Shown one piece after another: positions 1-64,000 of a stretch of DNA of 64,000 nt (position 1 is its first letter; each line of letters opens with the position of its first letter). The notes beneath the pieces were generated by a model that was not told where the DNA came from, did no database searches, and saw nothing but the letters and a program-made list of their open reading frames with translations. Origin of the DNA: Luteibaculum oceani (GTDB lineage: Bacteria > Bacteroidota > Bacteroidia > Flavobacteriales_D > Luteibaculaceae); NCBI RefSeq assembly GCF_007995015.1, contig NZ_VORB01000003.1:186001-250000 (forward strand). The letters run 5' to 3'. The position numbers were made by a program, and so were the translations under genes.

Positions 1-1673
1 TTTATAGAGAATCTCTTGGTGACATCTAACTCCACTCCACCAATAAAGTGATCTGCTTTCTGCAATTTGGAGTCTATACTCACTCGCTCACCATTTTCAT
101 TTACAAAGGTCTCTGGCAAGTTGGTTGGAGAACTTAAAAAGGCATAGAATAAATTAACTACATCCCTGTCGGAATTACCGGCAATAAGGTTTTGAGAATA
201 TCTTCCCGTGGCAGCCTTTAATCGTACAAATTCACTAAGATTATACTTTACCCCCAACCTAGGCTCAACAACAAACTCAGAAACTGAGGCATAATAATGG
301 GTACGTATACTGGGTTCAAACACAAAAGACCCCGCCTTAAATTTCTTTAAGAAGTACAGCGCCATTTCGGTAGCGTTATCACTAGTATTAAATCCTGCTC
401 CAAAACGGTTGAAATAATCGAAAGTGGTTCTTATTCCGTACACGTTAAACCCATAACGCGTTTCGTTATCCCCGTTGAAATATTTAAAATTTAGACCAAG
501 ATTAAAGTTACCTACTGAACTAGATCTTTCTGAAAGCCCTTCTTCCTGCAATGAAATCCCGTATTGTGAGTAAGCAAAATTCCCTTCAATAATTACCGGT
601 GATGCCGACGGCACTGCTAGAAAGTGAGAACCAAATCCGTAACTGTTCCATCCCAGCTGCGAAACCCCTTGGTAGTTTACGTTATCCTGGAAGTTAAAAC
701 CAAACAAATTAAACTGCGATCCAGATCTTGAATTAAATGACAACTTCCCGTACAAATCGGTAAAAGTATAGGGCAATCCGTCCTCTGAAGCATAACTATA
801 AAACTGGTTGGCACTTTGCTCTAGGTAGGATGTTTTCGCCGACAAAATGTAGCTGGTAGATAATCCTGTTTCTTCATCCAGCTTTTTTAAGGGGCCTTCT
901 AATAAAAGTCTAGCTCCAAATGGGTTCACCCCTATTTTACCAGAGTTTCGAGTTTTATTACCTGCTCTAGTTTTAATGTCCATAACAGAAGAAATTCGCC
1001 CGCCGTATCTGGCATTAAATCCTCCGGTATATACATCTGCATTTGAGATAATTTCGGTATCAAAAACCGAAAATAAACCAATGGAGTGGAAAGGATTATA
1101 AATGGTCATTCCATCCAACAAAACAAGGTTTTGAATGGGCGACCCACCACGGATATATAATTGTCCACCTTGATCTCCAGTAAAAATAACACCGGGAAGT
1201 ACTTGTAGATATTGAGCTAAATCGGGCTGACCACCCACCGAGGGGAGCGCCTTAATTTCCTTTGGCGAAATCTTGGTAACCGACATTTTTACCTGAGTAG
1301 TATTTCTACTTCTTTCGGCGCTTACCTCAACCTCATCCATTTCAATAGCTGAAGCCTCTAGATATATCTTCCGCGAAATCAATCCCCCTTTGGTTATCTC
1401 TATATCCTCCGAATACTCCTGATAATTAAAAGACTTAATTTTTAGGGTGTAATTCCCTTCGGGCACATTACCAAAACTGAAAAATCCGTTTTCATCCGTA
1501 GTAGCTCCATAGGAAGTTCCATCTAAGAAAACATTGGTAAAAAGAATGGCAGAACCGTTGCCCTTATCGTATACAAACCCCCGTACGGTTCCTCCAGTTT
1601 TACCCTGTGCGGAAATTTTGTTTGCACCAATGAATAGGGGTAAAAAAAGGAGTAGGTATTTAAGGAGTTTCAA
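1..1673 (-). CDS. TonB-dependent receptor, 3' end cut by window edge
   Basis: Outer-membrane TonB-dependent receptor; the visible 557 codons hold the N-terminal half and the stop lies outside the window. It opens with a hydrophobic signal peptide ending ISAQ, then a carboxypeptidase-regulatory-like beta-sandwich (about residues 27-105), then the plug domain with the typical stretches LPGV, YIRGGSP, LLDGMTIY and NARYGGRISS (about 130-230), then barrel strands rich in aromatic and Ser/Asn residues. No ATG precedes the signal peptide in frame, so TTG at 1673 is taken as the start; this also explains why a simple ATG search misses it. It lies 32 bases downstream of holA on the same strand. The substrate cannot be told from the sequence. 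Confidence 0.88.
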   Translation of the reverse strand, partial: MKLLKYLLLFLPLFIGANKISAQGKTGGTVRGFVYDKGNGSAILFTNVFLDGTSYGATTDENGFFSFGNVPEGNYTLKIKSFNYQEYSEDIEITKGGLISRKIYLEASAIEMDEVEVSAERSRNTTQVKMSVTKISPKEIKALPSVGGQPDLAQYLQVLPGVIFTGDQGGQLYIRGGSPIQNLVLLDGMTIYNPFHSIGLFSVFDTEIISNADVYTGGFNARYGGRISSVMDIKTRAGNKTRNSGKIGVNPFGARLLLEGPLKKLDEETGLSTSYILSAKTSYLEQSANQFYSYASEDGLPYTFTDLYGKLSFNSRSGSQFNLFGFNFQDNVNYQGVSQLGWNSYGFGSHFLAVPSASPVIIEGNFAYSQYGISLQEEGLSERSSSVGNFNLGLNFKYFNGDNETRYGFNVYGIRTTFDYFNRFGAGFNTSDNATEMALYFLKKFKAGSFVFEPSIRTHYYASVSEFVVEPRLGVKYNLSEFVRLKAATGRYSQNLIAGNSDRDVVNLFYAFLSSPTNLPETFVNENGERVSIDSKLQKADHFIGGVELDVTKRFSI

Positions 1674-1705
1674 GATATAAGGTATTGGAAATTGCGGCTG
1701 CAAAA

Positions 1706-2707
1706 CTAGTAATTTAATATGTAAAAACTGAGTTCTCGGAGCAATCCTCCCTCATCTGTCCCCCCGTTATTCTTGCCCTTTGATCGCATATCATACTCGC
1801 GGAGTTTAGAATAAATCTTCACAACCGTTTTGGCAGGATAGTTTTTTGCAGCCTGCATGTATTGCCCGAAGAAAAAGGGTTTGATACCTATTAAACTGCA
1901 AATTTGGTTCTTATCCTTACTCGATGAGAAATGAATCATCATGAGTTTGTAGAAAAACTCAGCCAATTGACCGATTACCAAAATTGGGTGATTGTTTTTA
2001 GGATTATTTCCGAAATGCTCAGCAATTTCATATACCCGCTTTACATCTTTATTTCCTATCGCATTTATAAATTCAAATACATTGTACTCCCTACTAATAC
2101 CAATGTATTGCTCGACATGTTTAGGGCTCACCTCAGTTCCTTCTGGGAGGATAATCCCTAGCTTCTCAATAGCATTTGCGAGCTGCCCTAAATTGGAACC
2201 TAAGTTTTCTACCAATAGTTGCTGGGCATGCAACCCTAAATTTACCTTTTTGGAACGGGCATAATCGCTTAACCATGGTGCAACCTGGTTATCGTAGAGC
2301 TTTTTACTCTCGAATAGCACCCCCTGTTTTGCCACCGTTTTGGCAAATGACTTTCTTCCATCTAGCTTTTTCCCCTTATATAAAACCACCAGTACTGTAC
2401 TACTTGTTGGATTTTTAGCATAAGGTTCTAATTCCTCAATTTTCTTTAGTGATTGTCCCTCGCGAACAATAACCAGATTATACTCTGCCATCATCGGAAA
2501 ACGACGTGCGCTTTCAATAATCTGACTTACCTGGGTATCCTTACCGTAAAAGATAGATTGATTAAAATCGCGCTCCTCTTCCCTAAGAACAGTTTCAGCA
2601 ATAGCATCGTGGATCTTATCAATAAAGAAATCTTCCTCCCCTTGAAGAAAGTACAAAGGAGAAAATTTCCGCTGCTTTATATCCGATATAATATTTTCGA
2701 AAGTCAC
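1706..2707 (-). CDS. holA: DNA polymerase III subunit delta
   Basis: Delta subunit of the clamp-loader complex, which opens the beta sliding clamp and loads it on primed DNA. The 333-residue protein has the family opening (SPLYFLQGEEDFFIDK, residues 17-32), an AAA+-like middle without a functional Walker A, and the C-terminal collar helices; the length is normal. The start is GTG at 2707. Only 45 bases separate it from the GTG start of the divergent HsdR_N gene, an arrangement I recall as common in Flavobacteriales. The TonB receptor gene follows after 32 bases and may be read from the same transcript. Confidence 0.93.
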   Translation of the reverse strand: MTFENIISDIKQRKFSPLYFLQGEEDFFIDKIHDAIAETVLREEERDFNQSIFYGKDTQVSQIIESARRFPMMAEYNLVIVREGQSLKKIEELEPYAKNPTSSTVLVVLYKGKKLDGRKSFAKTVAKQGVLFESKKLYDNQVAPWLSDYARSKKVNLGLHAQQLLVENLGSNLGQLANAIEKLGIILPEGTEVSPKHVEQYIGISREYNVFEFINAIGNKDVKRVYEIAEHFGNNPKNNHPILVIGQLAEFFYKLMMIHFSSSKDKNQICSLIGIKPFFFGQYMQAAKNYPAKTVVKIYSKLREYDMRSKGKNNGGTDEGGLLRELSFYILNY

Positions 2708-2752
2708 AGCGCGAAAATACTTTTATTTGCCAAGGGTAAGAAGCAGAATAAG

Positions 2753-3178
2753 GTGAAATTTCAACTGAAAATTAGACCTTCCGAAAAGGGAGAGCAGATA
2801 TGGGATGAATACCGTGGCAAATGGATTGTAAACACTCCTGAAGAAGAAGTTAGACAATTTGTCGCATGGTATATCCACCATGAATTGGGCTACCCTAAAA
2901 GTTGGATTGCCGTTGAAAAGGGAATAAAACACCTTAACAAACAATATCGATTCGACATTGTGGTTTTCGGCGAAAATGCCCAACCCGTATTTCTAGTAGA
3001 GTGCAAAAGACCTTCGGTTCCCATAACCCAAAGCACTTTTGACCAAATCTTTAAGTACAACATTATTTTAAACGTTCCGTACCTCCTAGTTTCTAATGGA
3101 ACCGATTTCTATGGGGTGGAAATAAAAAATGGGAAGCCCAATTTCTTAACCGAGCTTCCCAAATTTCAAAAGATATAG
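2753..3178 (+). CDS. Stand-alone type I restriction HsdR N-terminal domain protein
   Basis: Small (141 aa) protein equal to the nuclease N-terminal domain of type I restriction HsdR subunits, without motor or specificity domains. It begins KFQLKIRP, has the TPEEEVRQ block, and keeps a PD-(D/E)xK-like core: Asp in RFDIVVFG followed by ECKRP. The open frame extends upstream into the antisense of holA, but the family alignment starts near here, so GTG at 2753 is chosen; no ATG lies in this region. No hsdM or hsdS is nearby, and the same solo gene sits beside holA in many Bacteroidota, so it is more likely a conserved house protein of unknown role than a restriction remnant. Confidence 0.8.
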   Translation: MKFQLKIRPSEKGEQIWDEYRGKWIVNTPEEEVRQFVAWYIHHELGYPKSWIAVEKGIKHLNKQYRFDIVVFGENAQPVFLVECKRPSVPITQSTFDQIFKYNIILNVPYLLVSNGTDFYGVEIKNGKPNFLTELPKFQKI

Positions 3179-3191
3179 GACGACACCTTTT

Positions 3192-4577
3192 TTAGGTATA
3201 ACCCAATAATTTTAGTGTTTGTCTGGAGTTTTGTTCTTCTCCGAACACCTCGTACTGAATCGTTTCGTCTTTGTTCTTTTTAATTAACACATGCTTAGGA
3301 CTTGGTAGGAGACAATGATGTACTCCGCCATACCCTGAAAGTACCTCTTGATACGCTCCGGTATGAAAAAATCCAACGTACTGCATCTTTCTGGTTTTGG
3401 GCATAAATATGTTATTAACGTGCGCCTCCTGGTTGTAATAATCCATTCCGTCGCAAGTTATCCCACCCATATTTACCTTTTCATAGGTATGATTCCAATT
3501 GTTTACTGGAAGTAAAATATATCTCTGATTTAAAGCCCAGATATCAGGAAGGTCGGTAATAAAAGATCCATCTAACATGAACCATTTTTCCCTGTCGTTT
3601 TGTTGTTTTCTTCCCAACACCTTATACAACACCCCAGAGGCCTCGGCCACGGTATATTTTCCGAATTCCGTAACCAAATCAGGTTCGTGAACCCCATGTT
3701 CAGCACAAATTTCTTTGATACGCTTTACAATTTCATCTACCATGTATTCGTAGTCGAAATCGAAACTAAGAGAGTTTTTAAATGGAAATCCACCACCTAT
3801 ATCTAACATGCATAGGTCGGGGTTTATTTTTTTGAACTCGCAATACAGCGTAACGTGCTTTTCTAATTCATTCCAATAATATGGAGTATCGGTAATCCCA
3901 GAATTGATAAAAAAGTGAAGCAGCTTTACTTTAAAGTTCTTATGTGGACGAATGCGTTCTTGCCAAAACGGAATAATATCCTCACTTCTAATTCCCAGTC
4001 GGCTGGTATAAAATTGAGAATCTGGCTGCTCTTCTGCAGCTATTCGCATACCAAGCGTTACCGGCTGGTCTAGCTCATCATCGTAAAACAAAAACTCCTC
4101 TTTATTATCTAAAACGGGAATAATATTGGTAAAACCTTCGCGGATAGAGTCCACAATATATTGCTTATACGACTGCCTCTTAAACCCGTTGCATATTACA
4201 AGAATATTCTTGTCGATTTTCCCTTGCTTTTCAAGGTGATGTATAATGGGAATATCAAATGCCGACGAGGTCTCTATGTGAATATCATTCTTAAGTGCTT
4301 CTTCTAAAACAAACTTAAAATGAGAGCTTTTGGTGCAATAACAATATTGGTAAGTACCGCGATATTGGTTTTTTAACATTGCACGTTGGAACCATATTTT
4401 ACACTGCTGTATATTTCGCGAAATAATGGGCAAGTAGGTAAACTTAAGCGGGGTTCCATAAGTCTCTATCATCTCCATGAGATTTAAGTCGTGGAAATAC
4501 AATTCGTTATCCACAACGTTAAATCCCTCTTGAGGAAATCCAACGCTCAGGTCTAAGAATTCAGAGTAACTTTGCAT
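3192..4577 (-). CDS. speA: Biosynthetic-type arginine decarboxylase (fold III PLP enzyme)
   Basis: Decarboxylates arginine to agmatine, the first step of one polyamine route. It is the short flavobacterial form (461 aa) of the alanine-racemase-fold decarboxylases. The likely PLP lysine is K83 in YCYCTKSSHF. The Gly-rich phosphate-binding loop GGGFP follows in the barrel, and the active-site motif CDGMD near the C-terminus matches the CDxxD signature of ornithine/arginine decarboxylases. It is divergent from an arginase gene across a 69-base gap, so two arginine-consuming enzymes share one control region. No agmatinase is visible in the window. The ATG start at 4577 follows a TCTATTTG element 26 bases upstream. 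Confidence 0.86.
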   Translation of the reverse strand: MQSYSEFLDLSVGFPQEGFNVVDNELYFHDLNLMEMIETYGTPLKFTYLPIISRNIQQCKIWFQRAMLKNQYRGTYQYCYCTKSSHFKFVLEEALKNDIHIETSSAFDIPIIHHLEKQGKIDKNILVICNGFKRQSYKQYIVDSIREGFTNIIPVLDNKEEFLFYDDELDQPVTLGMRIAAEEQPDSQFYTSRLGIRSEDIIPFWQERIRPHKNFKVKLLHFFINSGITDTPYYWNELEKHVTLYCEFKKINPDLCMLDIGGGFPFKNSLSFDFDYEYMVDEIVKRIKEICAEHGVHEPDLVTEFGKYTVAEASGVLYKVLGRKQQNDREKWFMLDGSFITDLPDIWALNQRYILLPVNNWNHTYEKVNMGGITCDGMDYYNQEAHVNNIFMPKTRKMQYVGFFHTGAYQEVLSGYGGVHHCLLPSPKHVLIKKNKDETIQYEVFGEEQNSRQTLKLLGYT

Positions 4578-4602
4578 TTTTGCTACCGATTTTTTGCAAC
4601 TG

Positions 4603-4637
4603 CAAATAGAGCAGTTTTCTTGCTATAAACAACAAAG
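4603..4637 (-). promoter_or_regulatory. Candidate promoter of the arginine decarboxylase gene
   Basis: On the minus strand TCTATTTG (4610-4603) differs by one base from the Bacteroidota -7 consensus TAnnTTTG. A TTTGTTG block lies about 19 bases upstream (4637-4630), where the -33 TTG element is expected. The element would start transcription about 20 bases before the ATG. Sequence match only. Confidence 0.38.
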
Positions 4638-4646
4638 AACACAATA

Positions 4647-5585
4647 ATGCGAAAATTAAAAATAATAGAAGTGCCATGCGACCTAGGAGCGGGCACACGA
4701 GGTGCAAGTCTTGGAGTAGATGCCCTGAGACTAGAAGCGGTTGAGCAAGCTTGTAGTTCTTACCTAGAAACTGAATACGAAAGGGTTACAGCTGATAACA
4801 CCATGCTAAACCAGCCGGACCCTACTCCAAATGCCCATTACCTAAAGGGGATTGTTAAATTTTACGAGCACGCTTGCGAAGCCATATCTAAAACTCTGGA
4901 TTCGGGGAAATTCCCGCTTATTATTGCTGGAGACCATTCTACTGCAGGAGGAAGTATTGCCGGAATAAAAAAGCATATTGGAGAAAAGAGACTAGGGGTA
5001 ATTTGGGTGGATGCACATGCCGATATTCATAGTCCCTATACAACTCCTAGTGGAAATGTACATGGGATGCCTTTGGGCGCCGCCTTACACTTCGACAATA
5101 AAGAACAGCAAATTAACGACCTCAACCCCGAGGAAACCACCCAGTGGGAAAAGCTTAAAAACGTTGGTGGCAAACAACCTAAAATAAAGGCTGACGATAT
5201 CATTTACATGGGGGTTAGAGACACCGAAGAGCAAGAAGATATCATCGTAGAGAAATTGTCTATACCTAATTTAACAGTTAGTGGCTGTAGAAAAATTGGG
5301 ATTGAAAACAGCGCTAAAACTGCATTGGATAAATTGTCTCATTGCGACGCAATCTATATTTCTTTTGATGTGGACAGCATGGACCCTTCTGTTTCGATGG
5401 GAACTGGGACTCCCGTAAAAAATGGATACACTAAGGACGAAGCCACTACTTTGTTAAAAACACTCTTAAACAGCCCTAAAGTTTGTGCCTTAGAGATCGT
5501 TGAAATAAACCCAATGTTAGATAACGAGAACAAAATGGCCAAAGCCTCATTAGATATTCTGAGAGGACTTTTTTCGTGGAATTAA
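4647..5585 (+). CDS. rocF: Arginase family protein
   Basis: Ureohydrolase; by similarity to flavobacterial arginases it should split arginine into ornithine and urea. The 312-residue protein has every manganese-binding motif: AGDHS (H97), DAHAD (D122, H124, D126) and SFDVDSMDP (D241, D243). The opening IEVPCDLGAGTRGASLG is typical of the Bacteroidota arginase branch rather than of agmatinase. It starts with ATG at 4647 and is divergent from arginine decarboxylase. Formimidoylglutamase is the main alternative in this superfamily, but no histidine-degradation genes are near. Arginase is inferred from overall resemblance, not from a substrate-specific residue. Confidence 0.85.
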   Translation: MRKLKIIEVPCDLGAGTRGASLGVDALRLEAVEQACSSYLETEYERVTADNTMLNQPDPTPNAHYLKGIVKFYEHACEAISKTLDSGKFPLIIAGDHSTAGGSIAGIKKHIGEKRLGVIWVDAHADIHSPYTTPSGNVHGMPLGAALHFDNKEQQINDLNPEETTQWEKLKNVGGKQPKIKADDIIYMGVRDTEEQEDIIVEKLSIPNLTVSGCRKIGIENSAKTALDKLSHCDAIYISFDVDSMDPSVSMGTGTPVKNGYTKDEATTLLKTLLNSPKVCALEIVEINPMLDNENKMAKASLDILRGLFSWN

Positions 5586-5617
5586 TTTGAAGCGCTATTA
5601 ATTGAGATAATGATTCT

Positions 5618-5625
5618 TATTTTTG
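5618..5625 (+). promoter_or_regulatory. Promoter -7 element TATTTTTG upstream of DUF5606
   Basis: TATTTTTG fits TAnnTTTG exactly and lies 19 bases before the ATG at 5645. A TTG at 5602-5604 is closer than the usual -33 spacing, so only the -7 part is convincing. Confidence 0.42.
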
Positions 5626-5644
5626 GCGCCCGAAATAGACAAGA

Positions 5645-6091
5645 ATGAATTTAGAAGGAATAATTGCAATTGCCGGTAAACCTGGTTTATATAAAATAGT
5701 AAGTAGATCAATGAAGGGACTTCTTGTGGAGTCTTTAATTGATGGGAAAAGAATTCCAGCCCTTGCCACACACAAAATCAGTGCTTTAGAAGATATATCC
5801 ATGTACACGTACGAAGAGGATGTGCCTCTAAAAGAGATTTTCCCAAAAATCTATGAAGTGCAAGGAGGAAAAAAAGTAGAAAATCCAAAGGCCTCCAATG
5901 AGGAGCTTGAAGGGTTATTCGAGAAGGTTTTGCCAGATTTTGACAGAGAACGAGTTTACGCCTCGGATCTAAAAAAGTTATTTGCTTGGTACAACCTCCT
6001 TCACGAAAACGATTACTTCGAAGAGGTTTCTGCTCCAACTGAGGATGCTGAAATTATTGAAGAAAGCGACGATACAGAAGACAAAAAATAA
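5645..6091 (+). CDS. DUF5606 domain protein
   Basis: Conserved Bacteroidota protein of unknown role (148 aa). The N-terminal half (residues 1-55, MNLEGIIAIAGKPGLYK onward) resembles a small beta-barrel; GKPGLYKIV and the ALATHKISALEDISMY block are what I recognise as DUF5606. A helical second half (about 65-125, ending in an LFAWYNLL segment) and an acidic tail follow. It is soluble, with no signal peptide or membrane segment. Its own TATTTTTG element lies just upstream and a strong terminator just downstream, so it looks like a single-gene unit. Confidence 0.85.
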   Translation: MNLEGIIAIAGKPGLYKIVSRSMKGLLVESLIDGKRIPALATHKISALEDISMYTYEEDVPLKEIFPKIYEVQGGKKVENPKASNEELEGLFEKVLPDFDRERVYASDLKKLFAWYNLLHENDYFEEVSAPTEDAEIIEESDDTEDKK

Positions 6092-6093
6092 TC

Positions 6094-6119
6094 AAAAAGG
6101 AGGTTCGCCTCCTTTTTTT
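6094..6119 (+). terminator. Rho-independent terminator after DUF5606
   Basis: Ten-base stem AAAAAGGAGG / CCTCCTTTTT around a TTCG tetraloop (6104-6107), ending in a run of seven T. It separates DUF5606 from the oligopeptidase gene that starts 13 bases later at 6132. Confidence 0.85.
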
Positions 6120-6131
6120 GTACCCAAAGAT

Positions 6132-7841
6132 ATGGAAGTTGTAGAAAGAAAAACAAGAAGATTTCTTCCACTAGACTTAAAAATTGAAAAGTGGGAAGAT
6201 ATTGCTCCTTTTCTTGAGCAGTTAGAAGAGCGTGTTATTGAAAATGCTGCAGATTTAGAAAATTTCATTTTCGACTTGAGCGAGGTTGAAGCCGTTTTAG
6301 AAGAAGCAGGAGCTTGGAGATATATTCGCATGACATGCGACACGGCCAACAAGGAATACGTTGATAATTACACCTACTTCATCAACGAAATTCAACCGAA
6401 AATAGCCCCAATTGGAGATAGACTTAACAAAAAAATCCAAGCTGCACCGGGAAAAGAAAGGTTACCAGAAAGCTTACTTTACAAAAATTACTTCCGAAAT
6501 ATCGCCAAGGATATAGAGATATACCGCGAGGAAAACATTGCCCTTTTCACCGAAATCTCCAATCTATCAAAAGAATTTGGCGCCATAAGCGGAGCCATGA
6601 CCGTGGAGTGGGATGGCAAAGAGCTTACCATGCAGCAAGCAGGTAAGTTGCTGAAGAAGACAGACCGAAAAATTAGAGAAGAAGCCTACTTTAAAATCCA
6701 AGAAAGAAGATTTGAGGATAGGGAAAAACTTGATGGCCTATTTGACAAACTGGTGAGCAAACGCCAGAAAGTAGCAGAAAATGCAGGCTTCGAAAACTTC
6801 AGGGACTATAAATTCAAATCCATGGGCAGGTTTGATTATGGTGTAGAAGACTGCAAAAGCTTCCACGAAAGCGTGAAAAAGCATATTGTTCCATTAGTAG
6901 GGAAAATGCTAGAAGAGCGCAGGGAAAAGCTAGGTGTATCAAGTCTAAAGCCATGGGATTTAGCTGTAGATCCAATTGGAAAAGAGCCTCTCACCCCATT
7001 TACGGATGGAAAAGAACTACTCGAAAAATCGGTTAATGTTTTTGCGAAAATTGATCCATATTTCTCGGATTGCCTCAAAATAATGGATAAGATGGGGCAT
7101 TTGGATTTGGAGTCGCGAAAAGGAAAAGCTCCAGGAGGATACAATTACCCCCTTTATGAAATAGGTGTTCCATTTATCTTTATGAACGCCGCTGGTACAC
7201 ATAGTGATGTAATTACCATGATGCACGAGGGAGGACATGCGGTACATTCTTTTCTAACAAAAGATTTCAAAGTAACTGGATTTAAAAGCTTCCCATCTGA
7301 AGTTGCAGAGCTTGCCAGTATGAGCACCGAGCTTATTAGTATGGTTGCCGGTTGGGAAGATTTTTACCCGAATTCTGATGACCTCCAACGAGCCATAGCA
7401 GATCAGCTGGAGCGTGTATTAGACGTATTACCATGGGTAGCAACCATCGATAAATTCCAGCACTGGATTTACGAGAACCCACAACATTCTGAAAAGGATA
7501 GAAACAAAGCCTGGATTGAGATATTTAAAGAATTCCACCCCGATGTAGTAGACTACAGTGGCTGCGAAAAATACCTCGAAAAAATGTGGCAGAAACAAAT
7601 GCACCTTTTCGAAGTTCCCTTCTACTACATAGAATATGGGTTTGCGCAGTTGGGAGCAATAGCGGTTTGGATGAACTATGAAAAAAATCCATCGGAAACG
7701 CTTGAGAAATTTAAAAAAGCATTAAGCCTAGGTTACACCAAGACCATCCCAGAGATATACAAAACCGCAGGAATTAGGTTCGACTTTAGCCCAAATTATA
7801 TAAAGGAATTGGCAAGCTTTGTCGAATCCAAAATGCAGTAA
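6132..7841 (+). CDS. M3 family oligoendopeptidase (PepF-like)
   Basis: Zinc metallopeptidase that cleaves short peptides in the cytoplasm. The 569-residue protein carries the M3 zinc motif HEGGH at 365-369 with the downstream Glu region FPSEVAELASMSTEL (the third ligand). The helical N-terminal domain that closes over the active site is present. The frame is open upstream through the terminator, but ATG at 6132 matches the usual start of the family, and a start before the terminator is unlikely. No signal peptide. The gene is flanked by terminators on both sides and so is probably monocistronic, although its 5' leader would be very short. Confidence 0.9.
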   Translation: MEVVERKTRRFLPLDLKIEKWEDIAPFLEQLEERVIENAADLENFIFDLSEVEAVLEEAGAWRYIRMTCDTANKEYVDNYTYFINEIQPKIAPIGDRLNKKIQAAPGKERLPESLLYKNYFRNIAKDIEIYREENIALFTEISNLSKEFGAISGAMTVEWDGKELTMQQAGKLLKKTDRKIREEAYFKIQERRFEDREKLDGLFDKLVSKRQKVAENAGFENFRDYKFKSMGRFDYGVEDCKSFHESVKKHIVPLVGKMLEERREKLGVSSLKPWDLAVDPIGKEPLTPFTDGKELLEKSVNVFAKIDPYFSDCLKIMDKMGHLDLESRKGKAPGGYNYPLYEIGVPFIFMNAAGTHSDVITMMHEGGHAVHSFLTKDFKVTGFKSFPSEVAELASMSTELISMVAGWEDFYPNSDDLQRAIADQLERVLDVLPWVATIDKFQHWIYENPQHSEKDRNKAWIEIFKEFHPDVVDYSGCEKYLEKMWQKQMHLFEVPFYYIEYGFAQLGAIAVWMNYEKNPSETLEKFKKALSLGYTKTIPEIYKTAGIRFDFSPNYIKELASFVESKMQ

Positions 7842-7846
7842 ATAAG

Positions 7847-7875
7847 AAAGGTCACTTTAGGGTGACCTTTTTTTT
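7847..7875 (+). terminator. Rho-independent terminator after the M3 peptidase
   Basis: Stem AAAGGTCAC / GTGACCTTT with a six-base loop, followed by a run of eight T, five bases after the peptidase stop codon. Confidence 0.82.
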
Positions 7876-7952
7876 ACCCAATAATAATCTTTAGCTCGTT
7901 TTTGGTTAAAGCGTAATCTGTTGTTTTCAGTCATAATTTCAAATGGCAAATT

Positions 7953-8834
7953 ATGACGACAACTTCATTTCCAATTTCCCTAAACCGCAATAGGTTAGAA
8001 CCTAACAACATCTTTTCCTTTGCGCTGCTAATTCCTGGATTAGTTTTTCTTTTTGAAGTCTTCTATGGATTTATCCTGGAAAATTTAATCATCCTTGCCT
8101 GTTCGCTTCGGACCCTAAGTCATCTATTATCAGTTGTATCCGAAAGGCTTCAGAAAAGATTTACCGAAAAAGGTTGCAATCCAAATTACCCCCTTGGCTA
8201 TGGTAAATTATCCAACCTATTCGATTTTTCAGCAGGAATTAGCATGCTGTTTATCTGTTTTATTGTGGGATACTACTCCATCAACCAGGTACTGTTCCCC
8301 GAAGTTCACACCATAGAGTTTCTTATGGAGATTGCACTCTTGGATGTCTGTACCAACTTTATTTCCTTATTATTTCTTCAAGGAACAAAGAATACTCAAT
8401 CTCAAAAAAAGAACCTTGGAACGCACTTTTTGGCAAACGCCTTACTTTCTACCTTATTAATATTGGTTGTTGGAATCATTTGGGCCACCCAGCTATATTT
8501 TTTCTCTGGTATTTTGGGGTTAATAATAACTGCCGTAGTTGCCCGCTGGAGTTTTGGAACCATTTGGATTTCGGGAGGATTACTGTTAGACCTCTGTCCA
8601 AATAAGAATTTGCCTAAAAAAATCAGGACAGATTTATATAATAAGTTCGATACCATAGTGGCGGTGGATAAAATCCAGGTATGGCAAATTGCCGAGAAAA
8701 AGAATGCGGCGATTATCCGCCTAAAGCTCTACCCCGGAGAAATCTATGAATATCGATTCCTAAAAAGAGAAATTACCAACCGAGTTCAGCGCAAATTCCA
8801 AATTGAAATGGTTGCTGTTGAGTTCGACTGGTAA
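7953..8834 (+). CDS. CDF (cation diffusion facilitator)-like membrane protein with degenerate metal sites
   Basis: A 293-residue membrane protein with the layout of CDF zinc/iron exporters: about six hydrophobic segments between residues 22 and 215, the PLGYGKL loop (80-86) that aligns with the family's HPYGYGR, and a C-terminal cytoplasmic domain (220-293). The metal ligands are changed. In TM2 the usual HxxxD reads RTLSH (R53, H57); in TM5 HxxxD reads HFLAN (H158, N162); the histidines expected in the C-terminal domain are Lys or Gln. It may not transport zinc, and could be a regulatory partner or move another ion. ATG start at 7953; no neighbour suggests a metal. The fold call is good, the function unknown. 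Confidence 0.72.
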   Translation: MTTTSFPISLNRNRLEPNNIFSFALLIPGLVFLFEVFYGFILENLIILACSLRTLSHLLSVVSERLQKRFTEKGCNPNYPLGYGKLSNLFDFSAGISMLFICFIVGYYSINQVLFPEVHTIEFLMEIALLDVCTNFISLLFLQGTKNTQSQKKNLGTHFLANALLSTLLILVVGIIWATQLYFFSGILGLIITAVVARWSFGTIWISGGLLLDLCPNKNLPKKIRTDLYNKFDTIVAVDKIQVWQIAEKKNAAIIRLKLYPGEIYEYRFLKREITNRVQRKFQIEMVAVEFDW

Positions 8835-8843
8835 TTCTATAGA

Positions 8844-10307
8844 CTAAAAGTACAGGCTAAGTCCCGTCCCGATTGATATTTCTGAAATTTTAATTTCCTT
8901 ATTTAAGCCCCCGCTATATGGAAAAAAGTTTTCTCTGTAAGAAGCGTAGGTCCCAAAGAAATCAAGGCTGGTATTCTTATTCAACCTTAGTCCTATCCCA
9001 CCGGTATAGAACATTCTCGGTTTGTATCTGCTTAGCAATGCATCGGTTTTGTTAGCAAATGGTTGACTTTGGTAATTAATTCCTGCACGTAATGCCACAT
9101 TGGAAATTTTGATTTCCGCTCCCGCCCTAATGCTTATTAGATCAACATAATTCTGAGCTATATCTACGTTTTCGCTGTTAAAGAAAGATTTATCGGCATC
9201 AAAGGCACCATCGCCGGGATCGTAATAACCCAAAAAGGCATTTTGAAGTCTTGTTTTTTCGGCCTCAATAGAGAATACCCCTGCTTTTGGAAGCACTACT
9301 GCTACCCCTCCTCCATAACGCGAAGGTAATCTCAGTAGGTATTCGAATTCAAAACCATCATTGATTCGGTAACCCGAATTATCTTCGAAACCTGACTCCA
9401 ACCTAGCGGTATAGGTCGTTAATAAACGGTAATGCCTTGGAGCATGATAAAATGCACTTACCCTGATATTTTTATTAACCCGGTAAATTGCCCCCAACTT
9501 AAATAGCAAAGCACTTCCAGATCGAATAAGATCATCTCTAAACTCCACCTTTTCTAAGGTATCATTAAAGGACTCTATGTTTTGCATTTCGTCCTTAATT
9601 TCCATATTCCCAACTCCTAGGTTTACTCCTAGATACAATCGGTTGTCGTAATTAGCGCTAAAATTTAAATCGTAATCTGTATTCCTACCTGCACGCTTGT
9701 AAATTACTCGTTGCTCCGAACTTCCACCCGCATAGGTATAATACGAACCCGTATTTTCATCCCATTCTAGGATATAAGTATCGTAAGCCATCGCACCGAA
9801 GAATGAATTATCAGCCAGTTCGCTGGGAGGAATGGTGCCTGCATCCGCTAAAAGAAAATCGACAAAAGAATTTGGAGCATTAACTTGGTCGCTATACTCG
9901 ATGTTTCTTCCAAAGTTTTTAATGCGACTAGAGGTGAGTCCAAAATTAATGGCCTTCCACTTCGATTCTGCTACCGGAATACTAAACATCACACCCGCTG
10001 AAGGCATATTAATTTGAAATCGGGTTCCTTCTCCTCTATCTACCTGCGTTTCAAAACCTGCGATCCCAAGAGATAAATCGATTTGATGATTTACAAATAC
10101 TGCTCCACCAGCTGGGTTAGTTGAAACACCTGAAATATCGCCTCCTAAAGTTGCAAAGGCTCCTCCCATTGAGGTATAACGTGCAGTTCCTACTGGTCCA
10201 CTACCCGAAAAGTAGTAGGGATCAAGTACCGATTGCCCATAGGTCTCGGAAAAACCAAACAATACTATTACAAGCTGCCCTAGCAGCACCTTTAAATAAT
10301 TCTTCAT
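8844..10307 (-). CDS. OmpP1/FadL/TodX-type outer membrane porin
   Basis: Outer-membrane beta-barrel of the FadL family (487 aa), proteins that let hydrophobic compounds such as fatty acids cross the outer membrane. It has a signal peptide ending TYGQ, then the family's N-terminal plug block (TARYTSMGGAFATLGGD and STNPAGGAVF, about 41-70), then alternating barrel strands, ending in the typical C-terminal aromatic (LYF). The gene lies 33 bases downstream of the Arg/Ser-rich lipoprotein on the same strand and is probably co-transcribed. Its 3' end is 9 bases from the convergent CDF-like gene, with no terminator between them. The substrate cannot be read from the sequence. Confidence 0.88.
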   Translation of the reverse strand: MKNYLKVLLGQLVIVLFGFSETYGQSVLDPYYFSGSGPVGTARYTSMGGAFATLGGDISGVSTNPAGGAVFVNHQIDLSLGIAGFETQVDRGEGTRFQINMPSAGVMFSIPVAESKWKAINFGLTSSRIKNFGRNIEYSDQVNAPNSFVDFLLADAGTIPPSELADNSFFGAMAYDTYILEWDENTGSYYTYAGGSSEQRVIYKRAGRNTDYDLNFSANYDNRLYLGVNLGVGNMEIKDEMQNIESFNDTLEKVEFRDDLIRSGSALLFKLGAIYRVNKNIRVSAFYHAPRHYRLLTTYTARLESGFEDNSGYRINDGFEFEYLLRLPSRYGGGVAVVLPKAGVFSIEAEKTRLQNAFLGYYDPGDGAFDADKSFFNSENVDIAQNYVDLISIRAGAEIKISNVALRAGINYQSQPFANKTDALLSRYKPRMFYTGGIGLRLNKNTSLDFFGTYASYRENFFPYSGGLNKEIKISEISIGTGLSLYF

Positions 10308-10340
10308 TGTGGGGATTTTTTAATTCATGAAAAGCTTAAC

Positions 10341-11579
10341 CTACCTAGGTCTTGACGACCTTGATGATCTGCTTGATCTCGCAGGACTTGAAGACCTCGA
10401 ACTTCCACCTGAGGGTCTCGAATAACTAGACCTTGAACTTCCGGAGGATCTAGAATAACCACTTGATCTCCCTGAATTACTACTTCGAGGTCTCGCACTA
10501 GATCCACTTCTATTTGGACTACTCGAGCGCTGGTAGGTAGACCTAGATCTCCTTTGCTGCGTCTGCGGTCTTTGCACAGACCGGGTACCACTGTTGTTAT
10601 TACGAACTGTATTTGCAGGTCTATCGTTATCGTCTAAAACATTTTCAGTTCTAGGTTGATAGCTTCTCCCTCTTGGTGGAGGTGTTGGCCTGGTAGAAGG
10701 TTGCGTTCCCGAAGGAGTAGAAGGTCTAGTCATAGGGCGCTGCACCCCAGGAGAGCTGGGTTTTGTAGTTGGTCTTTGGGTTCCCGATGGGGAATTTGGT
10801 CTAGCCGTAGGACGTTGAACACCCTGGTTGCTCGGTTTACTAGGTTCGTTTTTCCTTGTAGTTCCTGATTGTGCACCCGACCTTGTTCCTCTATTATTAT
10901 ATGTAGGTCTATCATTGGTTGAACCACTTTTGTAGATTCCAACCGGAGCGTTAGAACGCCTACCATCATCAGATCCAAAACCACTTCTGGTACGTGGAAT
11001 GGTACCGTACCTAGCCGGGTTCCTTCTTACGTTTCCCGGTCCATAAAAATCGCCATAAGCATATACGGGGGCATAATAAGGTCTCCAATAAGAGTATGGT
11101 CTCCAAGCATTCCAGCCCCATGGACTAGGGCAGAACCAAGGATCATAAGCAAAAGGAGACCAAAATGGATCCCAGAAAGGATCGTAAAAGCCCGAATTAT
11201 ATCCCATATAAAATGATGACCCTCCCCATGAATTAAATCCAAAACCAAAATTCCAGCCTGGATTATACATCGGGCTGAAATATCCAAAACCGGGATTCAC
11301 CCTTCTAAATCGGTTAATCCTTCCAGCGTAGCTGCTGTTATAGGTGGTACCGTAATAATTATTAATGGTAGTTCCATTTTCATCTACGTATGACTCAGAA
11401 TAAGTATCATCCTGAATATCATCGTAGTACACCGGTTCTTCTACAACAGGAGCTGGTTTTTTCACCACATCTGGATGAGAACTGTAGATGGGATCGACGT
11501 AACTAACACCGTTATACACTGTACAAGAATAAACTCCTGTTACAAGTGCTATCCACATCAAAAATTTTATTGTTTTCAT
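10341..11579 (-). CDS. Lipoprotein with aromatic-rich middle and Arg/Ser-rich tail (the vitellogenin-like protein beside proS)
   Basis: Predicted lipoprotein of 412 residues; the lipobox is VYSC with the lipid-bearing Cys at 19. Residues 20-97 are acidic and polar. Residues 98-177 are extremely rich in Trp, Tyr, Phe, Pro and Gly. Residues 253-298 are imperfect repeats of a G(V/T)QRPxxxPxSP unit. Residues 343-412 are almost entirely Arg, Ser, Pro and Gly, reminiscent of eukaryotic RS domains. Flavobacteria carry a similar gene, often labelled a vitellogenin-like precursor, next to proS and a FadL-type porin. An AAGGAG sequence lies 6 bases before the ATG, unusual for this phylum. Function unknown; a surface or cell-wall-binding role is only a guess. 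Confidence 0.75.
10344..10553 (-). repeat. Low-complexity Arg/Ser-coding tract
   Basis: Codes for residues 343-412 of the lipoprotein, about 70 residues made mostly of Ser, Arg, Gly and Pro, with many RSS and SRS triplets (for example RSSRSSRSS at 401-409). Confidence 0.85.
10686..10823 (-). repeat. Imperfect tandem coding repeats (QRP.. units)
   Basis: Residues 253-298 of the lipoprotein repeat a unit of about 12-13 residues: [37 protein letters not shown], then a decayed [11 protein letters not shown]. The alternation of GVQ and GTQ suggests duplication of a two-unit block. Confidence 0.8.
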
Positions 11580-11635
11580 AATGTGCTCCTTTTTATTCTA
11601 CAACGTACAAACGATCAAAAAGATTTGATTTATAC

Positions 11636-11643
11636 TACCTTTG
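11636..11643 (+). promoter_or_regulatory. Candidate promoter -7 element TACCTTTG of proS
   Basis: An exact TAnnTTTG match 38 bases before the proS ATG; no good -33 TTG is found at the usual distance. Confidence 0.38.
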
Positions 11644-11681
11644 ACCACGCTAAAAGTAACAACTATTATACCAAACTTTCA

Positions 11682-13154
11682 ATGGGCCAAAAAATAGCTA
11701 CAAGATCTAAAGATTATTCTCAGTGGTACAATGATATTGTAATTAACGCAGACCTTGCCGAACACAGTGATGTACGAGGTTGCATGGTTATAAAACCATA
11801 CGGATTTGGAATATGGGAAGCCATGAAGGATGCACTAGATAAAATGTTTAAGGAAACAGGACACGTTAATGCATACTTCCCACTGTTTATTCCTAAATCC
11901 TACCTAAGCAAAGAGGCCAACCACGTTGAGGGCTTTGCCAAAGAATGTGCTGTTGTTACCCATTACCGTCTAAAAAACGATCCAGATGGAAAGGGTGTAA
12001 TTGTTGATCCAGATGCAAAATTGGAGGAAGAGCTTATCGTAAGGCCTACTTCTGAAACTATAATTTGGAACACCTATAAGAAATGGATCCGCTCTTACCG
12101 TAATCTTCCCATCCTGGTTAATCAATGGGCGAATGTGGTACGCTGGGAAATGAGAACCCGCTTATTTTTGAGAACTGCGGAATTCTTATGGCAAGAAGGA
12201 CACACTGCACACGCAACTAAAGAAGAAGCCATTGAGGAGACTGAGCGCATGTTGGATGTGTACGCCACCTTTGCGGAGGAATTTATGGCCATGCCTGTAA
12301 TTAAAGGAATCAAGTCTGAGTCGGAGCGCTTCGCAGGTGCCTTGGAAACATATTGTATAGAAGCTCTTATGCAGGATGGAAAAGCGTTACAAGCCGGCAC
12401 CTCACATTTCTTAGGGCAAAACTTCGCAAAAGCATTTGATGTAAAATACGCTACCAAAGAAGGTGGCCAGGAATATGTTTGGGCTACGAGCTGGGGTGTA
12501 TCTACCAGATTAATGGGGGCATTAATAATGATGCACTCAGATGATAATGGTTTAATCGTACCTCCAAAACTAGCTCCTCAGCAGGTAGTAATGGTGCCTA
12601 TATATAAATCGGAAGAGCAACTTAATGGTGTAGCCGAGGTTGCTGATAAACTCAAAGAAGAGTTTAAGGCGAAAGGCATTTCATTTAGTTTCGATGACGA
12701 TGATACTAAAAAGCCAGGTTGGAAATTTGCTGAGTACGAGTTAAAAGGAGTTCCTGTGCGTATTGCTATGGGGCCTAGAGACCTTGAAAATGGCACTGTG
12801 GAAATTGCAAGAAGAGATACAGGAGAGAAAAACCTTGTTCCATTGGCAGAAGTTGCCAACCACGTTGAGTACTTGTTAGAGGAAATCCAAAAGAATCTCT
12901 ACACAAAAGCAAAAGAAAGATTAGACAACTCCATAACCGAGGTTAATAGTTGGGATGAGTTTAAAGAGCAAATTGAAAAGGGTGGATTTATATCTGCGCA
13001 TTGGGATGGAACTGCAGAAACCGAGCAGAAGATCAAAGAAGCTACCAAAGCGACGATAAGATGCATCCCATTAGAAAAAAAATTAGAGGACGGAAACTGT
13101 GTATTGACGGGGGCTCCAAGCAAGTTTAGAGTACTTTTTGCAAGGGCCTACTAA
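11682..13154 (+). CDS. proS: Proline--tRNA ligase (eukaryote/archaeon-like type)
   Basis: Charges tRNA-Pro with proline. The 490-residue protein is the short ProRS form without the bacterial editing insert, typical of Bacteroidota. Class II motifs are visible: the motif 1 region with [11 protein letters not shown], motif 2 [19 protein letters not shown], and motif 3 with [12 protein letters not shown]. The anticodon-binding domain and the C-terminal zinc-binding-like domain with two spaced Cys follow. ATG at 11682 gives the family start ([16 protein letters not shown]); the frame is open upstream through the lipoprotein gene on the other strand, but that part has no family resemblance. Divergent from the lipoprotein gene over 102 bases. 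Confidence 0.95.
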
Positions 13155-13170
13155 TTTTTTTTTCAATTTT

Positions 13171-13202
13171 TTGTTGTAGAATCAGAAAAGCGCGTATATT
13201 TG
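13171..13202 (+). promoter_or_regulatory. Promoter of tRNA-Glu (TTG and TATATTTG)
   Basis: TATATTTG at 13195-13202 fits the Bacteroidota -7 consensus exactly, and TTG at 13174-13176 is 18 bases upstream, the expected spacing. Transcription would start about ten bases before the tRNA. This is the clearest promoter in the window and supports the consensus for this genome. Confidence 0.7.
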
Positions 13203-13219
13203 CCACCGATTTGAACAAC

Positions 13220-13291
13220 GGCCCGTTCGTCTAGGGGTTAGGACGCCAGGTTTTCATCCTGGAAACAGGGGTTCGATTCCCCTACGGGCTA
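13220..13291 (+). tRNA. tRNA-Glu (anticodon TTC)
   Basis: A 72-base cloverleaf. The acceptor stem GGCCCGT pairs with ACGGGCT (one G-U pair), the anticodon arm is CCAGG / CCTGG with loop TTTTCAT giving TTC, and the T arm is AGGGG TTCGATT CCCCT. The 3' CCA is not encoded. It lies between proS and rpsT and may be co-transcribed with rpsT, which starts 26 bases later. Confidence 0.97.
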
Positions 13292-13317
13292 CTAAAGAAC
13301 AAGAGAGAAAAGAAGAG

Positions 13318-13569
13318 ATGGCAAATCACAAGTCTGCATTAAAAAGAATCCGTTCTTCTGAGAAGAAAAGATTAGAGAACAAGTACTACCACAAGACTGC
13401 TAGAAACGCAGTTCGTGCTTTACGTGCTTTGACAGACAAAGCTGAAGCTGAAAAGCAATTGCCACTAGTTAGTTCTATGTTGGATAAGTTGGCTAAGAAA
13501 AACATTATCCACGACAACAAAGCATCTAACTTGAAGTCGAAACTTACTCTACACGTAAACTCACTTTAA
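13318..13569 (+). CDS. rpsT: 30S ribosomal protein S20
   Basis: Binds 16S rRNA early in small-subunit assembly. The 83-residue, very basic helical protein opens [17 protein letters not shown], the family signature. Length is normal. It follows tRNA-Glu closely and ends at a strong terminator. High use of frequent codons fits strong expression. Confidence 0.96.
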
Positions 13570-13594
13570 GAGTTACAGTTCTAAAGAATGTTTG

Positions 13595-13625
13595 AAAAGC
13601 GATCCAAAATTGGGTCGCTTTTTTT
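13595..13625 (+). terminator. Rho-independent terminator after rpsT
   Basis: Stem AAAAGCGATCC / GGGTCGCTTTT (one G-T pair) with a six-base loop and a run of T. Confidence 0.85.
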
Positions 13626-13652
13626 ATTTTGTAGGATATTGAAAATCCTACC

Positions 13653-14342
13653 ATGACTACCACCACTTCTATTAAAGCGTGGGCTACAGACGACAAACCA
13701 CGTGAAAAGCTATTACAACAGGGTTCTAAATCCCTTTCCAACGCAGAAATTCTTGCCATCCTACTTGGTTCGGGAACCCGGAGTAAAAGCGCTCTAGATT
13801 TAGCACGAGAAATTCTTAACGCCTGCGACAATAATGTCGATCGCCTAGCCTCCCTTAGCACAAAGGATTTCCTTAAATTTAAAGGCATCGGAACCGCAAA
13901 AGCCGTAACCATAGCTGCATGTATTGAGCTAAGCAGAAGAAGGACCTTTCCTGCCAAAAAAAGCAAAGATCGCATTGCCTCTAGCAAAATGGCCTTTGAT
14001 CTACTTTGTCCCAGCTATTTAGATTTACCCCATGAGGAATTTCATGTATTACTCCTCAATAGGGCTAATAGCGTGATAGAACAATTTAAAATAAGTAGTG
14101 GCGGTATTTCGGGCACCGTGGTAGATGTAAGACTCATCTTAAAGCCAGCCATACAGGTTCTGGCTAGCGGTGTTATTATAAGTCATAACCATCCATCAGG
14201 CAATCTAAAACCAAGTTCCAACGACATGGCTTTGACCGAAAAAGTAAAAAAGGCCCTGAAATTGGTAGATATTACCCTTTTGGATCACCTCATTATTTCC
14301 AATGACCAATATTTGAGTTTTGCAGATGAAAATCTATTGTAG
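13653..14342 (+). CDS. radC: RadC family JAB-domain protein
   Basis: Member of the RadC family (229 aa), historically called a DNA repair protein, true role uncertain. It has an N-terminal helix-hairpin-helix part (about residues 20-100: LSNAEILAILLGSG and FLKFKGIGTAKA) and a C-terminal JAB/MPN domain with the metal motif SHNHPSGNLKPSSND, so the zinc ligands are intact. ATG start at 13653. First gene of a same-strand run with upp, a small membrane protein and a nucleotidase. Confidence 0.92.
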   Translation: MTTTTSIKAWATDDKPREKLLQQGSKSLSNAEILAILLGSGTRSKSALDLAREILNACDNNVDRLASLSTKDFLKFKGIGTAKAVTIAACIELSRRRTFPAKKSKDRIASSKMAFDLLCPSYLDLPHEEFHVLLLNRANSVIEQFKISSGGISGTVVDVRLILKPAIQVLASGVIISHNHPSGNLKPSSNDMALTEKVKKALKLVDITLLDHLIISNDQYLSFADENLL

Positions 14343-14391
14343 TTCCCAATAATGCTTTGGATAACTTGTATATTTCAGAAAAAACCTCTGT

Positions 14392-15042
14392 ATGGTAGAA
14401 ATTCTTGGAGAAAAGCACAGCATCCTTAATCAGTACCTATACGAATTACGCAGTTCCACAATTCAAAAGGACAGACTTAGATTCCGCGAAAACCTAAAGA
14501 GAGTAGGAAGCTTAATGGCTTATGAAATTTCTAAAACTACCGACTACAAAAAGGTGGAAGTTGAGACCCCTTTAGGGATTACCGAGGTTCAAGTTCCAGA
14601 AAACTGGCCGATTATTACTACAATTTTAAGAGCAGGCCTACCATTACACGAAGGACTATTAAGTGTTTTTGATAAAGCAGACTCAGGATTTATCTCTGCC
14701 TATAGAAACCCTTCTAAAAATGATGATGGTTTTGAGGTTGAAGTGGAATACCTTAGCTGCCCAGATCTAGAAGGAAAAGAACTTATACTCTGCGATACGA
14801 TGCTTGCTACTGGGACATCAATTACCAAAGTTTATCGCGCTTTAAGAGAATTGGGAACTCCTTCTAAAATACACGTAGTAGCGGTAATTGCTAGTAAGGA
14901 GGGATTAGAGTTTGCTCAAGAACATTTTCCCGCAAAAACCAATTTTTGGCTGGGCGCCGTTGATGAAGAAATGACTGCAAATTCGTTTATTGTACCCGGT
15001 TTAGGTGATGCAGGAGACTTGGCCTTTGGCTACAAGGATTAA
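14392..15042 (+). CDS. upp: Uracil phosphoribosyltransferase
   Basis: Salvages uracil by joining it to PRPP to give UMP. The 216-residue protein has the PRPP loop LCDTMLATGTSI, the TTILRAGLPLHEG block and the uracil-binding FIVPGLGDAGD near the C-terminus. Length is normal. ATG start at 14392. The following two genes are 9 bases downstream and then overlapping, so they are likely one transcript; the last is a nucleotidase for pyrimidine monophosphates, a related salvage task. Confidence 0.95.
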   Translation: MVEILGEKHSILNQYLYELRSSTIQKDRLRFRENLKRVGSLMAYEISKTTDYKKVEVETPLGITEVQVPENWPIITTILRAGLPLHEGLLSVFDKADSGFISAYRNPSKNDDGFEVEVEYLSCPDLEGKELILCDTMLATGTSITKVYRALRELGTPSKIHVVAVIASKEGLEFAQEHFPAKTNFWLGAVDEEMTANSFIVPGLGDAGDLAFGYKD

Positions 15043-15051
15043 AAAATATTG

Positions 15052-15504
15052 ATGGAGAAGATTGGAGGGATGATCCTACTATGGTTCTTAGTAGGTGCAA
15101 AATTTGTTTTAGGACCTGGAAGTGCTTTGGCTTTGGGTTTATCGAAGCTGGAGTCTGTACTTTTCGTTTTCGGAGCTTCGAGTTTCTGGTGCTTGGTTTT
15201 GTTCTATGCTGGCACTAGAATTCAAAAATTCTTTAGAGAGAAATTCCCCAGCAAGAAAAAGAAACCTGTGTTCACCAAGAAAAACAGGAAAATTGTGAGT
15301 CTAAAAAACAAATTTGGAGCATGGGGAATTGCAGCACTCATCCCAATTATTTCTATTCCGATTTCTGCACTACTGGCATCTAAGTACTTTAAACACGACA
15401 AGTACATTTGGATAAAATACATTGTAGTTTGTGCCTTTTGGACGGTTGTACTCACCTACTTTTCAGAACCCATAGTAAACGGACTTAAATCGCTTTGGAC
15501 TTAA
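15052..15504 (+). CDS. Small membrane protein of unknown family
   Basis: A 150-residue protein with about four hydrophobic segments (near residues 8-30, 33-53, 92-110 and 122-143) separated by a Lys-rich cytoplasmic loop (about 60-85). The motifs GAKFVLGPGSALALG and FGAWGIAALIPIISIP loosely resemble DedA or small-exporter membrane proteins, but I cannot assign a family. ATG at 15052 is chosen over TTG three bases earlier. Its stop overlaps the start of the nucleotidase gene by ten bases, which suggests coupled translation. Confidence 0.75.
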   Translation: MEKIGGMILLWFLVGAKFVLGPGSALALGLSKLESVLFVFGASSFWCLVLFYAGTRIQKFFREKFPSKKKKPVFTKKNRKIVSLKNKFGAWGIAALIPIISIPISALLASKYFKHDKYIWIKYIVVCAFWTVVLTYFSEPIVNGLKSLWT

Positions 15505-16190
15505 AAAGGCACCTATTTTTTGATCTCGATCGTACGCTTTGGGATTTTGACAGCAATAGCAAAGAAACCCTTGCCAGTATTGTTGTTGAATTTAAATTGG
15601 AAGAACATTTTGGGATTTCGTTTGATCCATTTTATAAATACTACGAAAAAATTAATCGTAGTTATTGGGCAAAATATGCCGCGGGTGAAATAGAAAGGGA
15701 ATCACTGCGAGTAGATAGATTTTATAATACCTTGAGATCTTTTGGCTTGGAAAACGAAAATCTCGCTAAGCAAATAAGCACCTATTACCTGGGTGAATGT
15801 CCCAAGAAAAAAAATCTTATTCCCAATGCTTTATCAGTTCTTGACTCGTTAGCAAAGGATTTTCCACTTCACATAATTACCAATGGCTTTACGGCTACCC
15901 AAAAAATAAAGCTTAAAGAAAGTGGTTTACAAGACTATTTTCAGAACATGGTGACTAGCGATATGGCTAATGCCCAAAAGCCTTCGAGTAAAATATTTGA
16001 AATGGCATGGAACCTTGCGGGCTCCCCAGATAAGGAAAACTGTTTCTATATCGGAGACGACTGGAATGCCGACGTTAGGGGAGCAAAACAATTTGGTTTT
16101 ACTCCAATTTGGTTTTCTACCGAATACCGAAAAACCAGGGTAAAACAGGTGTCCGACCTTAATGATATTATCCCTCTAGTCAGAGAATAA
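15495..16190 (+). CDS. yjjG: YjjG family HAD pyrimidine nucleotidase
   Basis: HAD-superfamily phosphatase (231 aa) of the YjjG type, which dephosphorylates (non-canonical) pyrimidine nucleoside monophosphates. Motif I is FFDLDRTLWDF with nucleophile D10 and D12, motif II is IITNGFT, a Lys-containing AQKPSSKIF forms motif III, and GDDWNADVRGAKQFG is motif IV. The start is TTG at 15495, inside the end of the preceding gene; no ATG is available before the catalytic motif. The tight overlap and the upp neighbour point to nucleotide salvage or clean-up. Confidence 0.88.
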   Translation: MDLKRHLFFDLDRTLWDFDSNSKETLASIVVEFKLEEHFGISFDPFYKYYEKINRSYWAKYAAGEIERESLRVDRFYNTLRSFGLENENLAKQISTYYLGECPKKKNLIPNALSVLDSLAKDFPLHIITNGFTATQKIKLKESGLQDYFQNMVTSDMANAQKPSSKIFEMAWNLAGSPDKENCFYIGDDWNADVRGAKQFGFTPIWFSTEYRKTRVKQVSDLNDIIPLVRE

Positions 16191-16198
16191 ATCTGAAC

Positions 16199-16861
16199 TT
16201 ACTTTAACCGTGCGATAGGTGTTTCAGATCCTACGGTTTTATCCTCCAGGTTAACCAAAATTTCGGCGTCGGTTGGTAGAAAAATATCGATCCTAGATCC
16301 AAATTTTATAAAACCGAACTGGTCACCACCAGAAAAATATTCACCAACATTAGAATAAGTAATAATTCTTCTAGCCACTGCACCAGCTATCTGGCGCATA
16401 ATAATTTCTACCCCAGATTTAGTCTTAAACCCTACAGTACTTCTCTCGTTTTCTGTTGATGACTTAGGATGCCATGCCACCAAAAATTTACCCGGATGAT
16501 ACTTGGTGTACGATACTTCTCCTGCAATTGGGTAATAATTTACATGCACGTTTAGCGGAGACATAAAGATTGAAACCTGGGTTCTTTTTTCCTTTAGGTG
16601 CTCATTTTCTTCAACGTCCTCAATAACTACAACCTTACCGTCAGCTGGAGCATATATTACCCCTTCTTCATTTGGGCACGAGCGCTTGGGAACCCTGAAA
16701 AATCTAAAAATTAATACCACAAAAATTATTAGGGCCAATTCAAGAATGGCAAAAAGCCAAATACTTATCGAAGCCAAGCCAAAATAAAATCCTGCCGATA
16801 ATAAAATCGTAAGGATGGTAGTAATTACAAGGATCTTAGTTCCTTCTTTATGTAGTTTCAT
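16199..16861 (-). CDS. psd: Phosphatidylserine decarboxylase family protein
   Basis: Makes phosphatidylethanolamine from phosphatidylserine. The 220-residue protein has two N-terminal membrane segments (about 9-30 and 33-55), the conserved APADGKVV, the SPLNVHVNYYP block with H106, and the self-cleavage site FGSR, where S189 becomes the pyruvoyl group. This is the short (Psd-B) type common in Bacteroidota. The ATG at 16861 directly follows the cdsA stop, so both are translated from one mRNA, two steps of the same phospholipid pathway; pssA lies at 52.4 kb in this window. Confidence 0.93.
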   Translation of the reverse strand: MKLHKEGTKILVITTILTILLSAGFYFGLASISIWLFAILELALIIFVVLIFRFFRVPKRSCPNEEGVIYAPADGKVVVIEDVEENEHLKEKRTQVSIFMSPLNVHVNYYPIAGEVSYTKYHPGKFLVAWHPKSSTENERSTVGFKTKSGVEIIMRQIAGAVARRIITYSNVGEYFSGGDQFGFIKFGSRIDIFLPTDAEILVNLEDKTVGSETPIARLK

Positions 16862-17704
16862 CTAAAAGGTAATTTTCTGAAGTAATAGTAAATATGCAAA
16901 TACAGCAGGTATTACAAATAGAATAGAATCTATTCTATCTAAAATTCCACCATGACCAGGTAGGATATTTCCAGAATCCTTAACGCCAGCATGGCGTTTT
17001 AATGCCGATTCAAAGAAATCTCCAATCGTAGCGAACAATGAAATTAGCCCTCCAAATATAAGGCCCTCACCTATAGTAAGGATGCTAAAATTTAATCCAG
17101 CTATATAACCAACAACCAAAGAAGCGACAAAACCACCAGCAAATCCTTCCCAAGATTTACCTGGAGAGACTGCAGGCCAAATTTTATGCTTACCCAATGC
17201 AGACCCTGACAAATAGGCGAAAGTATCATTAGCCCAAATTGTAATGAAAACATAAAGGATTAATAGTCCTGAATGGGAAATCTCTAGTTGAGAATATAAT
17301 GGTACAAATAACGATACAGGGAAGACAATGTACAGAAATAGGAAAGACTGTTTACTTGCCCATTGAGCTCCAGATTCAGCCTTGGTAAGTAAGATTACTC
17401 CATAAAAAAATGGAAGCAATATCATCCACAATTCGGATGGCACATTGAGCTCTAGCAGTCGGTTTAGCACAAGAAAATTGTACAAAATCAACCCTGGAAC
17501 AATCAAAATAGCTTTGGGGCCATTGAATTTAACCAAATCCCCCCCCTCTTTTATTGCAAAGAAAAGCAAAAGGCCACCAAGGATGTATAACCCATACGCT
17601 CCCGTTAAGACAGAACCAACAACAAGTGCAACATACAAGGCACCACTTAGAGCACGGGTAATAAGTTTCGACAAAATGGGCTTATTTATCCAATAAGCCG
17701 ACAA
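16862..17704 (-). CDS. cdsA: Phosphatidate cytidylyltransferase
   Basis: Integral membrane enzyme that makes CDP-diacylglycerol from phosphatidic acid and CTP. It has multiple hydrophobic helices and the C-terminal family signature: SPGKSWEGFAGG, GDFFESALKRHAGVKDSG and LPGHGGILDRIDS. The start is uncertain: TTG at 17704 gives 280 residues, while TTG at 17674 gives a more family-like MSKLITRALSGA opening (270 residues); there is no ATG. A terminator separates it from ftsH upstream. It abuts psd. Confidence 0.92.
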   Translation of the reverse strand: MSAYWINKPILSKLITRALSGALYVALVVGSVLTGAYGLYILGGLLLFFAIKEGGDLVKFNGPKAILIVPGLILYNFLVLNRLLELNVPSELWMILLPFFYGVILLTKAESGAQWASKQSFLFLYIVFPVSLFVPLYSQLEISHSGLLILYVFITIWANDTFAYLSGSALGKHKIWPAVSPGKSWEGFAGGFVASLVVGYIAGLNFSILTIGEGLIFGGLISLFATIGDFFESALKRHAGVKDSGNILPGHGGILDRIDSILFVIPAVFAYLLLLQKITF

Positions 17705-17730
17705 AGTTAATTTTTGCCTTCAATTGGAAT

Positions 17731-17760
17731 AAAAAAAATCCGGCCTGAGCCGGATTTTTA
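17731..17760 (-). terminator. Rho-independent terminator between ftsH and cdsA
   Basis: Ten-base stem AAAATCCGGC / GCCGGATTTT around CTGA (17735-17758). On the minus strand it is followed by eight T, so it most likely ends the rsfS-ftsH transcript; cdsA-psd then needs its own promoter in the roughly 27 bases that follow. Confidence 0.8.
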
Positions 17761-17766
17761 AAAGAA

Positions 17767-19875
17767 TTATTGATCTGTGGATGTATTATCATCCTTTGGC
17801 ACTGGGGCCGCACTTTCTTCTTCTGGATTATCTTTAGATTTTCCAGCAATTTTATCTCCCTGCTGATCCACAGCTACTACCTTTTCACCATTAATATCCG
17901 CATCATCCTGCGATGATTGCCAAGGTCGTTTTCCAAAAATCTCCTCCAAATCTTCCTTAAAGATTACTTCTTTCTCCAACAGCTTTTTAGCGAGCTTTTC
18001 TAATTCTGCTTGATGCTTGGAAAGTAAATCCTTTGCTCTTTTATATTGGCCTTCGATTATTTCGTGCACCTCGTGGTCCATAACCCGTGCCGTTTCCTCT
18101 GAATAAGGCTTTTGGAACTGATATTCTTGCTGACGGTCGTAGAATGAAATATTTCCAATTTTATCATTCAATCCATAAATCTTAACCATTGCATAGGCCT
18201 GTTTCGTCACCTTTTCAAGGTCGGAAAGTGCTCCCGTAGAGATTTCTCCAAAAACAATATCCTCTGCAGCTCTACCTCCAAGCGCAGCGGCCATTTCATC
18301 CAAAATTTGTGCACGTGTGGTTATCTGTCTCTCCTCTGGAAGATACCAAGCCGCACCTAAACTTTGTCCCCTAGGAACAATAGTAACCTTAACCAAAGGT
18401 GATGCATGCTCTAATAACCAACTCACGGTAGCGTGACCTGCCTCATGAAAGGCTATAGTTTCCTTCTCCTTAGGGGTAATGATTTTATTTTTCTTCTCTA
18501 AACCACCAATAATTCTATCTACGGCATCCAGGAAATCTTGTTTATCAACAAGCTTTTTGTTTCGTCTTGCTCCAATTAAAGCAGCTTCGTTACATACATT
18601 GGCAATATCCGCACCTGAAAATCCAGGTGTTTGTTTTGCCAAGAAGTTTACATCCACCTCTTCAGAAACCTTAATTGGTCTTAAATGCACCTTAAAAATA
18701 GACTTCCGCTCATTTAAATCGGGCATATCAACATAGATCTGGCGATCAAAGCGTCCTGCTCTTAATAATGCTCTATCTAGTACGTCAGCCCTGTTGGTTG
18801 CGGCAAGTAATATTACCCCAGAATTTGTACCAAAACCATCCATCTCGGTTAGTAGTTGGTTAAGGGTATTTTCTCGCTCGTCGTTAGATCCCACGTTTAC
18901 ATTTTTTCCACGGGCTCTACCAATAGCATCGATCTCATCAATAAAAATTATACAGGGGGCTTTTTCCTTAGCCTGCTTAAACAAGTCTCTAACTCTACTT
19001 GCTCCAACTCCAACAAACATTTCAACAAAATCGGAACCAGACAAAGAGAAGAAGGGAACCTTAGCCTCTCCGGCAACGGCTTTCGCCAGTAAGGTTTTAC
19101 CGGTACCCGGAGGTCCTACTAGTAATGCTCCTTTTGGAATTTTCGCTCCTAAGTCGGTATATTTTTTAGGGTTCTTAAGGAACTCTACAATTTCCTGAAC
19201 CTCTTCTTTAGCCTCATCTAGTCCCGCAACATCTGCAAAGGTTACATTAGTGCTTTTACCTTTCTCAAAAACTTGAGCACGACTTTTCCCGAAGTTAAAG
19301 ATTTGTCCTCCTGGACCACCTCCACCAGAAACACGGCGCATTATGATTACCCAAAACGCTATAATAATCCCAAGGAATAATAGCCATTGAATAAGGTCTT
19401 TACCCCAGTCTTCACGTGTTTGGTAATCTACAGTTTCAATTTTAGACTCTGATCTAAATCGCTCCAGCTCTTCAGATACAACATCTTTTCCAGGTGGAAG
19501 ATTAAAGGTATAATGAGGTCCTGTATTCACTCCACCAATAAGTGGTGGCTTAATTTTCTTTTTGTATTTCTCTTTCTCAAGAGCCTCCTTGGTTAATGTT
19601 ACCTCCGCAGTTTTCTCATTAAAAACAACCACTTTCCTAACATCTCCACTTTCAGCCATTTCTTTAAAATCGCTGTAGGTGGTATTCACCAATCCGCTAG
19701 ATACATTAAATACATTTACAGCTACCAGTACTACAAGTACCACAGCGTAAATCCAATAAAAATTATATGGTTTTTTAGGTCCTTGACCTTTGCCTCCATT
19801 TTTAGGAGCCGAACCACCTAGTCTTTCCTTCACCTTCTTATATTGGTTCTTTTCAGAATCTTTATTCTTAGCCAT
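17767..19875 (-). CDS. ftsH: ATP-dependent zinc metalloprotease FtsH
   Basis: Membrane-bound AAA+ protease that degrades misfolded and regulatory membrane proteins. The 702-residue protein has a basic N-terminal tail, TM1 (about 40-58), a periplasmic domain, TM2 (about 162-179), Walker A GPPGTGKT (254-261), Walker [10 protein letters not shown] (311-319), the second-region-of-homology arginines in RAGRFDRQ, and the zinc motif HEAGH at 477-481. The acidic, low-complexity C-terminal tail is longer than in E. coli, as is usual in this phylum. Its ATG comes one base after the rsfS stop. Confidence 0.96.
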
Positions 19876-19876
19876 A

Positions 19877-20257
19877 TTAAACCTCTACTTCGTCTTCAAT
19901 TTTTAAGAGTTCGCCATCCGACCACAACTCTTCAATGTTATAATGCAATCTCTTATCGCGGTGAAAAATATGCACCACCAATTCGCCATAATCCAATAGC
20001 GCCCATTCTGCATTCGCAATTCCTTCTCTGTGGATGGGTCTCAAATTTAATTCTTCCCTAGTTTCGAACTCCACAGCGTTGGCTATAGCACTAACTTGAG
20101 TATTAGAATTTCCGTGACAAACAATGAAATGATCGCAACAACGATGTTCTAATTTGGAGAGATTGATGTAAACGATATCGTTTCCTTTTACGTCTTGAAT
20201 TCCCTTTATTGCCGATTGCACGATGGCAGGTAATTTTTTTATTTCTTTATCGGGCAT
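19877..20257 (-). CDS. rsfS: Ribosomal silencing factor RsfS
   Basis: Binds ribosomal protein uL14 and blocks subunit joining under poor nutrition. The 126-residue protein has the family core DIVYINLS, CDHFIVCHGNSNTQV, EGIANAEWALLDYGELVVHIF, and the trailing YNIEELW. Length is normal. Start ATG at 20257; it heads an operon with ftsH. Confidence 0.93.
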   Translation of the reverse strand: MPDKEIKKLPAIVQSAIKGIQDVKGNDIVYINLSKLEHRCCDHFIVCHGNSNTQVSAIANAVEFETREELNLRPIHREGIANAEWALLDYGELVVHIFHRDKRLHYNIEELWSDGELLKIEDEVEV

Positions 20258-20364
20258 TAATCCTTTTCTAATTTCGGGTTAAATGTAATTAATCTTGTCT
20301 AGTAAAACGTCTCCAAAGGGGTCGTACACCAAACCTTTATGAACTTTTGATAATTATCTAGGTC

Positions 20365-21108
20365 TTGAAAAATATTTTATTCCTTACCGAGGTTAACTCT
20401 ACCAACAATTATGCTGCCAATTTGTTGAGGGAGGCTAATACGGCAGAGCCAACTGCAATAATGACATTTAATCAGGTAAGTGGCCGAGGGCAGCGTGGTA
20501 ATTCGTGGCTTTGTGCGCCAAATAAGGACATGGCCTGCAGTTTTATAGCTTTTCCCAATATCCCGTCTAAATCGGCACCTATTTGGTCGATGTGGTTTAG
20601 TAACTGGGTCATTTCTTTTTTTAAAGATTTAGGAATTGAGAATGCAAAAATTAAATGGCCAAACGATATTGTGGTCGATTTCAAAAAACTCAGCGGGATT
20701 CTGATTGAAAATCAAATACAGGGAAAAAATATTTCCTCAAGTATACTCGGTATTGGAATTAATGTTAACAGTAACACCGAAGTTCCTGAGGGTGCTACAA
20801 GTCTAATTCAGCTTTTAGGAAAGGAATTTAACCTAGTTGAACTGGGAACAAAAATGACGGCTTCCCTCTTAGATTCTCTTCCTTTTTTCTCGGTAGAGAG
20901 GGAGGACCAGATAAGAAAGTTGTATTATAAAAACCTACTAGGATTTAATGGTGTACTTAGGTATAAACACCATATTATGGGAGAAATAGAGGGGAAAATA
21001 AAAGGGGTTAACGCATCCGGAATGTTAATCTTAGAATGCATAACCCCAATTCAAAAAGAAATTCTTTGCGATATTAAAGAAGTACAGCTCTTAACTAACC
21101 GTGAATAG
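20365..21108 (+). CDS. birA: Biotin--[acetyl-CoA-carboxylase] ligase, catalytic domain only
   Basis: Attaches biotin to the carboxyl-carrier protein. The 247-residue protein opens directly with the ligase domain (FLTEVNSTNNYA), keeps the biotinyl-AMP loop GRGQRG (40-45) and KWPNDI, and has a small C-terminal SH3-like domain. It lacks the DNA-binding winged helix of E. coli BirA, so it should not repress biotin genes. The start is TTG at 20365; no upstream ATG fits. Its last 14 bases overlap the convergent SRPBCC gene. Confidence 0.93.
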   Translation: MKNILFLTEVNSTNNYAANLLREANTAEPTAIMTFNQVSGRGQRGNSWLCAPNKDMACSFIAFPNIPSKSAPIWSMWFSNWVISFFKDLGIENAKIKWPNDIVVDFKKLSGILIENQIQGKNISSSILGIGINVNSNTEVPEGATSLIQLLGKEFNLVELGTKMTASLLDSLPFFSVEREDQIRKLYYKNLLGFNGVLRYKHHIMGEIEGKIKGVNASGMLILECITPIQKEILCDIKEVQLLTNRE

Positions 21109-21496
21109 CTTTCATTCTATCCGCAATAAAATCGAATAGATTATTCAGCGGTTTCTCAACCATCATCTTTAAAAATGGGTTTAGTTGAGCATTACAAATT
21201 TGGTACACCTCACATCCATCTGCAGTTTGATCGATGAACACATCTAGATTAAACTTGATTGCCGATTTTGGGGTACTTACCAGTTCTATTTTAGAAAACT
21301 CGGTGGTATTTTGTTTTTGTAGACCTATGTGAAAAGAACCCTGTGCCTTAAATGAACATTCATCTTCGGTACTGGTAAAAGCATCTACCCTTTCCATGGG
21401 TAGCAACTGCTCAAAATTGTTCATATCAGTCACGAACTTAAAGGCCTCTTCTGGAGTGCAGCTCAACGCTACTTTTTTACTTTCTATTGTGGTCAT
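21095..21496 (-). CDS. SRPBCC (START/polyketide-cyclase-like) fold protein
   Basis: A 133-residue soluble protein with the START-like helix-grip fold: TIESKKVALSCTPEEAFKFV at the front, a strand-rich middle and a long C-terminal helix (KPLNNLFDFIADRMKAI). Such proteins bind lipids or other hydrophobic ligands; no specific role is known to me. Its ATG abuts the pyrE stop codon, so it is co-translated with pyrE; the same gene pair next to birA is common in Flavobacteriales. It overlaps the convergent birA by 14 bases. Confidence 0.8.
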   Translation of the reverse strand: MTTIESKKVALSCTPEEAFKFVTDMNNFEQLLPMERVDAFTSTEDECSFKAQGSFHIGLQKQNTTEFSKIELVSTPKSAIKFNLDVFIDQTADGCEVYQICNAQLNPFLKMMVEKPLNNLFDFIADRMKAIHG

Positions 21497-22141
21497 CTAT
21501 TTCCCTTTCCAATTATCCGGGCTCATTCTCCACTCCATCAAAGTTTCCTTTTGCTCCGGTCTTATGTAATTAGTTTCTATTGCTTGATGGATAAGTGTTT
21601 CGTAGTTGCACAAGCTAAAGTATTTACACTCGTGTGCTTTAAAGTTCTTTTTGGCAAGCTCAAATCCATAATCGAAAACCGCTACCAACCCACGTACGTC
21701 CACATTTTCATCTCTCAATGCTTCAACTGCACTTAAAGAACTGTTACCTGTAGAAATCAAATCTTCGATTACGATTACTTTGGCACCTTCATGGATTTCG
21801 CCTTCAATTCTCTTCTTAGCACCATGTTCTTTGGCTTTGCTACGGATGTAAACAAACGGTAAGCCCAATTCTTGAGCAACCAAAACTCCTAAAGGAATTC
21901 CACCTGTGGCAACCCCAGCAATACAATCAGGCTGAGAAAACTCTGCCTCTATTTTTTTTACCATCTCTTGTCGAACATAGGTTCTAATACTGTGGTGAGA
22001 AAGAATTTTTCTATTGTCGCAGTAAATTGGAGATTTCCAACCGGAAGCCCAAGTAAAAGGATTTTCCGGATTTAACTGTACCGCTTTGATTTTAAGAAGA
22101 AATTCAGCTACTTTCAGCTCCGACTCGTTACCCTCTTTCAT
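21497..22141 (-). CDS. pyrE: Orotate phosphoribosyltransferase
   Basis: Makes OMP from orotate and PRPP in pyrimidine synthesis. The 214-residue protein shows FTWASGWKSPIYCDNR (orotate binding) and the PRPP loop VIVIEDLISTGNSS. The frame remains open a further 35 codons upstream (to 22246), but the family starts about ten residues before AEFLLKI, so ATG at 22141 is used. The divergent NUDIX gene starts within eight bases, so the promoters of both genes must lie inside the opposite coding regions or their leaders must overlap. Confidence 0.94.
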   Translation of the reverse strand: MKEGNESELKVAEFLLKIKAVQLNPENPFTWASGWKSPIYCDNRKILSHHSIRTYVRQEMVKKIEAEFSQPDCIAGVATGGIPLGVLVAQELGLPFVYIRSKAKEHGAKKRIEGEIHEGAKVIVIEDLISTGNSSLSAVEALRDENVDVRGLVAVFDYGFELAKKNFKAHECKYFSLCNYETLIHQAIETNYIRPEQKETLMEWRMSPDNWKGK

Positions 22142-22148
22142 GGAGCAA

Positions 22149-22787
22149 ATGTATAAAGTTTTCATCAATGGAAACCCTTTAGTGATAACTAACAGGGCTA
22201 GTTTATTTGAGCAAAAAAAAGCCGTAAAAAAATTGGTTTTTACCAAAAAAAGTTCTTTAGAAAATGCAATTAAGACGCATCTAACAGATAAAGATCAATT
22301 ACTTTGGATTTACGCTTATGATATAGAACAATGTTGGATGATTTTCCAAGATCTATTTAAAAACATAAGTGCTGGGGGAGGATTGGTGAGGAATGAAAAA
22401 GGAGAACTTCTTTTCATCTATCGACGAAAAAAGTGGGATCTTCCTAAGGGTAAAACCGAAAAAGGGGAATCTATCTCAGAGACGGCTATACGCGAAGTTG
22501 AGGAGGAATGTGGGATAAATGTGGCCCTATCTGATTCGGAAATATTTAAAACCACTTACCATGTGTATTTTGAAAAGGGCAAACCCATTTTAAAAACCTC
22601 ACATTGGTTCTTAATGGATTTATTACCAGAGAGTACCGAACCTATCCCTCAAGAGGAGGAGGAAATAGAAAAGGTTTCCTGGTTTCATCCAGAAAACCTT
22701 TCCATAGTTTATAGAAATTCGTTTTTTAACATTATCGACCTTTGCCAGCACTATTGCGAGCAAATGGAAATTAAAACGATAGGTTAA
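22149..22787 (+). CDS. NUDIX hydrolase
   Basis: A 212-residue protein with a complete NUDIX box (Gx5Ex7REVEEECG, starting at GKTEKGES) after an N-terminal region (MYKVFINGNPLVIT) typical of a Bacteroidota branch of unknown substrate. The domain begins near residue 80 (SAGGGLVRNEKGELL). All catalytic Glu residues are present, so it should cleave a nucleoside diphosphate linked to some group. ATG at 22149 fits the family; another in-frame ATG at 22140 overlaps the pyrE start codon. The last 4 bases overlap the convergent thioredoxin-fold gene. Confidence 0.87.
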   Translation: MYKVFINGNPLVITNRASLFEQKKAVKKLVFTKKSSLENAIKTHLTDKDQLLWIYAYDIEQCWMIFQDLFKNISAGGGLVRNEKGELLFIYRRKKWDLPKGKTEKGESISETAIREVEEECGINVALSDSEIFKTTYHVYFEKGKPILKTSHWFLMDLLPESTEPIPQEEEEIEKVSWFHPENLSIVYRNSFFNIIDLCQHYCEQMEIKTIG

Positions 22788-24154
22788 GGAAGCTTTTTGA
22801 AGGTGCCTCTTATTTCATCCAGAGAAGAGGCATAATGTCTAACCACTTTCCCATCTTTGTCTACCAAAAGGAAATGGGGAACTGATTTAATCTGATAGGT
22901 TTCTATTACCTCTGGCTGGTTTCTTGTATTAAGCTTTACAAAATTGTTGTTGGGAACCGCATTTAACGCAGTTAATTCGGCTTCTTTACTCTCTGCAACA
23001 GAAACCAATACAACGTTCATGTCCTTTTTCCAATTAGGCTGATCGGCAACCAATTGCACCATCTCATTTAGGGATGTTGTACTCCATGGCGCCCAGAAAA
23101 AATACATGGTTGGTTTACCCACAAATTTCTCAGGAGTAACCAATTCACCGTCTACGGATTTTAATTCAAAATCGGGAAGTTTAAAGCCAGGCTTTAGCCA
23201 TGTTAACTGATAGCTTAAATTTTTTGCTACCCTTTTTACATCTTCGTAAATAGACCTCACCTCTATTTGGTTTACCAAATCAACGATGTTCTTTTTGTTG
23301 TATCCTTCTAGGCTGGATAACTCCTTGAGTCCTTGTAGCGCTACAAGCTCTCTTAATTTTAAATCAGCCAGATAGTCGTTCTTTTTAAGTTCCTCAAGGA
23401 TTTTGTACGCTCGTGGGGCAACGTTTACAGTGATTTTTATTACCTGGTCACCGCTTAAGCGATCGGTTTCCTCTAAAATTTGACTGAAATAATCCTGAAG
23501 AAAAACGCCAAGCTCGGGGTTATTAACAACTAGCTCAGTTTCCTGTAAAAAGTATTCATAAATCTTACGCTTATCCATTCCACCATCTAACAATGCGTTT
23601 GCACAGGCGAAATGAACGTAGTTTTTACTGAAAGCATCCAGTTCTTTTACTTTTGCTGCTTGGGCTTTCCAGAAGTCGAGTAACCCTTTAAGGTAGGCGT
23701 TGGTAAAGGCAATATCCACATTTGAAGCTGCAAATTCCTCCAAGCTTCTATTGAAATTTCCAATTACAAGATTAGGGTCCTTTTCGGTAAGGTCGTAAAA
23801 CACTAGATCAACCTCATTTGCTCCTGAGAACGTACGCACCACTCCCTCTGGTAGGTTGGGGAAAAACAAGCTATAATTTTGCCCTGGCATTCCATAAAAA
23901 CGCCCAGAAATACGGTCTATGCTTAATATGTATTCACTGGTATTCTTACAGTCGAATTCTATGGAAAATTTCCCTAAATCATTTACCAAACCTTTGGCCA
24001 CCAATTGTTTTTTACCAGAAATGGCGTCTCCCGTTTCCCATAGGTAAAACGGTTTGTTGTGATACACCGCCTCGGCAGTACCTTCTATAACTATAGTCTC
24101 GGCCTTAACAAATGTCGATAAGCATAAAAAAGTGGCAAGAATTAGATATCTCAT
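22784..24154 (-). CDS. Secreted thioredoxin-fold protein lacking active-site cysteines
   Basis: Exported protein (456 aa) with a signal peptide ending VKA. The N-terminal part (about 20-110) resembles the DUF4369-like beta domain found ahead of TlpA proteins. A helical middle (120-310) is followed by an AhpC/TlpA-type thioredoxin fold (about 318-456: FKLPDFELKSVDG and FFWAPWSTTS). The CxxC of active TlpA proteins is replaced by S358-T-T-S361; the cis-Pro loop SVPHF (P426) remains. It is therefore probably not a thiol oxidoreductase and may bind a partner. Last gene of the coaD-rsmD run, 9 bases after coaD. Confidence 0.82.
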   Translation of the reverse strand: MRYLILATFLCLSTFVKAETIVIEGTAEAVYHNKPFYLWETGDAISGKKQLVAKGLVNDLGKFSIEFDCKNTSEYILSIDRISGRFYGMPGQNYSLFFPNLPEGVVRTFSGANEVDLVFYDLTEKDPNLVIGNFNRSLEEFAASNVDIAFTNAYLKGLLDFWKAQAAKVKELDAFSKNYVHFACANALLDGGMDKRKIYEYFLQETELVVNNPELGVFLQDYFSQILEETDRLSGDQVIKITVNVAPRAYKILEELKKNDYLADLKLRELVALQGLKELSSLEGYNKKNIVDLVNQIEVRSIYEDVKRVAKNLSYQLTWLKPGFKLPDFELKSVDGELVTPEKFVGKPTMYFFWAPWSTTSLNEMVQLVADQPNWKKDMNVVLVSVAESKEAELTALNAVPNNNFVKLNTRNQPEVIETYQIKSVPHFLLVDKDGKVVRHYASSLDEIRGTFKKLP

Positions 24155-24163
24155 TTCAAGTGA

Positions 24164-24631
24164 TTAGGGTTGTGGTATGTTTATTTTTTGAGGAATAAAC
24201 TGCTGAATATTCCCTTTATTCTTGTAAATCTCGCGGACTATACTGGCATTAATAGCCGCTAAATCAGGAGTAGTAAGAATAAAAATGGTTTCAATATCGG
24301 GTTCCATTGCCTGGTTCATATGGGCAATGTTTTTTTCGTAATTAAAATCCAGTGAATTTCTAAGGCCTCTTAACAGATACTTTGCTCCTATTTCTTTGCA
24401 AAAATCAACGGTAAGCTGTGAGTATTCCCGTACTTCAATCTTGGGTTCACCTTCAAAAATTTGATGAAGCCACTCCAATCGTTGTTCCTTTGGAAAAAGA
24501 TAATTTTTAGTTGTGTTGACTCCCATGGCCACAACTATACGATCGAATAAGGGAAGTGCCCTTTTTATAACAGACTCATGACCCTTAGTAATGGGATCGA
24601 AGGACCCAGGAAATACAGCAATCTTTTCCAT
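24164..24631 (-). CDS. coaD: Phosphopantetheine adenylyltransferase
   Basis: Fourth step of coenzyme A synthesis: adenylates 4'-phosphopantetheine. The 155-residue protein has the nucleotidyltransferase motif FPGSFDPITKGH (TKGH, residues 15-18) and the RGLRNSLDFNYE block. Length is normal. ATG at 24631; 5 bases after rsmD, a pairing common in bacteria. Confidence 0.95.
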   Translation of the reverse strand: MEKIAVFPGSFDPITKGHESVIKRALPLFDRIVVAMGVNTTKNYLFPKEQRLEWLHQIFEGEPKIEVREYSQLTVDFCKEIGAKYLLRGLRNSLDFNYEKNIAHMNQAMEPDIETIFILTTPDLAAINASIVREIYKNKGNIQQFIPQKINIPQP

Positions 24632-24636
24632 TTTAA

Positions 24637-25179
24637 CTACGCTTTTTCAAAAATGGAAAAACTCTGGTTACCGAATTTTCGGGTTTCACAGTTCCAATCG
24701 GAGTTTTGGTTTTCCCATTCTGCTGGATGTTCCAAAATTAACTTTCCATTTGAATTTAAGCTCTCGGAAGCCAGGATATTATCCACCAATGTTTGGAACT
24801 TACTTTGAAAGGAAAACGGTGGATCTAAAAATATTATTTCAAAAACTTCGCTGTTCTTTTTTGCCCATTTAAATGCATCCTGCCTTAAAATGGTTAAAGT
24901 AGATTCCAACCCCCATTCGGTTCTATTTTTATGTAATGCCTGGAGATTATACCTATCGATCTCGAGAGAAATTACTTTCTGACATCCTCTGGATACCAGC
25001 TCAAAGGATATTGCTCCAGAACCTGCAAATAAATCGGCAGCAGAACAACTTGAAAGGTCAAATTGATTTTCTAAATAATTGAATAACCCTTCCCTTGCAA
25101 AATCGGTGGTAGGCCTAGATTGAAATCTCTTGGGTAATAGAATTTTTCTTCCTTTTAAACTTCCTCCTATGATTCGCAC
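24637..25179 (-). CDS. rsmD: 16S rRNA (guanine(966)-N2)-methyltransferase
   Basis: Methylates G966 of 16S rRNA. The 180-residue Rossmann-fold methyltransferase opens MRIIGGSLKGRKI, binds SAM through DLFAGSGAISFE and has the catalytic DPPF at 119-122. The start is GTG at 25179, overlapping the end of the DUF3822 gene by 13 bases. Confidence 0.94.
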   Translation of the reverse strand: MRIIGGSLKGRKILLPKRFQSRPTTDFAREGLFNYLENQFDLSSCSAADLFAGSGAISFELVSRGCQKVISLEIDRYNLQALHKNRTEWGLESTLTILRQDAFKWAKKNSEVFEIIFLDPPFSFQSKFQTLVDNILASESLNSNGKLILEHPAEWENQNSDWNCETRKFGNQSFSIFEKA

Positions 25180-25976
25180 CTAGGTAAAAATTTAAGACTT
25201 AAGAACTCATTTTCCTCATCTACATTTGAGGTAATAGGCAAATATTTCAGCAAGGCCTCTTTATCAATTTGCTCTGGAATTTTTCCAAACAACTGGATTT
25301 TTAATGACTTTACATCATAACCCAATTTTTCGGTAACAAACAGCAAATAATAAAGAACATCCTCGGTGCTCATCAAGCTAAAGGAGTTAAAGAACTTCAC
25401 TTTTCTTTGATCGACAACAATAATATCGAAATGGTTTCCACTGAAGTTAACCACCATTTGACGCTCCGAAGATTCGGGTCTACTCAAAGCAGCTGCAACC
25501 AAGCTTTGTTTCTCGTGCAATAAAACCATTCCAGGAAAATGATTATTGAGAAAATGATCTAAGGTATTGCTGATATTAAAAACGATGTAACTATCTAATA
25601 TTTGAACAGGGGAGGTAATTACAGAACCCAATTCAATGGGCTTGGCTCCCGTATTTTTTATAAGGTATTCCCCTTTTTTTGCAGGATCATATAATTCTCT
25701 TGGTACTATTGTATACATCCGAGAAGAAATCCCTATGTAAACCTGATTTTGTCCAATGCGGTACCCCTCAGTAAATTTCTTTACCCGGTGGATCTGATCT
25801 ACAGAAACTTGATCTTGATTGAAGGGAAGGGAGATTACTTCGCTCCAAACCTCAGCTTCGGGCAAACGCCACGAGATTTGGACCGTACTGCTAAAAAAAA
25901 CGATCGATAATATCGACCGCTTTTTCGCAAATGAATTAAAACTTTCTAATATTTTACTCTCCTGACCAGTTTCCAC
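25167..25976 (-). CDS. DUF3822 family protein
   Basis: A 269-residue Bacteroidota protein of unknown function that is regularly found next to rsmD and coaD. The layout recalls the actin/ASKHA fold of pilus-assembly ATPases: YIVFNISNTL, MVVNFSGNHFDIIVVD and a helix-rich C-terminus with KIQLFGKIPE; this is an inference from the pattern. The start is GTG at 25976, 23 bases inside the end of the upstream gene. No signal peptide. Confidence 0.83.
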   Translation of the reverse strand: METGQESKILESFNSFAKKRSILSIVFFSSTVQISWRLPEAEVWSEVISLPFNQDQVSVDQIHRVKKFTEGYRIGQNQVYIGISSRMYTIVPRELYDPAKKGEYLIKNTGAKPIELGSVITSPVQILDSYIVFNISNTLDHFLNNHFPGMVLLHEKQSLVAAALSRPESSERQMVVNFSGNHFDIIVVDQRKVKFFNSFSLMSTEDVLYYLLFVTEKLGYDVKSLKIQLFGKIPEQIDKEALLKYLPITSNVDEENEFLSLKFLPRCES

Positions 25977-26718
25977 TTGTACTAGCTTCGTTCATTGAGC
26001 CCACCTTCAAAGTATCGAACTTGTCGAATGGTTTCATGTCTTTAATTTCAAAAACTGGAGTGTTTACACCACCAGATTCTATAGTACCAGCATTCATCCA
26101 AAATGGAACCCCTGATACTGGAGCATATGGTAATGAGTCTTTAACGAAAGTGAACTTTCTATCTTTTCTGGTATCTGGATTTAAGAACAGGTTCTCTAAA
26201 ACCGAAACCATAATGGTATCTCTCACGATGATCCCCATCTCAAGCGCTTGTTCTTCGGTTAAAGTATCCGGAACCGAACCAATAGCCTTAATAATTGGAA
26301 GCTTTCCATTTTCCAAAAAGTCCATTAAAGAATCCATTTCAGCTATAAATGTTCCATTTACCTTTTTATGCGTTAACTGCACCTCTCTAAGGTCCTTTAA
26401 GCGTTGAATTACCTGAGCATAAACTTCTTTCTTACGATCCGCAAAACGAATATCCTCTTGAACAGAATCTATGTCCTTCCAAACCAATAGACCTGTGATT
26501 AAGACCAATCCAATGGTTAGGAAACCTTGAATTTGCTTAGTGATTTTATCCAATGAGTACATTAAACTCACTATTCCCACCAAAAGGATACAGGTAGATC
26601 CTAAGATGAAACTTGCATTCTGATCCATTACCAAAGAAGTAATGATCATCACAATACCTACAGCTATTAAAAAAGCTGGAAACAAAAACTTACCGAAGCT
26701 TTGTCTTAAATTGTCCAT
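25954..26718 (-). CDS. Conserved membrane-anchored protein of unknown function
   Basis: A 254-residue protein with three hydrophobic segments near the N-terminus (about 12-30, 34-52 and 64-80) and a soluble remainder. The soluble part starts with a helix rich in charged residues (VQEDIRFADRKKEVYAQVIQRL split around residues 86-110) and includes a Phe/Val-rich beta region. Orthologues sit ahead of DUF3822 in related genomes, but no function is known to me. First gene of the five-gene run ending with the thioredoxin-fold protein. Confidence 0.78.
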   Translation of the reverse strand: MDNLRQSFGKFLFPAFLIAVGIVMIITSLVMDQNASFILGSTCILLVGIVSLMYSLDKITKQIQGFLTIGLVLITGLLVWKDIDSVQEDIRFADRKKEVYAQVIQRLKDLREVQLTHKKVNGTFIAEMDSLMDFLENGKLPIIKAIGSVPDTLTEEQALEMGIIVRDTIMVSVLENLFLNPDTRKDRKFTFVKDSLPYAPVSGVPFWMNAGTIESGGVNTPVFEIKDMKPFDKFDTLKVGSMNEASTSGNWSGE

Positions 26719-26752
26719 AAAGCAGATTTTATAGAAATGGATTCAAGTGCAA

Positions 26753-26760
26753 CAAAACTA
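26753..26760 (-). promoter_or_regulatory. Promoter -7 element TAGTTTTG ahead of the DUF3822-rsmD-coaD run
   Basis: An exact TAnnTTTG match on the minus strand, 34 bases before the ATG at 26718; no clear -33 element. It lies in the 174-base divergent gap (26719-26892), the longest gene-free stretch here; I see no RNA gene or conserved structure in the rest of that gap. Confidence 0.42.
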
Positions 26761-26892
26761 CAATTTATTTAGTCTGCTGCTATATTATTCATCGTTTGCG
26801 AAAATAGCAGAATTGCGTTGCCCCCAAAAACCTAAAGGTTAATTCGTGAAAAAATTTTATTTCCGTTAAAAATCTCACACCTTGCTCCAGCT

Positions 26893-28299
26893 ATGTCTGG
26901 ATTGCTTAAGTACTTCAAAAAATTTCATGGATACCAGCCCACGGAAGACCAATCATATTTTATGATGGCTTTCGAAAAATTTATGGCTAGTAATAAGCCA
27001 AATTGCGCTGTTATCCTTAATGGATACGCGGGTACGGGAAAAACCACCTTGCTAGCTGCCTGTGCAAATTACTTAACATCGGAGCGTAAAAAATATGTTT
27101 TAATGGCTCCTACAGGAAGGGCTGCAAAGGTTCTTTCCTCCTACTCTAAAAAGAAGGCATATACCATTCACAAAGTAATTTATGCATTAAAAAAGCGAAA
27201 AGGAGGTGGACAATTTTTCGCGCTTAAAAAAAACAGCTATAAAGACACCGTTTTTATAGTTGATGAGTGCAGTATGATCGGCGAAGAAGGCGGCGGATTC
27301 ACCAAAAACAGTTTGCTGGACGATTTAATGAGTTTCGTGTTTTCGGGCACGGGCTGTCGGTTGGTTTTGGTTGGAGACGAGGCGCAGCTTCCACCGGTTG
27401 GAGCGGAAAACAGCCCCGCCTTAAACAAGGACAGGCTTGAAATGGATTTTAATCTAACGATTGCAAAAATAACGCTTAACCAAGTTGTTAGACAGGAGTT
27501 GCAGTCTGGAATTCTATTGGAAGCCACACGCTTAAGAGAACAAATGCAAAATCCAGACCCCTTCTTTAAATTGGAGATGCACCATGATGTGCAATACCTC
27601 TCCCGCTTTGATTTTACCGACCACTATCAAGAGCATTTGGATAAATATGGGGATGATGCCGTTATGTACATTACCCGGTCTAACAAGCAAGCAAACAGAC
27701 TAAATCAACAAATTAGAACGCAAGTTTATCATTCAGAATCTATGATAGACGGAGGAGACAAATTGATGGTAGTTAAAAATAATTACCATTGGGTTCAGGA
27801 TGATAGCACCCAAGATTTTATAGCAAACGGTGATTTTTGTGTTATTCAACGGGTTAGGAATCAGGATGAAATTTTTGGATTCAATTTCACGGATGCAACC
27901 CTTTATTTTAGTGACTACAACCTTGAATTGGATGTGAAAATTTGGTTGGACTCACTATTCGTAGATCAGGCTTCCATGCCTCAGGCCCAAGGAGAAAAAT
28001 TATGGGACTTGATCGACAAGGAATTCTACGGAGACATCATCAATAAACCGGAAAGAAAAGAGGCCCTTAAAAAGGACCCCTATCTCCAAGCTTTACAAGT
28101 TAAATTTGGTCATGCCGTAACCTGCCATAAGGCACAAGGTGGGCAATGGCCAGTGGTTTATATAGATGTGGGGTATTTACCCAATCCCGAAATGGACCTT
28201 TCCTTTCTTCGCTGGCTATATACCGCTTTTACACGGGCCAGCGAAAAGGTTTTTCTGGTTAATTTTCCGGAAGAATGGGTAGCCCACGAACCCGATTAA
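26893..28299 (+). CDS. RecD-like ATP-dependent DNA helicase (AAA, superfamily 1)
   Basis: A 468-residue SF1B helicase of the small RecD-like type. Walker A is GYAGTGKTT (44-52), followed by MAPTGRAAK (motif Ia), VDECSMI (Walker B, motif II), LVGDEAQLPPVG (motif III) and, near the end, the UvrD/RecD C-terminal signature (KAQGGQWP and YTAFTRASEKV). RecB and RecC are absent nearby. In Flavobacteriales this gene often accompanies the DUF3822-rsmD-coaD cluster; its specific role is not known. ATG at 26893. Its stop codon directly abuts the stop of the convergent lipoprotein gene. Confidence 0.88.
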   Translation: MSGLLKYFKKFHGYQPTEDQSYFMMAFEKFMASNKPNCAVILNGYAGTGKTTLLAACANYLTSERKKYVLMAPTGRAAKVLSSYSKKKAYTIHKVIYALKKRKGGGQFFALKKNSYKDTVFIVDECSMIGEEGGGFTKNSLLDDLMSFVFSGTGCRLVLVGDEAQLPPVGAENSPALNKDRLEMDFNLTIAKITLNQVVRQELQSGILLEATRLREQMQNPDPFFKLEMHHDVQYLSRFDFTDHYQEHLDKYGDDAVMYITRSNKQANRLNQQIRTQVYHSESMIDGGDKLMVVKNNYHWVQDDSTQDFIANGDFCVIQRVRNQDEIFGFNFTDATLYFSDYNLELDVKIWLDSLFVDQASMPQAQGEKLWDLIDKEFYGDIINKPERKEALKKDPYLQALQVKFGHAVTCHKAQGGQWPVVYIDVGYLPNPEMDLSFLRWLYTAFTRASEKVFLVNFPEEWVAHEPD

Positions 28300-28854
28300 T
28301 TACTTAATCGAAATCGGGAAACTAACCTCAACATCCGTATCACCTGGATCACAGGTTCCGTCTTTCACTCCTGGCTGGTGCTTTAAAGTAATGGTTAAAC
28401 TTCCTGCAACCTCATCCGAAACGGTCCAAGCCGTATTCAATCCAAGCGGTTTACCGGTGTTATCGGTATCCGTAATGGCAATAGATAAAGAACCCGTGTT
28501 AACATCGTAACAAACTCTGTGTTCGTTGGCTTCTTCCTCAATTTCTTCGGTAATATCAACTGCTGGAGAAGCAGATTCATCCAAAAACTCTAATTCTGCG
28601 GTAAACGGAGCATTTGCAATAGATAGCTTAATGGAATCAATAGATGGATTTTCACCTCCTGGACCATCTATATCTGAAAAAATAAAACTAGTTTTTGCAT
28701 CATTCGCATCCGTAACGCGAACTAGCACGGTGGTAATTAATTCACCATCATTATCATCATTACCAGGTTTGTCTTTATCCTTTTCACAGGCAACAAAAGT
28801 TACAAGTGATAAAAGACCCAAGATGAATAGGTTGGTAGTTTTCATGATATTCAT
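28300..28854 (-). CDS. Lipoprotein accompanying the TonB receptor
   Basis: A 184-residue lipoprotein (lipobox VAC, Cys at 23) with an acidic linker (KDKDKPGNDDNDGE) and a beta-sandwich-like body of about 145 residues containing paired Cys and a His. The related flavobacterial proteins that I recall also sit beside a TonB receptor, which suggests a surface binding partner. The ATG at 28854 overlaps the receptor's stop (28851-28853); a second in-frame ATG lies 9 bases later. The substrate is not shown by the sequence. Confidence 0.75.
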   Translation of the reverse strand: MNIMKTTNLFILGLLSLVTFVACEKDKDKPGNDDNDGELITTVLVRVTDANDAKTSFIFSDIDGPGGENPSIDSIKLSIANAPFTAELEFLDESASPAVDITEEIEEEANEHRVCYDVNTGSLSIAITDTDNTGKPLGLNTAWTVSDEVAGSLTITLKHQPGVKDGTCDPGDTDVEVSFPISIK

Positions 28855-31166
28855 TTTTTGTGATTAGCTATTTTAATTTTCATTCCCATTTTGACATTCA
28901 CTCCAGGTTGGGAAGCAAAATACCTGAAGCTATCGGTATACGATCGATATTCGTGATTCAATAAATTTTCAACAGTTACAAAGTAACTGAAATCCAAATC
29001 TTTACTCAAATTCGCATCTCCCATCCAACCTACTGAAATAAGATTATAGGCTGGCGGTGCTGCGGTTATTGCAGAAAAATATTCGGAGGATTGCTCGTTA
29101 GAAAAACTGGGCGTTTGATGTTGCTTATTAAACCATTGATTCTGAATCCAAATCCTTGATTTCCTTTCCTTTCCCACAGATCTTTCTATACGGATTCTGA
29201 TATTTTCTGGCGGTAAATCTGTGACTGTATTTCCGAGTCCCAACAGGTCTATCCTAGTTAATGAACCCGCAACTTCTGCACTATACCTTTTATTGATTTT
29301 ATAATCTAAACCAGCATCTGCTCCATAATGCCACGCCCTATCTTGTTCGAAAACAAAGTGAGGAAAAGCACCTCGAATAGTAAGAACTGGCTCCGGCTGT
29401 GGTTTTAGGTAAATCAATCCAGTAAAATAATTTGCATACAGGTTTAGATTTAAGCCCCAGTTGCTCTTTGGTCTGTAATTAAAGTCTAGGTTGGAATTGT
29501 ACGTGATCTCAGGTTTGAGGTTTACATTTCCCTCCTCCACCCTTGCTGCACCATGGTGTAAGCCATTTGCAAACAACTCATTCGGTCCGGGCATCCTCCA
29601 GGCCCTTCCGTGCTGTGCTGTTATTTGGAAATCGTGATAGATTCTATCATAAAGGATTTGATAAGAAAATACAGAAGCCCGTTTTTCAAAACTTCCTTCC
29701 ACATTTCTGGGGTTCGGACTATCTATGACAGCCCAATCCTGTCTTAATCCAAATTCTAAGTTAGACTCTGTGCTTAAATAGTACTTGGCAAGTGCGAAAG
29801 CCCCAATCTGATTTCTATAATAACCAGGAATGAAATAACTTCCCTCGTAGGTGTTTTTTTGGAAATTACCCTGGGCTCCCCACTGGTAGGTTACCTTTTT
29901 TCCCGGTTTTTTAAAATGGATATTTGCTTGATGGGTAGTGATTTCAAATTGCGTTCCCGGAAAGGACCTAGAACTCTGTCGAGCTAGTTGATCGAGCTCT
30001 TGTCTTCGGTTGTATTGGCGACTTAAAATCATTTTCCCCGACCATGTTTTCCATTGCTTTTCTACCTCAAATTTTTGAGTTTCGTGAAAAACATCTTGTC
30101 TGGGCTCGGTTATCTGATAGGTAAATGTATCCCCGGAAAATCCTGATCCATTTTCTACCGCACGAAGTAAATCGGTAACATTACCAATATGAGCTCCAGA
30201 AAATATTCCAATTTCAGATTGGTATGCACTCTGCAGGTATACCAATTTATAGCCTTCAATATCGGCGGATAACAATCCATTATATGAACTCTCCTTATAT
30301 CCTGTATTGGTTAAAATTCGGGATGGAGAGGAATAATTTCCTTTCCTAACTATTGCCCCACCAAGGTAGCCGGTAAGACTATATTTACCTCCGATGTTAA
30401 ACGGAATATTAACTCCGTTGCTCTGACCATTCCCATTGCTTTGATAACCAGCATCCACGCTAAGCGCAACACCTTTTTCACCCAATCCTTTTTTAGGAGT
30501 TAGAATAATTGCCCCAGCCATGGCTTCGGACCCATATTTTAAGGCGCTAACTCCTTTTACTATCGTTATTTCACTCGATTGATTAAGTCCAATTTCAGGC
30601 GCGTGTTCCCTTCCCCACTGCTGCCCTTCGAGCTTAACCCCGGCATTAATAATCGCAATTCTATTTCCCGAAAGCCCATGGATGGTTGGCTTTTTAATTC
30701 CGTTACCAGTGCTTATGGTTCCTACCCCAGGGATTTTCTCCATACTTTCTGCCAAAACCTGACTAGAAGATTCAGGACTCCCTAAAACCACCCTACTTTT
30801 TGATGCCCCTGCTCCCAATTCGCCTTTATCTGCATTAACGGCTATGGTTTCTAAAAGCTCTGCATTGTGATTTAAGGAAACGGTTATGAATACATCCTCG
30901 GTAACAGTAAGTTTTATGTACTCTGTTTTACAACCGATATGAGAAACCTTTAGCGTGTATGATCCATCGCATACTTCTTCGAATGCGAACTCGCCTTTTT
31001 CGTTTGCAACTGTCCCTACCCCTAGTTCTGGAATGTAAATGTTTGCGTAACTCAGTGATTCGTTGTGGACTTCGTCCGAAACTATTCCTGAGATTCTGTT
31101 TTTGCAATGGTTAGCCAGTAAAAAACCAGGTAGCCATAACAGCAAAAACACTAAATATTTTGCCAT
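28851..31166 (-). CDS. TonB-dependent receptor (probable metal uptake)
   Basis: Outer-membrane receptor of 771 residues: signal peptide ending LLA, carboxypeptidase-regulatory-like domain (about 25-105), plug (about 120-225, with IPGVGTISTGNGIKKPTI, GQQWGREHAPEIG and KYGSEAMAGAI) and a 22-strand-type barrel ending in MKIKIANHKK. The plug text resembles ZnuD-like receptors, and the flanking genes are a His/Cys-rich exported peptide and a lipoprotein, so transition-metal uptake is a reasonable inference, not a proof. ATG at 31166, 35 bases after the small upstream gene. Confidence 0.88.
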   Translation of the reverse strand: MAKYLVFLLLWLPGFLLANHCKNRISGIVSDEVHNESLSYANIYIPELGVGTVANEKGEFAFEEVCDGSYTLKVSHIGCKTEYIKLTVTEDVFITVSLNHNAELLETIAVNADKGELGAGASKSRVVLGSPESSSQVLAESMEKIPGVGTISTGNGIKKPTIHGLSGNRIAIINAGVKLEGQQWGREHAPEIGLNQSSEITIVKGVSALKYGSEAMAGAIILTPKKGLGEKGVALSVDAGYQSNGNGQSNGVNIPFNIGGKYSLTGYLGGAIVRKGNYSSPSRILTNTGYKESSYNGLLSADIEGYKLVYLQSAYQSEIGIFSGAHIGNVTDLLRAVENGSGFSGDTFTYQITEPRQDVFHETQKFEVEKQWKTWSGKMILSRQYNRRQELDQLARQSSRSFPGTQFEITTHQANIHFKKPGKKVTYQWGAQGNFQKNTYEGSYFIPGYYRNQIGAFALAKYYLSTESNLEFGLRQDWAVIDSPNPRNVEGSFEKRASVFSYQILYDRIYHDFQITAQHGRAWRMPGPNELFANGLHHGAARVEEGNVNLKPEITYNSNLDFNYRPKSNWGLNLNLYANYFTGLIYLKPQPEPVLTIRGAFPHFVFEQDRAWHYGADAGLDYKINKRYSAEVAGSLTRIDLLGLGNTVTDLPPENIRIRIERSVGKERKSRIWIQNQWFNKQHQTPSFSNEQSSEYFSAITAAPPAYNLISVGWMGDANLSKDLDFSYFVTVENLLNHEYRSYTDSFRYFASQPGVNVKMGMKIKIANHKK

Positions 31167-31201
31167 TGAAATAACTGTTTAATCAAAAAAATAATCCACC
31201 C

Positions 31202-31525
31202 TTAGCAAGCAGGTGGCGCCTTATTTCTTCGATTGCGGAGATAGCTCTCCAAACAGTGTGCCCCATGAGTTTCGTTCTCAATTGTGGTTTCCTCAAAAGC
31301 GAGGAACTCCAACACAAGCGATGAACTCGCAAACGACGGGGTTGAGTTAAATGATTTTATGAAAGTACAAACATCACAGTTAGATTCATGGGAGTAATCA
31401 AACTCGTGACTTATTTCGTGATTGTGAGTGGATGCAAATAAATGCAGGGCGGTTCCGAATTGAACCGACATTGCTACAAAAAGCAAAAAAATACTAAAAC
31501 CTCTATGTTTTATGAAACTTTGCAT
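31202..31525 (-). CDS. Small exported His/Cys-rich protein
   Basis: A 107-residue protein with a signal peptide-like start (FSIFLLFVAMSVQFGTALHLF) and then a stretch with many His, Glu and Cys (STHNHEISHEFDYSHES, followed by CDVC). A second His/Cys site, ETHGAHCLE, lies near residue 92, and the protein ends with a short basic tail and APPAC. The pattern fits a small periplasmic metal-binding protein. TTG seven codons upstream is also in frame, but ATG at 31525 gives the clean signal sequence. It heads the TonB receptor cassette. No family assigned. Confidence 0.68.
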   Translation of the reverse strand: MQSFIKHRGFSIFLLFVAMSVQFGTALHLFASTHNHEISHEFDYSHESNCDVCTFIKSFNSTPSFASSSLVLEFLAFEETTIENETHGAHCLESYLRNRRNKAPPAC

Positions 31526-31532
31526 CCGGCGG

Positions 31533-31540
31533 CAAATGTA
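31533..31540 (-). promoter_or_regulatory. TAnnTTTG element TACATTTG directly before the start codon
   Basis: An exact -7 consensus on the minus strand whose last base is 7 bases before the ATG at 31525, so transcription from it would begin at about the start codon. No -33 TTG at normal spacing. It may be chance. Confidence 0.3.
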
Positions 31541-31599
31541 AAACAAATTACATTTAGCATTTTAACAACAAGTTTTAAATAACCCTAAACCCCATAACC

Positions 31600-32256
31600 A
31601 TGAAACTAATTCAAGTATTAGTATTGTCATTATTTTCTTTAGGACTATCAGCACAGCAATCTGGCTTTTTCTCTGGAGGTAGATTTATGATGGGTAGCTC
31701 TGAACTTAAAGAACATCCCTTTAACAATGGCGATGTAAATACCAAGCTTTTATTCGGTGCAGGCTTTAACGCTAATTACTTTTTTACAGAAGCAGTTGGA
31801 GTTGGAACCGATGTTATGCTAAACTTTTCTGGAGCTAAGGTAAACGGACAGGAAGATGGCGCCGGAGGTGGCATTTTTGGTGGAAGTAGCGGAGAGAAAT
31901 ACACCGACAAGTATAACTTTATCAGGCTGGAACTTCCTTTCCTAGGAAAATTATCCATTCCATTTGGTGATTTTGCCTTTGTTGCATTCGCAGGACCATC
32001 TTTCGATTTTAATTTAGCAGGAAATGTAACTAGAGAGTATAATGATGGCGACAGCAAATCGACTGATATCGACAACATGGAAACCATTACAACTTCTTTT
32101 AAAGCTGGTGGTGGAGTACAAATAGCCAATGCCAACGGCAAGGTATTTATGCTCGACGCCAGAATTTCTCAGGATTTAAGTCCCTTTTATACGAACGACA
32201 ATAACAAAGACTTTAAAATTGGATATTTTGCTTTTTCGATTGGGGTTGGATTCTAA
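31600..32256 (+). CDS. Outer-membrane beta-barrel protein (PorT-like)
   Basis: A 218-residue protein with a signal peptide ending LSAQ and eight or so amphipathic strands, ending in IGVGF with the C-terminal Phe expected of a barrel substrate for the BAM complex. It resembles the OMP_b-brl_2 / PorT-like group of Bacteroidota. A Gly-rich loop (GAGGGIFGGSSG) lies near residue 90. No specific function can be assigned. It is followed by a terminator. Confidence 0.82.
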   Translation: MKLIQVLVLSLFSLGLSAQQSGFFSGGRFMMGSSELKEHPFNNGDVNTKLLFGAGFNANYFFTEAVGVGTDVMLNFSGAKVNGQEDGAGGGIFGGSSGEKYTDKYNFIRLELPFLGKLSIPFGDFAFVAFAGPSFDFNLAGNVTREYNDGDSKSTDIDNMETITTSFKAGGGVQIANANGKVFMLDARISQDLSPFYTNDNNKDFKIGYFAFSIGVGF

Positions 32257-32279
32257 TTAAAAAACAGCATGTACTTTTG

Positions 32280-32306
32280 AAGGCTCCAACTAAGGAGCCT
32301 TTTTTT
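32280..32306 (+). terminator. Rho-independent terminator ending at the next ATG
   Basis: Eight-base stem AAGGCTCC / GGAGCCTT with a six-base loop and seven T in all; the last T (32306) is immediately followed by the ATG of the next gene. Confidence 0.82.
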
Positions 32307-32825
32307 ATGCTTGAAATCCAGATACCAAATAATGAAATAAGCGCTGAAGAGGTGCGCGCCATAGCAGACTCGCTACCTAATCAAAATGAAGTTATAGAAG
32401 AGCTTTTAAGCATCATGGAAAACGGCGCATATATGCAATCTTACAATGCCCTATGGGTATTAAAGCACTGGATCAATTCCTGTAAGAGAGAAATAGATGC
32501 AAAATTGAGCTCCCGTTTAATTGCATTTTGGTCTGAAAGTAAAATCCGGCTAGCCCATTTATTGTTACTTCAATGCTCAGATTACATAACTCTGGACCAT
32601 AACAATTTCAAATCTTGGGAATCGTTTATTGATTTATGCCGAAGGTCTAACCACAAGTTTGTAAAAGCCAACTCCTACTCTGGCTTTTTACCCCTTGCAA
32701 AATATAGCAAGGACCTTATTCCAGAGCTTTTTCAAATCTGCGAAATAGAAGAGATGGTTGCACCGCCATCTGGAAAGGGAAGAATTAAGAAAGTAAAAAA
32801 AGATCTGCAAAAACTTAGCGCATAA
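32307..32825 (+). CDS. Helical HEAT-like protein of unknown family
   Basis: A 172-residue, all-helical soluble protein. Repeated patterns such as ENGAYMQSYNALWVLKHW and KIRLAHLLLLQCSD look like HEAT/ARM-type helical hairpins, and the C-terminus is basic (KGRIKKVKKDLQK). I cannot name a family. ATG at 32307 is taken as the start; a start further upstream would run through a terminator hairpin. There is therefore no room for a normal leader unless transcripts read through from the barrel gene. Followed by a shared terminator. Confidence 0.68.
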   Translation: MLEIQIPNNEISAEEVRAIADSLPNQNEVIEELLSIMENGAYMQSYNALWVLKHWINSCKREIDAKLSSRLIAFWSESKIRLAHLLLLQCSDYITLDHNNFKSWESFIDLCRRSNHKFVKANSYSGFLPLAKYSKDLIPELFQICEIEEMVAPPSGKGRIKKVKKDLQKLSA

Positions 32826-32854
32826 AAAAAGGCCACCAATTTGGTGGCCTTTTT
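32826..32854. terminator. Bidirectional terminator between convergent genes
   Basis: Twelve-base perfect stem AAAAAGGCCACC / GGTGGCCTTTTT with loop AATTT; A and T runs on both sides let it serve the helical-protein gene (plus) and the OmpA-like lipoprotein gene (minus). Confidence 0.88.
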
Positions 32855-32874
32855 AATTATCTACTAGCGCTTAA

Positions 32875-34593
32875 TTACTTTACAACTGAAGTAAAGGCAC
32901 TGTTGTTTCTGTATTGGTAGAATGCTCTGTCTTTAGCTGCTTTTGCTTTCATACTAGCGTCAGCAGAAATAGATTCTTTTAGGTGAGCAACCATTTTTTC
33001 TTCGTTACCCATATCACCGTATACCACCGCGTATAAGTAGTGAGACTTAGCATCTTTGTTTCCAGCTGCATTTAACACCTCAATAGCCTTATCATTTTTA
33101 CCATCAAGATGAGCTGCTAAAGCTGCATTAAATGTGTTTTCTCCAGCCATGTTAGTAACAGCAGAACCATATCTACACTCTTGGATATCAAGTATACCCG
33201 TGTTGTATTTAACGTCTTTTCCAGCTGCTAAACCTGCTTCAAAATGCTTTCTAGCATCTCCTTTACGACCTTCAAGTCTTGCAATTACACCTAGGTTATT
33301 GTGAACCTCTGCGCTAGCATTTACTTTTTTAGCTTCGTTAAATAGGTTTTTAGCTTTTGCTGTGTTACCCATTTTAAACTCAATAACTCCAGCGTTATTA
33401 AATCCTCTGTAATCTGCTGGGAATTGGTTTTGAGCTGCCGTATAGAAAGCTAATTTCTCTTTGTTATCGCTAGTTAAAGTAGCAGCATATAACAACTCCT
33501 CAACGTTTAGATCAACTGGGTTAGACTTAGCAAGGCTTAGAATTTCTTCGTCTGTTTTACCTTGTACTTTGTAGTTAACATCAATTTGAGATCTTCTTAA
33601 TCCAGGTAGAATTTTATCAGCTACTTCTGTGTACGTTTTAGACAGGTTTCTAATTTCTTGCTCACGCTTTGCTAAATCATCATACATGGTTAAAATTCTA
33701 AGGATTAACTCCTTATCCTCGATTTTAGACTTTTCCATTTCAGCCTTAAATCCTAACCAATCCTCACCTTTAGCAATGTTGTTGAAGAAATTATCTGCTT
33801 TGGTATCGATTTTCTTTCTCTTAAGGATTCTTGCAACCACTTTTCTAGCAGACTCTGCACGATCCTCAGCTAGATTTTCGTTAAATCTTAATTCCCCTTC
33901 TGGTGAAGCATAAGCTTGAATTTCAACACCAGTAATGGTAATGTTTTCATTTTTTGCAGCTTCAGCAACAAACGCCTCTAGTTCTTTAATATCAGCATCT
34001 CTTAATTCGTTAGGACGAACGTAAGAACTGTTTTGAGCATAATTTACAGTAGCTTCTTGCTTGTGCTCGGTAACACGCTGAAATTTATCTTTTGCAATTA
34101 GAACGCGATCATCATTTTGAACTAAGTATGGAGTAGTAATAGTTCCTACCGCAATTTGATAAGGATCTAAAACTTTGTTTTTAGTTCCCTTCTTAAGGGT
34201 AATGTTCATTTCTAGATCTGAGTAATCTAAACCTTCTTTGTAAGGAACTTTTCCTTTGAAAGTATAAGAACCACCCGATTTGAACGGAATTACGGTATTG
34301 TTTCCTGCTACTTTTTCTCCCTGTAGGCTAAAAGACTCAAATTTTGCAGTTGCACCATTTTCACCAACTAACATTGGAGTAACATCGATAGTTGTTTTTC
34401 TATCGAAATATTTTGGTGGAAATTCTGCGGTTACTTCAACCTCAATTTCGTCACAGTGTGCTTCAAGAGGTGCTGGATTTACTTTATAAGATACAGCGTC
34501 TGCGTTGCGAGTCATACGACCCAAACAACAACATCCAGTAAAAACTACTGCCAACGCCAATACAGATAGCTTAGATGATAAAGCGATTTTCAT
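32875..34593 (-). CDS. OmpA-like/TPR lipoprotein
   Basis: A 572-residue lipoprotein with lipobox TGC and three consecutive Cys (21-23). Residues 30-190 are beta-rich. An OmpA-like segment follows (AYASPEGELRFNENLAEDRA, about 228-247), which normally anchors to peptidoglycan. The second half (about 355-555) has TPR-like repeats (AGVIEFKMGNTAKAKNLFNEA and similar). The pattern resembles OmpA-TPR proteins of Bacteroidota that link the outer membrane and the wall. It is probably highly expressed, being a single gene with strong codon use and a strong terminator. The TATTATTG about 45 bases upstream is one mismatch from the -7 consensus. Confidence 0.82.
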   Translation of the reverse strand: MKIALSSKLSVLALAVVFTGCCCLGRMTRNADAVSYKVNPAPLEAHCDEIEVEVTAEFPPKYFDRKTTIDVTPMLVGENGATAKFESFSLQGEKVAGNNTVIPFKSGGSYTFKGKVPYKEGLDYSDLEMNITLKKGTKNKVLDPYQIAVGTITTPYLVQNDDRVLIAKDKFQRVTEHKQEATVNYAQNSSYVRPNELRDADIKELEAFVAEAAKNENITITGVEIQAYASPEGELRFNENLAEDRAESARKVVARILKRKKIDTKADNFFNNIAKGEDWLGFKAEMEKSKIEDKELILRILTMYDDLAKREQEIRNLSKTYTEVADKILPGLRRSQIDVNYKVQGKTDEEILSLAKSNPVDLNVEELLYAATLTSDNKEKLAFYTAAQNQFPADYRGFNNAGVIEFKMGNTAKAKNLFNEAKKVNASAEVHNNLGVIARLEGRKGDARKHFEAGLAAGKDVKYNTGILDIQECRYGSAVTNMAGENTFNAALAAHLDGKNDKAIEVLNAAGNKDAKSHYLYAVVYGDMGNEEKMVAHLKESISADASMKAKAAKDRAFYQYRNNSAFTSVVK

Positions 34594-34688
34594 TTTTTGC
34601 TTGTTTGCGGATTTGTCTGCAATAATACTAAGCTTGAAGCCAAGATTAAAATTTATTACACCTTTAAATGCTAAGGAAATTTAAAGAA

Positions 34689-35234
34689 CTAATCTTCTAA
34701 CCTATCGACTTGATCGGTTAAAACATCATTTAACTGAAACATTTTTTGATTTAACACTGGGTGATTAAAGTTGGGAATGAGTTCCGAAAGAGGCACAGTT
34801 GTAAACTTCCTCTTATATATCAAGGGATGCGGAATCTGAAGCTCCGGAAAATCAATTACTGAATTCCCCTTAAAAAGAATGTCGATGTCAATCAGGCGCG
34901 ACTCATATCTTTCGCTTTGTGTTTTAACCCTCCCCATTTCATGCTCTATCCCTTTAATGAAATTTAACATTGTTAAAGGCGACTTTTCGCTCCTGCAAAT
35001 CCAAACTTGATTCAAAAAGTACAATTCAGAATCGAAGCCCCAAGCCTCGGACCGAAACAAAGAAGAAACGATTACACTACCATTAATTTCTTTTTTAAAT
35101 CGTTTAAGCGCCTCACTAATTTGTTGCTTAGGATCATTTAAGTTGGCACCCACCAACAAAACGTAAATGTCGTTTTCTAACCTTTCGGCATTTTTTAAAG
35201 CCTCTCTTGTAAAATCACTATACCCACTGTGCAC
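34689..35234 (-). CDS. folK: 2-amino-4-hydroxy-6-hydroxymethyldihydropteridine pyrophosphokinase
   Basis: HPPK of folate synthesis: transfers pyrophosphate from ATP to the pterin. The family blocks are present: VLLVGANLNDP, VSSLFRSEAWG, FLNQVW, the R..R..DIDIL metal motif (SRLIDIDILF) and IPHPLIYKR. The start is uncertain. GTG at 35234 gives 181 residues with about 20 extra N-terminal residues; an ATT at 35168, where the family normally starts (IYVLLVGANL), would give 159 residues. No ATG exists in this region. It is divergent from sppA, a pairing common in Bacteroidota. Confidence 0.87.
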   Translation of the reverse strand: MHSGYSDFTREALKNAERLENDIYVLLVGANLNDPKQQISEALKRFKKEINGSVIVSSLFRSEAWGFDSELYFLNQVWICRSEKSPLTMLNFIKGIEHEMGRVKTQSERYESRLIDIDILFKGNSVIDFPELQIPHPLIYKRKFTTVPLSELIPNFNHPVLNQKMFQLNDVLTDQVDRLED

Positions 35235-35279
35235 TAAAAATCTATTTTCGTGCAAAATTCGACTTATTCTCGACACTTT

Positions 35280-37085
35280 ATGAAACAATTTTTCAAGTTC
35301 GTATTTGCCTCCATGTTAGGAACTATCCTATCTGGAGTAGTGTTATTTATCTTGTTTTTTGTAGTTATGGTAGGAGTAGTTGCTACTTCTATGTCAGACT
35401 TAAAAAACAAGGATAAAATGGTAACGGTAGAGGCTAATTCTGTTTTAAGGTTAGACCTAAGCCAACCTATTGCAGACAGAAGTTCTGGAGATGATTTAAA
35501 CCTAGATTTTGGACCGTTTAAAGAAGCTGGTGTCTTAGGTGTTGATGTTATTAAAGAAAACCTCGAAAAGGCAGCCGCTGATGACAGAATAAAGGGACTT
35601 TACATCAACAGTATATACCCACCAGCTGGATATGCTAACCTTTTGGAAATTAGGGAAGCCATAGAGAAATTTAAGGAAAGTGGTAAGTGGGTATTAGCAT
35701 ACAACGAAGTTTATGCCCAGAAAGGATACTTTTTAGCCAGTACAGCAGATGAGATTTACATGTTCCCAGAGGGGGCTGCAGAAATAACTGGTTATAGCGC
35801 CAACCTCATGTTCTTTAAGAATATGTTGGATAAAATTGGTGTTGAAGCTCAAATTATTAGAGGGAAAAACAACAAATTTAAATCTGCGGTTGAGCCCTTT
35901 ATGAACTCAAAAATGAGCGAGGCTAACAAGGAGCAAACCTTCACTTACTTGGAAGATCGCTGGGAGACTTTTAGATCTCTTGTTGCAAAATCTCGTGGTC
36001 TAACTCCTGAAAAAATAGATGAAATAACCAATACCATTGGCACAAGATCCGCACAACTAGCCTTAGAAAATAAAATGATTGATGGCGCTGTTTACGAAGA
36101 TGAATTCTTCCAAATAATGGCTAATAAATTAGGAGTTACGAAGGGCGAGGATGTTGAAGTAATTTCTTTGAATAAATACAAAAATGCCCGAGTAGAAGGC
36201 TTTAATAAATACAATAGAAGTAAGAACGAGGTAGCAGTTCTATATGCGAATGGTGAGATTAACAGTGGAGAGAGCGATGAGCTTTCAATAGGTTCAAAAA
36301 CCTTCTACGATGAAATCAAAAGACTTCGTAACGACAAGGACGTAAAAGCGGTTGTACTGCGCATTAACTCTCCTGGTGGATCCGCACTTGCATCTGAGGT
36401 AATTTGGAGAGAATTAGAGCTACTTAAGAAAGAAAAACCTCTTGTAGTTTCGATGGGTAACCTAGCTGCTTCTGGTGGATACTACATTGCTACACCAGCA
36501 GAAAAAATTTATGCCAACCCGAATACCATTACCGGTTCTATTGGGGTGTTTGGAATTCTACCAAACGTTAAAAAGCTAACTGAGGATAAACTAGGAATCA
36601 CTTTCGATGGAGTGAAAACCCACAAATTTGCAGACTTAGGGGCTGCTTATCGTCCTTTGAGTAACGAAGAATATGCAATCATTCAAAACCAGGTTGAGCA
36701 AACCTACTCTACCTTCCTAGAACGTGTAGCCAATGGAAGAGGACTTCGCGTTTCGTATGTGGATAGCATTGGTCAAGGTAGGGTATGGAGTGGTATCGAC
36801 GCCCTTGAACTTGGATTGGTAGATGAACTAGGAGACTTAGAAGATGCTATTGCGGATGCAGCTAGTAGAGCTGAATTAGGTGAAGACTTTAAGGTTAAAG
36901 GTTATCCAAAAATCAAGAAGCCAATTGAAAAATTATTGGAAGAATTAAACATGGAAAATGTTAGGATGTACGCTGCAGAGAAACTTATCGATGACCCTGC
37001 TTTAGTTGACGCTTTTAAAAGTGTTTCAACTATTAAAAGCATGAAAGGCGTTCAAATGAGAATGCCATTTATCATCGAAGATTAG
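35280..37085 (+). CDS. sppA: Signal peptide peptidase SppA (protease IV, 67 kDa type)
   Basis: Membrane-bound serine protease that degrades cleaved signal peptides. The 601-residue protein has one N-terminal membrane segment (about 5-30) and two tandem ClpP-like domains. The catalytic Lys is in RGKNNKFKSAVEP in the first domain and the Ser in MGNLAASGGYYI in the second, preceded by LRINSPGGSA. ATG at 35280 gives the signal-anchor start; the frame is open ten codons further upstream. Followed by a strong terminator. Confidence 0.93.
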   Translation: MKQFFKFVFASMLGTILSGVVLFILFFVVMVGVVATSMSDLKNKDKMVTVEANSVLRLDLSQPIADRSSGDDLNLDFGPFKEAGVLGVDVIKENLEKAAADDRIKGLYINSIYPPAGYANLLEIREAIEKFKESGKWVLAYNEVYAQKGYFLASTADEIYMFPEGAAEITGYSANLMFFKNMLDKIGVEAQIIRGKNNKFKSAVEPFMNSKMSEANKEQTFTYLEDRWETFRSLVAKSRGLTPEKIDEITNTIGTRSAQLALENKMIDGAVYEDEFFQIMANKLGVTKGEDVEVISLNKYKNARVEGFNKYNRSKNEVAVLYANGEINSGESDELSIGSKTFYDEIKRLRNDKDVKAVVLRINSPGGSALASEVIWRELELLKKEKPLVVSMGNLAASGGYYIATPAEKIYANPNTITGSIGVFGILPNVKKLTEDKLGITFDGVKTHKFADLGAAYRPLSNEEYAIIQNQVEQTYSTFLERVANGRGLRVSYVDSIGQGRVWSGIDALELGLVDELGDLEDAIADAASRAELGEDFKVKGYPKIKKPIEKLLEELNMENVRMYAAEKLIDDPALVDAFKSVSTIKSMKGVQMRMPFIIED

Positions 37086-37107
37086 ACGCACACTACCGTT
37101 AAATATT

Positions 37108-37138
37108 AAGCCCCCACGCTTTGCGATGGGGGCTTTTT
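37108..37138 (+). terminator. Rho-independent terminator after sppA
   Basis: Nine-base stem AAGCCCCCA / TGGGGGCTT, continued inside by CGC / GCG around TTT with one bulged A, and a T run. Confidence 0.87.
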
Positions 37139-37146
37139 GTTTCCAG

Positions 37147-37830
37147 CTAAGTAATGGGCTTCTTCTTATCAAATCGTCTCACCATCAAGTAAATTATCAT
37201 CCCTCCAACTATACCCGGAGCAATCCATGGAACTACACTCCAATAGCCAACAAATAGCCCCTTAAATAAGACCCTGCCTCCAAACACGAAAAATGCTGTG
37301 TAAGCTGCAATTCCACTAGTGCACATTCCAACTATATGGGTCTTTAACCAAGAGTCTGATTTTGATCCCTTTAAATTCTTAATAAACTTCGGCAAATCGG
37401 TAAGCCCCAACCCTCCGAACACAAACATTAAAATGGCAGTGCTATGACCCTCCAACCATATCCCGTAGAAAATCAAAAGCGAGGATGCTAGCACAATTGC
37501 CCCCTGAAGAAGCAATTGAATCCGCCTGAATTGGCTGGAAAGCCCCTTCTTGTTTTTTAAAATCGCTATTCCATACCAGAGAACATTTCCAGTTATAAGA
37601 GATAAGAAACCTAAGAAGGCTGCTGAGGAATACCTGGCAATTGAAAGATTATTTATACAAAGTAAAAATGCACTAATAACAACCGCCCACATTAAAGCCA
37701 CATATATTTTACCCGCTTTTCTGTGCGCCTCTCCTCCTTTTTTGGTAAAAACAGGAATCCAAAAAACAATCAAACTGGAAAATCCAGCTAATACGTGTGT
37801 CCATGTTATTCCTTTAATTATCCATTCCAT
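37147..37830 (-). CDS. DUF2306-like multi-pass membrane protein
   Basis: A 227-residue protein with about seven hydrophobic helices. Paired His residues early in the sequence (THVLAG at 11-16, and EAHRKAGKIYV near 35-44) and a later KTHIVGM fit the DUF2306 / cytochrome-like membrane family. No enzymatic function is known to me. It lies downstream of a LytTR regulator on the same strand with a 118-base gap that contains a direct repeat, so it is a candidate target of that regulator. Confidence 0.72.
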   Translation of the reverse strand: MEWIIKGITWTHVLAGFSSLIVFWIPVFTKKGGEAHRKAGKIYVALMWAVVISAFLLCINNLSIARYSSAAFLGFLSLITGNVLWYGIAILKNKKGLSSQFRRIQLLLQGAIVLASSLLIFYGIWLEGHSTAILMFVFGGLGLTDLPKFIKNLKGSKSDSWLKTHIVGMCTSGIAAYTAFFVFGGRVLFKGLFVGYWSVVPWIAPGIVGGMIIYLMVRRFDKKKPIT

Positions 37831-37881
37831 CAGTAATAGTTTTTCCGAAATCTACACTGGGAATAACTAATACCGGAGGGT

Positions 37882-37908
37882 TTTGTGACGACCAACAAGC
37901 TTTGTGAC
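37882..37908. repeat. Direct repeat TTTGTGAC x2, 19-base period (candidate LytTR operator)
   Basis: Two exact copies of TTTGTGAC at 37882-37889 and 37901-37908, separated by 11 bases, about two helical turns. They lie between a LytTR-domain regulator gene and the DUF2306 gene, 52-78 bases before the latter's ATG. LytTR proteins bind pairs of direct repeats at about this spacing; the assignment is an inference. Confidence 0.5.
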
Positions 37909-37948
37909 CAAAGACAAACCGCTTGGGATAAACAGCAATACCTAGGGA

Positions 37949-38803
37949 TTAATCCAAGCTTTTTTTAAGGGTAGGAATAAAGCTTCTGGAAACGGGAATT
38001 TCCACTTCGCAATTCTTAATTTTCAATTTCAGTCCCTGTGCGTTCCCAGATATAGATTCTATTTTTTGAGGATTTACAATATAGGACCTATGACACCTAA
38101 TAATAGTTGTCCCCTCGCAGTCTGACTCCAATTTTGACAGCGTATAGCGAATAACTTTTTTAGTGAGTTCACCTGCTTCATTATAGTGAATGGCTACATA
38201 GTTCTGCATGGCTTCTGCAAAAAAGAATCCCCCCTCATCGAGCCGTAGTTCTGCTGAGCTTCCTTGGTTAATAAGCAAGTGAGATGATAAAGTATCGGAC
38301 GGGTCTTGTTTCTTGGATTTAATACTGCCTGCCAGCGTTTGATTCTTTTTAATAGACCTCATCTGAATCATCAAACCCGAAAACACGATAGGGAAAACAC
38401 CTACAACGATGGTATTTATTAACATGTTAATTAGGCTTTCGCCCTTCCAAGTAGCATCGGAGATTAAGATCATAAATAAATAGTTCCCCAGCCCTACCCA
38501 TAATAATAGAAGGCACGCTTGGACCAACCATTTCCAAAGGGTCCAAGATGGCACATCGGTTCTAATTTTTAATAGATAATCGCAAACCAATTGAAAAACA
38601 AGCCCGAAAACTACCGTCACCCCACCAAACCCGAGACAGATCCAAAATAGAACTCCATTCATTCCCGAAATACCAAAGGGTCGTAACAGATATAAAAATG
38701 CTGCAACAAAAAGTCCTATTCCAAAAAGACCTTTGGCATTTTCTAAAAGGCTGGATTGGGAGGGGAAAGGAGCCCTAAGTCTATCGAGAAATGACTTCAA
38801 CAA
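37949..38803 (-). CDS. Membrane-anchored LytTR DNA-binding regulator
   Basis: A 284-residue protein with four predicted membrane helices (about 26-43, 51-75, 92-115, 127-147), a short linker and a C-terminal LytTR DNA-binding domain (about 178-284: EGGFFFAEAMQNYVAIHY and IIRCHRSYIVNPQKI). There is no receiver domain, so the signal is probably sensed in the membrane. The start is TTG at 38803 (a second TTG follows directly), 3 bases after the DUF2797 stop, so the two are one transcript. The DUF2306 gene and a direct repeat lie downstream. Confidence 0.88.
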   Translation of the reverse strand: MLKSFLDRLRAPFPSQSSLLENAKGLFGIGLFVAAFLYLLRPFGISGMNGVLFWICLGFGGVTVVFGLVFQLVCDYLLKIRTDVPSWTLWKWLVQACLLLLWVGLGNYLFMILISDATWKGESLINMLINTIVVGVFPIVFSGLMIQMRSIKKNQTLAGSIKSKKQDPSDTLSSHLLINQGSSAELRLDEGGFFFAEAMQNYVAIHYNEAGELTKKVIRYTLSKLESDCEGTTIIRCHRSYIVNPQKIESISGNAQGLKLKIKNCEVEIPVSRSFIPTLKKSLD

Positions 38804-38806
38804 AAC

Positions 38807-39637
38807 TTAAAATAATTCAGTTTGGGATTTACTACTTTCCTCAACTTGCGAAACTTCCACATTGTATCCGCTATGGTTACGCCAATTGAATACCCTTCCA
38901 TCCGAAAACAACCAATATTGACCTTTTATTCCAGCCAACTTCCCCTGAACCTCAGGCATTTTATCCAGTTTAATTGACTTTGCCTTAGTAGGGAATTCTA
39001 TTACTGGGTATTTTAAATCGAACACCTCGTCGTTATCCGACACAAAATCTTGTAATTCCGGAGGTAGTTCATAAGCTGCATTTTCCTTTTCTTCAAGCAA
39101 ATCGGCTTCGGCCACGTGGTTTTTAACCATGGCTTGCCAAGAAGTTTTATCCGTGTAGTGATCCTTTAGAAACACCTCTATTTCACCAGCCAATTGGCGA
39201 TAAGGTACTTCTGCAAGAATAATTGCCTGATTGGCACCTTGGTCTATCCATCTTGTTGGCACCTGAATTTCTCTGGTTACCCCAACTTTTACTGATGAAC
39301 TGAGTGCCAAATAAACAATATGCGGTTGGTTATGGTGCTGTTCCTCCCACTCTACATCTCTACCCTTTCCAAGATGCGCCTCGCATAATTCAGGTCTTAT
39401 AATACAGGGTGCAGCCTGTGGAGCATCTCTAAAGCAAGGATAACAAAGCCCCTCACCAAAAATTTTATTGGTTTCTCTACTACAGTTAATGCAATTTAGT
39501 TGGCCCGAAAAGCGAATAACCACCTCCTTTCCTACCCAATCGTTTACCGGAACTTTTCCTTCGAATGGGAAATAGTAGGATACCTCATTGGCTTGTAAGG
39601 CTACTTTCATTTTTTTTATCAATCCCTGTACTTGCAT
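38807..39637 (-). CDS. DUF2797 domain protein
   Basis: A 276-residue soluble protein recognised as DUF2797: N-terminal beta part, then a zinc-ribbon-like Cys set (CINC and CYPC, near 49-70, plus CIIRPELCE), then a GIY-YIG-like fold fragment (HIVYLALSSSVKVGVTRE). Function unknown; the divergent GH3 gene is a common neighbour in flavobacteria. ATG at 39637 is used; another in-frame ATG lies nine codons later (MKVALQ) and is equally possible. Confidence 0.85.
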   Translation of the reverse strand: MQVQGLIKKMKVALQANEVSYYFPFEGKVPVNDWVGKEVVIRFSGQLNCINCSRETNKIFGEGLCYPCFRDAPQAAPCIIRPELCEAHLGKGRDVEWEEQHHNQPHIVYLALSSSVKVGVTREIQVPTRWIDQGANQAIILAEVPYRQLAGEIEVFLKDHYTDKTSWQAMVKNHVAEADLLEEKENAAYELPPELQDFVSDNDEVFDLKYPVIEFPTKAKSIKLDKMPEVQGKLAGIKGQYWLFSDGRVFNWRNHSGYNVEVSQVEESSKSQTELF

Positions 39638-39686
39638 TTAAAATGTATTGTAGTTTTAGAACTTGGTAGCAAAATAAACCATTTCC

Positions 39687-41228
39687 ATGGCGTTAAACAC
39701 GGTTTTAGCTTGGCTTATTAAAAAACGAATTCACCAAATAGAGCTTTTCGAGAAGTATCCTCTAGAAGTTCAAAATGAGGTGATGTACAATCTTACAAAA
39801 AGAGCAGCCAACACCGAATGGGGGTTACAACATGGATTCGAGAAGATCAAGACAGCAGCTGATTTCAAGTCTGCCATGCCCCTTCAAGATTACGAGGCCA
39901 TCAAGCCATTTGTAAACCGACTAATTGCCGGAGAACAGAATTTACTTTGGCCAACGGAAATAAAATGGTTTGCCAAATCATCAGGGACTACACAGGATAG
40001 GAGCAAATTCATCCCAGTAAGTAGAGAGTCTTTAGAAGACTGCCATTACAAAGGTGGAAAAGACCTTTTAGCATTATACTACAATGCCAATCCAAACAGT
40101 AATTTATACGATGGCAAAAGCTTGGTAATTGGTGGAAGTAGTGAGATAAATGAGATGCGTGAGGATAGTTATATCGGCGATCTTTCTTCGATTATCATTA
40201 AAAACCTTCCTTTTTGGGTTGAGTTTAAGCGCACACCACAATCCAATGTGGCGCTAATGGCTGAGTGGGAGCGCAAAATTGAACAAATGGCCGAAATCAC
40301 CATGCAAGAGGATGTTACCAATATTGCAGGTGTACCATCTTGGACCATTGTTTTATTTAAGCGAATTCTAGAAAAAACTGGGAAATCATCGATTGGCGAA
40401 GTTTGGCCCAACCTAGAATTGTTTATGCACGGTGGAGTTAATTTCGAACCCTACCGAGAGCAGTTCAACGACTTGGTACAATTGCCTAATATTAAGTTTT
40501 ACCAAAGTTATAACGCCTCGGAAGGATATTTTGGAATACAATCTAGGAATGGGCTGGACGACATGCTCCTTATGTTAGACTATGGAATTTATTTCGAGTT
40601 TATTGAGGAGAGCAAATGGACCGAAGACCAACCTGAAACCCTGTCGCTAAATGATTTGGAGGTAGGTAAAAACTATGCGGTTGTTATTTCAACCAACGGA
40701 GGTCTATGGCGTTACAAGTTGGGTGACACCATAAAAGTAACCTCTACTTTCCCTTTTAAAATTAAAGTAAGTGGAAGAACCAAGTCGTTTATAAACGCAT
40801 TTGGAGAAGAGTTAGTAGTGGAAAATTCCGATCAAGCTGTTGCCGAAACCTGCCAGCAACACAATTGCATTGTAAATGAATATACTGCTTGTCCTGTTTA
40901 CATGAAAGGAGAAGAGAGTGGGGCTCATGAATGGATCATCGAATTTGAACGGGATCCAGAAAATATCGATGCTTTTGTAGCTGATTTAGACCTAAATATT
41001 AGGAAGCTAAATAGCGATTATGATGCCAAACGCACAGGCGACCTTACATTAAAGCAACTGAAATTGAATGTGGTAGAAAAAGATACTTTTTATCAATGGT
41101 TAAAAAGCAAGGGCAAACTTGGAGGGCAACACAAGGTTCCAAGATTGTCTAACGACCGCAAACACGTAGAAGAGATTCTTGAATTTGCCGAAAAGAATCG
41201 CAGTTTTGTAGACCATTCGAGAGTCTAA
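39687..41228 (+). CDS. GH3-family acyl-acid-amido synthetase-like protein
   Basis: A 513-residue member of the GH3 family, adenylating enzymes that in plants join hormones to amino acids. The ATP-binding loop AKSSGTTQDRSKFIPVS, the central FYQSYNASEG and GGLWRYKLGD blocks, and the C-terminal lobe (SGRTKSFINAFGEELV) are present. The role of bacterial GH3 proteins is unknown. ATG at 39687, divergent from DUF2797; the kinase gene follows 32 bases later, probably on the same transcript. Confidence 0.9.
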   Translation: MALNTVLAWLIKKRIHQIELFEKYPLEVQNEVMYNLTKRAANTEWGLQHGFEKIKTAADFKSAMPLQDYEAIKPFVNRLIAGEQNLLWPTEIKWFAKSSGTTQDRSKFIPVSRESLEDCHYKGGKDLLALYYNANPNSNLYDGKSLVIGGSSEINEMREDSYIGDLSSIIIKNLPFWVEFKRTPQSNVALMAEWERKIEQMAEITMQEDVTNIAGVPSWTIVLFKRILEKTGKSSIGEVWPNLELFMHGGVNFEPYREQFNDLVQLPNIKFYQSYNASEGYFGIQSRNGLDDMLLMLDYGIYFEFIEESKWTEDQPETLSLNDLEVGKNYAVVISTNGGLWRYKLGDTIKVTSTFPFKIKVSGRTKSFINAFGEELVVENSDQAVAETCQQHNCIVNEYTACPVYMKGEESGAHEWIIEFERDPENIDAFVADLDLNIRKLNSDYDAKRTGDLTLKQLKLNVVEKDTFYQWLKSKGKLGGQHKVPRLSNDRKHVEEILEFAEKNRSFVDHSRV

Positions 41229-41260
41229 TTTTTTACTTTAGACTCCTCAAAAAATCAGAT

Positions 41261-41875
41261 ATGCACATTGCTATTGCAGGTAATATCGGATCGGGTAAAA
41301 CTACCCTTGCCGGATTGTTAGCTAAACACTTTAAATGGGAAGCTCATTACGAAGACCCCATGAACAATCCCTATATCAATGATTTTTACGATGATATGCA
41401 GCGTTGGTCTTTCAACATGCAAATCTTCTTTATGAATAGCCGCTTCAATCAAATCCTTGAAATTAGAAAAGGAAATAAAAATGTAATTCAAGATAGAACC
41501 ATCTACGAGGATGCGCACATTTTTGCTCCCAACCTGCACTCAATGGGATTGATGACCACGCGTGACTACGAAAACTACAAGGCCTTATTTACTCTATTAG
41601 ATGAGTTTGTTTCCCCTCCAGATTTAATCATCTATCTAAAAGGTTCTGTACCCACACTGGTTAAGCATATTCAAAGCCGCGGAAGAGCTTACGAGGAGTC
41701 TATCCGACTAGACTATCTTAAAAAGTTAAACGAACGCTACGAAGAATGGGTAGCTGGATACGATAGAGGGAAACTGCTGGTGGTAGATGTAGACCAGAAT
41801 AATTTCAATGAAAATCCAGAAGATTTGGGTGAAATCGTAAACCAAATCAATGCCGAAATAAACGGGTTATTCTAA
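41261..41875 (+). CDS. Deoxynucleoside kinase
   Basis: Phosphorylates deoxynucleosides for salvage. The 204-residue protein has the P-loop GNIGSGKTT (residues 7-15), the DRTIYEDAHIF motif of the dNK family and the LID-type arginines in HIQSRGRAYE. It is cytoplasmic and of normal length. Which deoxynucleoside it prefers is not clear from sequence. Cotranscription with GH3 is likely. Confidence 0.9.
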   Translation: MHIAIAGNIGSGKTTLAGLLAKHFKWEAHYEDPMNNPYINDFYDDMQRWSFNMQIFFMNSRFNQILEIRKGNKNVIQDRTIYEDAHIFAPNLHSMGLMTTRDYENYKALFTLLDEFVSPPDLIIYLKGSVPTLVKHIQSRGRAYEESIRLDYLKKLNERYEEWVAGYDRGKLLVVDVDQNNFNENPEDLGEIVNQINAEINGLF

Positions 41876-41973
41876 TTTTTAAGACTGGGAAGATTAGATA
41901 CAAAAGAGTGATTAATTGAGTAAAAGGCTTAATCCCAACCTCATTAGACCTTTAACCCCATTCCTATTCAACC

Positions 41974-42022
41974 AAAAAAACCGCGTTTCCACCTTTATTC
42001 AAGGATAAAAACACGGCTTTTA
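41974..42022 (-). terminator. Probable terminator downstream of dsbD
   Basis: On the minus strand CCGTGTTT (42016-42009) pairs with AAACGCGG (41988-41981, one G-T pair) around a 20-base loop, followed by seven T. The stem is shorter than others in this window. The rest of the 165-base gap (41876-42040) shows nothing else that I can support. Confidence 0.55.
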
Positions 42023-42040
42023 ATTATTGAAAAAACTGAT

Positions 42041-44485
42041 TTAAAGTCCTGCGACTTCCTTCGATTTAAAGGTATTTATTCCACAATCTAAAAACTGTAA
42101 GTAATCTTCAACATTAGGGGTATAACCCACTGGATTCCCTAGTAACTCTCCTTCTGGGGATAGCATTACATAATAAGGTTGTGAATTGTTATTAAACACC
42201 TGTGTTTGGAAGGTAGCCCACTTGTTTCCAATGGTTCTGATTTTCTTTTTAATGATTTCACCATTGGCTTCAAACTCAATTACCCCTTGCTGCTCTTCGG
42301 GTAATTTCACCTTGTCGTCTACATAAAGAGAAACAAGTACAAAATCCTTTTCTAGTCTCTCTTTCACTTCATCAACGGTCCAAACGGATTCCTCCATTTT
42401 TCTACAGTTAACGCAAGCCCAACCGGTAAAATCAATCAGAATGGGTTTGTTTTCTGCCTTTGCCGCTTCCATGGCTTCAGCAAAATCGTCATACTCCGCG
42501 TGGAATCCTTCTTTTTCATACCAAGAATAAAAAGTTGGAGGAGGGAAACCACTTAACAAATTGTGGTTCCATGGACTATTTTTAAGTACTCCAGTAGAAA
42601 TATAAACTGTAAATAACAACACGCTCACGGCAAATGCTAATCTTCCTGTAGAAAGCTTTTTTAGTTTGCTATCGTGAGGAAACTTCAACCATCCAAACAA
42701 GTATGCTGCCAATCCAATTCCAATTACAGACCAGATTAGGAAGAAGGTTTCTCTTTTAACCAATCCCCATTGTTCTACTAGATCGGCATTAGAGATAAAC
42801 TTAAGCGCTAGGGCCAGCTCAATAAATCCAAGAACTACCTTAACCGAATTTAACCATCCCCCTGATTTAGGCAATTTGGCCATCATACTTGGGAAAGTGG
42901 CGAAAATCGCAAAAGGTAAACCTAGTGCAACCCCAAAGCCACTCATAGCTGCCGTAATAGGCCATGGACCATTTTTTAGGGCATTCCCTAAAACCGTACC
43001 AAGTATAGGACCGGTGCAAGAAAATGATACCAACGCTAAGGTTAAAGCCATAAAGAAGATTCCCAATACTCCTCCGACCTGGGATGCTGAATCGGTTTTA
43101 TTCGCCAAAGAACTTGGAAGGGTAATTTCAAAAAAACCGAAGAAGGAAATAGCAAAGAACACGAATACCCCAAAAAAGATAAGGTTTAACCATACGCTGG
43201 TTGCAATCTCATTTAGTACTTCTGGATCGGTATTAAAATGAAATGGAACACTTAGAACTGCGTAAATAAAGAAGATGAAAAAACCATAAAGCACGGCTTT
43301 TCCCACACCTTTTGATCCACCCTCACCCTTGGTAAAAAAACTTACTGTTAGGGGTATCATCGGGAATACACATGGGGTTAAAAGTGCTAGCAATCCACCT
43401 AAAAACCCAAATAAAAACACCATCCACACATTGCTAATTTCTTGGCGCTCTCCGCATGTACCAAGTGGGTTTTCAAGGTCCACCTTTGGAAGGGTAGGTA
43501 CCACCTCGGCAACAGCATTATCCGTTGAGGCGGTCTCTAAACTTGCAAGATTGGTTGCAGGCCCAGGTGTTAAATCAAACTCAAAATCTACCATTTCTGG
43601 TGGCAAGCAGCGTTCTGCATTACACACCATAAACTCGAAATATCCCTTAACCTTATTTAAAGAACCGTCTGTTTTAACTCTTTGCGTAAAGGTTACCTCC
43701 TCGGTAAAGAAGGCCAAATCCATCAAAAAATTGGGATCGTATTTTTCCTCTGCTTTTGGTTCCTTGGTCTTGCCCTGAAGTTGCATCCCTTCGGCATCCT
43801 CAAAGCTAAAAACAGTCGCAATAGGTCCATCTTCACTTGATAGATATTGAGAATACACGTACCACCCCTCATCAATAGAAGCGGTGAAATTAATATCGAA
43901 GGTAAATTCATCAATTTGCTTTATCTCATAAGACCAGTCTACGGGGTCGAAAATAGTTGTACCCGTTTCCTCACCTGCCTCTTCAGATTTAGTATTCTCA
44001 TCTACTGCCGCGTCCATCTTTTTGGATTCGGCACCTCCAGCTGATGGTTTCGCAAAAGAAAAATCAATTATTTCGGGTGGAAGGCAACGTTCATCGGTAC
44101 AAACCATAAACTCCAGCTCACCTGTAATAGGTGCTTTACCTTCCCACTTAACAATTTGTGTGAAGACTGCGCTTTTCTCATAATAGCTGAGATCCATTTC
44201 AAAGACCTTGTCAAATTTGGTAATTACGTTACCATCTTTGATTGCCCCCTTTGTTGAGTAATGATCCCCCTTTTTAAAGTAAAAGCTAGTGGCTATAGGC
44301 CCCTCGTCTGAACTCAAATGAGCAGCATATAGGTGCCAGTCTTTCTCAATATTTGCCTTAAATAGCAACTTGTACTCATTTCCAGAAACAGGCTCAACCT
44401 CATAGGACCATTTAACTGGATTATAAATTTGAGCGGAGATGCTCAAAGTAAAAAGGGATAATAAAACTAATAATAGGTTTCGCAT
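42041..44485 (-). CDS. dsbD: Protein-disulfide reductase DsbD with duplicated N-terminal domain
   Basis: Carries electrons from cytoplasmic thioredoxin across the inner membrane to periplasmic proteins. The 814-residue protein has a signal peptide (ending SISAQ), two tandem DsbD-alpha-like domains (about 20-147 and 178-305), an eight-helix membrane domain (about 352-632) with C372 in LTPCVFPMIPL and C490 in SFSCTGPILG, and a C-terminal thioredoxin domain with CVNC at 691-694. Each alpha-like domain keeps a VCxxxRCLPPE motif (C129/C134 and C288/C293). E. coli DsbD has one such domain. ATG at 44485; 57 bases after the transporter gene. Confidence 0.92.
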   Translation of the reverse strand: MRNLLLVLLSLFTLSISAQIYNPVKWSYEVEPVSGNEYKLLFKANIEKDWHLYAAHLSSDEGPIATSFYFKKGDHYSTKGAIKDGNVITKFDKVFEMDLSYYEKSAVFTQIVKWEGKAPITGELEFMVCTDERCLPPEIIDFSFAKPSAGGAESKKMDAAVDENTKSEEAGEETGTTIFDPVDWSYEIKQIDEFTFDINFTASIDEGWYVYSQYLSSEDGPIATVFSFEDAEGMQLQGKTKEPKAEEKYDPNFLMDLAFFTEEVTFTQRVKTDGSLNKVKGYFEFMVCNAERCLPPEMVDFEFDLTPGPATNLASLETASTDNAVAEVVPTLPKVDLENPLGTCGERQEISNVWMVFLFGFLGGLLALLTPCVFPMIPLTVSFFTKGEGGSKGVGKAVLYGFFIFFIYAVLSVPFHFNTDPEVLNEIATSVWLNLIFFGVFVFFAISFFGFFEITLPSSLANKTDSASQVGGVLGIFFMALTLALVSFSCTGPILGTVLGNALKNGPWPITAAMSGFGVALGLPFAIFATFPSMMAKLPKSGGWLNSVKVVLGFIELALALKFISNADLVEQWGLVKRETFFLIWSVIGIGLAAYLFGWLKFPHDSKLKKLSTGRLAFAVSVLLFTVYISTGVLKNSPWNHNLLSGFPPPTFYSWYEKEGFHAEYDDFAEAMEAAKAENKPILIDFTGWACVNCRKMEESVWTVDEVKERLEKDFVLVSLYVDDKVKLPEEQQGVIEFEANGEIIKKKIRTIGNKWATFQTQVFNNNSQPYYVMLSPEGELLGNPVGYTPNVEDYLQFLDCGINTFKSKEVAGL

Positions 44486-44542
44486 AGGTTGTTATCGTAA
44501 GCAGGTGCAAAAGTAACGAATCTATGCCTTTTGGCTTTTCCC

Positions 44543-45271
44543 TTAATCCAGACTAATTTCCTCTCCCAATTGCAATGCAAAATGCTTTCTGGCCCAAAAA
44601 GTGACCAAATAAAAAATTGGAGTATCGAATAAGGCTACAATTACTTTAAATAAAAATCCAGATAACAATAGATTAAAAAATTGGTCCCACGCTATAGCGC
44701 CCGCAGTACATAGCAACACTAGTACGGTAGAGGTATCTATTAATTGCGACCCCATGGTGGAGAAATTATTTCGTATCCAAAGATACTTTCCGCCCGTAAG
44801 GTTTTTCCAAAAATGAAATAGCCTAACATCTATGAGTTGAGCAAATAGATAGGCCAACATGCTGGCTCCAACCGCCACCCCAGTTAATCCGAATACCTTG
44901 GTAAACATGGTATCATTAACTGGAGACCATGAAGTAGCAGGAACCGCGTCCGAAACCGATACAACCAATAGGGTAAATAAGGCCGCCACCAAACCCGAAA
45001 CTACAACGAGGTTTGCCTTTTTTCTACCAAAAATTTCACTTATTAAATCGGTTATAAGAAATGTAATAGGGTAGGGCAAAATGCCAACAGAAATTTCAAA
45101 AGTAAATTCCTGTATAGCTCCCCAGTCTTCCGGAAGAAAGGAAAATGGAGACCAAAAAAAGAACTTCTGAAAAATTAAATTACAAGATACCAAGGAGGCT
45201 ATAAAGAGCCCTCCTAAAATAAAAAACAGGCTAAAGGCCTGTTTTTTCTTATTTCCACTAAGCTGTTTAAT
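44543..45271 (-). CDS. yhhQ: Queuosine-precursor-type transporter (YhhQ/VUT family)
   Basis: Membrane protein of the YhhQ family, which imports queuosine precursors in E. coli. The family signatures PYPITFLITDLISEIFGRKKA, ATSWSPV, WIRNNFSTMGSQLID and the C-terminal lobe are clear. A TTG at 45193 would leave out the first membrane helix. The frame extends upstream without a stop for 26 codons, coding for a normal family N-terminus (KQLSGNKKKQAF, then the TM1 residues LFFILGGLFIASLV). The only plausible start there is ATT at 45271, one base after the previous gene's TAG stop. A terminator-shaped hairpin lies within these codons. The total would be 242 residues. Confidence 0.82.
   Translation of the reverse strand: MKQLSGNKKKQAFSLFFILGGLFIASLVSCNLIFQKFFFWSPFSFLPEDWGAIQEFTFEISVGILPYPITFLITDLISEIFGRKKANLVVVSGLVAALFTLLVVSVSDAVPATSWSPVNDTMFTKVFGLTGVAVGASMLAYLFAQLIDVRLFHFWKNLTGGKYLWIRNNFSTMGSQLIDTSTVLVLLCTAGAIAWDQFFNLLLSGFLFKVIVALFDTPIFYLVTFWARKHFALQLGEEISLD
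45221..45247 (-). terminator. Terminator-like hairpin inside the extended yhhQ 5' coding region
   Basis: Stem AAAAAACAGGC / GCCTGTTTTTT around a five-base loop; on the minus strand the T run continues TTTTTTATTTT. It lies 24-50 bases into the frame that starts at ATT 45271 and just downstream of the 97-residue gene, so it may end that transcript, attenuate the transporter, or both. Confidence 0.7.
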
Positions 45272-45272
45272 A

Positions 45273-45566
45273 CTACAGGAGTTTTATTTCGTGAATGCGA
45301 TGAACAGGAATAAATACCCCCTGCTTTAGAACAATATTATCATCCCCTGAAGCCCACACTGTGGTTTCCACAGCTTTAAGTCCTTCACTATCCTCGAATA
45401 CGATCCTACATTTAAACTTTTCTGTGTTGCCCAAAGCTGTGGCTCTCTCTATCTTTATTTTACGCTCAGCCTGGGCCTCCTTTGTTAATAATACTTCCTC
45501 GTGAGGAAAGTGGAAATTGGCTATTGCTTCTTTTTCCACCAATTTTGGGTCTCCTAAATGGTTCAT
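45273..45566 (-). CDS. Conserved small protein of unknown function
   Basis: A 97-residue soluble protein that recalls conserved flavobacterial proteins of unknown role. The N-terminal 45 residues are charged and helical; the C-terminal half reads like a small beta-barrel or SH3-like fold (FKCRIVFEDSEG and ASGDDNIVLKQGVFIPVHRI). ATG at 45566, 24 bases after tilS. Its TAG stop is one base from the presumed ATT start of the transporter gene. Confidence 0.72.
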   Translation of the reverse strand: MNHLGDPKLVEKEAIANFHFPHEEVLLTKEAQAERKIKIERATALGNTEKFKCRIVFEDSEGLKAVETTVWASGDDNIVLKQGVFIPVHRIHEIKLL

Positions 45567-45590
45567 GGAATTGGTATTTTAATGGCTCTA

Positions 45591-46916
45591 TTAATTTAAT
45601 TCAATTTTATAGTGTTGTACCTGTCCACCCGACCAACGGGTTAATTCAGACGTTCTAAGGTTTTCTATAAATAACACTCCTGATTTGTTCTTCCAAGTAT
45701 AAAAATATTTCCTAATGCATTGGGGCATTCGTGCATCTTTAAATAATTCTTTTGCTGTTTTTTTCTTTCCACCTAATCCAAATACAGCAATTTTATCCCC
45801 TTCATCCGTGGGTTGGATACTTATTGGAAAAGCGTGCTCTTTAATAGGTAAAATAAAGGATTTGTGACCCTCCAACTTGGCATCCGCCTCTTCTTTAACC
45901 AAGGAAACGGCCTTAATTCTATCCAATTTCTGTAAATCTTCTATGCTTTGCACATTATAATTTGGGCCAGATGTATTTGATGGTTTAAACAAATACAACA
46001 CCCCACCTTTAAATTCAGCGTCCAGGTCTTGGCTCCCTTTAAACATTTTGCTTTCAAAATCCTCGCTATCAAACCCCCAAAGTCTTTCAATAGTATCCAC
46101 GGAAAACCCCTTTTCTTGGAGCCAATAGCTGAAAAGCTCTTTGCTATTGTGTTCTCTTTTAAAGGCCTTTAGATCAAACTGCGTAACCTCGCGAAAAAGC
46201 TGCGTAATAAAAGGGGTGATTAATGCTCTAAGAGCAAAAGTCATAGCCTGTTCTACTTGTTGCATTTTTTCCTGTAAGGTAGATAACCGCTGCTCTAAAT
46301 CTGGATATTGAGTTTGAATGTGGGGAATCCCTTTTAACCTCCACCAATTTCTTTTGTAATCGGTTTTTTTATTGGTTTTGTCCTCTCGCCATTCCCATTT
46401 ATTAGCAAGTAACCAGGACTTAATATCATCCTTATTTACGTCGAGTAGTGGTCGAAACCTATTTCCATCCAGTATTTTCATGCCTCCCAGGCTAAACACT
46501 GATGACGGTCGCATGGATTTTAGAAAAAACTGCTCTATTTGATCGTTTTTGTGGTGCCCCAGGGCTAACAGAGTAAAATCTTGCTCCCGTATTAACTGAT
46601 CAAAGAATTGGTATCTAATATTTCGAGCCCATGATTGGAGGTCATTTTTACTTTCCTCTCCAGGAAAAACTTCCTTTTTAAAAAATTCGATTTGATGTTG
46701 ATGCGCAAGGCGCTCTGCGAAATCCGCATCCATCTTGGCATCTTCCCCTCTTAAATTATAATTGATATGAGCTACGGAAAACTGTACTCCAAACTGCCGT
46801 AAAACATGGAATAGCGCAATAGAATCTGCCCCTCCAGACAGCGCCAATAAAAGCTTATCCGTTTCGGCAACATTATACTCTATTCTAGATTTTACTCTTT
46901 GTAACCAGTTGTCCAT
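45591..46916 (-). CDS. tilS: tRNA(Ile)-lysidine synthetase
   Basis: Changes C34 of the CAU-anticodon tRNA-Ile to lysidine so that it reads AUA. The 441-residue protein has the P-loop LALSGGADS (SGGADS at 27-32), the VAHINYNLRG motif, GHHKNDQIEQ (the family's GHHxxDQ), and the C-terminal substrate-binding domains. ATG at 46916 gives MDNWLQRV; an upstream TTG (46928) is also in frame. It overlaps the end of pabB by 32 bases. tilS next to pabB is common in Flavobacteriales. Confidence 0.93.
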   Translation of the reverse strand: MDNWLQRVKSRIEYNVAETDKLLLALSGGADSIALFHVLRQFGVQFSVAHINYNLRGEDAKMDADFAERLAHQHQIEFFKKEVFPGEESKNDLQSWARNIRYQFFDQLIREQDFTLLALGHHKNDQIEQFFLKSMRPSSVFSLGGMKILDGNRFRPLLDVNKDDIKSWLLANKWEWREDKTNKKTDYKRNWWRLKGIPHIQTQYPDLEQRLSTLQEKMQQVEQAMTFALRALITPFITQLFREVTQFDLKAFKREHNSKELFSYWLQEKGFSVDTIERLWGFDSEDFESKMFKGSQDLDAEFKGGVLYLFKPSNTSGPNYNVQSIEDLQKLDRIKAVSLVKEEADAKLEGHKSFILPIKEHAFPISIQPTDEGDKIAVFGLGGKKKTAKELFKDARMPQCIRKYFYTWKNKSGVLFIENLRTSELTRWSGGQVQHYKIELN

Positions 46917-48129
46917 TAACACTATCAATGAGGGCCTTAGCCTTTACCAAGCATTCATCATACTCCATTTCTGGATCGCATTTTGCCGTTAGCGCACTTC
47001 CCGTTTTAAAATTAAGCTCTTTTCTTTCTGTATCGTAGAAAAGAGAGCGTATTACCACATTGAAATTGAAGTCGCCATTGGGTAAAATATAACCTATTGA
47101 ACCCGAATAAATTCCTCTTGGAGTTCCTTCTGCCTGCTGTGCCAACTCCATAGCGCTAATCTTGGGCGCTCCAGTCATGGACCCCATGGGAAAAGTAGCT
47201 TTCAAGATTTTGGCCAAATCTGTTTCTTGCTCAATTTCGGCTTTAACAGTTGAAACCATGTGGTGAACCGTTTTAAAGCTTTTAATGGCACACAATTCTT
47301 CTACCTCAACGCTTCCCTTTTTTGCAATCCTAGAAAAATCATTCCGGACTAAATCTACAATCATGATATTTTCTGCGCGCTCCTTCTCAGATTTCGCTAG
47401 GGCAATTGAAAGCTCTAAATCCTCCGCTGCATTTTTAGACCTTCTAACCGTCCCTTTTATTGGAGATGATCGCAATATTCCATCCTCTTTCCTCAAGAAT
47501 AATTCAGGCGAAGCACATAATAATCGATTCCCCTTGTATTTTACAAAAGCACTATAGGGAGCCTGTGTCTTTTCATTAAGTGATTGGTATAAATCCCAGG
47601 AATTTATATCCACGTCGGGGCAAATAAATTCTTGGCAAAAATTCACCTCGTAAATATTTCCAAGGCGGATATTTTCCAGCAGCATTTTCGCCCGGTCAAC
47701 GTATTCATTTCTACTGAAACTGGCGTATACGTTTCGCTTTTTATTAAGAGGATTTTTAAGGAGATCGGATATCCTTTTTTTAAGCAGTACATCAGAGGGT
47801 AAAGTACCTTCCTCCCAATCAATCAAGTTGGTATCTGGTTGTACCTCGCCTATGTGTTCGGGAACAATTAAAAGAAGCTTAGGAAAAGAATAATGGGGAT
47901 TTGATGCAGGAGTTAACTCCTCAATGTCATTTTTTAATTCGTAAGAAAATGCACAAAAAATGTACTCTCCTTTGTTGCGATCGAGAAAGTTTTGGAACGC
48001 TATCCAATCAACCCCTTGGGTTGGATTTATTTCCAAGCTGGATTTTACACCCGCAAATACCGGGTGTGCACCCTCTCCATTACTGTTGAAAAAAGCCCAA
48101 AAATCAAAATTTTCAAAGGGCTCCATCAT
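46885..48129 (-). CDS. pabB: Aminodeoxychorismate synthase component I
   Basis: Uses chorismate and ammonia to make 4-amino-4-deoxychorismate for folate. The 414-residue protein of the anthranilate synthase I family has NIYEVNFCQEF, the PIKGT motif (which marks PabB over TrpE, where Ala is usual) and the C-terminal blocks GSMTGAPK and GSIGYILPNG. No glutaminase partner is visible nearby. ATG at 48129 or 48126. It sits 2 bases after hemH; tilS overlaps its end. Confidence 0.9.
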   Translation of the reverse strand: MMEPFENFDFWAFFNSNGEGAHPVFAGVKSSLEINPTQGVDWIAFQNFLDRNKGEYIFCAFSYELKNDIEELTPASNPHYSFPKLLLIVPEHIGEVQPDTNLIDWEEGTLPSDVLLKKRISDLLKNPLNKKRNVYASFSRNEYVDRAKMLLENIRLGNIYEVNFCQEFICPDVDINSWDLYQSLNEKTQAPYSAFVKYKGNRLLCASPELFLRKEDGILRSSPIKGTVRRSKNAAEDLELSIALAKSEKERAENIMIVDLVRNDFSRIAKKGSVEVEELCAIKSFKTVHHMVSTVKAEIEQETDLAKILKATFPMGSMTGAPKISAMELAQQAEGTPRGIYSGSIGYILPNGDFNFNVVIRSLFYDTERKELNFKTGSALTAKCDPEMEYDECLVKAKALIDSVNGQLVTKSKI

Positions 48130-48131
48130 TG

Positions 48132-49145
48132 CTACATCCTTTCTTTAATGATATTGCAAACGGTATCTACCCATTTAGGGTTGCTATTTAAACTGGGGAC
48201 CAATTGAAGATGTTCACCTCCATTTTCCTTGAAAATTTCGTCGTATTCGTCACCAATTTCAATGGTGGTCTCCAAACAGTCGGCCGTAAAGGCAGGGGAA
48301 AATACTAGCAATTTTTTATGCCCTTTTTTGGCAAATTCCTCTACGAGTTCATCGGAAAATGGAGTTAACCATTTTTTATCTAATCTAGACTGAAACCCTA
48401 TGGTATATTTCTCTTCAGGTATTCCAATTCGATTAGCAATAAGTCGGGTAGTTTCGAAACAAGCCGCTTTGTAACAGAATTGATTTTCTCTATCATATGC
48501 ATCCTCACAATGATGATCGGAACATAGCCCCTCGTTATAGACTTTGTCTACTTGCCTTACAGGTAAGCCGTGATATGAGAATAAAACGTGATCGTAATCC
48601 TCGTGATTATAGGCTGCTGCTGCCTCGGCTTGTGCCTCAATGTAGTCTGGTCGGTCGAAATATTGGCTAACAATTTTCAATTCGGGTATTACCCACCAAT
48701 TTTTAATCACCTCCATAACGGCCTGAATTGCAGAACCGGTACTCGAAGATGCATACTGAGGAAATAATGGAAGCACCAAAATTTCCTTAACGTTGTATGA
48801 CTTTATTTTTTCTAAAACCTTTGGAATAGAGGGCTCTTGATACCTCATGGCAAGCTCAACTACATACTCATCGCCAAGCTGCTGTTGAACTTTTTCTTTT
48901 AGCTTTTCGCCATGGATAATTAAAGGAGAACCTTCTTCTGTCCATAACTCCTTGTAAATCTTTGTTGATTTAGGCGCTCTAAAAGGAACAATAATTCCAT
49001 TTACCAAAACCGCTCTACCCACTGGGTTAATGTCGATAACCCTAGGATCGTTTAGAAATTGACTTAAATACTTTCTAACCTTTCCTACGGTTGGTGCTTT
49101 CGGAGTACCGAGATTTACAAGAAGTACGGCTTTATTTGCTTTCAT
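48132..49145 (-). CDS. hemH: Ferrochelatase
   Basis: Inserts iron into protoporphyrin IX, the last step of haem synthesis. The 337-residue protein shows LVNLGTPKAP at the N-terminus, the active-site block FSYHGLPVRQV with its His, and near the C-terminus the sequence FSPAFTADCLETTIEIGDEY. The length is normal for the long bacterial form. ATG at 49145; heads the run hemH-pabB-tilS-small protein-transporter. Confidence 0.95.
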   Translation of the reverse strand: MKANKAVLLVNLGTPKAPTVGKVRKYLSQFLNDPRVIDINPVGRAVLVNGIIVPFRAPKSTKIYKELWTEEGSPLIIHGEKLKEKVQQQLGDEYVVELAMRYQEPSIPKVLEKIKSYNVKEILVLPLFPQYASSSTGSAIQAVMEVIKNWWVIPELKIVSQYFDRPDYIEAQAEAAAAYNHEDYDHVLFSYHGLPVRQVDKVYNEGLCSDHHCEDAYDRENQFCYKAACFETTRLIANRIGIPEEKYTIGFQSRLDKKWLTPFSDELVEEFAKKGHKKLLVFSPAFTADCLETTIEIGDEYDEIFKENGGEHLQLVPSLNSNPKWVDTVCNIIKERM

Positions 49146-49192
49146 AAACTATCCAAACCCACAAAGGGGGAATTGGTTCTGTTGTATTAAAA

Positions 49193-50593
49193 TTAGGCGT
49201 GTAAAGCCCTATTATCTGTTGCTGCTAATGCGGCCTCTTTAATTGCCTCGGTGAATGTTGGGTGAGCATGACAGAATCTACCAATATCTTCTGCAGATGC
49301 TCTATACTCCATAGCTACCACGGCTTCTGCAATCATATCTGCTGCACGTGGACCCACCATGTGTACTCCAAGGATCTCATCGGTCTCGGCATCGGCTAAT
49401 ATTTTAACCACACCATCGGTATCCATACTTGCTCTTGCTCTTCCTGATGCTTTAAAAGAGAATGATCCGGTTTTGTACTTAATCCCCTCTTCTTTTAATT
49501 GCTCTTCAGTTTTTCCAACTGCGGCTACTTCTGGCCAAGTGTAAACCACCCCTGGAATAAGGTTATAATTTAAATGTGGTTTTTGTCCTGCCATTACTTC
49601 TGCAACAAATACACCTTCCTCTTCGGCTTTGTGTGCAAGCATGGCCCCTTTAACTACATCTCCTATTGCATAAATATTTGGAACCGCAGTTTGTAGATGG
49701 TCGTTAGTTTCAATTCTTCCTCTATCGTCAGTTTTAATTCCAACTTTGTCCAATCCTAACTTGTCGGTATATGGCTTTCTTCCAATAGCTACCAAACAGT
49801 AATCGGCATCGAAAGAAACGTCAGCTCCTTTTTTGTCCTTTGCAGTTATTGTTACCGATTTACCCTTGTTTTCTGCTCCCGTAACTTGGTGACCTGTAAG
49901 AATTTTCATTCCCAATTTCTTCAGCGACTTCCCAAGTTCTTTCCCCATAGTTGCATCCATGGTTGGAAGGATAGATTTTGCATATTCTAAAACAGTTACT
50001 TCGGTTCCTAGCCTAGCGTACACAGAGCCAAGCTCAAGACCAATAACACCTCCACCTATTACTACCATAGATTTTGGAAGTGCTTTTAAAGAAAGGGCTT
50101 CGGTAGAAGTAATTATTCTGTCTTTATCGATCTCAATATTTGGAAGAGAAGCAGGCTTAGATCCAGTTGCGATAATTATTTTATCAGCTTCTATCTCCTG
50201 AGTATCTTTTTCTCCTGCTATGCTAATTTTATTCTTGCTCACAAAACTACCGTGTCCATGGAACACTTCGATCTTGTTCTTCTTCATAAGAAAGTCGATA
50301 CCCGCAACGGTTTGTTCAACTACCCCTGCTTTGCGCTTTATCATTTGCCCAAAGTTCACTTTAGGAGCGTTGATATCTATCCCGTGCTCCTTAAAGGTGG
50401 TTGCAGCATTGTGAAAGTGTTCCGATGAATCTAAAAGTGCTTTCGACGGAATACATCCAACATTTAAACAAGTCCCTCCAAGAGAATTGTATCTTTCTAT
50501 TACCGCGGTTTTGAATCCCAGTTGGGCGCATCTGATAGCGGCTACGTATCCTCCAGGACCTGATCCAATTACTGCAACGTCGAACTTACTCAT
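49193..50593 (-). CDS. lpdA: Dihydrolipoyl dehydrogenase
   Basis: E3 subunit of the 2-oxoacid dehydrogenase complexes and of the glycine cleavage system: re-oxidises dihydrolipoamide with NAD+. The 466-residue protein has the FAD motif GSGPGGYVAA (10-19), the redox-active GGTCLNVGCIPSK (C42, C47), the NAD motif GGGVIGLELGSVYA and the C-terminal HPTFTE with the catalytic His and Glu. ATG at 50593. No E1 or E2 genes are nearby. Probably its own unit. Confidence 0.96.
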   Translation of the reverse strand: MSKFDVAVIGSGPGGYVAAIRCAQLGFKTAVIERYNSLGGTCLNVGCIPSKALLDSSEHFHNAATTFKEHGIDINAPKVNFGQMIKRKAGVVEQTVAGIDFLMKKNKIEVFHGHGSFVSKNKISIAGEKDTQEIEADKIIIATGSKPASLPNIEIDKDRIITSTEALSLKALPKSMVVIGGGVIGLELGSVYARLGTEVTVLEYAKSILPTMDATMGKELGKSLKKLGMKILTGHQVTGAENKGKSVTITAKDKKGADVSFDADYCLVAIGRKPYTDKLGLDKVGIKTDDRGRIETNDHLQTAVPNIYAIGDVVKGAMLAHKAEEEGVFVAEVMAGQKPHLNYNLIPGVVYTWPEVAAVGKTEEQLKEEGIKYKTGSFSFKASGRARASMDTDGVVKILADAETDEILGVHMVGPRAADMIAEAVVAMEYRASAEDIGRFCHAHPTFTEAIKEAALAATDNRALHA

Positions 50594-50656
50594 GAAATAT
50601 GATTTGAATTAATGATCTGCTTATTTTCGGGCACGAATTTACAAAGTATAGTCGGT

Positions 50657-52318
50657 TTAGAGCTTGCTTTTGCTTTTTACCTTTCTCACAAAAGTCATTA
50701 AAAGCATCAAGGCGGATATAAATAGCGCATTTCTGCCTAAATAATCTCCCATATTGGCATAAACGGTTAACTCGGTATTCAAATGTGGTTCGCATACCAA
50801 TGCTCCCTTTTTATCGTATCCAAGTGTCGAAACCACCTCTCCCAATTGATTAATATGACAAGAAATTCCGGTATTCGCTGAACGGATAACATCTCTCCTT
50901 AATTCAATAGCTCGTAGTCGCGCATACGCAAAATGTTGTTTATGCCCCGCAGAATATTGCCACCAACCATCATTGGTAAGTACACAAATAAGATTTGCTC
51001 CCTTCTCGACATATTCGGTGCAGTATTCACCAAAAACAGATTCGTAACATATTACCGGCGCAGCTACAATCCCACTTGGAGTTTTAAAAACCTCCCTAGA
51101 ATCCTGGGCCCCCAAACTTCCGGTGGTTCCGCCTAAATCCATTGCCAAATCTTTAAAGTTCGAAAAGACCCAAGCATAGGGCGTTATCTCTACACCAGGA
51201 ACCAGTTTAGACTTATGATAAACACCCAATTGCTTTTTATCCAGATATACTGCAGCATTGTAGGCTATCATTTTAAGATTTTCATCTCCCGAAATATCTC
51301 GTAATACCGACTTATCTGGATACTGCTCGGGTACAATTTTCATCGAGGAAACTCCAGATAGAACAGCCGTTCCTAATGGGTTTACCACTTGCCTTTTAAT
51401 TGCGGAAATGGATTGGCTCCTGTAAAATTGATTCTCCCAAATTCCATTTAAAATCAACTTTCCATTTGGGTCGAACCCATAGCGGTTTGGCTCTTGTAAA
51501 GCCGTTTCTGGCAAAAGAGCCAAATCCATTTCAGGATGCTTTTTAATTTCCTGAATAAAACCATCCAAGTGGGATTGATATCCACCATAATTATACTTCT
51601 CGGTGTAGGGATCTATGTTAGGCTGTATCGCTAATACCTTCTTTTTTTCGCCTTTAATTTCGGTATTGTGTTTTATCACTTGCGACCAAATAATTGGAAG
51701 AGTAATCACTAATACAACATGCCAAAATCCTCTTTGCGCGTAAATTTTAGAAAGTGCGTTTTTGGGCAATTTTATCAATAGGCTATACACCGCAATATTT
51801 ACCCAAAGAACCCAAAGCGTTCCACCTTGAACACCGACAAACTCGTACCACTGTATCCAGTTAATGCGAATGGAAAATACATTCCCTAGAAGTAGCCAAG
51901 GCCATGTTAACTCCCAATTTTGATGAAAATATTCGTAGCCCAACCAAATAAAAATCAACCCTAAAAAAGCTTTTGCACTCCCTAGGTAGCGAAGAAAATA
52001 TGCGTACAATAACCACGGCAAAACCATAATTAAGGCATTAGCAACCGCAGGAGCCACAAGCGAGAATATTTTGGTTGCCATTGCCTCTTCAACAAGGAAA
52101 AGCCAATGCGTGGTTCCAAAATTCCACACCAGCATTGCGATAAATACAGGAAAAAATATTCCGCCCCAGGTTTTCCCTTCCTTGTTATTAAGGTCCACCA
52201 CAAATAATAATGGGACCAAGGCTAGAAAGATTAATGGCGTAATGGATCCTGTATAGGGCCAACTTAGCGTAAGTAGAATTCCGGAGAGTAACCCTAGAAG
52301 GGATTTATTTTTGCGCAT
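50657..52318 (-). CDS. lnt: Apolipoprotein N-acyltransferase
   Basis: Adds the third acyl chain to lipoproteins in the inner membrane. The 553-residue protein has about seven membrane helices (about 6-200 and a last one near the C-terminus) and a carbon-nitrogen hydrolase domain with the triad: Glu in LALLPETALQEP, Lys in VYHKSKLVPGVE and Cys in APVICYESVFG. ATG at 52318 (MRKNKSLLGLL) is chosen over an upstream TTG. It serves the many lipoproteins encoded in this window. Divergent from pssA across 65 bases. Confidence 0.93.
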   Translation of the reverse strand: MRKNKSLLGLLSGILLTLSWPYTGSITPLIFLALVPLLFVVDLNNKEGKTWGGIFFPVFIAMLVWNFGTTHWLFLVEEAMATKIFSLVAPAVANALIMVLPWLLYAYFLRYLGSAKAFLGLIFIWLGYEYFHQNWELTWPWLLLGNVFSIRINWIQWYEFVGVQGGTLWVLWVNIAVYSLLIKLPKNALSKIYAQRGFWHVVLVITLPIIWSQVIKHNTEIKGEKKKVLAIQPNIDPYTEKYNYGGYQSHLDGFIQEIKKHPEMDLALLPETALQEPNRYGFDPNGKLILNGIWENQFYRSQSISAIKRQVVNPLGTAVLSGVSSMKIVPEQYPDKSVLRDISGDENLKMIAYNAAVYLDKKQLGVYHKSKLVPGVEITPYAWVFSNFKDLAMDLGGTTGSLGAQDSREVFKTPSGIVAAPVICYESVFGEYCTEYVEKGANLICVLTNDGWWQYSAGHKQHFAYARLRAIELRRDVIRSANTGISCHINQLGEVVSTLGYDKKGALVCEPHLNTELTVYANMGDYLGRNALFISALMLLMTFVRKVKSKSKL

Positions 52319-52383
52319 TATGAATGGTAAATATATTTTGCGTCCTTTTGCAAGAGGCAAATATCTTACCTTGATTTGTAACT

Positions 52384-53055
52384 ATGAAACAGATTCCCAA
52401 CGCATTAACACTTTCTAATCTTTTAATGGGATGTTTTTCCATCTGGTTTAGTTCTCAAAACCAATTAGAATGGGCTGGGATTTGCATTTTAATTGGCGCC
52501 GTTGCCGATTTTTTAGATGGCTTTGTAGCCAGACTGGTAAAGGCATCTAGCGAATTAGGTGCTCAGCTAGACTCTCTATCAGATTTAGTGAGTTTTGGTG
52601 TAGCACCATCCTTTATTGCCCTCACCCTAGCCCAACAAACTGAATATTATTATTTCGCTTGCTTTATTATTCCTATTTGCGCTGCAATTCGTCTTGCCAA
52701 ATTTAATTTAGGTGGACAAGGTGCCGTTTTTCTGGGTATGCCTTCGCCCGCTTGTGGTCTCTTTTGGGCAGGAACCGCTTTAGGAGCCATCCCAAATTTT
52801 CCTGAAGATTTATTGCCAGTTTATTTTGTAATGATGGCCGTTGCAACCGGCTTATTAATGGTTATCCCACTTCAGATGATGAGTTTTAAGCTGAAGGGTT
52901 TAGGATGGAGAGAAAATCGATTCCGTTTTATTCTAATTGCCCTAAGTGCAATATCAATTTTTGCATTGGGGTGGATGTCCACACCAATTATATTAGCTTT
53001 GTACCTTCTTTGTTCAATAGCCGATCAATATTTATTTAAAACAGATGAAATTTAA
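52384..53055 (+). CDS. pssA: CDP-diacylglycerol--serine O-phosphatidyltransferase
   Basis: Makes phosphatidylserine, the substrate of Psd (16.2 kb). The 223-residue integral membrane protein has the CDP-alcohol phosphotransferase motif (DGFVAR, then Gx3Dx3D ending LSDLVSFG) at about 45-70 and about eight membrane helices. ATG at 52384. Its last 11 bases overlap purS. Confidence 0.93.
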   Translation: MKQIPNALTLSNLLMGCFSIWFSSQNQLEWAGICILIGAVADFLDGFVARLVKASSELGAQLDSLSDLVSFGVAPSFIALTLAQQTEYYYFACFIIPICAAIRLAKFNLGGQGAVFLGMPSPACGLFWAGTALGAIPNFPEDLLPVYFVMMAVATGLLMVIPLQMMSFKLKGLGWRENRFRFILIALSAISIFALGWMSTPIILALYLLCSIADQYLFKTDEI

Positions 53056-53296
53056 AGCTGAAATCGACGTAATGCCACTAGAGGCGCTTTTAGACCCACA
53101 AGGGAAAGCAGTAAGTGCTTCTATGAAGAATCTTAATCTAGACGAAATCACCAACGTAAGAATTGGTAAACATATTACTCTTTTTGTTGAAGCTAATGAT
53201 GAGGCTACTGCAAACAGTAAGGTAGATCAAGCTTGTAAAAAGCTTTTGGCAAATCCTGTTATGGAAAGCTACACTTTTACTCTTTCTGCTCAGTAG
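53045..53296 (+). CDS. purS: Phosphoribosylformylglycinamidine synthase subunit PurS
   Basis: Small subunit of the three-part FGAM synthase (PurS-PurQ-PurL) of purine synthesis. The 83-residue protein has the family pattern FKAEIDVMPLEALLDPQGKAV and the DEITNVRIGKHI segment, and the length is normal. purQ and purL are not in the window. ATG at 53045, 11 bases inside pssA. The last 20 bases overlap the convergent 175-residue gene. Confidence 0.9.
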   Translation: MKFKAEIDVMPLEALLDPQGKAVSASMKNLNLDEITNVRIGKHITLFVEANDEATANSKVDQACKKLLANPVMESYTFTLSAQ

Positions 53297-53804
53297 CAGA
53301 GAAATCTACAACACGAATTTTCCATTTCCCCGACTCCAGGTTGTAAAATCTGGCGGGGACTTTGGCAAATAAAAATCCCAAAGCTTCGCCTCCGAGTAAG
53401 CCTATAGTAGCACTTGGATGAATAATAGGCGAATCATTGTTTGCCAATCCATTAATCGCCGAGATGATAAAATACACCCTTCCGGCAGTTCTAAATACCT
53501 TCTTAAAAAAATTGGGGAGCCGCGTTTTTTCATTGGGCTTCCACACCTTACTTATTTCGGAATAAGCCACTTTAACCGTGCCCACTTTCAGGCTGTCATC
53601 TGAAATTTTAGTGATTACCCCCTCCACATAACGCTCCTCTTCTATCAGCGATTGAGGGTTGTTTCTTTTAAAACTAAAGGTAATTTCAGCTCCTTTGATA
53701 TATCTGTTTCTTTTTACCGAGTTCTCTTTCTCAACCAAAATCATTTGCTGGCTGAAAATTGGGGTCACCCACAACATCAATAAAATGCAAAGGAGCTTTT
53801 TCAT
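53277..53804 (-). CDS. Exported protein of unknown function
   Basis: A 175-residue protein with a clear signal peptide (ending IFSQQ) and a mature part of strands and turns (ITFSFKRNN, YVEGVITKISDDSL). A hydrophobic segment (about 104-120) and a Gly-rich one (GLLGGEALGFLFA) follow. It has the look of small Bacteroidota envelope proteins in which a beta domain precedes one or two membrane-active helices. No family assigned. It follows lptB by 3 bases and overlaps convergent purS by 20 bases. Confidence 0.75.
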   Translation of the reverse strand: MKKLLCILLMLWVTPIFSQQMILVEKENSVKRNRYIKGAEITFSFKRNNPQSLIEEERYVEGVITKISDDSLKVGTVKVAYSEISKVWKPNEKTRLPNFFKKVFRTAGRVYFIISAINGLANNDSPIIHPSATIGLLGGEALGFLFAKVPARFYNLESGKWKIRVVDFSATEQKE

Positions 53805-53807
53805 GGA

Positions 53808-54539
53808 CTATTTTCTTCTCAGTTCAAAATTCTGACCTAGATACACCTTTCGTACTTGCTCATCCATGGCTAATTCCTCTGCAGTACCACTTTTTAGGAT
53901 ATTCCCCTCAAAGAGTAAGTACGCATTGTCAACTATAGACAAGGTTTCCTGAACGTTGTGATCTGTTATTAAAATACCAATATTCTTTTTTACCAGGCCT
54001 TTTACTATCCCCTGGATATCTTCAACCGCAATTGGGTCTACACCAGCAAAGGGTTCGTCTAAAAGGATAAATTTTGGGTCCGTAGCTAGGGCCCTTGCAA
54101 TTTCGGTACGCCTTCTTTCTCCCCCAGATAAAAAATCGCCTCGGTTAGTTCTAATGTGCTGCAAGCCAAATTCGTCTAACAACCTTTCCAAGTCTTCCTC
54201 TTGCTGGGTCTTAGATTTTTGAGTCATCTGCAGAACGGCCAAAATATTGTCCTCTACACTCAACTTTCTAAAAACAGAAGCTTCTTGAGGTAAATATCCA
54301 ATACCCATTTGTGCTCTCCGATACATGGCCTCATGGGTAATTTCTTGGTCATCGAGGTAAATAGCACCTTCGTTGGCTTTTACCAAACCAACTATCATGT
54401 AAAACGAGGTGGTTTTACCAGCACCATTGGGTCCCAGTAATCCAACTATCTCGCCTTGTTTTACATGAAGGCTAACCCCTTTTACCACTTGTCGAGACTT
54501 GTATTTTTTCACAAGTCCTTCCGCTCTTAAAATTGCCAT
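53808..54539 (-). CDS. lptB: Lipopolysaccharide export ABC transporter ATP-binding protein LptB
   Basis: ATPase that powers extraction of LPS from the inner membrane with LptF and LptG. The 243-residue protein has Walker [10 protein letters not shown], the Q-loop, the signature LSGGERRR, Walker [12 protein letters not shown] and the switch His in [10 protein letters not shown]. LptF and LptG are not in the window. ATG at 54539, directly after the DUF5686 gene. Confidence 0.94.
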
Positions 54540-54540
54540 G

Positions 54541-56979
54541 CTAGAACTTTAACTGCAGTTTTGCTCTAATACCGAAGTCTACAATATTAGGATTTTGAAG
54601 GTAACTTAATCTCCAAAGGGCATCTATTCTTAAAAATTTAAGAATATTTTCAACCCCTACGGCCGCCTCCAAAAACGGCTTTCTATTGCTAAAAGTATTG
54701 ATCCCCTCACTCAGTTGTAAGGTTTCAGAATTTTTAGAATTATACGTTCCGTATACCGCTTTGGCGCTAACCACTTCTCTTAATTTCAACTTTTTAAGCA
54801 GAGGGATGCGATTTAAAAACAAACCTCCAAAATGATGCGTCCCCGAAACCGAAACAAACTGGTCCGAAACAAACTCAAAAAAGTTCATGGTATTAAAGGC
54901 GTAGTCATCATAGAAAAAGGTTTCATTCCCCTTATGGATTTCCAGCAATGGATATGGTGCTCTACCCCAAATTTTACCGGCCTCCGACCTTAACTCCGTA
55001 TATCCGAAATAACCGAAGCTTATTTCATCGGATAGTGCGGCATATAGCTTGGTATAATTGTAATCTGCATTTAACACCCCTGGTAAACTCTTGGTTAATT
55101 GAATTTCAATTATAGGTTTATCGGTACCCAAACTAATTCTATCAAACTCACCACTAACAAACCTTTCCTTATAGGCAAAACGAGTATAGAACCCCACCTC
55201 TGTAGTACTAATGGCATCAACCAATGTGGAGCCACTTGTACCTTCTAGGGGCGCCCTAAATTCTAATGCTCCGCGCGGAAGGATATTTCGGTGAGAAAAA
55301 ATAAGTCGGTTGCTAAATCCATAAAACCACTCGTGTTCATAATACCCCTTATACTCCGTAACCAAATTCAGTTTATTAGCTGGATTCCGTCGGAGAAAAG
55401 AACCAAAAAAGTTATCGGTACTAAAAGCATTTTGACTTAGACCTAACTGCTCTATATCTTGATGGTAACTCAGCTCGAAGAAAGACCTAGGCTCTTTACT
55501 TACAAATGCAAAAAAGCTTGCTCCATACTTAAGCTTCTGATCGCGCAAACCGTAAGCTCCGTATGTAGAAAATGCAACCCGAGTACTAAAATCATTGGAA
55601 GTCCGTACTCCTAACTTAAATCTATTCCCCTCTACGGGATTAAAACTATACAGACTGTAATACGGACCAAACTCGAAATTCCCTACCACCTTGTATCCTG
55701 TAAAAACAATATTTACAATATCCAGGTAGGTTTGAAAAGTGGGAACTTCTTTAAGGCTATCCACCATAAAATAAATGGCCTTCTCATTTTTATCCAGTTC
55801 CTCGTGCCGGTGCAGCTGCCAGTAATCTTCACCTTTTTCCCTTGCACCTTTTTCTACCTCAACCTGGTTGACGGTATTGTAAAACTCGTCGGGGAGCTCC
55901 TCGTTAACCTTATGGTTTTTATAGGTGGATGTTTTCCTACCGTATAACCCCATGGTTTTTTCTCCCAAGGCAAAATCTACTACCAGTTTATCCTTGGTTA
56001 GCATCCACACCTCGGGTTTAACCTGTTCGAAAATCTGGGTAACCTCAAATCCCTTTACGAAATTAATATTGGCCTCCTCCGAAATATTACCCCGAAATTC
56101 CTTGATGGCATAGGTGGTGTCATGAATAAACATTTCACCATTATAAACCGGATCGTTTTCTCTTTTGGGAATAAACTTTATGTGATAACACCAATAATTA
56201 TCCTTCCATAGGCTATCTAGCAAATAGTACTTGTAAAAGGCGAATCCACTGTTGGAAATTGGGCTTATAAATGGTTTACCAAAGACGCTTATGTTATTAT
56301 CGTAGACGTTAACATTTTGATACATATCTCCGAGAAACTGAGAAACAGACTCGTTTTCTATACCAGAAACCTTAACCGCATTTATACTCTCTTTTTGTGC
56401 TTTTGGGAATTTCCGGTAGTAAATCTCAGAGATGGTTTCACTAATAAAAATGGGGAGATAATCCTTTTCGCCAGTTGTATCTATGTAATCGAAAATAAAC
56501 TCGAAAGGTCGGAAAGCCTTTTTTGATTTAAAATCCTCGGTAACATTATTAAGATCGAACTCGACCTTATTGTATACCTCGTAGGAGTAGGATCTTAGCT
56601 TTTCTCTGTCGTTAATTTTTTTGTTGGCTATTACCTTCCTTATGATAGGATGGGCAGGATTCTCGGCATCCTTATCTGGTCTTACCTCAACTTCCGCTAG
56701 AGAAATTCCTGCCTGCAGTTTAATTTCAACCGTTTGGGTCTGGTCTAAAATCACCCCCATTTTACTTGGCATGTACCCTACAAAAGTAGCAACAACCGTA
56801 TCGGAGGCGTAGTAGCTTTTCAGCACAAAATTACCATCCAAGTCCGAAGTTGTTCCAATCTTAGTTCCCTGAAAAGAGATATTTACATATGGTAATGCCT
56901 CGCCTGTTTCGGCATCCACAACTCTTCCTCTAACTTCAGTTTGCTGCGATTTTGCAATAAAACCAGCCAAAAGAAACAA
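54541..56979 (-). CDS. DUF5686 / carboxypeptidase-like regulatory domain outer-membrane protein
   Basis: An 812-residue outer-membrane protein with a short hydrophobic start, a carboxypeptidase-regulatory-like domain (about 15-90: [20 protein letters not shown]), a long DUF5686 region and a barrel-like end. The start is doubtful: TTG at 56979 gives a signal peptide without positive charges, whereas the frame stays open upstream and codes for VRYLLLT, which would restore a normal one, but only non-ATG codons (GTT, ATA, ATT) are available there. It lies in the kdsD-tatC-lptB run; function unknown. Confidence 0.85.
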
Positions 56980-57032
56980 CGTCAGTAATAAATATCTAAC
57001 AGGGGCTAATATTGAGGTAGGTGGTGTAATTC

Positions 57033-57833
57033 CTATTGAGTTTTTTTAATTCGCTTGGCAACGATAATGCTTATTTCATAAAGAAGCATCAAGGGAATGG
57101 TAACCAAAATTTGACTCCATACATCGGGAGGTGTAATAATCGCCGAAAGTATAAGCACCACAACAAGCGCGTGCTTTCTATATTTTTTCAAGAAAGCAGG
57201 AGTAACCAACCCGATCTTAGCTAAAAAGTAAACCACCACTGGTAGCTGAAAAACCAAACCATTGGCTAGGGTAACGGAGGTAATAGTAGAGATAAAACTG
57301 GCCAAAGTAATCTGATTAACCACCTCACTACTAATACTATACGTTGCTAAAAACTGAATGGATAGTGGCGCAATAAGGTAGTAACCAAACAAAACTCCAA
57401 AAATGAAAAGGAAGGAGGTATAGAATACAATTCCTCTACTCAGTTTTATTTCACGCTCTGTTAAACCTGGCGATATAAATTTCCAAACCTGGTAAAAAAC
57501 ATAGGGAAAAGAGACAATAAAACCAGCAATTAACGATACCACTATATGCGTGGTAAATTGCCCGGCCATATTAATATTCTGAATATTTAGCGTGTAGTCT
57601 GCCAGGCAAAAAGATGCCCCGAATCCAAGGTATTCCCCTATCCAGCAAAATGCTTTGTAGGTTAAGAAATCAGGAGATTTAGGAGCAAGAATTACTTTAT
57701 CGAAGATGAAATTCTTAGCCGAAAATGCAGCGATGGCACCCACAACTACTGCAATAGCAGCACGAATTAACCTCCACCTAAGCTCCTCTAAATGCCCTAA
57801 AAAACTTAATTCCTTATCGTCGCGATCGGCCAT
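57033..57833 (-). CDS. tatC: Sec-independent protein translocase TatC
   Basis: Core of the Tat pathway, which exports folded proteins; it binds the twin-Arg signal. The 266-residue protein has six membrane helices and the family motifs at the N-terminus (FLGHLEELRWRLIRA, with the key Glu) and SFPYVFYQVWKFISPGL. The ATG at 57833 overlaps the stop of the kdsD gene (TAATG). TatA and TatB are not seen in this window. Confidence 0.94.
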   Translation of the reverse strand: MADRDDKELSFLGHLEELRWRLIRAAIAVVVGAIAAFSAKNFIFDKVILAPKSPDFLTYKAFCWIGEYLGFGASFCLADYTLNIQNINMAGQFTTHIVVSLIAGFIVSFPYVFYQVWKFISPGLTEREIKLSRGIVFYTSFLFIFGVLFGYYLIAPLSIQFLATYSISSEVVNQITLASFISTITSVTLANGLVFQLPVVVYFLAKIGLVTPAFLKKYRKHALVVVLILSAIITPPDVWSQILVTIPLMLLYEISIIVAKRIKKTQ

Positions 57834-58804
57834 TAAAATATACCCTCTTTTAAAATGTCGTGAATGTGAATTAAGCCCACAAATTTAGACGCTTTCCCTT
57901 CTACAACTACCAACTGGGTGATATTGTTATTCTCCATTATTTGAAATGCCTCGTAGGCCAGTTTATCTACCCCAACCTGCTTAGGATTTTCAGACATTAT
58001 ATCCAGTGCTTTTAAGGCATCTAGGTTATCAAACTTCTCCAGCATTCTACGGATATCACCATCGGTAATTATCCCCAATATTTCCGTTCCATCCATAACC
58101 ACGGCTGCACCAAGGCGTTTGGCGGAAATTTCTAAAATCACTTCTTTCCACGAGGCATTTGGAGCCACAACAGGAGATTTTTCTCGATCTAATATGTCCT
58201 CGACCTTTAGATAAAGTTTTTTACCTAAGGCTCCGCCTGGATGGTATTTAGCAAAGTCGGCCTTGCCGAAGCCTTTTAACTCCATCAGAGTTACTGCGAG
58301 GGCATCTCCCATTATTAATTGCGCGGCGGTGCTAGTTGTAGGAGCTAAATTATTGGGACAACTTTCTCTGCTCACCGTGGTATTAAGTAGTAAATCTGAA
58401 TTTTTTGCTAAAAAGCCATCCAAATTTCCGGTCATGGCAATGGTAGTATTACCCATGGCTTTTAAATAAGGAAGTAAGACCTTTATTTCAGGACTGTTTC
58501 CACTTTTAGAAATCAACATCACTAAATCCTTGGGCTGCACCATACCCAAATCGCCATGAATAGCGTCGGCTGCATGTAAAAATATCGCCGGAGTGCCTGT
58601 AGAATTTAGTGTTGCCACCAACTTCTGACCAATCAATGCAGATTTCCCTATTCCACTAATAACTAGCCTTCCTTCTGATTCCATACAGGTTTTTACCACC
58701 TTTTCGAAATTGTCGTCTACAAAAGGCAAAAGTTTGTTAATCGATTCAGCAACCTGTTTAATTGCCCTTTTACCTAAGTTTTTAATGTTGTTTTCTGAGT
58801 CCAT
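57833..58804 (-). CDS. kdsD: D-arabinose-5-phosphate isomerase (KpsF/GutQ family)
   Basis: Makes arabinose 5-phosphate for Kdo, a core sugar of LPS. The 323-residue protein has an SIS sugar-isomerase domain (about 28-190, with GIGKSALIGQKL, SKSGNSPEI and ATTSTAAQLIMGDALA) and two CBS domains (about 210-320). ATG at 58804. Its placement next to lptB fits LPS production. Divergent from recQ across 106 bases, where I see no exact promoter consensus. Confidence 0.93.
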   Translation of the reverse strand: MDSENNIKNLGKRAIKQVAESINKLLPFVDDNFEKVVKTCMESEGRLVISGIGKSALIGQKLVATLNSTGTPAIFLHAADAIHGDLGMVQPKDLVMLISKSGNSPEIKVLLPYLKAMGNTTIAMTGNLDGFLAKNSDLLLNTTVSRESCPNNLAPTTSTAAQLIMGDALAVTLMELKGFGKADFAKYHPGGALGKKLYLKVEDILDREKSPVVAPNASWKEVILEISAKRLGAAVVMDGTEILGIITDGDIRRMLEKFDNLDALKALDIMSENPKQVGVDKLAYEAFQIMENNNITQLVVVEGKASKFVGLIHIHDILKEGIF

Positions 58805-58910
58805 CCCTAAAATTAGCTCCGCAAAGATGGAAATTTAGCTTCTAACAGGGAAAATGTCCTATCTTTAGTTTTTATAAATGAGTGTATAGAGCTAAGAGCA
58901 GAAAGAATAC

Positions 58911-61094
58911 ATGATTACCAAGACCAACACACCAAAAGAAGCCCTCAAAACATTTTTCGGATTCGATTCATTTAAAGGACGACAGGAATTAATTGTTAAA
59001 AATGTCCTTGAAGGAAATCACACCTTTGTTATCATGCCAACTGGTGGTGGTAAATCACTCTGTTACCAACTGCCTGCACTTATGAGCGAAGGTTGTGCCA
59101 TTGTGGTATCGCCTCTTATAGCACTAATGAAAAACCAGGTGGATTCCATTAGAGGGTTTAGTGAAAGTGAAAGCGTTGCACACGTTCTTAATTCCTCCCT
59201 CAACAAAACTGAAACCGCACGAGTACTTTCAGACATTAGAGCAGGGCACACCAAGCTACTTTTTGTTGCTCCTGAATCGCTGATCAAACAAGATTACATC
59301 GATTTTCTTCGAGAAACTAAAATTGCCTTTTTCGCAATTGACGAAGCGCACTGTATAAGTGAATGGGGACACGATTTTAGACCTGAATACCGAAGATTAA
59401 GAACCATTATTGAGAAAATTGGAAACGTTCCAATTATAGCTCTAACCGCAACGGCAACCCCAAAAGTTAGCCAAGACATACAGAAAACGCTCGGAATGGG
59501 CGATGCGGTTCAGTTTAAAGATTCTTTCAACCGTGAAAATCTTTTCTACGAAGTTAGACCCAAGCAAAATGCTATGAAGCAAATTATCCGCTTCATAAAG
59601 GATAGACCCAACAAATCGGGTATTATATACTGTTTGAGTAGAAAAAAGGTTGAAGAAATAGCACAAACCCTTCAAATAAATGGCATTAAAGCGCTTCCTT
59701 ATCATGCCGGATTAGAAGCTCAATTGCGAGCTAAAACTCAGGACGACTTCCTCATGGAAGAGGTGGATGTTATCGTGGCAACCATTGCTTTTGGAATGGG
59801 AATTGACAAACCAGATGTTCGCTATGTAATCCACCACGATATTCCAAAAAGCTTAGAAGGATATTACCAGGAAACAGGAAGAGCGGGAAGAGACGGTGGC
59901 GAAGGACACTGTCTAGCGTTCTACTCATATAAAGACATAGAAAAACTCGAAAAATTCCTACACAACAAACAGGTTGCTGAAAAGGAGGTTGGAAAACAAC
60001 TGCTTCAAGAAATGGTATCCTATGCCGAAACCTCTGTGTGTAGGAGAAAATACATCCTCCACTACTTTGGCGAGGTGTTCGATGAGGCGAAATGCAACAA
60101 AAAGTGCGACAATTGTAAAAATCCTCGAGAGAGAATTGATGGCACACAGGATGTAGTGCTATTACTGAAAGCTATTGAAAGTCTGAATGAGAATTTTAAG
60201 GCACCTTATATAGTTTCCTTGCTTCTAGGAGATTCATCAACCGAAATTCAGAAGTATAAAGGAGACAAAAATGAGTTCTTTGGAAAAGGTACGCACCGAG
60301 ACGAAAAATACTGGAATGCTGCAATAAGACAATCCATTTTAAAGCGATTGCTTATTAAGGAAATAGAGTCATACGGAGTAATAAAAATCAGTGAAAAGGG
60401 CCACCAATTCATGGTTAAACCAGAAAAAGTGGAAATCTTAAAAGAACACGATTACTCCGATCTTGAAACAGATATTGAGACCAATAGTAACACCGGAGCT
60501 GCCGTAGACGAGAACCTAATGAAAATGCTCAAGGATCTTCGTAGAAAAGTAGCCAAGGAAAAAGGGGTGCCACCATTCGTTATTTTCCAAGATCCAAGCC
60601 TTGAGGAAATGGCTAGTCAATATCCAATTTCGAAAGACGATATGCTGAATATCGGTGGCGTTGGAGAAGGTAAGGTTAAAAAATATGGTAAGCCCTTTAT
60701 GCAACTTATCGAGCGTTATGTTGAGGAAAATGAAATAGAACGCCCCGATGAATTTGTAATGCGTAACGTAGCTAATCCTTCGGGTAAAAAAGTACAATTA
60801 GTACTTAAAATCGATCAAAAAATTCCTTTTGAGGACATTGCCAAAAGCAGAAATCAAACGCTAGATCAACTTCTTGACGAGATAGAAGGAATAGTATTTG
60901 CAGGAACCAAGCTAAACATCGATTACTACCTCGAAGAGGAGTTGGATGAGGACATCATTGAAGAAATTTACGACTACTTCCTCGAGGCCGAAAGCGATGA
61001 TTTAGATGAAGCTTATGAAGAATTCGAAGGAGATTATACCGAAGAGGAAATCCGCTTGGTTCGAATAAAATTCATGAGTGAAATGGCCCACTAA
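58911..61094 (+). CDS. recQ: ATP-dependent DNA helicase RecQ
   Basis: 3'-5' helicase in recombination and repair. The 727-residue protein has Walker A MPTGGGKS (residues 44-51), AIDEAHCISEWGHD (motif II and the aromatic loop), ALTATATP, motif V/VI (DKPDVRYVIHHD and ETGRAGRDG), the RQC zinc set (Cys in CRRKYILHYF and CNKKCDNC), an HRDC-like domain (FQDPSLEEMA and IGGVGEGKVKKYG) and an acidic C-terminal extension common in Bacteroidota. ATG at 58911. Confidence 0.95.
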   Translation: MITKTNTPKEALKTFFGFDSFKGRQELIVKNVLEGNHTFVIMPTGGGKSLCYQLPALMSEGCAIVVSPLIALMKNQVDSIRGFSESESVAHVLNSSLNKTETARVLSDIRAGHTKLLFVAPESLIKQDYIDFLRETKIAFFAIDEAHCISEWGHDFRPEYRRLRTIIEKIGNVPIIALTATATPKVSQDIQKTLGMGDAVQFKDSFNRENLFYEVRPKQNAMKQIIRFIKDRPNKSGIIYCLSRKKVEEIAQTLQINGIKALPYHAGLEAQLRAKTQDDFLMEEVDVIVATIAFGMGIDKPDVRYVIHHDIPKSLEGYYQETGRAGRDGGEGHCLAFYSYKDIEKLEKFLHNKQVAEKEVGKQLLQEMVSYAETSVCRRKYILHYFGEVFDEAKCNKKCDNCKNPRERIDGTQDVVLLLKAIESLNENFKAPYIVSLLLGDSSTEIQKYKGDKNEFFGKGTHRDEKYWNAAIRQSILKRLLIKEIESYGVIKISEKGHQFMVKPEKVEILKEHDYSDLETDIETNSNTGAAVDENLMKMLKDLRRKVAKEKGVPPFVIFQDPSLEEMASQYPISKDDMLNIGGVGEGKVKKYGKPFMQLIERYVEENEIERPDEFVMRNVANPSGKKVQLVLKIDQKIPFEDIAKSRNQTLDQLLDEIEGIVFAGTKLNIDYYLEEELDEDIIEEIYDYFLEAESDDLDEAYEEFEGDYTEEEIRLVRIKFMSEMAH

Positions 61095-61098
61095 GACT

Positions 61099-61326
61099 AT
61101 GAAGAAAATGACTTGCAAAGAATTGGGTGGTGCCTGTGATGTAACCTTTCATGCAAACACCTTTGCTGAAATGGCTGCACAAAGTAAAAAACACAGTGTA
61201 GCCATGATAAAGAAAGGAGATACTGCCCACATTCAAGCAATGCAAGAAATGCAAACCATGATGCAAGATCCAGATCAAATAGCGGCCTGGATGACAGAAA
61301 AAGAAGACTTGTTCAACAACCTGTAA
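61099..61326 (+). CDS. DUF1059 family small protein
   Basis: A 75-residue protein; the opening KKMTCKELGGACD is close to the DUF1059 signature (MKxLTCREMGGPCD), and the rest is helical and rich in Met, Gln and His. Function unknown. ATG at 61099, 4 bases after the recQ stop, so probably co-transcribed with recQ. Its stop lies 3 bases from the stop of the convergent M20 gene. Confidence 0.78.
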   Translation: MKKMTCKELGGACDVTFHANTFAEMAAQSKKHSVAMIKKGDTAHIQAMQEMQTMMQDPDQIAAWMTEKEDLFNNL

Positions 61327-61329
61327 AGA

Positions 61330-62508
61330 CTATTCTGATAAATAGCGGTAAGCTAAATAGGCCATGGTGGCCATACCTGTTTGCAGGGCTTTAGGATCTA
61401 TATCAAACTTAGGGTGGTGCACTGAATTAACAATCCCTAAGTCCTCATTTCTTACTCCCAACCGATAAAAACTTGCCGGAACATGCTGACTGTAATAACT
61501 GAAGTCTTCAGCTGTCATACGCATTCCTAATTCTACCACATTTTCTTCTCCCAATAATTCTCTGGCCCAATGTTGAGATTTGTGCGTAAAATCTTCATCA
61601 TTTTTAAGAAATGGATAGCCAACATCTATTTTCACATTGGCTTTAGCACCAAATGATGCTGCAATACCCTCGGCCTGTCGCTTAATAAGCTCATGGGCCT
61701 CTTTTCTCCATTCCTCATTAAAGGTTCTAAAAGTTCCAGCTAAATAAACCTTGCTAGGTATTACATTGGTAGCTCCATCCGCCTGAAACTTACCAAAAGA
61801 CAGTACGGTAGGAATGGTGGCATCGGCCTTTCTGCTCACAATATTTTGGAGTGCAACTACTATCTGACTTGCAATGTATACCGAATCTACGGCCTTGTGA
61901 GGCAAAGCTCCATGCCCTCCCTTACCTTCTATTTCGATGTAAATTTCATCGCAAGAGGCCATGTACATCCCAGAGCGAAACCCTACTTTTCCCTGTTCCA
62001 ATTCAGGATAAACGTGTTGCCCAATGATTCCATCTACTTTAGGATCCTCCAGAACTCCTTCTTTAATTAACATGGATGCACCACCTGGATTTTTCTCCTC
62101 GCCAGGCTGGAAAATAAACCGAACTTGACCCGGTAAATCTTTTATCACAGACAAAATAGCCAACGCACCAATTAAGCATGAACTGTGCACATCATGACCA
62201 CAAGCATGCATTACACCAGGGTTGCACGATTTATAAGGGACATCGTTTTCTTCTGTAATTGGGAGCGCATCGATATCCGCTCTTAAAGCAAGGTGTTTCC
62301 CACCTGATCCTATTCTTCCAACAATTCCGGTATCCGCCCAATTGCGCTCGAACTTCAATTTTAATTCGGTTAATCGCTCGGCAATAAAATCTGAGGTATT
62401 ATACTCTTTAAAAGATAACTCAGGATTGGCATGCAAATGCTCCCTTATACTTTTAATAAAGGGATATAGTTCTACTGCTTTATCGTGAAAAAATTGAGTG
62501 GAAAGCAT
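61330..62508 (-). CDS. M20 family amidohydrolase
   Basis: Zinc amidohydrolase of the M20D group (like N-acyl-amino-acid or hippurate hydrolases), 392 residues. The metal-binding blocks HACGHDVHSS, ALRADIDALPI and FQPGEEKNPGG and the lid domain with GKGGHGALPHKAVD are present. No signal peptide. The substrate cannot be told. ATG at 62508 overlaps the stop of the TauE-like gene (TAATG). Confidence 0.9.
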   Translation of the reverse strand: MLSTQFFHDKAVELYPFIKSIREHLHANPELSFKEYNTSDFIAERLTELKLKFERNWADTGIVGRIGSGGKHLALRADIDALPITEENDVPYKSCNPGVMHACGHDVHSSCLIGALAILSVIKDLPGQVRFIFQPGEEKNPGGASMLIKEGVLEDPKVDGIIGQHVYPELEQGKVGFRSGMYMASCDEIYIEIEGKGGHGALPHKAVDSVYIASQIVVALQNIVSRKADATIPTVLSFGKFQADGATNVIPSKVYLAGTFRTFNEEWRKEAHELIKRQAEGIAASFGAKANVKIDVGYPFLKNDEDFTHKSQHWARELLGEENVVELGMRMTAEDFSYYSQHVPASFYRLGVRNEDLGIVNSVHHPKFDIDPKALQTGMATMAYLAYRYLSE

Positions 62509-62876
62509 TACTTTGAAAAGATCATTTTAAGGGCAACCAATAACATAAATACACCAAATATCCGCTTTACCTTTTGAGGAGATAAAGCCAAAGAAAGTTT
62601 AGACCCTAAATATCCACCCAATACAAAGCACACGGCAATTACAAGTGCATATTTCCAGTTTACACTGTCTGCTTTATAATAATTATACACAGCCATTATT
62701 CCTATTGGAGGTAACATAAGCGCCAAGCTAGTTCCCTGTGCTTGATGTTGGGTTAACCCCAAAAGAAACACAAGGGCTGGAACAATTAATATTCCACCAC
62801 CAATTCCAACAAACCCACTTAAAATACCTGCAACTACTCCTATAAGAGCAAGAATAACTATCGTGTATAAAGACAT
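62508..62876 (-). CDS. Half-size TauE/SafE family membrane protein
   Basis: A 122-residue protein with about four hydrophobic helices and the TauE/SafE motif GILSGFVGIGGGILIVPAL near residue 20. Most members are about 250 residues with two related halves; this has just one, so it would need to pair. It may export an organic anion such as sulfite or sulfoacetate; the exact role is not known. ATG at 62876, 9 bases after the upstream barrel gene; stop overlaps the M20 start. Confidence 0.85.
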   Translation of the reverse strand: MSLYTIVILALIGVVAGILSGFVGIGGGILIVPALVFLLGLTQHQAQGTSLALMLPPIGIMAVYNYYKADSVNWKYALVIAVCFVLGGYLGSKLSLALSPQKVKRIFGVFMLLVALKMIFSK

Positions 62877-62885
62877 GAAATACGA

Positions 62886-64000
62886 TTAAAAGTCGAGGCC
62901 TAAAGATAGATAAAACTGTCGGGGTTGGGTTTTACCATCCAATACACCCCAAGCCCAGTCGGCTCTTAAATAATAACCCCAAATTCTACCTCTAAATCCA
63001 AATCCATAGCCCCCTACAATCGGGTTAACTCTTTTATTAATTCTAATGGTTAGCGGATTCTGCCTAATGATTTTTGTATTAAAAGTATTCTCATCGGAAA
63101 ATGGGTTTGCACCCACCCACGCCGTTCCTGCATCGGCGAATAAAACGGATTGGAAAGATTCTAAAAATTCACTTTTTAGCGGTCTTTTAATCAGATATTT
63201 AAATAAGGGAACACGTACCTCAGAATTAATCATTGCAAAACTGTTCCCGTTTCTAATGTTGCGGTTAAAACCGCGCATTGGGGTAATGGCAGATTGATAG
63301 AAAAATTCGGTCAGATCTGGAAATGGGGTTTCTTCTGTAGTAGGCAAAATCATCCATCGATCTAATCCTCCCATCATATACAACACCTTTCTTCCTCCGC
63401 CAGTGGTACTTGCTGAAAGTCTATTTGCCCAAATAATAGTCTTGTGTAGCGGTTGATAATGTCTCAAATCCAGACCTATCACACGCGTTTGGCCATTGCT
63501 ATTTTCTGGATCTGAATAAAACTCAACAAAGGCCTTGGCTCTGAATCCACTGTATAAATTGGTTCCAAGATTAAGTGAGTTATCGAACACCGACTCTAAC
63601 TTAACTCCCGCCTGATATCTATATTCATTTGGAATAGCCAGGGTGTTAAAATCTCTAGCGAGCACAACTCCCCTATCTACCCTAACCGTTGGCACACCAC
63701 TTACCGAAAAAACCTCGTTAATGGGCCATTTTAAAGCATACTGTACAGAATGAGTGGTGGTTCTAAATACGTCTCCCTGAATGTTATCTAGAGAGATTTG
63801 AACCCCTTGTTTTTGGTAGGTTAAGGTTTTATCTAACCTTTTTTTTCTATTGCTAACACTAAAAATATAGTCATGGTTGTTAAGACTGAACGAGAATCTT
63901 ACCCCACCAGAAATTTTATAATCCTCAAAAAGATCTGTTGCACTTAAGCTCAGAAAGGCTCCCAATCCTGGGTTCAATGTATTGGGACCACTTAGTAGTT
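62886..64000 (-). CDS. Outer-membrane barrel (C-terminal part of a TolB/PD40-like protein), 5' end outside window
   Basis: C-terminal part (371 codons seen) of an outer-membrane protein; the start is beyond base 64000. The visible part is barrel-like: GPNTLNPGLGAFLSLSATDLFED, alternating strands, the turn SAITPMRGFNRNI, and a final strand ending LGLDF. This is the barrel usually found after WD40/PD40-type beta-propeller repeats in Bacteroidota proteins named TolB-like; the propeller itself is not seen, so the name is an inference. It leads into TauE and M20 on the same strand. Confidence 0.72.
   Translation of the reverse strand, partial: LLSGPNTLNPGLGAFLSLSATDLFEDYKISGGVRFSFSLNNHDYIFSVSNRKKRLDKTLTYQKQGVQISLDNIQGDVFRTTTHSVQYALKWPINEVFSVSGVPTVRVDRGVVLARDFNTLAIPNEYRYQAGVKLESVFDNSLNLGTNLYSGFRAKAFVEFYSDPENSNGQTRVIGLDLRHYQPLHKTIIWANRLSASTTGGGRKVLYMMGGLDRWMILPTTEETPFPDLTEFFYQSAITPMRGFNRNIRNGNSFAMINSEVRVPLFKYLIKRPLKSEFLESFQSVLFADAGTAWVGANPFSDENTFNTKIIRQNPLTIRINKRVNPIVGGYGFGFRGRIWGYYLRADWAWGVLDGKTQPRQFYLSLGLDF

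Follow-up and report, generated by a model that had tools for sequence, protein, structure and literature searches.

The yhhQ-type transporter gene of Luteibaculum, a predicted importer of queuosine precursors, has no canonical start codon where its homologues start, and is likely to begin at an AUU codon one base after the stop codon of the gene upstream. Its first codons also contain a hairpin of the intrinsic-terminator class, which is probably a working terminator. We favour a reading in which the terminator of the upstream operon lies over the first codons of an AUU-started transporter gene and readthrough is set by prompt initiation, and we consider this combination to be just short of probable.

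Gene content and transcription of the locus

The window, by which we mean the whole stretch of 64,000 nucleotides analysed, carries on its minus strand a run of genes in the order hemH-like, pabB-like, tilS, a gene for a 97-residue protein, the transporter gene, and a dsbD-like gene (Table 1). The hemH-like, pabB-like and dsbD-like neighbours were named by inspection, and these are presumed identities. The transporter clearly passes the cut-offs of TIGR00697 (queuosine precursor transporter; 133.8 bits versus 50.95) and of PF02592 (Vut_1/YhhQ; 155.3 versus 27.2), and falls below the cut-off of the E. coli-type equivalog PRK11212 (42.8 versus 252). The 97-residue protein had no match in Pfam or NCBIfam, although its family is conserved: a search of 399 genomes of the order found it in 225, often in more than one copy per genome. 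In three other genomes (L003, L013 and L026) the gene adjoins the transporter gene. A fusion of the two genes by frameshifting was considered and rejected, given that inspection found no slippery codon at CTC CTG TAG T and that these three genomes have the same gene order with two separate genes and a gap.

Table 1. Features of the transporter locus, in window coordinates
Feature	Position	Strand	Basis or remark
tilS	45591..46928	(-)	24 nt before the 97-aa gene, in one run; identity judged from sequence
97-aa gene, directly upstream of the transporter	45273..45566	(-)	stop TAG 45275-45273
yhhQ-type queuosine precursor transporter, 242 aa if ATT-started	44543..45271	(-)	TIGR00697 6.7e-39, PF02592 2e-45
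ATT, proposed transporter start codon	45269..45271	(-)	sequence, homologue start survey, Nonlabens ATG; base -3 is A
Intrinsic-terminator-type hairpin, 11 perfect pairs, A6/T6 ends	45221..45247	(-)	transporter codons 9-17, 25 nt past the TAG of the 97-aa gene
Second predicted hairpin (AGGAGG.CT / AGCCTCCT), pairing the first base of the TTG codon	45193..45215	(-)	minimum-energy structure
TTG, only canonical in-frame start, inside transmembrane segment 1 (TM1)	45191..45193	(-)	judged not the natural start
TACTTTTG, -7 element of the likely promoter of the dsbD-like gene	44508..44515	(-)	promoter scan
dsbD-like gene downstream of the transporter	42041-44485

Promoters were judged by a scan for the Bacteroidota consensus TTG-N17-23-TAnnTTTG. 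This consensus was not found on the minus strand between 45150 and 45600, and therefore the transporter gene is probably transcribed by readthrough from upstream. A search for a preQ1 riboswitch gave no Rfam preQ1 match in 44000-46500, even at E values up to 1, and no other Rfam element was credible.

The same genome has TGT and two QueA-like genes, QueF is absent, no credible QueC was found, and the transporter is present in a single copy; an importer should therefore be needed. From this gene content, Luteibaculum should be a preQ1 salvage genome that depends on imported preQ1.

Outside the window, the same genome has a run of ten A (G000:C3, about 166542-166551; L168, about 6542-6551) near the end of a dnaX-like frame. 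This frame stops at a TAA at about 166569, and an overlapping frame is then open for 77 codons without ATG, GTG or TTG. The run resembles a slippage site of dnaX, of the kind that yields tau and gamma, or else may be a homopolymer error.

The start codon of the transporter gene

A single base, T at 45272, separates the TAG of the 97-aa gene from the ATT at 45271-45269, which is in the frame of the transporter. There is no Shine-Dalgarno sequence at this ATT; the stop codon stands one base upstream and the base at -3 is A. From the ATT the frame continues AAA CAG CTT AGT GGA AAT AAG AAA AAA CAG GCC TTT AGC CTG TTT TTT and then ATT TTA GGA GGG CTC TTT ATA GCC TCC TTG, the last codon being the TTG at 45193. 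This TTG, 26 codons downstream of the ATT, is the only in-frame ATG, GTG or TTG before the body of the protein, and the frame is closed upstream by a TAA at 45286-45284. The first-pass annotation had placed the ATT one base after the TAG and had seen no stop over the 26 codons upstream of the TTG, and re-reading the minus strand bore out both points base for base. It had also described these codons as a normal family N-terminus, which holds from KKQAF onwards but not for residues 1-8 (IKQLSGNK), where identity is 24%.

Homologues were collected from the order by two overlapping searches, of 60 and 399 genomes, and by one scan of GTDB species genomes, and 119 distinct homologues with enough upstream sequence were used to survey start positions. 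A canonical start was found within eight codons on either side of the ATT position in 117 of the 119 (ATG in 101, GTG in 9 and TTG in 7), exactly at the ATT codon in 11 homologues, and further downstream than +8 codons in none. By homology, the start of the family thus lies in this region. The two exceptions are L104, with a TTG at -11, and L090, from Aquimarina sp. 2201CG14-23 (about 2480-2530), which has no ATG, GTG or TTG before TM1 and carries CTG where the start codon usually stands. The Luteibaculum gene has no canonical codon between -8 and +8, and the ATT is the only strong near-cognate codon there.

The alignment with YhhQ homologues that had been proposed as a check on the ATT also found ATG exactly at this codon in two Nonlabens loci (L059 and L089). 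These read ATG AAA AGC CTT TCT GGA AAT and ATG AAA CAA CTT, against ATT AAA CAG CTT AGT GGA AAT in the window; the likeness of the peptides MKSLSGN and MKQLKGK to IKQLSGN is short, and chance could contribute to it. ATT as the only start was seen in no other homologue, none of which is closer than about 65% identity. The family of Luteibaculum is represented by one genome, the search found no second strain or close relative, and the nearest homologues are 52-65% identical. Among the homologues of the order, 13 of 43 use GTG or TTG, having no ATG in range, and weak starts are therefore common for this transporter gene.

Conservation of the residues themselves points in the same direction. Measured against the family, the nine residues that precede the TTG (18-26) are on a par with those of a typical member, 63 of 115 homologues scoring equally or lower, and KKQAF does better than in most homologues; the coding constraint therefore extends above the TTG at 45193. 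With these nine residues as conserved as the rest, it is very unlikely that translation naturally begins at this TTG, and starting there would delete most of TM1. Taken from homology, AUU at 45271 is the likely start codon. Codon-usage scoring for other non-canonical starts in 450 kb of this genome was too weak over 26 codons.

A terminator-type hairpin within the first codons

On the minus strand the hairpin reads AAAAAACAGGC-CTTTA-GCCTGTTTTTT, followed by ATTTTA, and its left arm begins at base +25 of the ATT frame. The 11-base stem and T-rich tail reported in the first pass were recovered here as 11 perfect pairs and this ATTTTA. With a G+C-containing stem and a T tract, like the other terminators of the genome, the hairpin belongs to the intrinsic-terminator class. 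The background for this comparison was 386 kb of the same genome and the window, 450 kb in total, in which a strict terminator definition gave 22 hairpins, almost all intergenic and 0-37 nt after a stop codon. Synonymous recoding of genes gave a mean of 0.08 terminator-type hairpins per 409 kb. When the same 27 codons were recoded synonymously, a stem of at least 11 pairs appeared in 0.5% of the recodings, because the peptide KKKQAFSLFF favours a hairpin, and equal overall stability was reached in 0.3%. No matching hairpin was found in about 124 other homologue loci. We consider it likely, and with rather more confidence than the start codon itself, that the hairpin can act as a terminator, one found in this lineage alone. 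It is symmetrical and could act on the opposite strand too, where no gene was seen.

The residues encoded by the right arm, SLFF, are unusual for the family: only 2 of 110 homologues score as low, and FF at positions 16-17 is unique. This fits both selection for the hairpin and decay of the N-terminus. SLFF was set aside as proof of hairpin selection, since among 213 four-residue windows it ranks 14th from the bottom and is thus not decisive.

Two further hairpins of the terminator type were seen in coding sequence. One, with 9 bp (AAAACCCGG..CCGGGTTTT; G000:C2:101988-102010 of the same genome), is located far within a long open frame. The second, at 6094-6117 of the window, overlaps coding sequence probably through a mis-called start.

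If the ATT is the real start, the hairpin might still be non-regulatory, either as a chance product of the KKKQAFSLFF codons or as a leaky terminator that trims the upstream message. No other homologue has the hairpin, and at the rate of the local recodings about 0.6 such stems would be expected over 119 homologues, were all so coded. However, coding sequence of this genome, whether real or recoded, has almost no terminator-type hairpins, and the one seen here follows its stop codon at the typical distance; we regard a hairpin of no regulatory consequence as unlikely. It is improbable that the gene instead starts downstream, at the TTG, at a near-cognate CTG (45229) or at ATT (45220), from a separate promoter, with the hairpin simply ending the tilS/97-aa operon. 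In favour of this, no canonical start other than the TTG is available, the terminator is where the end of an operon is expected, and a match to five of the six positions of a -7 element (TATTTTAG) follows the hairpin. This match has no -33 TTG, however, and none of the 119 homologues begins later than codon +8. Furthermore, residues 18-26 above the TTG are conserved like the rest, and a start at the TTG would remove most of TM1 and use a codon that is partly paired in the second hairpin.

The ATT might also be an assembly error or a recent mutation of ATG in a single strain, since the draft genome, in 42 contigs, represents one strain, one wrong base would produce the ATT, and Nonlabens has ATG at the same codon. 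Against this, substitution errors are rare in assembled isolates, relatives repeatedly carry weak starts at this gene, and the Aquimarina homologue, with CTG at the usual codon, also has no canonical start; an error or a recent mutation therefore seems distinctly unlikely to us. Least credible is a decaying gene in which the start was lost and a terminator grew into the N-terminus. The loss of a canonical start and the unusual residues of the hairpin arm would agree with decay, but the frame of 242 codons is intact with strong family scores, and dependence on imported preQ1 in a genome with this sole copy speaks against a dead transporter gene.

Possible attenuation by ribosome progress

Returning to the AUU-started transporter gene, the terminator overlaps its first codons and readthrough would therefore need prompt initiation or re-initiation. 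The most likely source would be ribosomes that have completed the 97-aa gene and start anew at AUU, one base past its UAG. The hairpin in codons 9-17 would close the tilS/97-aa transcription unit, and RNA polymerase would tend to halt there unless the left arm were covered by a ribosome before the hairpin forms. Going by the size of ribosome footprints, a ribosome at the TAG or on the AUU would fall short of the left arm at +25; it would have to initiate at AUU and advance about 3-4 codons before RNA polymerase completes the right arm. Efficient initiation would then lead to readthrough and poor initiation to termination. Perhaps importer levels are held down by a weak start combined with a terminator inside the gene, and come to depend on how efficiently initiation occurs, and so on IF3, growth state and the translation of the 97-aa gene. 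What we infer from this arrangement is that ribosomes re-initiate, that the terminator acts in vivo and that a ribosome can block the hairpin, and translation-dependent attenuation, with the hairpin blocked by ribosome progress, is possible. Rather doubtful is the more specific proposal of a gene without a Shine-Dalgarno sequence whose first codons are its own attenuator, with AUU fed by re-initiation and a terminator in codons 9-17, and with neither a leader peptide nor an RNA sensor. To our knowledge, coupling of transcription and translation is unproven in Bacteroidota.

Individual steps have precedents in other systems. An A at -3 is a positive determinant of starts lacking a Shine-Dalgarno sequence in Flavobacterium johnsoniae (PMC6847099), AUU starts are weak and reduce expression (PMC13009471), and in E. 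coli the forward movement of ribosomes keeps intrinsic terminators from acting (PMC5021804). Re-initiation after a stop codon and the use of non-canonical starts are both sensitive to IF3 (PMC2268962). In known cases of re-initiation at an adjacent stop and start, which resemble the one-base spacing seen here, the start is ATG, GTG or TTG, and non-canonical codons are disfavoured when RRF and IF3 are functional (PMC2268962), whereas the transporter gene offers ATT.

With infC and pcnB of E. coli and cvfC1 of Staphylococcus aureus, the transporter gene would share an AUU start, low initiation efficiency and an expected sensitivity to IF3. However, cvfC1 has an extended Shine-Dalgarno sequence (PMC13009471), whereas the Luteibaculum gene has instead an A at -3 and, a single base before the AUU, the stop codon of the 97-aa gene, and compared with these AUU-initiated genes its start is placed by homology only. 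The first-pass annotation had cited infC as the classic case of an ATT start. In Luteibaculum itself, infC (L111, about 1700-1790, minus strand) has no ATT at its start and a TTG is available, so that autoregulation of IF3 through an ATT start, as in the classic case, is not evident here.

As in pyrBI attenuation in E. coli, an intrinsic terminator would lie in translated codons, where a close ribosome would prevent termination, but in pyrL these codons form a leader peptide and in Luteibaculum they would be the first codons of the structural gene. In E. coli frd-ampC, the terminator that ends the upstream operon also acts as an attenuator, and ribosome entry is thought to prevent termination and to make expression dependent on growth rate. 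The transporter locus would be similar in that the upstream operon terminator would serve as the attenuator of the downstream gene. In contrast, ampC is transcribed from a promoter of its own within frdD and has a coding sequence that lies past the attenuator, whereas for the transporter gene no consensus promoter was found between 45150 and 45600 and the coding sequence overlaps the hairpin.

Gene finders that accept only ATG, GTG and TTG would leave the first 26 residues out of the transporter and cut into TM1. Few genes are known to start at AUU, and most of these have a strong Shine-Dalgarno sequence to help. If the proposed arrangement is true, an AUU start in a lineage that does without such sequences, with an adjacent stop codon and an embedded terminator, would offer a simple test of ribosome-RNA polymerase coupling in Bacteroidota and of how the fidelity of IF3 reaches transcription.
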